DNA from: Candidatus Altimarinota bacterium
Lineage (GTDB): Bacteria; Patescibacteriota; Gracilibacteria; BD1-5; UBA6164
Length of the DNA: 37,165 nt
Direction: 5' to 3'
NCBI GenBank assembly: GCA_028702055.1
Contig: JAQVPN010000001.1
Coordinates: 1 to 37,165 of the forward strand
The position numbers were made by a program, and so were the translations under genes. The first letter of the stretch is position 1, and the number at the start of each line of letters is the position of its first letter. Of this stretch, positions 1-37,165 are shown in pieces. Under the pieces are notes generated by a model. It had not been told where the DNA came from. It made no database searches and worked only from the letters and a program-made list of their open reading frames with translations.

Positions 1-3000
1 TTTACTCAAGTAGATCAATCAATTAATCAATTATTGTCTAAATTATATGATGTTACATTTAAAGCATCTCATCTTGATTTTAGTGTCAAAATATTTGATT
101 TTACATTTGATAAAATTTTTCAAGAAGTATCTTTTGAAACAAAAGAAGCTCTAAAATAAAAATCGGCATCTTTATCTTTTGTAGAAAAAATCATTTCTGC
201 TTTTCAATTTTTTGCTTTTACTTTTATATCATTGAAAACAATATATTGTTTTACTTTTTCCAAAGCTCAAGAATTATTTAATTCTGTTCAATAAACTGCT
301 TCTTTATTATAAATAGTTTCTCTATTTGAAACACTTAAATCTTTTGTTGCATCTTTTGCAACATCAACTCTAAGAAGCTCCAATCATATATCAGAAAATG
401 TATCATAATCCATCAATTTTCAATTCACATCAAGAATATCTGCTTCTAAATTTCAAGTTGTATTATAAGAATATTTTTCATTGTTAGATAATAAATTTAT
501 AGAATTTATTTTTTCCTGACAATCTATAACTCAATTTTTATTAGAATCTTTATTACAAGAATCTAATTCATTTTGACTTGATTCACTCAATCAAATAGTT
601 TCAGATCCTCAACAAGATCATAAATTCATTCAAATTTTAGGCGGCAATAAAGAAGTCAACCGACACATAACTGCCGGAATCCATTGCCAAAGAGGAACTC
701 ATTCAGGGGGACCACAAGAACTATTATTATTTTCTTCAACTTGTGATCAGATATTTGTAGATAATAAACTATTATTTAATGCTACATTTTTAGCTATAAT
801 ATCAGCATAAGGATTGTCAGCAGATTTAGCTGGATCAATATTTACATACATATTTTGAGCATCTCAAGAAGCTCAAAGATATGCAATTTCATACATTTTT
901 TTGTTTGCTGGAAGTGGAAATTTTATATTATTATTTCAAAATTGATCAGATAAATAATTTTCAAAAACAAATTTATATTTTGCTGATACAGAATTTAATT
1001 TTGTCCAATAAAGAGAAAAAACAAGTGTATCTAAATAAGATAAAGTTTTAGTATCTCAATCAATATTAAGTGTTTTATCTGGTTTTGATTCAAATATTTT
1101 ATATAAATCTATATCTCGGTTTGGATAATTTCAAGTTTTTAATAAAGTATATAAAGAACTATCTTTTCAAGCTAAATTATTTGGATTATTTGCTTTTATT
1201 TTAGCATTTATTTCTACTGATTTTTTATCTAAATATTCTTTTAGCGATTTTTTAATACCATCAATAGTTAAATTAGAAGAGACATCTGTTAATCTATATA
1301 AATATGGATAATTAATTTTATCATAAGTTCAAACGGCACTTATAAAATCTATATATCTATCTCTATCAACAGGTAAATTTGGAGCAGTTATAGCCTTAAT
1401 TTGAGAAGTTAATTCTGCACTTGTTGGAGATTTATGCTGTATATATGATGGAATTTGTTTAAATGGAATAGATAATTTTCAATCACTACATCATAATCAA
1501 TTACATTTATCTTCTTTATATAAATTTTCAAAAGTTTTTGTATAAGAATAATTTTTATTTGTTGTAGAACAAGACCATCAAATTCTAGATTTTCAATTAA
1601 TAGGAACACTATAAGTTGTTTCACAAGATTCTGAAGAAGCTGAATAATCTTGTACTTCTGTAACTATAAAATTATTTGAAAGACAATTTAGTGGAGATAA
1701 AACTTTGCTATTATCACTTATTTTTTTAGATCATCCTATATCAAAAATTGGTGTTATTGATTTAGTTAAATCATGACTAGATAATTTTAAATCTCAAGAA
1801 TTCATAGAACTTGTATCCAAGTTAATTGGACTATTTCATCAAAACCGACCGGCTGTTTGATTTCCACAAGTTGCTTTTTCTGAAGTTAATTTAGAAATAT
1901 CTGATTGAATTAAATTTATATTTAATCATCTATTTGCTTCAACTAAATTTCAAGAATTAGTATTTGATCATCTGTAAATACTACAATCTTCAGCTGTATT
2001 TATATTTGATGCTTGTTGTCAATAAATTATGTTTGTATAAGTATCTGTACCACAAGAATTATTATCTTTTATTTCTGTAGGAATAGCTATATTTCTAGAT
2101 AATCAATTTTTTACTAAATTATCTATATTTTTTTCTAGTTCATTATTTGCATCTTTTACCATTATTCTAGATATTTCATCTAAATTTGTAATAAGAGCCG
2201 GTGAAAGATCAACTGAAACTGTTGTTCCTGTTCAATTATATCTTCATGCATTATGAACATATTCTTTCATTTCTCAAATACTGGAAGAATTAAAAATTTC
2301 AACAAATCTTTTTATAGTTTTTGTTATAATATCTTTTGTTGTTATATCTGGAGTATTTGTTAAATCTGGTCAACTAGAAGAAAATTGTGATAAATCAAAA
2401 TCAAGTCAAAGAGCTGAAATCATAGATTTTATTTCTTCGTTTGAATTTCATAAATAAGAATCAGTTAATTTATTTGCAAGATATTTATAAAATCTGTTAT
2501 AAGAAATATCTTCTAAATTATTTAAAAAATTTAAGTATCAATTATATTCTTGTAAACTTACAGCTTCTTGTTCTCTAATAGAATCAAAATAAAAAACATA
2601 TGGTTTATTATTTTTTAATAAATCAGATGAAAAATTTCAAGATTTTGTATAATAATCGTGATCTTTATTAAAAAATTTTTTCAAATCTTTTACATCATCT
2701 GATCTATTTCAAGTATTTGGTGAAATAAAACTATGCCAAATTTCAGCTTTTAAATCTGATTTTGAAGAAGAATTTTTTTCATATTTTTTTGTTTTTGAAT
2801 TATAAATATATGATTTATCATCAAAATCTAGATAAGGAACAACTGATTTTTGTGAGCTATTTCAATTATATAAAATTGGAAGTGGAATATTTCAAACAAA
2901 AACTGCTCAAACAAGAGAAGATTCTCAAGATAATCAGTTTATTCATTTATATCATTCTAAATAAAGTTTTTCTAAAAGTGATGCTATATTATGAGGATTT

Positions 3001-3278
3001 TCAGTTGATTTAGTAGGAAAAATCATCACTTTTGTCATAGAAAGTGAATTTTGTATATCCTCGGCATATCTATCTATTTCTGTTTTTATATCGGATGAAA
3101 AAATACTTGTATCATACAAATCTTCATCAACAATTAATGCAACAATGTTATATCTGTTATTATCAGCAGCAAAAACATTTTCTAAAAATGAAAAAAAAGG
3201 AATTCTTATAGTAAAAGAGACAAGAATAGAAAAAATTAGAAAAGAAGAAGTATATCTTTGTAATTTAGAATAATTCAT
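1..3278 (-). CDS. Large secreted protein, 3' end beyond window
   Basis: With UGA read as Gly, one reading frame runs unbroken from an ATG at 3276-3278 to the window edge, about 1092 codons, so the C-terminus is missing. Residues 1-38 form a signal peptide (hydrophobic core SSFLIFSILVSFTI, end FAADN). Next comes an alpha/beta-looking stretch (NIVALIVDEDLYD, later VGAVFVGNIPLPILY) that by memory resembles the VGDIPLP region of large secreted CPR proteins and, distantly, the gingipain (C25) fold; I see no sure catalytic pair. Residues 911-922 make an EF-hand-like calcium loop (D911, N913, N915, G916, I918, E922), and DNNGLID recurs at the window edge. Cysteines are scattered through the middle. 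It is probably a surface or extracellular protein; its function is unknown. Confidence 0.85.
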
Positions 3279-3421
3279 AAACTTTAGTTTTTATATTTAA
3301 TATTAATATTTTTTGTTTATTTTGTTTTTATTTTTTTATTTGTTTTTATTTTAAATTATTGTACATATATTTTGAACAAGATTTTACTATATTTTGCTTT
3401 TTTTACAAGATTTTTTGTAGA

Positions 3422-3474
3422 AAAAAACAAAAAGAATTATGTTTATTAAATAAACATAATTCTTTTTGTTTTTT
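3422..3474. terminator. Perfect 26-bp inverted repeat, intrinsic terminator
   Basis: Two perfectly complementary 26-base arms surround a single centre base (3448). The A-rich outer left arm pairs with a T-rich outer right arm. It lies just after the comF-like stop (3518) in the minus direction, so it should end the 8817-3518 operon. Confidence 0.75.
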
Positions 3475-3517
3475 AAATATATAAATTAATTCATTTTTTG
3501 GCTTAAATAAAAGATAT

Positions 3518-4216
3518 TTAATCAGAAGCAATAACTAATCAAATAACTTTTTTTATTCAATTATTTTTAAGTATTTTTCATATTTCATTTAAAGTAGTTC
3601 ATGTTGATACAACATCATCAACAATAATAATAGTTTTTCAATTTATTTTTTCTAAAACTTTTTTATTTATAGAAAAAGATTTTTCTAAATTTTTTAATCT
3701 TTCTGATTTATGTAATTTTGACTGACTTTTTGTATATTTTATCTTTTTTATTAAATTATTTTCATAATTTATTTTAGTATATTTTGAGATATTTTTGGCC
3801 AAAATTTCAGATTGATTATATCATCTAAATATTTTTTTAAGGAAAAACATAGGTCGAGGAATAATTAAATAATCCTCTGTTTTTTCTATTTCTATATTTT
3901 TCAAAAGTAAATCTCAAAGATAAATAGAAAAATCATCTATTATATCTTTTTTATTATAGTATTTTGAGTTTTTTATAAGTTTTTTTATAGTTTTATCTGA
4001 ATAATGATTTAAAACTATTATATTATCAAGAAAAAAATCATCATCATGACAAGTAGGATGTATTTTAAAATTTAATGATTCCTTTTTACAAAGATAACAA
4101 TAAGATTTATGTTTTTTAGTTTTTTCTAGACATTGTGGACATAAAAAATATCATATTTGTCAACAATTATAACATTTTTTTGGTGTAATAATATCTTTAA
4201 TAAATTTTATAAGCAT
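3518..4216 (-). CDS. ComF-family phosphoribosyltransferase-like protein
   Basis: A 232-residue protein of ComF-family length. The N-terminus carries CxxC pairs (CYNCGQ, FLCPQC, YCYLCKK) expected of the zinc-binding region. The C-terminus holds the PRPP-binding signature VDDVVSTGTT at residues 199-208, in which the key Gly is a UGA codon. IPRP...RGYNQSEILA upstream is also typical of ComF. In characterised bacteria ComF supports natural DNA uptake; in CPR genomes it is often the only competence marker near a locus, so its role here is uncertain. It starts 2 bases after the leucyl aminopeptidase stop and is the last gene of the operon. Confidence 0.9.
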
Positions 4217-4218
4217 AA

Positions 4219-5622
4219 TTATAATTCCATAAATAATTTAGATAAACTATCTATTCAAAATCAAGTAGCTCATTTAGAATATAATCAATAATTTTCAGGA
4301 TAATTAGCAACTCAAGCGATGTCTATATGTATAAATTTTTCTCATTTATCACAAAAATTTGCTAAAAATGCTCGTCACATAGTGGCTCATGCATAAACTC
4401 ATTCAGATAAATTTTTTATATCACTTATTTCTCATTTAGTTTTTTCTATATAAAAATTAGAAAATGGTAATTGCCAATATTTTTCAAAATTATCTTTTGA
4501 TTGCTCTAAAAGTTTTGAAATAATATATTTATCAGTTCACATAATTCAAGCATAATTATATCAAATTGCATACATACAAGCTCATGTTAAAGTAGCAACG
4601 GTCATCATATAATCAAGTTTATAATTATCTGATAAATAACTCATGGTATCAGCTAATACTAATCTTCATTCTGCATCTGTATTTTTTACATCAACGGTTT
4701 TAGAATTATATGCTTTTATAATATCACTTGGTCTATAAGCTGAACCAGAAATACTATTTTCAACAAGTGGAAAAGCTGCAATAATATTTATTTTTAAATC
4801 TTTTGTATCAAGTTCTTTCATAGTATAAAAAACTGTTGCTGCTCAAGCCATATCATCTTTCATATCATATATGTGATTTTCTGGTTTTAAATTAATTCAA
4901 CCAGTATCAAAAACAACTCATTTTCAAATAAATCAATAAGTTGGATATTCTGGATTAACTATTTTTTCTAAAATAACTAAATATGGTTTATTTTCTGATC
5001 ATTTTCAAACAGAATCTATTAAATTTAATCATTTTTTTCTAATATCAGAATGATCTAAAATTTTTATTTTAGTATTTTTAAAATCTGTTTGTTTTACTAA
5101 ATCTACTATTTTTTCTGGAGTTTTATCACTAGTTGGTGTATTTACTAAATTTCTACAATCAATTATATTTTCTAATGTTTTTTGTCTTTTTTCTAAATTT
5201 TCTTGATCTTCTTCATTTTTTATAAAAATATTTATATTATCTATTATTTTTTCTGTTTTATAAAGATTAAATTTATATCTTGATAAAATACAAATATCTA
5301 ATATTTTTTCTAAATTATTTTCACTATTTGAAATTATAGTAAAATTTTCTCCTAATTTTATAATTTCACTTGAAATATATTCAATAAAATTTTTTTTAGT
5401 TTTATCTAAAAAATTTATAATAAAAACTTTATCAAAATTTTCATTTCAAACAAAAAATTCAAAAGTTTTATTTTCTTTTTTTTCTAAAAATTCTTTTTCT
5501 TTTTCTAAAAATTTTTCTTCTAATTCAAAAGTTTTTAATATTTCTAAATCAATTTCTTCTTCAATTATAAAAACTAAATTAGAATTTTTTATATTTTGTA
5601 TGTTATTTACAATATTTATCAT
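4219..5622 (-). CDS. pepA: Leucyl aminopeptidase (M17 family)
   Basis: A 467-residue cytosolic metallo-aminopeptidase that removes N-terminal residues from peptides. All expected active-site residues are visible with the same spacing as in E. coli PepA: metal ligands K234, D239, D257, D316 and E318, and catalytic K246 and R320. They lie in GKGVVFDTGGINLKP, MKDDMAG and NTDAEGRLVLAD. Most of the conserved glycines are UGA codons, which is direct support for UGA = Gly. The N-terminal third is poorly conserved and Lys/Glu-rich, as usual for the family. It sits in the minus-strand operon 2 bases from each neighbour. Peptide recycling would suit an organism with limited amino-acid synthesis (inference). 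Confidence 0.95.
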
Positions 5623-5624
5623 AA

Positions 5625-6884
5625 TTATTTATTTAAAAAATAAGTTTTAATGTTTTTCATTTTATAGTAAGAAACAAAAAAGTAAATAGAATCTAAAAAT
5701 AAAATGGTTCCCATATTTAAAATATCAAAATTAAAGCTTAAATAAAGCAAAATTCAAATTATATTCATAAAATAAGAATAAAAAATTATGATATAATAAT
5801 CATATAAATATTTAAATTTTATTTTATAAGCAAGTCAAATAAAAGAAAAAGCTAATAAAAAATTAATAATAAAAAATGTTATTCAAGTAAAAAAAACAAA
5901 TCAATTATAAGAAAATAATAAAAAATAAATTATAAATAAAAATGAAAAGATAGAAATTATAAAAGATAAATAGTTTTCTAAATGATAATGAAAATAATAA
6001 TTTAAAATAATTGAAATTATAAAAAATAAAATTATAGAAAAATCTAATCAATAAAAAATTAAATAAATTATAGAAAATAAAATTCAAAAATATAAAAATA
6101 ATATAGAAATAAATCTAAGTATAATTTTATTTTTTATAAAAATATTTATTTTTGGTAAATAAATAAAAATAATATAAGAATAAAAAATAGATAAAATAGA
6201 TAAAGAAAAGAAAATTGTTTTAGAAAATCAAAACAAATAAGTATTTATTAAATAAATTAAAAAGAAAAAACTAAAAAAAATTACATAAAAAATTGAAAAA
6301 TTTGAACTTATTTTATTTTTTAAAAAATTATCAAAATAAAAAATTATTAAAGATGAAAATATTATCAAAAACGAATTTATTATATCAATAAATCATAAAA
6401 AATTATTTTTACTTAAAATAATAAAAATAAATAAAATTATATAAAAAAATGAAAAAAGATTAGAATTTATTCTTAAAAAATCTTTAGATAAGTTTGATTT
6501 TTCTGATATAAAAAAGAAAAATATTATCAAAGAATTTACTAAAAAAATAAAATATGAAAAATCTATTTTTAAAAAATATGAAAAGATTGAAAGTGAAATA
6601 TAAAATAAAATAAATCAAAAATGATATGAAAATCTTTGAATTAAATTAAAAAATTCTTTTTTATTTATAGAAAAAGAAAAATTTGATAATATAATTTCTT
6701 TTTTATCTTTTTTATTAGAAAAATTTAAAAAATGAAAAAATAAATAAAATCATATTAAAAAATATCAAATTATTTCTATAAACAAACTTCAAGTAAAAGA
6801 TGAAAAATAAGGATTTCAAGTTTTATAAAAAAATAGAAAAATTATAGAATATAAAACTCAAATAAATAAAAATATATATGACAT
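5625..6884 (-). CDS. Polytopic membrane protein of unknown function
   Basis: A 419-residue, very hydrophobic protein with roughly twelve membrane segments rich in Phe, Ile, Leu and Tyr, separated by short Lys/Asn loops. I recognise no transporter or enzyme motif. The A+T-driven Phe/Ile/Tyr/Asn/Lys composition makes homology hard to see by eye. The start is the first ATG downstream of the hairpin at 6913-6940. The stop lies 2 bases before the leucyl aminopeptidase start, so the two are probably co-transcribed. It could be a flippase, glycan polymerase or transporter. Confidence 0.75.
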
Positions 6885-6912
6885 TTTAATTTATTATTCT
6901 AAATAAATTTAA

Positions 6913-6940
6913 AAAACTTCTAAATTAAATTTAGAAGTTT
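6913..6940 (-). terminator. Hairpin at the end of the coiled-coil gene
   Basis: An inverted repeat (AAACTTCTAAAT / ATTTAGAAGTTT) overlaps the stop codon of the gene at 6931-8307 and is followed in the minus direction by a T-rich tract. It lies inside the operon, so it may only partly lower expression of the downstream membrane-protein, aminopeptidase and comF genes. Confidence 0.55.
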
Positions 6941-8307
6941 ACCATGAAGAATATAAATATAAATGAAAATATTGCAAAATTAAATATTATAGTTTTTAAA
7001 CTTTTAGAAAAATTTAAAAATAAATAAATTAAAATTAAAAAAATTAAGTATTTAATTGTTATAAAATTTATATTATATTTTAAATTTAAAAAATTATTTA
7101 AGTTCAAAAAAAATATAAAAAACAATGAATATAAAAATAAAAAATAAAAAATTGGTTTTTTAATAATATAAAAAATATCATTTAATAATCTTAAATATTT
7201 TTCATAAGTATTAACAACTCTTGTATATGAAAAATTTTCTTCGCTTATTTTTAAATTTAATAATTCTATATTTTGATTAACTAAATTTGTTTTTATTTTA
7301 AATAATTCTACATATTTTTTATTTTCTTCTGAAGAAAATAAATATTTATTTAAATTTAAATAAAATTCTTTTTTTAATTTTTTTCTTAATTTTTTATATC
7401 TATTTAAAAGTAACAGATTTTTTTGATAATAATAAGTTTTTTTATCTAATTCTTTTTTTTCTTTTATTTCTTTTTTAAAATTATTATCAAAAAATTTTTT
7501 TAATTTATTAATAAATTTTTTTGATAAATAAATTAAATCTTTATCTCTTTCTATAAAAGTTTTTTTAGATCAAATTTTTTTAAGTAATTTATTAGTTTCA
7601 TTTAAAACTAGAGATAATTCTTTAGTTTTTTTATTTTCTAAAACCCTAAGTTCTATTTCTCATATTTTTTTTAAAGCTAATTCTCATATTTCTTTTAATT
7701 TTGATATATTTGAAGAAGTTTTTATTTTTATTATATTATTATAAACTGAAGTTAATTTTTCTAATTCATCTCTAGTTAATTCTTTATCAATTTTTAAATC
7801 TATTATGTTTTTAAGTTTTTTTAATATAAATTCAATTAATTTATAAGTTTCTTCTAATTCTTTTTTAGCATAAAAATTTTCTTGTTTTTGATCTTTTTTT
7901 GTTTCGTTTTCATTTTCTTTTTTTATTTCATTTTTATTTATATTATTTCATTTATAAATAATATATTGTTTTTCTATGATATTTATAAGATTTATTTTTT
8001 CTAATTCACTATAATCTATTTTATCATAAATATATTTTACTTTATATCATAATTCATCTTTTAATTTAATATAAGCTTTTAATATATCATTTGATTTTAT
8101 ATTTCATTTTTTTTCTTCTCAATTATTATCTATAATTTCAAAATAAAAAGATTGTCCAGACACTTCAATATTACCTATCTCTGAAATAGTTAATATTGAA
8201 TATCATTCTTTATGTAATTTTTCTTTTAATTCTAGCTCAGAATTAGATTTTATTACAAAAGTATATTTTTTTCAGTCTTTTGATACTTCTACTTTAAAAT
8301 TTTGCAT
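6931..8307 (-). CDS. Coiled-coil protein with two C-terminal membrane segments
   Basis: A 458-residue protein I do not recognise. Residues 1-35 (KYTFVIKSNSELELKEKL, then GYSILTI) look like a small alpha/beta domain and faintly resemble the start of PilC/GspF proteins; I would not rely on it. Residues about 130-380 are Lys/Glu-rich with heptad-like Leu/Ile spacing, probably long coiled coils. The last ~75 residues contain two hydrophobic segments and end in FMVNF. This suggests a tail-anchored scaffold facing the cytoplasm. The start lies 2 bases after the stop of the small gene upstream, so translation is likely coupled. Confidence 0.7.
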
Positions 8308-8309
8308 AA

Positions 8310-8501
8310 TTAAGCTGTTTTAATTTCTTGAGGATTTAAAAATTTAGCAAATATATCTGCTAATGCATTATTTTTTTCTTCATCTAAAGATTTACAAAAT
8401 TCTACAGTTCTTATATTTCATAAAGAATTTTCTCAAAGAGAATTTAATTTAAAATCAATAGGATTAATATTTTGAATTTCTGGATTTTTTATAGTATTCA
8501 T
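8310..8501 (-). CDS. Small hypothetical protein, 63 aa
   Basis: A short open frame with two UGA (Gly) codons, placed 2 bases before the coiled-coil gene and 4 bases after the 103-residue gene. The product (starts MNTIKNPEIQ, ends NPQEIKTA) is soluble and mildly acidic, with one Cys and a predicted helix near residues 38-55. No signal peptide or membrane segment. Tight packing in the operon is the main evidence that it is real. Function unknown. Confidence 0.6.
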
Positions 8502-8505
8502 ATAA

Positions 8506-8817
8506 TTAAATATTACTAAGTAAAAATGAAAAAGAATTTATTTCTTTTTGTTTTTCTGTCGCTTCTTTTTTTCTTAATCAAGAAATAGTTGAAAAATTAT
8601 CTTTTGATATATTTTTTATTTCAGTCATTTCTATTTCTTCAACGAAAGATCGTACTGATTTATAAAGATTATCTAATCATTTTTCATCAAGTATATCTAA
8701 AGTATTTATATAAAGCTCTTTTTGATTTTCAGAAATTTTTATATTTTTAATCATTGTTAAAAGTACTTTTTTTTTCTTACTTAATTCATTTTGCTTTCTT
8801 AAAAAATTTATAAGCAT
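8506..8817 (-). CDS. Small helical protein, first gene of operon, 103 aa
   Basis: A Lys-rich, all-helical-looking cytosolic protein (MLINFLRKQNELSKKKK...FLLSNI) with two UGA codons. It is the promoter-proximal gene of the minus-strand operon running to comF at 3518. I recognise no family. The pattern of charged helices without a catalytic motif suggests a binding or regulatory partner of the downstream coiled-coil protein, but that rests on context only. Confidence 0.6.
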
Positions 8818-8852
8818 ATTTTTATAAATTACAAATTATATATTTCTTTTTC

Positions 8853-8872
8853 ATTTTAACATTCTTTTTATT
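8853..8872. repeat. 20-base direct repeat, copy 1
   Basis: ATTTTAACATTCTTTTTATT is identical to copy 2 at 8884-8903, 31 bases away (about three helical turns). It covers the expected -35 position of the minus-strand promoter. The first 11 bases recur at 9057-9067. Confidence 0.6.
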
Positions 8873-8883
8873 ATATTTCAAAT

Positions 8884-8903
8884 ATTTTAACATTCTTTTT
8901 ATT
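8884..8903. repeat. 20-base direct repeat, copy 2
   Basis: Exact copy of 8853-8872. Phasing near three helical turns would put both on the same face of the DNA, as expected for a regulator binding twice. Confidence 0.6.
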
Positions 8904-9056
8904 TTATATATTCTTTTTTTATATATTTATATATATAGTAATAGTTATAATAAGTTTTGTTAAAAACTATTTTAGTATATATAAGCTATTTATTTGTTAA
9001 AAAATAAAATTTTTATATAAAAACAACTTTTTTTTCCTTTATTTAAAGCATTTAAA

Positions 9057-9067
9057 ATTTTAACATT
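9057..9067. repeat. Third, partial copy of the upstream repeat
   Basis: ATTTTAACATT, the 11-base core of the repeats at 8853 and 8884, lies 28 bases upstream of the proposed -35 of the S41 protease gene. Confidence 0.4.
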
Positions 9068-9094
9068 ATTTTAACTAATAAATAAATAATAATA

Positions 9095-9123
9095 TTGACT
9101 TGTTTTTTAGACTTAAATTTATA
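9095..9123 (+). promoter_or_regulatory. Candidate promoter of the S41 protease gene
   Basis: A -35 TTGACT (9095-9100), a 17-base spacer and a -10-like TTTATA (9118-9123; TTATAT at 9119-9124 is as good). This places the transcript start just before 9140 and supports translation from ATG 9170 rather than from the in-frame TTG at 9095. Confidence 0.5.
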
Positions 9124-9169
9124 TATTTCAATTTATAAAAATTTATTAAATAATTTAATTAAAAAAAAT

Positions 9170-10531
9170 ATGGAATCAAAAAAAATAAAGAATTTTATCT
9201 TAATTTTTATAATGTTTTTAACAAGTTTTATACTAGGGTTTAATTCTTATTATTTTAGCTTAAATAAAGAAATATGAACCTATTTAGATAAAATAAACTT
9301 TGTTAAAAACTATACTAATTTAGAAAATAATCAAAATAATAAATTATTATCTGATTTATTACTTAAAAAAGATTTAGATTTAAATAAATTTTGGGAAGTA
9401 TATAATTTGATAAGTAAAAATTATTATTCTTCTGATACAATAAAACAAAAAGATTTAGTTTATTGAGCCACTAAATGACTTGTAGAATCTCTTTGAGATA
9501 AATTTTCAGAATTTATGGTTCCAGAGGAAAATAAAAAATTTTCAGAAAGTTTAAGTTGAGATTTTGAATGAATTTGAGCTGTTGTTGATAAAAATGAAAT
9601 GTGAGTAATAGTTGATAGATTAATAAAATGATCTCCTGCTTTAAAAGCTGATATAAAAAAATGAGATATTATTATAAAAGCAAATAATGAAGATTTATCT
9701 GAATTATCTTTATATGATGCCGTTGATAAAATAAAATGAAAAGCATGAACTAAAGTAGATTTAATTATTTTTAGAGCTTGAGAAAAAGAACTTTTAAAAA
9801 AAGAAGTAACTAGAGAAAAAATAACTATTCCTTCTGTTGATTCTAAAATTTTAGAAAAAACTAATTTATGATATATATCTTTAAATATTTTTGGTGAAAA
9901 TACAGCAAGTGAATTTAATACAGCTTTGGAAGATTTAAAATCTAAAAAAGTTTCTTGAATAATTATAGATTTAAGAGATAATTGAGGTTGATATTTACAA
10001 TCAGCTGTTGATATTTTAAGTAATTTTACATCTAAATGAAAATTACTTGTAACAACAAAATATAAAAATTCTTATTTAAATAATTATTATTATTCAGATA
10101 ATATAGGAGATCTTACAAAAACACCTCTTGTAGTGTTGGTAAATGAAAATACTGCAAGTGCTTCAGAAATTACAGCTTGAGCTCTAAAAGACTATAATTT
10201 AGCTATAATTACAGGTAAAAAATCTTATGGAAAATGATCTGTTCAAGAACCATTTGATTTATGAGATTGAAGTATGTTAAAACTTACAATTGCAAAATGG
10301 TATACTCCAAAAGATTATAATATAGATAAACAAGGTATAAAACCAGATATTGAAATAGATTTTAAAAAAGAAGATATAGAAAAAAAATATGATAGACAAC
10401 TTGAGGAATCTAAAAATATTTTAGAAAAATTTATAAAAATTTGAAATATTGCAGCTACTATTGAACAATATAAAAAAGAAAATAATATAAGTAATTCTTG
10501 AAGTACGACTTCAACTTGAAAAATTAATTAA
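9170..10531 (+). CDS. ctpA: S41 C-terminal processing protease with PDZ domain
   Basis: A 453-residue membrane-anchored serine protease that cleaves exported proteins near their C-termini. Residues 5-28 form an uncleaved signal anchor. A PDZ domain follows at about 115-185 (GIGAVV, then KGSPALKADIKKGDII), then the catalytic core with DLRDNGGG. The Ser-Lys dyad is Ser330 (TASASEITAG) and Lys355 (SYGKGSVQ), 25 residues apart as in CtpB and Prc. Nearly every conserved Gly is UGA. An in-frame TTG at 9095 is rejected as start because it lies in the promoter. It probably trims or degrades surface proteins such as those encoded downstream in this window (inference). Confidence 0.95.
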
Positions 10532-10542
10532 AAATTTTTAAT

Positions 10543-10572
10543 AAAAAATCCAAAATATTTTTGGATTTTTTA
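10543..10572 (+). terminator. Intrinsic terminator after the S41 protease
   Basis: The stem AAAAATCCAAAA / TTTTTGGATTTTT is followed by a T-run, 12 bases after the stop codon and before glyA. Confidence 0.75.
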
Positions 10573-10617
10573 TTTATTTTATATAATCGTTTTAATATTT
10601 TTTAATCAAAATAATTT

Positions 10618-11850
10618 ATGCTAAAAAATAATGATTCAATAATTTTTGATTTAATTCAAAAAGAAGAAAATAGACAAGAAACAGAAATAGAATTAATAGC
10701 AAGTGAAAATTATGCTTCGCTTGATATACTTGAAGCCGCTTGAAGCATTTTATCAAATAAATATTCAGAATGATATCCAGGAAAAAGATATTATGCTGGA
10801 CAAGAAAATATAGATAAAATTGAACAAATTGCTATTAATAGGGCAAAAGAAATATTTTGAGCTGAATATGTAAATGTACAACCACTTTCTTGAAGTCCTG
10901 CAAATTTAGCAGTTTATCTTGCATTTTTAAAACCATGAGATAAAGTTCTTGGTTTAAGTCTTGATCAAGGTTGACATCTTAGTCATGGACATCCTCTAAA
11001 TTTTTCATGATTATTATATGAAATAATTCCTTATACTCTTGATTCAAAAACACATCTTATAAATATGGACGAAGTAGACAGACTTGCAAGTGAAAATAAA
11101 CCAAAAATGATAATTGCAGGATTTTCTGCTTATTCTAGAGATTTAGATTGGAAAAGATTTAGAGAAATTGCAGACAATGTTTGAGCAATTTTAATGGCAG
11201 ATATAAGTCATATTGCAGGATTAATTGCAGGATGAGTTTTAGAAAATCCAATTCCATATTGTGATGTTGTAACTACAACTACTCATAAAACTTTGAGATG
11301 ACCAAGATGAGCTATTATTATGAGTAAATGAATTTATGAAAAAGAAATAGCTAGAGCTGTTTTCCCATGAGTTCAATGAGGTCCACATGAAAACCTAATT
11401 GCAGCTAAAGCTGTTGCATTTGCAGAAGCTTTAAAACCAGAATTCAAAGTTTATGCTAGACAAGTTATAGACAATGCCAGAGTTTTAGCTTCAGAATTAC
11501 AAAATCACGGATTTAAAATAATTTCAGGAGGAACAGATAATCATCTAATCTTAGTTGATGTTTTTGGAAGTTTTGGAGTTACTTGAAAAGAAGCAGAACT
11601 TGCTTTGGAAAAAGTAGGATTATCAGCAAATAAAAATATGATTCCATACGATACTAGAAAAGCTCTAGACCCATCAGGAATAAGAATAGGAACACCAGCT
11701 GCTACAACTAGAGGAATGAAAGAAACAGAAATGAAAGTTATAGCAAAAATATTTACAGAAGCTATAAAAAATAAAGATAATGAAACTAAATTATCAAGCT
11801 TAAAACAAGAAGTACTAGAAATGTGTGGAAGATTTCCAATTTATAAGTAA
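10618..11850 (+). CDS. glyA: Serine hydroxymethyltransferase
   Basis: A 410-residue PLP enzyme converting serine and tetrahydrofolate to glycine and 5,10-methylene-tetrahydrofolate. Family landmarks are clear: [10 protein letters not shown] near the N-terminus, [19 protein letters not shown], and the PLP-lysine Lys224 in [13 protein letters not shown]. The C-terminus has NMIPYD and SGIRIGTPA. Length is normal. The single-gene unit follows a terminator. It is notable as a glycine-producing enzyme in an organism that spends UGA on glycine, but the gene is widespread and the link is only suggestive. The ATG at 10618 is the only reasonable start and has no Shine-Dalgarno sequence. Confidence 0.97.
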
Positions 11851-11870
11851 AAAAATTAAAAAAAAGAAAG

Positions 11871-11888
11871 GCCACTTTTTCAAGTGGC
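11871..11888 (-). terminator. Intrinsic terminator of the 54-aa gene
   Basis: GCCACT / AGTGGC stem with a loop of six bases. Read on the minus strand it is followed by CTTTCTTTTTTT, a classic terminator 10 bases after the stop at 11899. The stem is more G+C-rich than other terminators in the window. Confidence 0.75.
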
Positions 11889-11898
11889 ACATAATAGT

Positions 11899-12063
11899 CT
11901 AATCTTCAATTGAAGAAGCTATGAACCCAATACCTATAATAATAGGTGCCATTGTTTCAAATATACCTGTATGGTTTGTAAAAAATACAGAAATAATTGA
12001 TAAGAAACCTAATACTCTTAGATAAATTTTATTTTTTCTAAAAGACCATAGTTTGTTTAACAT
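11899..12063 (-). CDS. Small hydrophobic protein using no UGA codon, 54 aa
   Basis: A complete 54-codon gene ending in TAG. The product (MLNKLWSFRKNKIYLRVLGF...SSIED) has a basic N-terminus and two hydrophobic segments at about 15-29 and 36-50, so it is probably a small membrane peptide. All four glycines are GGT or GGG; none is UGA or GGA, unlike every gene around it. It has a strong Shine-Dalgarno AAGGAGTG at 12067-12074, five bases before the ATG, and its own G+C-richer terminator. Together these suggest recent arrival from a standard-code donor such as a Firmicute host or a phage. Type I toxin, bacteriocin-like or phage peptide are all possible; I recognise no family. Confidence 0.7.
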   Translation of the reverse strand: MLNKLWSFRKNKIYLRVLGFLSIISVFFTNHTGIFETMAPIIIGIGFIASSIED

Positions 12064-12309
12064 TTTTCACTCCTTAAGTAAAGATAGACTATACAAAACG
12101 AATAGTCCATCATTGATTTTAATTTTGCAAGATGGATTCTTACAATTTTGTAATTAGATTCTATCATATATATTTTTAAAAAGCAAAAATTATACTAATT
12201 ATTAATTCCATGAAATAAAGAGGAATATATAAAATTAAATAATGATGATATTTTAGAAATAAAAAAAACAAATAGAATTAAATTTAGATTTATAAGTAAT
12301 TTTAAAAAT
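12064..12309. promoter_or_regulatory. Divergent intergenic region with two palindromes
   Basis: A gene-free gap between the 54-aa gene and the NUDIX gene. It contains GACTAT-9-ATAGTC at 12087-12107 in the leader of the small gene and TTACAATTTTGTAA at 12140-12153, both operator-like. A TATACT -10-like hexamer lies at 12191-12196 for the plus strand. From 12199 an open frame joins the NUDIX gene without an ATG. Confidence 0.4.
12087..12107. repeat. Inverted repeat in the leader of the 54-aa gene
   Basis: GACTAT and ATAGTC arms separated by nine bases, about 24 bases upstream of the 54-aa start codon. It could be an operator or an mRNA hairpin controlling the small gene. Confidence 0.4.
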
Positions 12310-12843
12310 ATGGAGTATTTAGACATAGTAGATGAAAATGATAATGTTATTTGAATAAATACAAGAAAAGAATCTTATCAGAATCAAACTACAAATAGAA
12401 CAGTTTCAGTTATTATTTTAAATAGTGAATGAAAAATATTATTACAAAAAAGAGCTTCAACTTGTAGTTTTATGCCTTGAGCTTGGTCTATATCTGCAGG
12501 CGGGCATGTTTCAAGTTGAGAAAATTATAAAGAATCAGCAATTAAAGAATTAAAAGAAGAATTATGAATTTCTTGTAATATAGATTTTGTAGATAAATTT
12601 TATTGAGATAGATTATTAATAAATTGAAAATATAGTAAATTCAATAAATCTCATTTCTTTTTTGATTCTATTTTTAAATGAATTTATGATTGAGAATTTA
12701 ATTTTTTAAGAGAAGATAATGATGAAGTTGATGATATAAAATTTTTTAATTTTGAGGAAATAAAAAGTCTTATAAAATCAGATGAACTTATTATGCCATT
12801 TTCTGTTTATATTTTAGAAAAATATTTTTTATGAAAAAATTAG
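12310..12843 (+). CDS. NUDIX hydrolase
   Basis: A 177-residue pyrophosphohydrolase of nucleoside-diphosphate-linked compounds. The Nudix box spans residues 65-87 (G65, then E71, then KELKEELGI), with Lys replacing the usual Arg. QKRASTCSFMPGAWS before the box matches the IPP-isomerase/YfcD-like branch, in which this segment binds the substrate. It uses GGC GGG at the box start and UGA for other glycines. The ATG at 12310 has no Shine-Dalgarno; the frame stays open back to 12199. The last 13 bases overlap the next gene, giving translational coupling. It opens a run of nucleotide-sanitation genes. Confidence 0.9.
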
Positions 12844-13139
12844 TTAGAGATAAAATTCCTGAAATAATAGCTTCAAAATGAGAAAAATGTGAATATTTTA
12901 TTGCTGATGATAATTCTTATGAAGTCTCTTTATTGGCAAAAATTTTAGAAGAAGCTATTGAAGTTTCAAAAGCTGAAAATGATACAGAATTAAAAGAAGA
13001 AATCGCTGATTTATATGAAGTAATCGATGCTTTTATTAAATATAAAAATTTTTCTCATGAAGAAATTCTAGAGATTCAAAAGCAAAAAAGAGAGAAAAAA
13101 TGAGGATTTGAAAAAAAAATTATTCTAACTAAATATTAA
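12831..13139 (+). CDS. MazG-superfamily NTP pyrophosphohydrolase-like protein
   Basis: A 102-residue protein starting MKKLVRDKIPEII, the hallmark of the small house-cleaning nucleotide pyrophosphohydrolases related to MazG and HisE. An acidic helix set (ILEEAIEVSK, EEIADLYEVIDA) supplies the metal-binding EExxE...ExxD pattern. It should hydrolyse non-canonical NTPs to NMPs in the cytosol. It overlaps the NUDIX gene and is followed six bases later by the HD-domain gene, so the three likely act together in cleaning the nucleotide pool. Confidence 0.85.
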
Positions 13140-13145
13140 AAATTT

Positions 13146-13733
13146 ATGATAACAAATTTAGAAAATAAACTAAAATTTATAGAACTTGTTGATGAAATGA
13201 AAAATATTTATAGAACAATTTCATTAAAATCATGAAGAAAGGAAAATGATGCAGAACATACTTTTCATCTTGCTATTATGTGTTTTGTTTTTTTAGATGA
13301 TTTCCCATTTTTAAATCAAGAAAAAGTAATTAAATTAGCTTTATTACATGATATTGTTGAGATTTTTGCTTGAGATACTTATGTCTATGATGACAATATG
13401 TTGTCTACAAAAAAACAAAGAGAATTAGATTCTTTAGCTAAAATAGAAGAAATTTTATGAAAAGAAGAATTTCAAAAATTTAAGATTTTAATAGAAGAAT
13501 ATGAAGAAAAAACAACAAATGAAGCAAAATTTGTATCTCAACTAGATAAATTACAACCAATTATTCAAATATATATGACTTGATGAAAAGATTTTTTTGA
13601 ATATAAAACTGATACAAAAAGACTTTTAGAAGATAAATATTATAAAATTAATTCAGAATTTTGATTTGATAAAATACTCGATATTTATTTTAAAAAAATG
13701 AAAGAATGAAATATGTTTTATAATGAAGTATAA
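13146..13733 (+). CDS. HD-domain phosphohydrolase (YfbR/HDDC2-like)
   Basis: A 195-residue metal-dependent phosphohydrolase. The HD signature is visible as H38 (AEHTFHLA), H68-D69 (LALLHDIVE) and D134 (SQLDKLQP). IFAGDTYVYD after the HD pair is characteristic of the YfbR / HDDC2 branch, which dephosphorylates deoxynucleoside monophosphates. It would act after the MazG-like enzyme upstream, which yields monophosphates. The stop is two bases before the next start. Confidence 0.88.
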
Positions 13734-13735
13734 AA

Positions 13736-14431
13736 ATGTTAGAAATATTTAAAATTCTACTAAAAGAAATAAAAATATTTGCCAAATCTAATTGGTGGAT
13801 TTTTGTTATTTTTGCTTTGAGTTTAGTTATGATTTACAAAACAAATACGGGAAATATTTTTGAAATAAGTCTTGTTTTTTGTATGCATTTTTTTGGTGAT
13901 TTATTTGTTATGATGATGGCTTATTATTTTTCAGTTAAAAATAATAATAAGCGATTAATTTTTCAAATATTACAGGTTTTTGTTTTCACTTCGTTATGAT
14001 TATATGCCTGATTTAGTGCTTGAAAATGGCATTATTTATTTCCACAAATAGTTTTTATTTTACCAGCTATTAAATTATATTTTTTAGAAATTAAGGGGAA
14101 AAACATTGATTATTTAAATTGGAAATTATCATTTATATTAAATTTATTAATAATAGTAGTAAATTATTATTTAAATTTGCTTACAAATATATTTTCTTTT
14201 ATACAAATAGTTTGATTTGTATTTTTTTCAATAGGACTTATATTAATAAATGATAAGGAAAAATATTTATTTAGTTTGGTTTGAATATTTTTTATATCAT
14301 TAGGTTGATTAAATGTTGTTATAGATTCTTTTTTAATTTCAAATATAAAATGAATAGATATTTCATATACTTTATTACCAATTACTGTTTTGGTGTTTTA
14401 TTTAAAAAATTTAAAAAAATTTATAAATTAA
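13736..14431 (+). CDS. Integral membrane protein, 231 aa
   Basis: A hydrophobic protein with seven or eight membrane segments and short loops; W-W near residue 20 and GKWHYLFPQ near 97 are the only polar landmarks. Gly is UGA at five or more positions. I recognise no family; the size and topology are like PnuC-type or YIP1-type proteins, without motif support. It sits between the HD phosphohydrolase (2 bases) and a GNAT gene (5 bases), so it could move a nucleoside-like substrate (inference). Confidence 0.7.
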
Positions 14432-14436
14432 AAATT

Positions 14437-14856
14437 ATGATTATAAGAGAAGCAAATATAAATGATTTAGAAAAATGCGAGGAGCTTAGCCAAATGCCTG
14501 AGCTAATTTGGGCATCAGAACAATATTACACAAAAGATTTTCTAGAAAGCTATCTAGAAAATAATGAATGATGTTTTTTAGTTGTTGAAATAGATAATGT
14601 AATTATTTGATATTTACTTTGAGAAAAATTAAAAGCAAAATGAAGTATTATTTGGAGCATGTGAATAGAAAAAGAATATAGATGAAAATGAATTTGAAGT
14701 AAATTACTTAAAACTTTTGAGAAAAATATACAAGATGATTGATATGAATGGACTTATTTAGTATGAAGAACAGAAAGTGAAGAATTAAAACAATTCTATT
14801 CTAAAAACTGATTTTCCGTTTGAAAAAATAATACTGAATATGAAAAATTTTTTTAA
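14437..14856 (+). CDS. GNAT-family N-acetyltransferase, 139 aa
   Basis: A complete GNAT fold: N-terminal REANINDLEKCEEL, central beta strand with IIGYLLGEK, the acetyl-CoA loop KEYRGKGIGSKLL (R/Q-x-x-G-x-G/A, with UGA for both Gly), and the C-terminal QFYSKNGFSVGK. It transfers acetyl from acetyl-CoA to an unknown amine. It is the first of three GNAT genes in this run and lies next to an ABC exporter. Confidence 0.9.
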
Positions 14857-14874
14857 TAAATTTAAAATAAAAAA

Positions 14875-16662
14875 ATGTTAGATACTAAATATTATGATGA
14901 TAAACAAATGCCATTAGAATCAAATTCACTTTTAAAGTGGATGTGGTTTTTTGTTTCGCCTTTTAAAACAAAATTTTTCTTATTTTCTATAAATAGGATT
15001 ATATTTTTTTCTAGTTTTGCGATATCTCCATTTTTTATAACTAAACTTATTGATTTTATCGGATCTTCAGATTTTAAAACAAATCCTAATATTGCATATA
15101 ATTATATAATTTGAATATGATTATTTATATTATTTTCAGCTTGTATAGGATATCTAAGAAAATATGAACAAATGTTTTATGATAAATTAAAGAGAATATT
15201 TTCTATATTTGCTATGAGTCATACTATGAATATACAATTATCTTGGCATGAAAATCAGGCAACTTGAAATAAAATACAAAAAATATTTAAATCAAGAGAT
15301 TCCTTAAAAGATTTATTAAGACTTTTTTATTGAGAATGATTACGTTTTATTGTAAATATAGTTGTAATTTTTACTGTAATATCTCTAAATGCATCATTTA
15401 TATTTATTATTTTTATTTTTCTTTATATTTTATCATTTTTGATATTAGCTATTTTAACATGAAAAAAACAGTGAAAAATAGAAGATATAGTTAATATTTT
15501 TTTTGAGGATGTTATGTGAAAAATCTATGAATTTGCTTCTTCTATAATAACTGTTAAGTTTTTCTGATTACAAAAATTTGTAAAAAATAAAACTATTGAA
15601 GTTGAAACTATTCAAATGGAAAATACATCTAAATTATTTCATACAATTCAAACAAGATGGGTTATTTTAAATGGTTTTGCTGCCTTATGATTTATGTTAA
15701 TCTCTATTTTTGCTATTCATGAAAGAATTTTATGAACTATAAGTACTTGAGTTTTAATAATGATTATTTGGTATACTCGGGAAGTTTGGGGTTTGGTAGA
15801 TTCTATTTGAGATATTTATGAAACTTTTATTTGAGACAAAAACTGATTTATGAGACTTGTTGAACAGTTAAAAATTCCAAAAGAAAAATTAGATTTTGTA
15901 GAATTTAAAGATTTTCCTAAAAATTTTAAAAAAATGAAATTTGAAAATGTATATTTTTGATATTGAGAAAAAAATACTTTAAAAAATATAAATTTAGAAA
16001 TAAAATCTTGAGAAAAAATAGCTTTAGTATGAAAATCGTGAGCTTGAAAATCGACATTTACAAAATTACTTTCAAAACAATTTATAGTAGATTCTGGAAA
16101 TATTTACATAGATAATATAGATATAAAAAATATAGAAAAACTTAGTATTACAAAGCACAGCTCAATAGTTTTACAAGATACAGAACTTTTTAATATTTCT
16201 ATAAAAGATAATATATTACTTGATTTTGATTGAAGTGAAAAAGAAAAAAACCAAGTAGTACAAAATGCTTTAAAAATGTCACATTCAAATATTTTTGTAG
16301 ACAAATTAGTAGACAAAGAAGATACTATAATATGAGAAAGAGGAGTAAAATTATCAGGTTGAGAGAAACAAAGAATTTGAATTGCTAGAGCAATAGCAAG
16401 AAATGCTGAAATTATTATATTTGATGAAGCAACTTCTTCTCTTGATACAGAAAGTGAAAGAGAAATACAAAAAGCTATGTGAGAAATTTTTGAATGAAAA
16501 ACAGCATTTATAATAGCTCATCGTTTATCTACAATAAAGGATGTAGATAGAATTCTAGTTTTTGATAATGGACAAATTGTCGAAGATGGTAATTTCCAAG
16601 AATTACTTTCTATAAAAGATTGATACTTTGCAAAACTTTGGAATATGCAAAAATTAGATTAG
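14875..16662 (+). CDS. ABC exporter half-transporter (MsbA/ABCB type)
   Basis: A 595-residue fusion of an exporter-type membrane domain (six segments over about residues 30-300) and an ATPase domain. Nucleotide-binding motifs: Walker A GKSGAGKS at 386-393, signature LSGGE at 493-497, Walker B IIIFDE at 513-518, D-loop SSLD and switch His549. All three Walker A glycines are UGA. As a half-transporter it should act as a homodimer, since no partner is encoded nearby, exporting lipid, drug or peptide. The flanking GNAT genes hint at detoxification, but substrate is unknown. Confidence 0.95.
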
Positions 16663-16680
16663 TAAATAAAAATAAAAATT

Positions 16681-17145
16681 ATGAATATTAGAAAAGCAAA
16701 TATAAATGATATAAATATAATACTGGATTTGGATTTTCATTTTACAAGTGAGTATAAAAATTTTGAAAAAATTCAAGATGTTTCTTGGTCGAAGAAATTT
16801 TGAAAGAAATATTATGAAAATTTGATTTTAAATGAAGAAAACTTTGATGTAATATTAGCTGATATAGATTGAAAAATAGTTTGATATATGGAAGTAGAAC
16901 ACAATTATATAGAGGAAGAATTTAGAAAAGAAATTATTTCTAAAATAATAGAATTTTATGTTATAAAAGAATATAGAGATAAATGAATAGGAAGTAAATT
17001 ATTTGATTTCTTTCAAAAAGAAGCCAAATCTAAATGATCAACAATGATTAGTATATATACTAATTTAGAAAATATAAAAGCTCAAAATTTTTATGAAACT
17101 CATTGATTTACTAAAAGAGCTGTTATAATGGATAAAAAAATATAA
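16681..17145 (+). CDS. GNAT-family N-acetyltransferase, 154 aa
   Basis: Starts NIRKANINDINIIL and has the acetyl-CoA loop KEYRDKGIGSKLFDFF followed by NIKAQNFYETHGFTKR, so it is a full-length GNAT. The starts of this protein and the GNAT at 14437 are alike (IREANINDLE versus IRKANINDIN), which suggests a local duplication that then diverged. Substrate unknown. It begins 18 bases after the ABC exporter stop. Confidence 0.9.
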
Positions 17146-17173
17146 TTTTATTTATATATTAACTATAATTATT

Positions 17174-17605
17174 ATGAATTTTAAAATAATTCCTTTAACT
17201 AATGATTTAATAAATGAAAGTTTTTTTGAAACTCATTCAAATTTAAAAGATATAGAAAAATGAATTGAAGAAACAAAAGAATTATGGACACAACAATCAA
17301 AAAATCCAGATTATATTAGATTAGTGGCAGTAGAAGGAGAAAAAAATGTTATTTGAAGTATTTGTTGCCTACTTGAACAAAAATTTATTATAGGACATGT
17401 TATTTGGGGACATTTAGAAGATGTAGTTACAAGAAAATGATATGAATGAATTTGAATTTGAAAAGCTTTAGTTAATGAAGTCAGTAAAATAGCTAAATCT
17501 AGATGATGTAAAAAAATATGACTTAGTTGTAAAACTGAAAATATAGATTTTTATAAAAAATGTTGATATAAAATTTGAAGCAATAAAATGATTATAGATT
17601 TGTAA
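17174..17605 (+). CDS. GNAT acetyltransferase, GNA1-like
   Basis: A 143-residue GNAT whose core reads GHLEDVVTRKGYEGIGIGKAL, then GCKKIGLSC and DFYKKCGYK. This order closely follows eukaryotic-type glucosamine-6-phosphate N-acetyltransferase (GNA1: GHIEDVVV...GKGLGK...FYEKCGF). It may therefore acetylate an amino-sugar phosphate on the way to UDP-GlcNAc, using acetyl-CoA. This is a family resemblance from memory, not a search. It starts 28 bases after the preceding GNAT. Confidence 0.85.
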
Positions 17606-17624
17606 TATATAAAAAGTTGTAATA

Positions 17625-18473
17625 ATGTTTAATTTTCTTTTTCCAATTATCTCTATTTTATGAGAAGCTCTTTGAAATACATTTGATAAAATAAATTTTA
17701 ATAAAACTAAATTAAAAGCACAAAATCAAATGTTTTTAGTATTTTTAATAATGGCTTTCGGATCTTCTTTGACTTTTATTTTTTGATGAAATAAAATACC
17801 ACAATTTTCTTTAATGTTGATATTTCTAATAATAAGTATTGTTTTAATATCATTTTTTCAAAATATTTTTCAATTTCACTGAATATCAAAAAAAGATTTA
17901 CAAACAAGAGAGCCTATAATTTCACTTCAACCAATTATTACAGTAGTAATTGCTTATATTATTTTCCCATCGGAAAGAGAAATAAAATATATTTTAGCAA
18001 TTATTTTATCTGTATTAGTTCTTTATTTTTTTAAGTTTAGATGAAATTTGAAAATTTCTTTTGATAAAGGAATTTTACAAATATTTTTATGAGTTTTTAC
18101 TGCATCAATATTAGCAAATTTATATAAATTTACACTTTGAATTGTTTCACCAGAATTTCTAACTATTTGTAGAACAATTGGTATTCTTATAATGCTTATT
18201 TTATTTAAACAAGTTGTTTTAAATAAATCAAATTTTAATACCAAACAGATAAAATATTGATTTTTAGCTTGATTTTTTTACTTTATTTGAGCTTTAGCGA
18301 ATTTATATTCTATTAAAGAATTATGATTAACTTTCACAATATTACTATTATTTTTATGACCTGTTTTTGTTTTTCTCTTTAGTTTTTTTATACTTAAAGA
18401 AAAAGTTGAAATAAAAAATATTATTTCAAGTATAATTATCTTGTTTATAGTTATTATAACTATTTATTTATAA
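17625..18473 (+). CDS. DMT-superfamily (EamA-like) transporter
   Basis: A 282-residue protein with nine or ten membrane segments in two similar halves. Typical features are the N-terminal ISILGEALGNTFDKINF, a mid-protein basic segment (KFRGNLKIS), the second-half start FTASILANLYK and a final segment after FFILKEKVEIKN, matching the EamA pattern in which the last helix follows a Lys/Glu-rich turn. DMT members move amino acids, nucleotide sugars or other metabolites; substrate unknown. It is followed 11 bases later by a 53-residue membrane protein. Confidence 0.75.
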
Positions 18474-18484
18474 TTTTTTTAAAA

Positions 18485-18646
18485 ATGTTTTATTATATAA
18501 TTATTTCTATATCTATACTTTTTTTATCTATTATTCCTGTAATAGTTGCTATAATTTCAAATTTTGTTTTCAAAGAAAAATTGTATCTATCTCAACGGAT
18601 TTTGATATTTTTATCTTTTGCCTGACTTATTTTAATAAATTTATAA
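18485..18646 (+). CDS. Two-helix membrane protein resembling an EamA C-terminus, 53 aa
   Basis: A short frame with two hydrophobic segments joined by a turn, FKEKLYLSQ. The layout (helix, FxxKExLxxxQ turn, helix ending LILINL) is that of the last two helices of EamA transporters, so it may be a small partner of the transporter just upstream or a duplicated remnant of its end. It contains one UGA codon and lies 11 bases after the transporter and four bases before the next gene. No other evidence for function. Confidence 0.6.
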
Positions 18647-18650
18647 ATTT

Positions 18651-19139
18651 ATGAACTTACTACAAAAATTCCAGCACATTGACCAAAATCATAAATCAAT
18701 GATTTTTCTTAATTGGATTTACACAACATGAGCAATTATTTCTTGAGTTTTTACAACATTTTATGTTTATAAACTTTTTTGAAATAGTATAGAAATAATA
18801 TTATATTTTTTAATATTATCTTTAGTTTGATTTTTTATTTATTCGCTTATTTCTTTGTTAATTTGACCGATTTACAGAGTTTCTGAACATGTTTATGATT
18901 TAAGATCTATGGATTTTATAAAACATTGAGATAGTGATTTTTTTCCAGCAATGATACTTAGAGAGTTTATTTTAATAATATGAAGATTAATTCCTATAAT
19001 ATTATTAATTTTTATTTTAAATTTATGAAATTTTTCTAATAATAATTTATTAATTTTTATTCTTTGAACAATATTATTAGGACAATTTTTAGCATTTATT
19101 TCAATTTATATTTTTGAAAAGAAAAATAATTTTGAATAA
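18651..19139 (+). CDS. Membrane protein with four transmembrane segments, 162 aa
   Basis: Begins with a soluble stretch (MNLLQKFQHIDQNHKSM) followed by two membrane segments. A cytosolic loop (YRVSEHVYDLRSMDFIKHGD, then FPAMILREFILIIGR) precedes two more membrane segments and a charged tail. The REFILIIGRLI part recalls transmembrane regions of MFS-like proteins in CPR genomes, but four segments are too few for a full MFS protein. It is the last gene of the plus-strand run. Confidence 0.65.
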
Positions 19140-19168
19140 AAAAAATCAGGATTAATCCTGATTTTTTT
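19140..19168. terminator. Bidirectional intrinsic terminator
   Basis: AAAATCAGGATT / AATCCTGATTTT with no loop bases beyond the centre, with A-run on the left and T-run on the right. It ends the plus-strand run (stop 19139) and the minus-strand gene whose stop is at 19168. Confidence 0.85.
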
Positions 19169-19812
19169 TATTCCATTCTTCATTCAATGATTTTTTCTAA
19201 ATATTTATAAGCATTTAGTCTTAATATAAATTTTTTATATCAATCTTCTGTAAAACGAGTTATAGTTAATTGATATTCCATTGAAATTATTTTTTTACTA
19301 ATTATTTCTTTTAAATTTTCATAAAAATTTTTCAAATCTTTTTCTTGTATTTTTGCTTCCATTTCTTGAAATTCTTTATCTAATCTTGAAGCATTTTTTT
19401 CTCCAATTTTAGATTTTAACGACATAAATTCATATAAATCTTCTTGTATTTTTATATCGGAATTTATTTTTTCTTTTGTTTCTTTACTTAATTTTCATTC
19501 ACTAAATATTTTTAAATCTTCTATATCTTTTGCAAAAAATTCTAAATAATTTTTCCATTTATCTTTACTAGAATATTTATATTCAGAAGCATATTTTATC
19601 ATTATTCAAGAAATATATTTTGCATATTTATCTTTTAGAGAATCAAGAAAAATTTCTTTTTTATTTATACTACAATTAGCATAACTTGTATGAGTAACTA
19701 ATTCTCATCAAACTTCATTACACATAGTTTGATATTTTTCATCTATTTTCAAAGCATTTGCAGAGTTTAGTAATGCTATACTTACAAGTAATATAAAAAC
19801 TAATTTTTTCAT
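19168..19812 (-). CDS. Secreted helical protein, 214 aa
   Basis: A signal peptide (MKKLVFILLVSIALLNSANA) followed by a short Cys pair (MCNEVGGELVTHTSYANC) and then Lys/Glu-rich helices for the rest of the protein. The CNEVGG...C start resembles small Cys-loop domains of DUF333-type lipoproteins, without a lipobox. No enzyme motif. The gene stands alone between two terminators. It probably works outside the membrane; role unknown. Confidence 0.75.
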
Positions 19813-19885
19813 ATTTTACAATTTTTTAAAAAATATTTTTGTAGCTAAATTTTAAAACGAAGAAAAATATAAATAGTGACAAACA

Positions 19886-19918
19886 AAAAAATCCTTATTT
19901 AATGAAATAAGGATTTTT
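19886..19918 (-). terminator. Intrinsic terminator after the 130-aa secreted protein
   Basis: AAAAATCCTTATTT / AAATAAGGATTTTT around a short AATG loop, four bases beyond the minus-strand stop at 19922. It also lies just upstream of the gene at 19168-19812. Confidence 0.8.
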
Positions 19919-19921
19919 ATT

Positions 19922-20314
19922 TTATTTGTTATAATAATACATTGTGTAATTTTCTAAAATCATATATTTAAAAATTAATTTTCTTAAATTTTTTTGACTT
20001 TGAGAATAGTTTGAAGAATTAATATCTTGATATTTATTATAAAAATCTTCATAAGAATCAGATAAATAATTTAATCTGGCTATTTTTCATAAATCAGCCA
20101 ATTTATTATAAACTCATTTATCTAATTTTTCAGTAAATCATTTATATTTTGGAAATGTTTTTTCCAGCTTTGCTTTTATTAAAATCTTTTCTTTTGCTAT
20201 TTTTGTTATTTCTTGTTTAGAAAAAGAAAAATCTGTTATACTATTATAGTTAGAAGCATTTGATATGTTTACAGATAAAATAAATGCAATTAAAACAAAT
20301 ATTGTTTTTTTCAT
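19922..20314 (-). CDS. Small secreted protein, 130 aa
   Basis: Signal peptide MKKTIFVLIAFILSVNISNA, then a Lys/Tyr-rich helical domain (SFSKQEITKIAKEKILIKAK, later FTEKLDKGVYNKLADLGKIA) without cysteine. A repeated pattern of Leu/Ile with Lys suggests a helical bundle. Its size and lack of motifs match other small exported proteins in these genomes. Divergent from the glycosidase-like gene at 20451. Function unknown. Confidence 0.7.
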
Positions 20315-20356
20315 AATTTATAAATTTATTAAATAATAATAATCATATATATTTAT

Positions 20357-20386
20357 AATAATCTTTGTATGAAAGTAAAGATTATT
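20357..20386. repeat. Inverted repeat in divergent promoter region
   Basis: AATAATCTTT and AAAGATTATT, ten perfectly paired bases with a ten-base spacer, lie between the divergent genes at 20314 and 20451 and just upstream of the plus-strand -35. This fits an operator; a terminator is less likely here. Confidence 0.45.
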
Positions 20387-20392
20387 TTTAAT

Positions 20393-20420
20393 TTGAAATA
20401 AAATAAAATTTTTCTATTAT
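20393..20420 (+). promoter_or_regulatory. Candidate promoter of the glycan genes
   Basis: TTGAAA (20393-20398), 16-base spacer, TATTAT (20415-20420), about 30 bases before the ATG at 20451. This is one of the better -35/-10 pairs in the window. Confidence 0.5.
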
Positions 20421-20450
20421 ATACAAAATTTTATTAAATTACTAAAACAA

Positions 20451-21428
20451 ATGAAAAAAATTTTATTTTTTATATTTTTTTTCCTTTTTATAAGAGAAAG
20501 TTTTGCTTATGAATATTCTAGAAAAGATTACTCTACATCTATCTGAACTTTTCAAATAAGACTTTTAAAAATAGATTTACTTTGAGATGACAGACTTGTT
20601 ATTTGAATTTCTGATTCTTGAGAAAGTTTGTCTAGTTTAGTAAAAAGATATAATTGAAAAGCTTGAATAGAGTGAGCATTTTTTTGTCCTAAAGATTATA
20701 CAAATTGTTGATGAAAAAATTTTACAAGTGCTGATAGATATTCATATTGAGAAAATTTTTCTAGATGGGAAGATACAGGAGATAGATATGTTTTTGCTAT
20801 AGATAAAGATTCACTCGCTTTTTTATATCATTCATCTAAACTAAATTCGGAAATGAAAGATGAAATTTATATGTGAATTGGAAATCATCCGCTTATTTTA
20901 AAAGACTGACAAAGTATGTTGGAATATTATTATGACAGATGATTAATTGATAAAAAAATGCCTATAAATCAGCCTAAAACTTTTATTTGTTCTACTTCAA
21001 AACCCTGAGAAATTCTTATGTGAATGGTAAAATATGCTCATATGGATGATTTACCTACAGTTTTATCAGAAATTTGATGTGTAAATGCTTTGAATTTAGA
21101 TGCAGGACTTACATTAGCTTTTTATAATAATTGAGAATATTATGTTTGACCTTGAAGAGATATGATGGATGCAGTAATTATAACAGATAAAATTTGAGAT
21201 GAAAAAAATAAAAAAATAGTCAATTTGGCTCAAAATTATAAAAAAACACTTATTTCACAAATAAATAATTTAACTAAAGATAAAGCAAAAGTAGATATAA
21301 TTTTGCAAAATGTAATAGACAAAATAGACATTTTATTAGACAAATCTAAATGAAATAGAAAAACTCTTTTAATTCTTTTAAAAAATGATTTGATGAAAGA
21401 ATTATGAGAAACAATAGCTTATAAATAA
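20451..21428 (+). CDS. Secreted phosphodiester-glycosidase-like (NAGPA domain) protein
   Basis: A 325-residue exported protein with signal peptide MKKILFFIFFFLFIRESFA. The middle carries the pattern of the NAGPA/phosphodiester glycosidase domain: EGAFFCP, ADRYSYG, AIDKDSLAFLY, MGIGNHPLIL and NALNLDAGLTLAFYNNG, the last corresponding to the usual NLDGGGS motif with Ala replacing one Gly and Leu-Thr replacing Gly-Ser. Such proteins process glycosyl phosphodiesters or exopolysaccharide outside the cell. A helical tail of about 90 residues follows. The next gene, a glycan polymerase/ligase-like protein, starts 23 bases on. Confidence 0.75.
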
Positions 21429-21451
21429 TTTAACTTTTAATTTTAGTTTTT

Positions 21452-22690
21452 ATGTTTGATAGACTTACAAAAATTTTTATAGTATTTTTACCATTTTATG
21501 TGCTCTTTAAAGTATTTTTTGAATTTAAACTTTGAATTCCTTATTTGTCTTTTGTTAAAGAATTATTTATTGTTATTTTACTTTGAATAATGTCTTATGA
21601 ATTTTATAAACAAAAAAAATTACCTAAATTTGATAAATTAGATTATTTAATTTTTGCTTATATTTTATATCTAAGTTTGGCTACATTATTTGCCCCACAA
21701 TTTTTAGCTTCTTTCATTTATTGAGCTAGATATGATTTTGAATTTTTACTTGTTTTTCTTATATTTAAGCATTCAAATCAGTTTTTAAAAAATGATTTAA
21801 GATATTATGTTTGATTATTTTTGACATCATGAGCACGAGCTTTGATTATATGATTTTTAGCAAAATTTATTTGAGAATGAATTTTAACTTATTTATGATT
21901 TGGTGAAAATGTAAATAATTGGCAAGTTTGATGAACTATTCCAATTTATCAATGAGTAGAATGAACAGGAATTTATAGATTTCAATGAATTTTTGATTGA
22001 CCAAATCAAGCAGCATTCTTTTTGCTTACCTATATAGGATTTTTGTTTTATTATTTTAAATGACAAAAAGATTATTATTTTTTACTTTGATTTTTATCTG
22101 TTTTTTTAGTTCCATTATTTATTTATACATTTTCTAGATCAGCTTTACTTTGAGTTATTATTTGAACTATTTTTGTATTTACATTAAATATAAATCATTT
22201 TTTTAAAAAACATAAAAAACAAACAATAAAATTCATTATAATCTTTTTAGTTTTTATTGCTTGATTTTGATTTCTTATAAAAGATAAAGTAGAAGATGTT
22301 GTTGTTAGAAAATCTTCAACAACATGACATGCTGAAAGAATGACAATTTGAATTAACAGATTTATTTCTTATCCTCTCGGGCAAGGTTTAGCTTCAAGTT
22401 GACCAGCATCAAGATATACTCATAATATAGAAGGGAAAAAACAAGAAGATTTTTATATACCGGAATCTTGGTTTATACAACAACTTGTAGAATGATGACT
22501 AATTTGATTTGTTTTATTTGTGTCTATAATGAGTATTTTATTTTTCTTTTTGCTTAATATAGATTTTGTTTTAGCCGTTATGTTTTTCGCTGTAATGATG
22601 ATGAATTTATTTTTACATACTTTTGAAGCAAGCTATGTGTCTATATTATTTTTTATTTTAATTGCTATTTTATATTCTAAAAAAGAATAA
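21452..22690 (+). CDS. O-antigen ligase / Wzy-like glycan polymerase
   Basis: A 412-residue membrane protein with about twelve segments. The large external loop and its surroundings carry family signs: FDGPNQAAFFLL, YTFSRSALLG, then HAERMTIG, YPLGQGLASSG, RYTHN and PESWFIQQLVEGG. The Arg in SRSA and the ESW...Q...EGG block match the Wzy_C / WaaL superfamily, which polymerises or ligates lipid-linked glycans on the outer face of the membrane. With the glycosidase-like protein upstream and the GT4 enzyme downstream it points to a surface polysaccharide or protein-glycosylation locus. Confidence 0.88.
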
Positions 22691-22703
22691 ATAATTAGAT
22701 TAA

Positions 22704-22743
22704 TCCCTCGTTTCGTTCTTTGGCATTCCATTTGGCAAAGGGA
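22704..22743. other. G+C-richer structured intergenic segment
   Basis: A segment clearly richer in G and C than its surroundings, bounded by TCCCT / AGGGA arms and containing CTTTGGCATT and TTTGGCAAAG half-repeats. It lies 14 bases after the polymerase gene and could be a dispersed intergenic repeat or a small structured RNA. Confidence 0.35.
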
Positions 22744-22754
22744 AAAATTAGAAC

Positions 22755-22789
22755 AAAAAATCTCTCACTGAAAAAATGGGAGATTTTTT
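22755..22789. terminator. Bidirectional intrinsic terminator
   Basis: AAAAAATCTCTCA / TGGGAGATTTTTT with a nine-base loop and one G-T type mismatch. It ends the plus-strand polymerase gene and serves the convergent glycosyltransferase gene (stop 22843). Confidence 0.75.
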
Positions 22790-22796
22790 ATTTCTC

Positions 22797-22825
22797 CTCC
22801 TTCTCAAGGAGAGTGGCTAAAAGCC
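22797..22825. other. Two adjacent small hairpins
   Basis: CTCCTT-CTC-AAGGAG (22797-22811) and GGCT-AAA-AGCC (22815-22825) follow each other directly between the terminator and the glycosyltransferase stop. Their base composition stands out from the A+T-rich surroundings. Confidence 0.35.
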
Positions 22826-22842
22826 AATGAGTTATACATTTT

Positions 22843-23955
22843 TTAGTTATAAACTATTTCTTTTATTTTATTTTCAAATTCTTCTTCACTAAATCTCAAA
22901 GCATTATTTTTTATATTTTCTTCATTATATACATTATTTTTTATATTATTATCAAAAATTTTAAATTTTTCTATAAAGTCACTTCAATCAATATTATTAT
23001 AAAATTCTCAGGTAATTCACTCTAAAACAGTTTCTTTTATTCATCATTCTGATATTCCAAAAATAGCTTTTCAAGCAGCCATACACTCAACAATTGCTAT
23101 TCAAAAATCTTCTACTCAAGTAAAAATTCATCAAATACTTTCTCAAACTATTTTAAACAAATCTTCTCAAGATTTATATCAAACAAATTCTATATTGTTT
23201 CATTTTACTAATTTTTTTAAATTTTCTTCTTGATTTCAAACTCAAACTATTTTTAGTTTTTTGTCAGGCATTTTATTAAATTTGTCTATAATTAAATCTA
23301 CTTTTTTCCATTCAGTTAAAGCAGATATTGTTATATAATAATCTTTTGAGTTATACTCTTTTGTTTTTTCCATAAAACTTTTAGTATCAACTGGGGGGTA
23401 TAAAACTTTACTATCATTTCTTTTATAATATTTTATAATTCTCTTTTGTGCAACTTTACTTGCGATCAAAGGAATATCTACTCTTTTACTTGCTATATAA
23501 TCCCAAATTCTAAATTTTAGAAATAATTTATTTAGAAAATATCATTTTAATCATTTATCAAATCAAATCATTTTTTTATATTCATTTGTTTGATGCCATA
23601 AATATCATGAAGGAGAATGGTAATAAACAATAAATTTTGTTTCAGGTTTTGTAATTGCTCAATGTGCAAATCAACTAGAACTACATAAGACAACATCATA
23701 TTCAGAAAAATCAAAACTTTCTATTGCCATAGACATAAAAGGTAGACAAAATCTTTGATTTTTTGTCCATTTATAAACTTTTTGAGTAATATTTGCTACT
23801 TTTACTTTTGATGCCGGAAATATGTCTCAAACTTTATTTTCGTCATAAATTAAAGTGTAAATAGGAGCCTCCGGAAATATTCTCATAAATTTTTCTACCA
23901 CTTTTTCAGCTCATCCTTTTTTGATAAGCATTTCATGTAATATTGCTACTTTCAT
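22843..23955 (-). CDS. Glycosyltransferase, GT4 family
   Basis: A 370-residue GT-B glycosyltransferase using a nucleotide-sugar donor. The N-terminal half begins VAILHEMLIKKGGAEKVV (the acceptor-domain glycine loop; the first Gly GGA, the second UGA) and contains YHSPSGYLWH. The C-terminal donor-binding half has VLYPPVDT, TEWKKVDLII, VGVGNQEENLKKL, and the E-x7-E motif in GVEDFGIAIVECMAAGKA, followed by GGIKETV. Length and order are normal. It likely adds a sugar to the surface glycan handled by the convergent genes at 20451-22690. The start is the first ATG after the divergent promoter region shared with the pilin-like genes. Confidence 0.93.
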
Positions 23956-24023
23956 TTTATTAATTTTTATAAAATACTTTTTTATTATATTAATTTTTGA
24001 TAATTTCAAAATTTTTAATAAAA

Positions 24024-24029
24024 TATAAT
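24024..24029 (+). promoter_or_regulatory. Consensus -10 (TATAAT) before the pilin-like genes
   Basis: A perfect TATAAT 26 bases upstream of the ATG at 24055. The nearest -35-like hexamers (TTGATA at 23997, TTTCAA at 24004) have poor spacing, so the -35 is uncertain. Confidence 0.4.
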
Positions 24030-24054
24030 AAAATAATTTATTAATTTTCATTTT

Positions 24055-24681
24055 ATGAAAAAAATAGTTTTAATTTTCTTCTTTCTTCTTTCTTTTTGAA
24101 TTTGAAATGTTTTTGCTGTTAATGTTGATATATCTTTAACGGATTCAGTATTCTGAACTAATAATTCTCCTACAACTAGTCCTGTAACAAATAATAATCC
24201 ATATCGACCTACAGTGAAAAATGCTAATAATTCATCACCCAGGCTTGATACAACAAATTCAACTGAGGACACTTCATTATATTGAGTTGACACTTCATGA
24301 TTTTCTTCTAATCAATGAAATTCTTCTTCAACAACAACTTCTTGTGCTTGATGAAAAGAATCTTTATGTTCAGCTGATTTTGAAATAGATACTTCTTTAT
24401 TTTCACCTGGTTGAAATAATTTTAAAAATAAATCTACTTCAAAAAAGACAATTGATTGATTTTTAACTACTCTGATACAAAAGTTAATGATAGCATTATG
24501 AAGTATTTCTTTATTTGTAATGATTATTTGATCATGATTTATGATTTTTGCTATGTGAAAAGATGATAACTTAAATAAATGAAAAACTATTTTTAAAGCT
24601 TGAATTATAGCTTTAGTTATAGCTTTATCTTCTTATATGATGGTTTCTTTATTGAAATATATTTTATATGCTAATAATTAA
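24055..24681 (+). CDS. Pilin-like exported protein with two C-terminal TM segments, 208 aa
   Basis: Signal peptide (MKKIVLIFFFLLSFGIGNVFA), then an Asn/Ser/Thr-rich linker of about 90 residues, a short Cys pair (SCAGGKESLCSADFEID), and two membrane segments (LMIALGSISLFVMIIG and AGIIALVIALSSYMMVSLL) joined by a charged turn (MGKDDNLNKGK). The turn and paired helices match the VirB2/TrbC-like T4SS-pilin type found in CPR bacteria. It is the first and longest of four such genes in a row, spaced 2-4 bases. The Ser/Thr linker could be glycosylated by the adjacent glycan genes (inference). Confidence 0.75.
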
Positions 24682-24684
24682 AAA

Positions 24685-25071
24685 ATGAAAAAACTTATTA
24701 TATTAGTATTTGTTTTAATTTGATTTATTTCATTTGATTTTACTTATGCAACTAGCACTATAAATTTTTTATGAAGTTCATCTAGTTCTGTTTGACCTGA
24801 TGTTGCTTGAGCTTGATTGCCTTGATCTTCTTCATCTTGAGAAGCAATTGTTTCTACATATATTCCAAGAATTATCACTACAATTATAAAATATACTGCT
24901 GTTATTGCAGTAATATCAATAATAATAAGTTGAATAATGTATATGTTATCATTTTGACGAGAAGATAAGGCTAAAAAAGCTAAAAGTTGGATTATTTATT
25001 CTCTTGTTTGAGTTTTGATTTCAGTTTCAGCTTATGCTATAATTAATCTGATTAATTCTATAAAATTATAA
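24685..25071 (+). CDS. VirB2/TrbC-like T4SS pilin, 128 aa
   Basis: Signal peptide ending in TYA, a short Gly/Ser/Ala spacer, then two membrane helices (YTAVIAVISIIISGIMYML and IIYSLVGVLISVSAYAII) with the turn SFGREDKAKKAK between them. The turn (Gly, acidic, then alternating Lys-Ala) is the most typical CPR T4SS-pilin feature in the set. It would be processed at the signal peptide and lie in the membrane or assemble into a filament. Starts three bases after the preceding gene. Confidence 0.82.
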
Positions 25072-25075
25072 TTTT

Positions 25076-25441
25076 ATGAAAAAAATAATACTATTTATAT
25101 TTATTTTTACATCTAGTGTTTTTACAGTGTTTTGAGCTAGTTCTATAAGAGAAGATATGATTCCAGATACTGAAACTATTGCTTGAAACACTTCAGATAT
25201 CGAAACTTGAACTTGATCTTTAATGCCTATATTTTTATCTTTTAAAAATATTATTTTAGGTCTTTTAGCTATAATTGCAGTAGCGATTTTTATATATTTA
25301 GGATTTAAATTAGTTAAAGCTGAATGAAAACCAGATGAATTTAAAAAGGTTATGCTTTGATTTGTTTATGCTGTAATTTGACTTTCTATTATTCCATTAG
25401 CTTGGGCTATGGTAAAACTTATTTCTTCATTACAATTTTAA
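25076..25441 (+). CDS. VirB2/TrbC-like pilin-type protein, 121 aa
   Basis: Signal peptide (MKKIILFIFIFTSSVFTVFGA), an acidic/Thr-rich spacer (REDMIPDTETIAGN), and two membrane helices (IILGLLAIIAVAIFIYLGF and VMLGFVYAVIGLSIIPLAWA) with the turn KAEGKPDEFKK. Same architecture as its neighbours but clearly diverged, so these are old paralogues rather than a recent tandem copy. Four bases after the preceding stop. Confidence 0.78.
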
Positions 25442-25443
25442 AT

Positions 25444-25869
25444 ATGAGTAATAAAATTATAAAAAAAATATTATTATTATCTTTTCTTTTTATAAGTATT
25501 TTTTCTTTTTATAATAATTCTTTTGCTGTTTGTACAGATGATTCTAGTGTTTCTGATTGTTTAAATTCATCAGAATCAAAACCTGAAAGTTTAGTTTGAA
25601 TAAATAATGATTCTTATGATGTAAACGAAAGCTTTAAAACCCAAATACTTAATATAATAAAAACTTTGTCTTCTATTTTGTCTATAATAGCTATATGAGC
25701 AATTGCATTTTCTGGTCTTAAAATGACTCTCAGTCAATGAAAAGACGAAGATATTAAGAAATCAAAAGATATAATAAAGTGGACAATTATATGATATTTA
25801 TGACTTATGTCTTCTTGAGCAATTATAGCTATTGTTATAAATTTTGTATATTGAATTTGATGAAATTAA
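25444..25869 (+). CDS. VirB2/TrbC-like pilin-type protein, 141 aa
   Basis: A long signal region (SNKIIKKILLLSFLFISIFS, end SFA) followed by a small Cys pair (VCTDDSSVSDC), a spacer and two membrane helices (LSSILSIIAIGAIAFSG and IGYLGLMSSGAIIAIVINF) joined by MTLSQGKDEDIKKSKD. The acidic-then-Lys turn again matches T4SS-pilin proteins. Last gene of the four-gene unit, closed by a terminator. Confidence 0.78.
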
Positions 25870-25880
25870 TTTTAAGAAAT

Positions 25881-25908
25881 AAAAAAACTGTCTTTTGACA
25901 GTTTTTTT
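25881..25908. terminator. Bidirectional intrinsic terminator
   Basis: AAAAAAACTGTC / GACAGTTTTTTT with a four-base loop, twelve bases after the last pilin-like gene and five bases before the end of the convergent surface-protein gene. Confidence 0.88.
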
Positions 25909-25912
25909 ATTT

Positions 25913-28228
25913 CTATTTAGCTATTTTATTTACTTTCATATATTCTTCTACAAAACTAGTAAGTAATGGAGGAGGATTTTTAAATATAGCAGATTTAAAA
26001 TTTATTACAGTTCAAACATTTATGATACCATTATCTGATTTCATATAAGTTCTATTTGATATTAAATCTTTTACATTTCAATATAATCAACCATTTATAA
26101 TTAATCTATTATTTGTTTTTATAGAGTCAGAATTTATATTTCATCAAATATTATTTTCTTTAATTGTTATATAAATTCATTCAAGTCAAGTAACACTATT
26201 TGAAATAATAATATTTCATCATTTTACTATAAATGCAATATTTCAAGAAACTAAATCAATATTTCAATTTATATATAAATTTCAATCTTGTATAACATAT
26301 GTTTTATTTCAAACTATAGATTGTCAATTTAAAACTAAATCTCATTTATGTGTAAATACATTAGATATTCAATTATAATTTTCTGTAGGAAGAGTATATC
26401 AAGTAGAATTATAAGTAAAATTGTAAACTTGATTTATACTTTTACTTGAATTATTCCATTCAGTTAAAGAATCATTATAAACTCAAGTATTTTCTATCTT
26501 ATTTACATAAGAAGAAAATCAATTATTTTGAGATATAGAAGTAACAATAAAGTTTTTATTTCTCAAATCTGTTAAGAAATTTTTAGAAATTGTATCTACA
26601 TCAGAATAATAATTTGGATCATAGTTTAATAAAGAAGTTCATCATGAAATAGATCAAACAGATGATTTAGCTACTATAACTTTCAATGTAGAGCTTAAAT
26701 AACTATTTTGTAGTCATTCAGGAGCTGTAAATAATTTTACACTCTCAAATGCTCATATAACATTATCTGTATTTGCAGTATAATCATTAGTGTTTATTTG
26801 AAATTTTGCTCAAGCGGCAAGAGATCATATATTTCAAGAACTACATATTGACAAATTTCATTCAAGATATGATTTATTTTCTTTATATAAACATAAAGGT
26901 TTTTCTATATAAAGATCATATCAAGTGTTATTTTTAATATAAGGTCTATCTAAATTATAAGTTGCAAAAAGTTTCATATTATTACCAAGAATTGCTCAAC
27001 CAGATGGATAAAAAATTATTCAGTCTTTATCTGATGGCATTGTATAATCTCATCATCATTCAGAAGGAGTTGTACTATCTCAAGTTATTTTACAATCACT
27101 TTTACTACACCAACTAGGCCAAGTAGAACTTCAAAAATCACATTCTTCAAATTGAGCATTTCAATTAGGTCTTTGTAAAATTCAATCTCAACAAACTGTT
27201 ATTTTACAAGAAGTGTTACAAGCATATTTTGAATTATTAGCGGATCATAAATCACATTCTTCTCATGGATTAATTACTCAATTTCAACAAGAAGATCAAC
27301 CACCACTACCTCATCCTCATCAACCACCTCATCAAGTATTATTAGTTGGAATACAAGAACTTGAACATCAGTATATTCACCATCATGTTTTTGTAGAATC
27401 TTTAGGATCACATAATTCAGATCATTGTTTTATTCAATCTCAACATTCTGGTAATCAACCACCTCAAGTTGAATTAGAAGGTGTACATGAAGATGTACAA
27501 CCTAAATCTCACCAACCAGATTTAGAAGCATCATTTGGATCACAAGATTCTTGAGAATCTTTTTTTCAATCTCAACACCAAGCTCATCTAACTATATAAC
27601 ATTCATTATGAGTGTAAGTAGATCAAGAATATATTTTTAAATTTCAGCTTGGTCAATTTATATAGGTTCAATCTAGTCTATAAGTTCAATTAGATAATAA
27701 AACTTCATTTCATTTAAGATAATTCCATCATAATAATGGCATTGCTACAGATAAACTATCTGTTTGATTTGTGTTATCAACAGCAGCTCATTTTATATTA
27801 AATTGAAGTTTTCATATAACATTTCAAGTTCATGTTGGAATTCAAGAAAATAATAGATTTTCTAAATAAAATGCAACAACTTCTTTTGTTCAATTTATTC
27901 AAGCTGTCTTTGGTATCCAATTTGTTCTTAATTGTATATTTCAAGAAGAACTTAAAGATGCTCAATTTAAAGGTGTAATTATTCAATTAGAAGAAGAAGA
28001 TAAAATTTGCTCTTTTTGAGAATCATTTAGGAAATAATCCCAATAATCTTTTGATTCTCATTTATATAAAGCTCAATCATAATATCAACAAACATCACAA
28101 GAATTTCAATAAGATGAAGCATAAGTTCAAGTTGAACAACTTTCATGAATAACAGAATCTGCGAAAGCATTATTTTTTAATAATGCTAATGTAATAACAA
28201 ATCATATGTATATTAATATTTTTTTCAT
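25913..28228 (-). CDS. Large secreted cysteine-rich protein with beta-helix-like C-terminus
   Basis: A 771-residue exported protein. Domains: signal peptide 1-23; a module from C44 (SCDVCGYYDGALY) to C210 (THNEC) shared with two neighbouring proteins; Cys-rich repeats at 218-380 in the pattern CGDG...E-x-CDP...GWG...C-x-x-SC, like the Myxococcus/DUF4215 cysteine-rich repeat; a poly-Gly linker at 299-310 written with GGT, GGA and UGA; and a C-terminal region with short periodic strands (GDLVLNG, GNLYINGNID, GNIIISN) suggesting a beta-helix, ending near FKNPPPLLTSFVEEY. It is probably a long adhesin-like surface protein. The start is the ATG directly before the signal peptide. It is not a pseudogene: the frame is unbroken only with UGA = Gly. 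Confidence 0.85.
27089..27577 (-). repeat. Cysteine-rich repeat block within the surface protein
   Basis: Encodes residues 218-380 of the gene at 25913-28228: four CGDG/CGNG-initiated units, the first two nearly alike (CDPNDASKSGWG and CDPKDSTKTGWG). Similar single units occur in the next gene (CDPGDPNKIGWG). Confidence 0.75.
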
Positions 28229-28245
28229 AAGATATTAATTTAGTT

Positions 28246-29430
28246 TTAAAAATTTCATCATGAAGTAGAATTTGTTGGAACATTTCATTCTCAAGCTCTA
28301 GAAGTAGTTGTTCCAAGTCAAGATCAAGGAGTTCCAGGAATTAGCTGACAAGATGAATTACAAGAATTTCAAGCAGTTCAATTTAAGTTTCAATTATCAC
28401 AAGTTTCTCAATAAGAAGAATCTATTATTTTATCTCAACACCAAGAAGTGCTATAATATATACATTCTTTATGAGAAAAATCATCTCATGTATCTATTGT
28501 ATTGGAATTATCATAATTTATAGTATATTGAATACCAAAATCATAACTATTTCTTGTTCAATTAGTTGGAGTTGATGGAACTCAAGCTATCCTAAGTTTA
28601 TTTGGAGATGTTTCTAATACAATCATTCTTTGATTAGGATTTAATTTGTATGAAGAACTTATTATTGATTGAGACCAATTAAAAGGTTTTAGAATTCATT
28701 GATTATCTAAAAATTGAGGATTTACATAATCTATATTAAATTTATTTAAATAAGATGTATTTGATCAATTTATAAATTCATCATAAAAGTTATATGCATA
28801 GTTATATCTAAGTTTTCATCAATCAAAAATTTGATCACATTGATTATTATTAACAGGTTTACAAGATGTATTACATCAATTTGGTCCCCATCATATTTTG
28901 TTTGGATCGCCAGGATCACAAATTTCTCAATAAGAAGGTTCTATTACTCAATCTCAACACCAAGAAACACTATAATAAACACATTCTTTATGTGAAATAT
29001 CATCAGATGCATTTGGAAAATTATTAGAATAATCATAGGAAGTTGTATATTCAATACCAAAATCATAGCTATTTCTTGTTCAATTTGTTCTTGTCTGAGG
29101 TAATGAAGAAATTTGTAATCTATTAGTTCAAACTTCTAAAATCCTCATAGTTGTATTAGCAGGAACTTTATAGTTATTGTTCTTTAATTCCTCAGTCCAA
29201 TGAAAAGGATTTTTTATTCCCCTTGTATTTAAAAAATTAGGATTTATATAATCTATATTAAATGTATTTAAATAAACATCATTTGATTTTGATATAAAAT
29301 CATCATAAAAATTATAAGTATAATTATATCTAACCATTCATCAATCAAAAACTTGATCACATCGTGCTGACAATATATTAATATTACTTAAAAATAATAT
29401 TCAAATCAGGAATAATATGTATTTTTTCAT
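28246..29430 (-). CDS. Secreted protein made of a tandem 165-residue duplication
   Basis: A 394-residue exported protein: signal peptide 1-22, then repeat 1 (24-190) and repeat 2 (198-361), then a Gly/Thr-rich tail. Each repeat starts CDQxFDGGxxRYNYxYNFYD, contains FNIDYxNPxFL, GTRNSYDFGIxY and SHKEC(V/I)YYS, and ends with a Cys-rich CGD...E-x-CD...C-x-x-SC unit. I do not recognise the domain. The module is related to the first 210 residues of the neighbouring protein at 25913 and to the LPKTG protein at 33228. Likely a surface protein stabilised by disulfides. It ends 17 bases upstream of the next start. Confidence 0.8.
28348..28839 (-). repeat. Tandem protein repeat, copy 2
   Basis: Codes residues 198-361 of the gene at 28246-29430. 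Key matches to copy 1 are CDQIFDGG, RNSYDFGI and SHKEC. Confidence 0.75.
28861..29361 (-). repeat. Tandem protein repeat, copy 1
   Basis: Codes residues 24-190 of the same gene (CDQVFDGG, RNSYDFGI, SHKEC, GWGPNGC). The protein sequences of the copies have clearly diverged, so the duplication is not recent. Confidence 0.75.
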
Positions 29431-29451
29431 ATTTTATAATTTTATATATTA

Positions 29452-29643
29452 TTATTTAATTCTATCTCATTCTTGAGAAATAGGGAAAGATAAAGATCAA
29501 GTTATATTTTTTGTAGATATTTCTCAATTATCAACTCCTATATTTTTGTTAACTATATAATTTTCTTGTTTTTTATTAAAAAGAAAGAAAATTATGCAAG
29601 AGATAACAATAATTATTAAAATTCAAATTGCAAATTTTTTCAT
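29452..29643 (-). CDS. Small membrane-anchored protein, 63 aa
   Basis: One N-terminal hydrophobic segment (FAIGILIIIVISCIIFFLF) followed by a short polar tail (NKKQENYIVNKNIGVDNGEIST...). The ISC at residues 14-16 is not a good lipobox, so it is more likely a single-pass protein. It contains three UGA codons in a 63-codon frame and sits between two large surface-protein genes with short spacers. Function unknown; an accessory to one of them is possible. Confidence 0.6.
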
Positions 29644-29667
29644 ATTTTATTTTTTATTTATAAATTA

Positions 29668-32600
29668 TTATCCTCTTGTTCAAGATTGACTTGTTCGAGG
29701 TGTAGTTGGACTTACTGTATTTGTAGATGTTCATGTTTGAGAAACAGGATTACTTGGACCAGTAGTTCATCAACTTATAACAGGGGCTGTAGTAGGTCAA
29801 TTAGTCAATGTTCAATTATTAGTTCAAGGAATAGTGGTTGTTCAAGAAGTGTCTATATTTGGATTAGTTGTACCAGGTCATGTTGTTGGAGCTGTATTAG
29901 GATTTGTTGGAGCATCTGGATCTTGTCAAGCATCATGTCATGGCTTTGTTTCTTCTTTTGGCTTTGGTTTATCTTTTTTTCAATCTCATCAAAATCAAAT
30001 ATTATAACTATTAACATCAAAAATAACTTTATTTGCTACAATTTCCCCATTAGGAGAAAATACCAAATCTGTACTTTTACCATTTAAATCTATTGATTTA
30101 ATTCTAAGTCAAAGAGTTTCATTTGCACATTGCCCATATAGCATAAATACAAAATCTCTATTTAATTTAATATCTTTTCATCCTTCATTTAAAGTTCAAG
30201 TTTTTAATAAAGAATCAAAAGAAGAATCATCTAATGAACTTCAAATTACTTGAGAAATAGATTTTTTTAATTCATTATAATAAAGAGTTGATTTCATTTT
30301 ATCTATAGTATGATTTACAAGTAAATCATTATTTGAAATAGATATAATTCATTTTTCTCATCAAACAGAACTAGCAAGACCTGCTGGAATTGCAGCTTCA
30401 CCTGATGCTAAACGATGAGCTTTACCATCTTTATTATATCAAATTTTATATGATGCTACAAATCACATAACATCATTAACATTTTCTTTTACTTGATTTG
30501 TTCAAATATTGTTTTTAGTTTCTGTTCTTAATTTTAGAATTTCATTATATACTTCTTTATTAGTATAAACATTTTTCAATCCTGATTCTCTTGAATCCCA
30601 TAATTTTTTATCACTTAACACTTCTTGTATTGAGTTTTTATCTTTGAATATAACATCTTCAAATTGAGCTAAAATATAAGCTTTTTGCTCAGGATTAACA
30701 TTTTTAAATTTTGATAATAATTTTTTTATATCTGAATCTTTTTTTAATACTGGATCAGTTTTTAATATATTTTCTAAAACATTAAAAGCATTATCATTAT
30801 CTCAAGCAAATAAAGCATTTGCAAATTTAGGATAATCTTTGGGATTTCTCATTGCTAAAGGAGAATATCAATCTTTTGATCAGTCAAATTTAGAAATATT
30901 TGATTTTAAATAATTATCTAACTCTTCGTTTTTAAATTCTGACATAGAATCAATTAATTCTTTTCAAGAAATATTTTCATTTTTTCAAGAATTAGATCAC
31001 TTAGATCAAGCCATATAATTAATTGCTTTTGAATGAGAATCTTCTGAATATTTAGTTTCATAATCTGATACTCTTAATCAAAGAGTAGGAATAGGAAAAA
31101 ATCAAGAAATAAATTGTACTCATAAACCAATTCATGTTAAATTAAATCCATCATCTTGTGCTTTATTATAAATAGTTTCTTTCCATTTATTCAAAATTGA
31201 ATATTTTAATCATTGAACAACGAATTTTTTTTGACTGTCATTAAAACTATTATATCATATCAAATTCAATGTATCTTTTATTTTAGAAGCATAAGATGCA
31301 AGATATTCTCTATCCTCAAATTTTAAAGATTTAACTAAAAAAACATCTAATTTATTTTCAAATAATTCATCTAAAATATTTGAAAATTCAATCTCTTTTT
31401 TATCTATAGCATCTTTTTTTTCTTTTGTCCAATGAAGAGTTAATCAATTTGCTAAAGTGCTAATATTTCAAGTTATTCATACATACTTTGAATCTGAAAA
31501 ATCTTTAATTCAAGCATTTTTAATATCATCTTTATTATAATTATAATTCAAAGTTCAAGTTAAATATGGAACATTTAAAAATAATCATGCATTAGCTTTA
31601 AATTTCAAATCTTCTGATAAATTGAAATTTTTTGAAGGAAAATTTATTCATACTCATGGAACATATTTTCAACCAATATTTGTAAATCATAAATTTAATT
31701 GCATTCATTCAACTATAGAAGATGTCTTATTTTTTAATAAATCATCAATTTTTTCATTTGAAAAAGTTCAACCAGCTCAAATTCATTTTTTGTTATCAAC
31801 AAGACTTATCAATAAAGAAGCTCAATTAAATTTGAAAGAATCTATAAAAGATTGTTTATTTTCTCTATAAATTTTAATTAAATCATTAATTTTTGTTTTT
31901 TCTTCTTCAGTTTTTGCTTTAGATAAAGAATTTTCTAAGTCTAACAAAGCTTGTTCATATTTTGGAGTAAATCAAGATTCTAATTTATCAGTAAAATTTG
32001 AAGTACTTTCTATATTTGATTTAATTCAATTTTTTCAATTAATTAAATAATCAGACATAGAAATTCAAGCCATATGAGTAAAATATAATTTATTAAAAAA
32101 ATCATATTTTAAAGATGGATTTGTTTTAATTGCATTATATAATCATTCTTTAGTATTTATTGAAAGTCATAGAATATTTCAAATATTTGTTAATATTTGT
32201 TTTTCATATTTTGAATTATTTTCTATAAAATCTAAAACTTGTATTCATGAAATCATGGCTTTATTATCATCTTTATCCAATTTTCAATCAGAATTAATAT
32301 CACAAAGTATTTTGAAAACATCATTAGAATTATTTTCCTTAATTGTATTTTTTGTATTTACTAAATTTAATACAGAGATTCATTGATTTTCTAAATTTTT
32401 TAATTTTTTTAATTTAGCTACATTTATTTTTGAAGAGAATTCATTTAATTGAGATAATTCTTTATCATTAAAAGTAAATCAGTCATATTTATATCATAAA
32501 TTTTCCCAAGTTTCCTTATCCATTCATATTTGTCAACTTGATAAAACTTCAATAGCTGAATCAATATTAAGATCTGAAACTTCTTCTTCTGTTAATCATA

Positions 32601-33123
32601 AATACTCTAATTTTGCCATTTTTTCATCTTTTTCAACTTGACTTAATTTTAACTCACCTCTTTCTTTTTTTGATTTTTCTTTAACAGCAAATGTTCCTGT
32701 TACATTATCTTCTAATGTTTTAACTTTTTCTTGAGTTTGTTGTTTTACTAATTCTTTTCATTCCATGAAATTTTGAAGGACATCTAATTCTTCTTTAGTG
32801 CAAGAAACAACATTTTCTTTGATTTCATTTATTTCGTATGCCAATTTAACAGCTTCTTTAACTTTTATTAAAGCCTTTCTTTCAGATTGATTGAATATAG
32901 AAGGAATATCTGAATCTTCAATTTTATTCTTATTATTTGATTCTTTAGCAATTTCTTCTAAAAATTTTCTAGCTATTCTTCTGTCATCTTCATTGTTTTT
33001 TAAATCAAAAGGACTTCTTTCTAATAAAAAATTAGAAACTTCTTTTAAATTTAATTCATCAAGTTTTTTTATATTTTTAACTTCTGTTGAAGAAGCAGGG
33101 CTTTCATTTTTTATTTCTGACAT
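29668..33123 (-). CDS. Giant protein with EF-hand loop and Pro/Thr/Gly-rich tail, 1151 aa
   Basis: A 1151-codon frame open only with UGA = Gly. The N-terminus (MSEIKNESPASSTEVKN) has no signal peptide; the first ~250 residues are charged helices. Residues 275-286 form a textbook EF-hand loop (D275, N277, D279, G280, L282, D286). Around 473-560 and 670-695 short alternating strands rich in Gly, Tyr and Phe (MQLNLGF, YVPGVGINF, ANAGLFLNV, GIGLGVQF, PTLGLRV) resemble beta-barrel or beta-sandwich strands. Residues from ~1050 on are Pro/Thr/Gly/Asn-rich, without cysteine. I recognise no family. The neighbours are exported proteins, so leaderless secretion or an intracellular structural role are both open. 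Confidence 0.8.
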
Positions 33124-33181
33124 AATTTTTAAATTTATTAAAATAATTTTATTTTTGTTTTATATTTTTAATATACAAATG

Positions 33182-33215
33182 TTTGGAAAAGTCTTAAAAT
33201 TTTAAGATTTTTCCA
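33182..33215. terminator. Hairpin between the LPKTG gene and the giant gene
   Basis: TTGGAAAAGTCTTAAAA / TTTTAAGATTTTTCCAA with one mismatch, 13 bases after the stop of the LPKTG gene in the minus direction. A long symmetric stem; the U-tract after it is weak. Confidence 0.55.
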
Positions 33216-33227
33216 ATTATTTATTTA

Positions 33228-33941
33228 TTAAGCTTTTTTTCTTCTAAAATATACTAATCAAGCAGTAAGTAATAATGCAAGAATAACTAACATATTTTCA
33301 GCAGGACCAGTTTTTGGTAAAGCTTTTACAGGAGGAGCTTTTACTTCTACTGGAGTAGGAGCTGGAGTTTCTATTTTATTAGCATCAGCAGATTTGAAAA
33401 GTACACATTCTTTGTGAGTTGTAGAATCAGGAGAAGGAGTTCCATCTTCCAAAATAGAGTGAGTAATTATAGGATAAACTAAAAGTCCTATATTTTTTCA
33501 TTTTTCTTGTTTATTTGAATCTAGTTTATAAGCTGAACCAAGAGTAGATTTCAACCAAGTAACTGAAGCTCCAGGAGTCAAAACATAAGCATCAGATCAT
33601 GAACTATATAATGCTTCTAATTCTGGAGTATAAGCCCAAAAATCTTTATCATCAGTTGGATTTTGAGACCAAGTTACTTTATCTGAAGCAGGATTTACCA
33701 TTTTTGGCATTTCTTGTTCTTCTTTATAGATAAGTCTATCTGATGAAGAATCATTTTTCCATAAATCTTCCATCATTCCTATATTATCTCAAGTTGCTTT
33801 TTCTCATCAATCAAAACATTGATTACAAGAATTTTCTGAAAATATAGTGTCAGTTGAACAATCAACAGTATTATATGCTGCACTTACTGCAACAGTATTT
33901 AATAGTAAGCAAAAGCTTATTAAAAAAGCTATTTTTCTCAT
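33228..33941 (-). CDS. Surface protein with LPKTG sortase-type sorting signal
   Basis: A 237-residue exported protein. Signal peptide at 1-22; a module from C39 (SCNQCFDGGEK) to C179 (TTHKEC) related to the modules of the two other surface proteins in this block; a Pro/Ala/Val linker (ETPAPTPVEVKAPPVK); and a C-terminal LPKTG at 208-212 followed by a hydrophobic helix (MLVILALLLTAGLVYF) and RRKKA. This is the full tripartite cell-wall sorting signal of sortase substrates. No sortase gene is in the window. The spacing and the basic tail make chance unlikely. In CPR proteins LPxTGP/E-type tails recur, so this may be a lineage variant of the sortase system. Confidence 0.85.
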
Positions 33942-33993
33942 ATTTTTTATTAAGTTAAAAATAAATTACACTTCCATATTATCACAAATAAAA

Positions 33994-34020
33994 AAAGTTG
34001 TCAAAAAACTGACAACTTTA
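33994..34020 (-). terminator. Intrinsic terminator after yidC
   Basis: AAAGTTGTCA / TGACAACTTT with a loop of A/C; in the minus direction a run of T follows. Ten bases after the yidC stop (34030), upstream of the LPKTG gene. Confidence 0.85.
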
Positions 34021-34029
34021 TATATATAA

Positions 34030-35211
34030 TTAACTAGACTTTTTTAAAATTTTATTTACAACTAATTGTTGAAAAATCATAAATATAGTTGAAATTCACC
34101 AGTATATACCAATTCAAACATAAAAAGTAAATGTAAATATTGTTATCATTATAGGCATTCAATAAAGCATAAATTTATTCATAAAATCTTGATTTGGCAT
34201 AAATGAACTCATATCATATTCTGAAGATCATTTTTTCTTTTCTATAACAAGATTTTTTTTCTCATCTTTTTTTTGGTAAGACAAGCTAAGTTTTATTTGT
34301 ATAAATTGTATTATTCAAACTGTTATTGCTAAAATTCATCAAACTAATCATCATATAGATAATAAATTCAAGAAATAGAAATGAGTTTGTATTGAATTTA
34401 TTGCAAAATTTTGTAAGAAAGAATATATATAATATGTATTTACAGGATCTTGTATAGAAACAAGTATATTATAAACAACAATTAATATAGGCATTTGAAT
34501 AAGAAGCGGAAGACAAGATCACATAGGATTAACTTGTTCTTGTTTATATAAATTCATTAGTTCTACTCAAAGAGTTTGATGATCTCATTTGTGTTTATCT
34601 TGAATTTCTTTGATTTTTGGTTGGATTTTTTGCATTTTTGCTTGGCTAACCATCATATGATGTTGAGGATAAATAAGCAAAGATCTTATAATTACAGTTA
34701 TCAATATTATTGTCCAAAATAAAGAATATCAAGTTATACTAAGAAGAAATGCTATAAGATTATAAAAAGGAGCATAGAAGAAAAAAGTAAAAAATTTATT
34801 AAAAAATCATTTATTTTCTATCACAAATTTACTCATGTAATCTTTTTCAGCTATTTTTGTTTCTATAAAATAATCTCAAGCCATTTCAAATTTTGCAAAA
34901 TAAGGAGATAAATTTATTATTTCATTTTTATTTGATAAAATATTTAAATCTTTACAGAAATTTTTATCTCATAAATCTATAACTCAAGCACTTGATTTTA
35001 TTTTTAAATCACAAGTATTTAATTTTACAGCTTGAGTAGTATTATTTTTTATATTTATCTTTATAGAAGCAGGAATAGTATAATTAGTTTTTATTGGCGA
35101 AATTATTATATTATTTTCTGATGTTTGAGTTTTATCATTATTATTAAAAAAACTTAAAACTATGTAAACACTTAGAAATATAAGTAGAAAATTAACTATT
35201 TTATCTTTCAT
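34030..35211 (-). CDS. yidC: Membrane protein insertase YidC/Oxa1
   Basis: A 393-residue insertase for membrane proteins, working alone or with SecYEG. One N-terminal membrane segment (IVNFLLIFLSVYIVLSFF) precedes an extracytoplasmic region of only ~120 residues, much shorter than in Proteobacteria. The YidC core follows: LFWTIILITVIIRSLLIYPQ, the basic cytosolic hairpin (QAKMQKIQPKIKEIQDKHK), NPMGSCLPLLIQMPILIVVY, then two more segments near the C-terminus. The core Arg that serves as substrate contact is in VIIRS. Placed after rnpA, as in most bacteria. It would insert the small pilin-like proteins and the other membrane proteins encoded here. Confidence 0.95.
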
Positions 35212-35229
35212 TTTTTTATTATTATTAAA

Positions 35230-35628
35230 TTAAATAGATTTCTTTAAAGAAAAAGTTTTTATTTCTTTTTCATCTTCTTTTTTAAATGCTTTTTTTAAAA
35301 CAAAATCTAAATCTCAAGCAAAATTTAATATAGATTTTTTATCTTTTTTATCAAGTTTTATTTGTTTTTTCAATAAAACAACAGAGTCAAAAAAATGCTT
35401 TTCTCAATTTTCTATAAAATTTTTAGAAGAATTATAAAATAATCTTCTAAAAAAATTTCTTGTTATATTATTATTAACTGATTTTCATCAAATAATAATA
35501 GCAAATCTATTAAAATTTTCCTTGTTTTGTATTTGATTTAAAACTAGAGAATAAGAAAAAAAAGGCTTTCCTTTTAGTAAAACCTTTTTCACTTCTTTTT
35601 CTTTTAATCTATATATTTTAGAAATCAT
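35230..35628 (-). CDS. rnpA: Ribonuclease P protein component
   Basis: A 132-residue basic protein that with RNase P RNA removes 5' leaders from pre-tRNAs. The conserved RNR-type motif is VNNNITRNFFRRLFYN, and the fold starts with ISKIYRLKEKEVKKVLLKGK and continues to FDSVVLLKK. Length is at the normal upper end, with a Lys-rich tail. Gene order bL34-rnpA-yidC supports the call. UGA-encoded glycines (IIIGGKS) sit where the family has Gly or Ser. The RNase P RNA gene is not in the window. Confidence 0.9.
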
Positions 35629-35643
35629 ATATAAAATATATTA

Positions 35644-35889
35644 TTATTTACTAGAAACTGTATAGTTTCATTTTCCATCAAAAGGAGATTTTCTAGCTGT
35701 TCCTCAAGCTATGATATGCATTCTTGCTTTACCATTAATTTCTTGGAATCTTTTTTTAACAGTAGGTGTTAATTGCCATCTTCCTTTTCTTCTTCTGTTT
35801 TTTAGTACATTTAATCCATCAATAGTTGATGATCTTTTTAAGAACCCATGAGTTCTAAGTCTTTTTCTTTTCTTTAATTTTCCTAACAT
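35644..35889 (-). CDS. rpmH: Ribosomal protein bL34 with C-terminal extension
   Basis: An 81-residue protein; the family is usually about 44-47 residues. Residues 5-44 contain the bL34 core: [20 protein letters not shown], then [15 protein letters not shown]. The remaining ~37 residues ([20 protein letters not shown]..., SPFDGKGNYTVSSK) are an extension I do not recognise. Two UGA codons lie in the extension, none in the core, so a standard-code reading stops at residue 61, still past the core. This shows the extension is translated under code 25. The first gene of the rpmH-rnpA-yidC cluster. Confidence 0.93.
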
Positions 35890-35981
35890 CTTTAAATACT
35901 TTTATGAAAATAATTATTTTTATTGCCGACAGATTTTATTTATAAAACTTAAAATGTCAAAAAAAAGTAAAATATTTTTAT

Positions 35982-36677
35982 TTATTTTTTCATATATAAC
36001 TCTTTTTCTTCTTTACTAAGCTTTTCTATACTATATCTTAACATAGTTCTAGGCATATTTTTACTGTGTTTATCTAAAAAATTTATTAAAATTTGTTTAT
36101 CTCTTTTTCAAGCCTCTCTAAGCATCCATCAAGTTGCTTTATGAATCAAATCATGTTTATCATTTAATAAAATTTCACATATTTTTAAAGTATCTTCAAA
36201 TAAATTTCTTTTAATAAAAGCAAAAGTAGAAATAATTGAAATTCTTCTAATCCAAAGATTTTCAGATTTACTAAATTTATACAAAATTTCTCTATCTTTA
36301 TCTAAAATATAATCACCAATTGTATAATGAACATAAGTATCAACCAAATCCCAATTATTTATTTTTTCTATATTTTTTATACTAAAATCAAAAACAGCTT
36401 TCTTTGCATTTTCATCTCATTTTTCATATTTCAATCTCAAAATACAAAGAGCAATAAATCTAAAATCATGAATTTCTGACTTAAGTAAAAGTTCAATATC
36501 TTCAAAATTTATAGAAATATATTTTTTTGAAATATTTCTTAATTCAGGAACAGTTATTCATAAAAAAATATCTCATTCGCCATATTCTCAAATTCAAGTT
36601 TTAAAAAATCCCTGTAGGATTTTAGCCTTATCGGGATTTTTTAAAGAAAGTATTTCATTTGTTATTTTTTTAAACAT
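35982..36677 (-). CDS. AlkD-like DNA alkylation repair protein (HEAT-like repeats)
   Basis: A 231-residue alpha-helical protein of the AlkC/AlkD glycosylase family. Hallmarks are IPELR-type N-terminal text (GITVPELRNISKKY), SEIHDFRFIALCIL, NNWDLVDTYVHYTIG, SENLWIRRISIIS, and the final HKATGWMLREAGKRDK. The Trp-Asp pair (WDLVD) and the Arg in WIRR are the usual DNA-binding and base-flipping positions. It should remove N3- or N7-alkylated bases. The length is normal for AlkD. It starts five bases after the stop of the upstream surface protein. Confidence 0.9.
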
Positions 36678-36682
36678 ATTAT

Positions 36683-37165
36683 TTATAATTTACAACTTCA
36701 AAGTTTAAATGTAGTTCATAATTTACAAGATGTATCAACAACTACAGTTCCTGTAGAAGATAGACTTGCAACAATTTCTCATCAAGTTCCAGAAATAGTT
36801 CCAGATGCTGTATATAATACTAAAGATCCAGTATATGTAGATAATGTTAAGGTTGTTCAAGTATATATTTCTTGAATAGGGGCTTTTGTTGTTGCATCAG
36901 TTACTATTCACATTTTATCTCATACTGTATATAAATATCTATTAGTATAATCTATGCTTCAAGCATAAGTTTTATCTAATAAAGATAATAAAATTGTATT
37001 ATTTTCTTCTAAATAAGTTCATAATTGAACACTTTTATTATTAGCTCAAAGCAAATATATATAATCAGTTTTGTTAAGTGGATCTTTGAAATCTCCAGAC
37101 AATTTAAAATTCTTTTTAACTCAATCTCACACATATCATTGATATCATAGAGGATCAATTGTTAA
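36683..37165 (-). CDS. C-terminal part of a secreted, pilin-like protein
   Basis: An open frame entering from the right edge, so the N-terminus and signal are outside the window; 160 codons are visible before the TAA at 36683. The text DYIYLLGANNKSVQLGTYLEENN matches a C-terminal pattern common in type IV pilins of CPR bacteria (Tyr-x-Tyr ... gln-Leu-Gly-x-x-Leu-Glu), after which a Thr/Ser/Gly-rich beta stretch (TTLTLSTYTGSLVLYTASG) and a C...C pair (SCKLGTTFKLGSC) end the protein. Pilin identity is inference from this pattern; the diagnostic N-terminal helix is missing. Gly is UGA throughout. Confidence 0.7.

Follow-up and report, generated by a model that had tools for sequence, protein, structure and literature searches.

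Known conjugative pili are built from one major pilin. Tandem arrays of divergent VirB2-like pilins have already been published for Patescibacteria (PMC12102498, PMC10633639), including a survey of 441 arrays of 2–11 pilins that were interpreted as possible variability towards different hosts (PMC12102498), and Tn-seq has found the 6-pilin type IV secretion system (T4SS) array of Southlakia epibionticum to be essential for epibiotic growth (PMC10633639, PMC12857230). The array described below bears on why a Patescibacterium T4SS needs several divergent pilins, by a feature that is new, namely a four-position orthology that is fixed across an order.

The array and its four products

The window analysed here, a stretch of 37,165 nucleotides (contig C75), belongs to an ultrasmall Gracilibacteria bacterium using genetic code 25, whose 1.09-Mb genome comprises 166 contigs and is 90.8% complete. 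Four pilin-like genes, p1–p4, and their flanking features are as follows.

22843..24051, minus strand: glycosyltransferase (Glycos_transf_1), divergent neighbour, outside the T4SS (profile match, family synteny)
23956..24054, no strand: AT-rich divergent intergenic region of about 100 bases, if the glycosyltransferase Met near 23955 is the start
24055..24681, plus strand: p1, pilin-like subunit 1, 208 aa (PF18895 below cut-off, hydropathy, profile comparison with p4)
24685..25071, plus strand: p2, pilin-like subunit 2, 128 aa (PF18895 and Mbov_0395 matches)
25076..25441, plus strand: p3, pilin-like subunit 3, 121 aa (PF18895 over cut-off)
25444..25869, plus strand: p4, pilin-like subunit 4, 141 aa (PF18895 over cut-off, AlphaFold2 model)
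25875..25914, no strand: hairpin of 18 pairs without mismatch, lying between the array and a convergent surface-protein gene (-22.1 kcal/mol, z -8.7)

The four genes occupy 24055–25869 on the plus strand with gaps of 3, 4 and 2 bases, exactly where an earlier sequence-only reading had placed them. Their reading frames are open only under genetic code 25, in which TGA encodes Gly, p1 to p4 containing 16, 10, 7 and 9 TGA codons, respectively. As called, the glycosyltransferase frame begins 3 bases from p1; its true start is likely to be a conserved Met at about 23955, leaving ~100 bases to p1 as in relatives. The promoters of both p1 and the glycosyltransferase probably lie in this region, and the hairpin following p4 is a probable bidirectional intrinsic terminator. 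A consensus scan for terminator- and promoter-type elements gave promoter-like matches in 23956..24054 no more often than chance and did not list the 25875..25914 hairpin.

The best family for all four products in hmmscan is PF18895 (T4SS_pilin), with E-values of 5e-4 (p1), 1.8e-5 (p2), 1.1e-6 (p3) and 1.8e-8 (p4), in agreement with their earlier description as T4SS-pilin-like. Relative to the curated cut-off of 26.6 bits, p3 (29.1) and p4 (34.8) score over, p2 (25.2) just under and p1 (20.4) under. The TrbC/VirB2 model PF04956 (cut-off 27.9 bits), which the same reading had also named, fared less well, listing p2 only and under its cut-off (23.1 bits, E 8.6e-5), with p1, p3 and p4 not listed. 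The NCBIfam model of the pilin-like conjugal transfer protein Mbov_0395 is matched by p2–p4, at E 3e-5 to 1e-7 and below cut-off. PF18895 is matched by every orthologue of p2 (19/19, at E<=1e-3), p3 (21/21) and p4 (26/26), and by only 4 of 23 orthologues of p1. Profile comparison joins p1 to p4 (probability 98.8%, E 5.8e-17) and p3 to p2 (E 8e-16); judged by these profiles, p1 is an outlier of the PF18895 family, yet homologous to p4.

Hydropathy gives an N-terminal signal segment, a variable spacer and two helices in all four products and in their relatives, and the loop joining the helices carries the pattern G-[KR]-[DE]-[DE]-x-x-K-K or a variant of it in each; the proposed architecture with an acidic/Lys-rich loop is thus borne out. 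The signal peptide of p1 is followed by a Ser/Thr/Asn-rich spacer of about 110 residues and two transmembrane helices with the loop GKDDNLNKGK. It is the most divergent subunit and has the most variable ectodomain, with S-P-G conserved before the first helix; its length in relatives (127–615 aa, with start codons chosen automatically) is set by the spacer, and in one relative p1 contains a peptidoglycan-binding domain (PF01471, 37.3 bits). In p2 the spacer has a GLPG motif, which is C-x-GLPG-C in relatives, and the loop is GREDKAKKAK; the loop of p3 is AEGKPDEFKK. A nearly invariant Cys pair (C30/C39) follows the signal peptide of p4, the loop of which is GKDEDIKKSK.

The AlphaFold2 model of p4 comprises a signal helix (4–23) and a hairpin (61–96/101–139), with a mean pLDDT of 75.7 and about 77–93 in the hairpin. 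Foldseek and VIA searches with this hairpin returned generic helical hairpins only, an uninformative result as expected for a bare hairpin. The Aeropyrum conjugation pilin 8dfu ranked second as a fold relative and was rejected as not significant (E 2.1), and the one match of the p4 profile among PDB sequences was not credible.

Positional orthology and gene neighbourhood

The four subunits of the window share 24–30% identity with one another, compared with 57–63% for the same position in the sister genome G001, the only one of the window's genus in the comparison, and 33–63% in other genera. Each subunit has same-position orthologues in about 30 further genomes. When 13 complete arrays of the window's family are compared, 624/624 best hits fall in the same position, and 811/840 do so once two arrays of a second family are added. 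Classification by profile in 31 genomes of the order recovered p1-p2-p3-p4 on one strand in 30/31 loci, the lone exception being G012, where the short stretch read contained p4 alone. The position profiles were built from 15 arrays, and 15/16 loci outside this building set also show p1-p2-p3-p4; outside the order the profiles are without power to separate positions. A maximum-likelihood tree built from 88 hairpin regions recovers each of p1–p4, and likewise a fifth pilin (p5), as monophyletic, with clade support of 99, 95, 100, 90 and 100, respectively. The four lineages are therefore older than the divergence of the two families and have remained distinct, without exchange.

The view that these genes are too divergent for recent duplication agrees with the tree clades and the low mutual identity, and both recent duplication and shuffled or antigenic variants were rejected on the tree and the positional best hits. 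A related explanation, formed by analogy with Bartonella and Anaplasma, is that tandem amplification of one pilin produced interchangeable or antigenic variants. Tandem paralogues as divergent as these would fit such a history, which has been suggested in print for Patescibacteria VirB2 arrays (PMC12102498). We regard it as very improbable here, given that the members of every position form a single clade spanning two families, that gene order and positional best hits are so constant, and that variation is concentrated in the spacers and not in gene number or order. Taken together, fixed order, positional best hits and clades favour four specialised subunits of one assembly over antigenic amplification, and sequence comparison thus suggests that p1–p4 are distinct parts of one T4SS machine rather than interchangeable copies.

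The surroundings of the array are less constant. Divergence from a glycosyltransferase, noted earlier together with a shared promoter region, holds in the window's family (14 loci, 13 of them with an O-antigen-ligase gene beyond) and does not extend to the other family of the order examined, in which the glycosyltransferase is not the array's neighbour. A gene for an HExxH zinc metallopeptidase (Peptidase_Mx1-like; L109:8741-9616 and 15 other loci) directly follows p4 in 16/18 relative loci, usually with RNase J next in the window's family; its product is possibly involved in pilin processing or wall-related. In the window's genus this gene is separated from the array, lying on another contig of the same genome (C92; L251:3166-4056) and about 21 kb away in G001. 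At three loci of the second family (L123, L125, L126) the neighbours of the array are genes for a solute-binding protein and a 7-TM protein. In the window's family, proteins of comparable make-up are encoded after the PrgI-TrsD-pilin operon.

Genes of the rpmH-rnpA-yidC type often mark the replication origin. They lie within about 10 kb of the array in the window and directly beyond it in G001, where the array runs co-directionally into a DNA-alkylation gene, rpmH, rnpA and yidC; dnaA was not located. T4SS genes near the origin have been reported in other classes (PMC12102498). Between the array and yidC, the window has an inverted segment with three large predicted surface-type proteins of 771, 394 and 1151 aa (25913–33123) that have no significant Pfam match; this block is absent from that place in G001. 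The convergence of the array with giant surface proteins, to which attention had been drawn, is therefore real in the window and reflects a local rearrangement, the array being followed by the DNA-alkylation gene in G001 and by the metallopeptidase in most relatives; a functional meaning was rejected since the arrangement is missing there. Elsewhere in the window, G+C falls to 10.8% within 6001–8000, a region with ORFs of 419 and 458 aa.

T4SS genes elsewhere in the genome

A scan of 20 window proteins around the array (from 18.6 kb up) recognised no VirB4, VirB6 or VirD4, as had been stated from the sequence. Genes for VirB4 and VirD4-like proteins do lie on other contigs of the organism.

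C159, 2002–3888: VirB4 (PF19044, E 1.7e-27; CD1110-family VirB4 equivalog, 341.9 bits against a cut-off of 325)
C104, 4962: PrgI/VirB3 (over profile cut-off)

The VirB4 also matches Mbov_0397, a mycoplasma integrative and conjugative element (ICE) ATPase, below cut-off. On C104, PrgI is followed by TrsD, a 235-aa protein matching the N-terminal part of the VirB4-like Mbov_0397, and then by another pilin gene, truncated where the contig ends; the PrgI-TrsD-pilin order is complete in relatives. PrgI, TrsD and VirB4 are adjacent in one Ca. Abawacabacteria locus (L225), and the scattered pieces are therefore taken to be one system. VirD4-like ATPases, the T4SS role of which is only putative, are found on C65/C120 and C94. 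VirB4 and VirD4-like proteins are each present in 40/40 genomes compared, every one with 6–17 PF18895 matches, and PrgI is present in 24/25. The sequence-only reading had left open whether the four products act by themselves or with a system elsewhere; the existence of the VirB4 ATPase speaks against a self-standing structure, and VirB4, PrgI/VirB3, TrsD and VirD4-like proteins on other contigs fit the latter option. In none of the loci read from the order does a four-pilin array lie beside virB4; linkage of array and virB4 is usual for T4SS of the FATA type but does not define it. Surveys of virB4 neighbourhoods can consequently miss pilin arrays where T4SS genes are scattered. A gene for a SpoIIE-type phosphatase adjoins virB4 (L010:754-3891) and is kept in most virB4 loci read (17 family members); it could be a T4SS regulator.

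Could the array instead belong to some surface or membrane assembly distinct from the T4SS, perhaps one involving type IV pili, or the glycosyltransferase together with the O-antigen ligase? It is unlinked to virB4 and lies beside the glycosyltransferase in the family, and one other PF18895 gene, a solitary one (L014:5904-6335), is found beside apparent type IV pilus/type II secretion assembly genes. The array nevertheless persists in the second family, where its neighbour is not the glycosyltransferase, its products belong to PF18895 and co-occur with VirB4 and PrgI, and arrays within the T4SS locus of Saccharibacteria are essential (PMC10633639), all of which makes a separate structure rather improbable.

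Pilin hairpins also occur in larger proteins. Chains of about 306–362 aa with three consecutive PF18895 hairpins are encoded on another contig of the same genome (C24; L011:7982-9722), and in G001 a VirD4-like ATPase is followed by two triple-hairpin proteins and a single-hairpin pilin-like gene (L145:5312-10791), a layout that recurs in relatives. AlphaFold2 predicts three hairpins in the triple-pilin protein at low confidence (pLDDT 54), and this model was set aside. Giant proteins of about 1330–1670 aa that carry a T4SS pilin hairpin at the N terminus (L264:7621-14767, L263 from 8004, L265 from 7016, L262 from 3872 and L267 from 7297) have a long PKD-repeat ectodomain in the one scanned, and are possible pilin-anchored surface fibres or adhesins. 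Those of L263–L265 adjoin triple-pilin genes and lie outside the window's family.

The proposal that virB4 and virB6 homologues might be found elsewhere held for virB4 only, as neither PF19597 nor PF04610 (TrbL) matched a VirB6 in the genome. VirB6 has been reported absent from the class Gracilibacteria, and a relaxase is reported to be rare in the phylum (PMC12102498). One explanation of the array is that p1–p4 are not pilus subunits; they would stay membrane-embedded and form a hetero-oligomeric translocation pore that replaces the undetected VirB6, for which natural fusions of three pilin hairpins beside VirD4-like ATPases would also speak. This appears unlikely to us: VirB6 may be too divergent for detection, and the long p1 ectodomains, together with the one p1 that has a peptidoglycan-binding domain, fit an extracellular structure better.

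A proposed four-pilin assembly and known systems

We propose, with moderate confidence, that p1–p4 form one operon of four specialised VirB2-like pilins (PF18895) of a chromosomal monoderm (FATA-type) Patescibacteria T4SS that act together in one assembly, the T4SS genes of the organism being dispersed over several loci. Each pilin would be exported by Sec and lose its signal peptide, and the mature form would be a two-helix hairpin in the cytoplasmic membrane, its helices joined by a short charged loop and its N-terminal spacer facing outward. VirB4, VirB3/PrgI and TrsD from the other loci may then extract the hairpins or assemble them into one envelope-crossing pilus or channel. Such an assembly would require all four positions, with p1 and its variable ectodomain probably the most host- or wall-facing. 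We infer co-assembly, dependence on VirB4, the form as filament or channel and a role in host-cell contact. Counting against this reading of p1–p4 are the separation of the array from virB4 in the order, the failure of two models to detect a VirB6, the few PF18895 matches among p1 orthologues, and the presence in the same genome of other PF18895 pilins with which VirB4 could really be working.

More tentatively, the T4SS may possess an obligate hetero-oligomeric pilus or channel of four non-interchangeable hairpin subunits, or more with other fixed pilins, possibly also replacing VirB6. If true, this would be unlike conjugative pili with their one major pilin. Under a heteromer the position-specific parts would be the variable ectodomain of p1, the GLPG motif of p2 and the Cys pair of p4. 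The four-position orthology turns the published idea of variability for different hosts, against which the tree speaks in this order, into a testable choice, and favours the heteromer.

Compared with known systems, p1–p4 resemble type IV pilins as small, potentially filament-forming membrane proteins, but have two helices and a Sec signal peptide, no type IV prepilin motif in their sequences, and belong to a different family. Similarity to Mycoplasma ICE consists of the weak matches of p2–p4 to Mbov_0395 and of the genome's VirB4 to the VirB4-like Mbov_0397, all below equivalog cut-offs, and no sign of an ICE was seen at the loci read here. Like VirB2/TrbC conjugative pilins (PF04956), the subunits have a Sec signal peptide and two membrane helices joined by a short charged loop, and p2 gives a weak TrbC match, whereas here the score is below the TrbC cut-off and there are four distinct pilins. 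The closest likeness is to the VirB2-like arrays of Patescibacteria (PMC10633639, PMC12857230, PMC12102498), which likewise consist of tandem divergent PF18895 pilins with a mean identity of about 25% in genomes with VirB4, PrgI and TrsD; the present array differs from them in having four pilins with strict position orthology over an order, located away from virB4, with PrgI-TrsD at a third locus.
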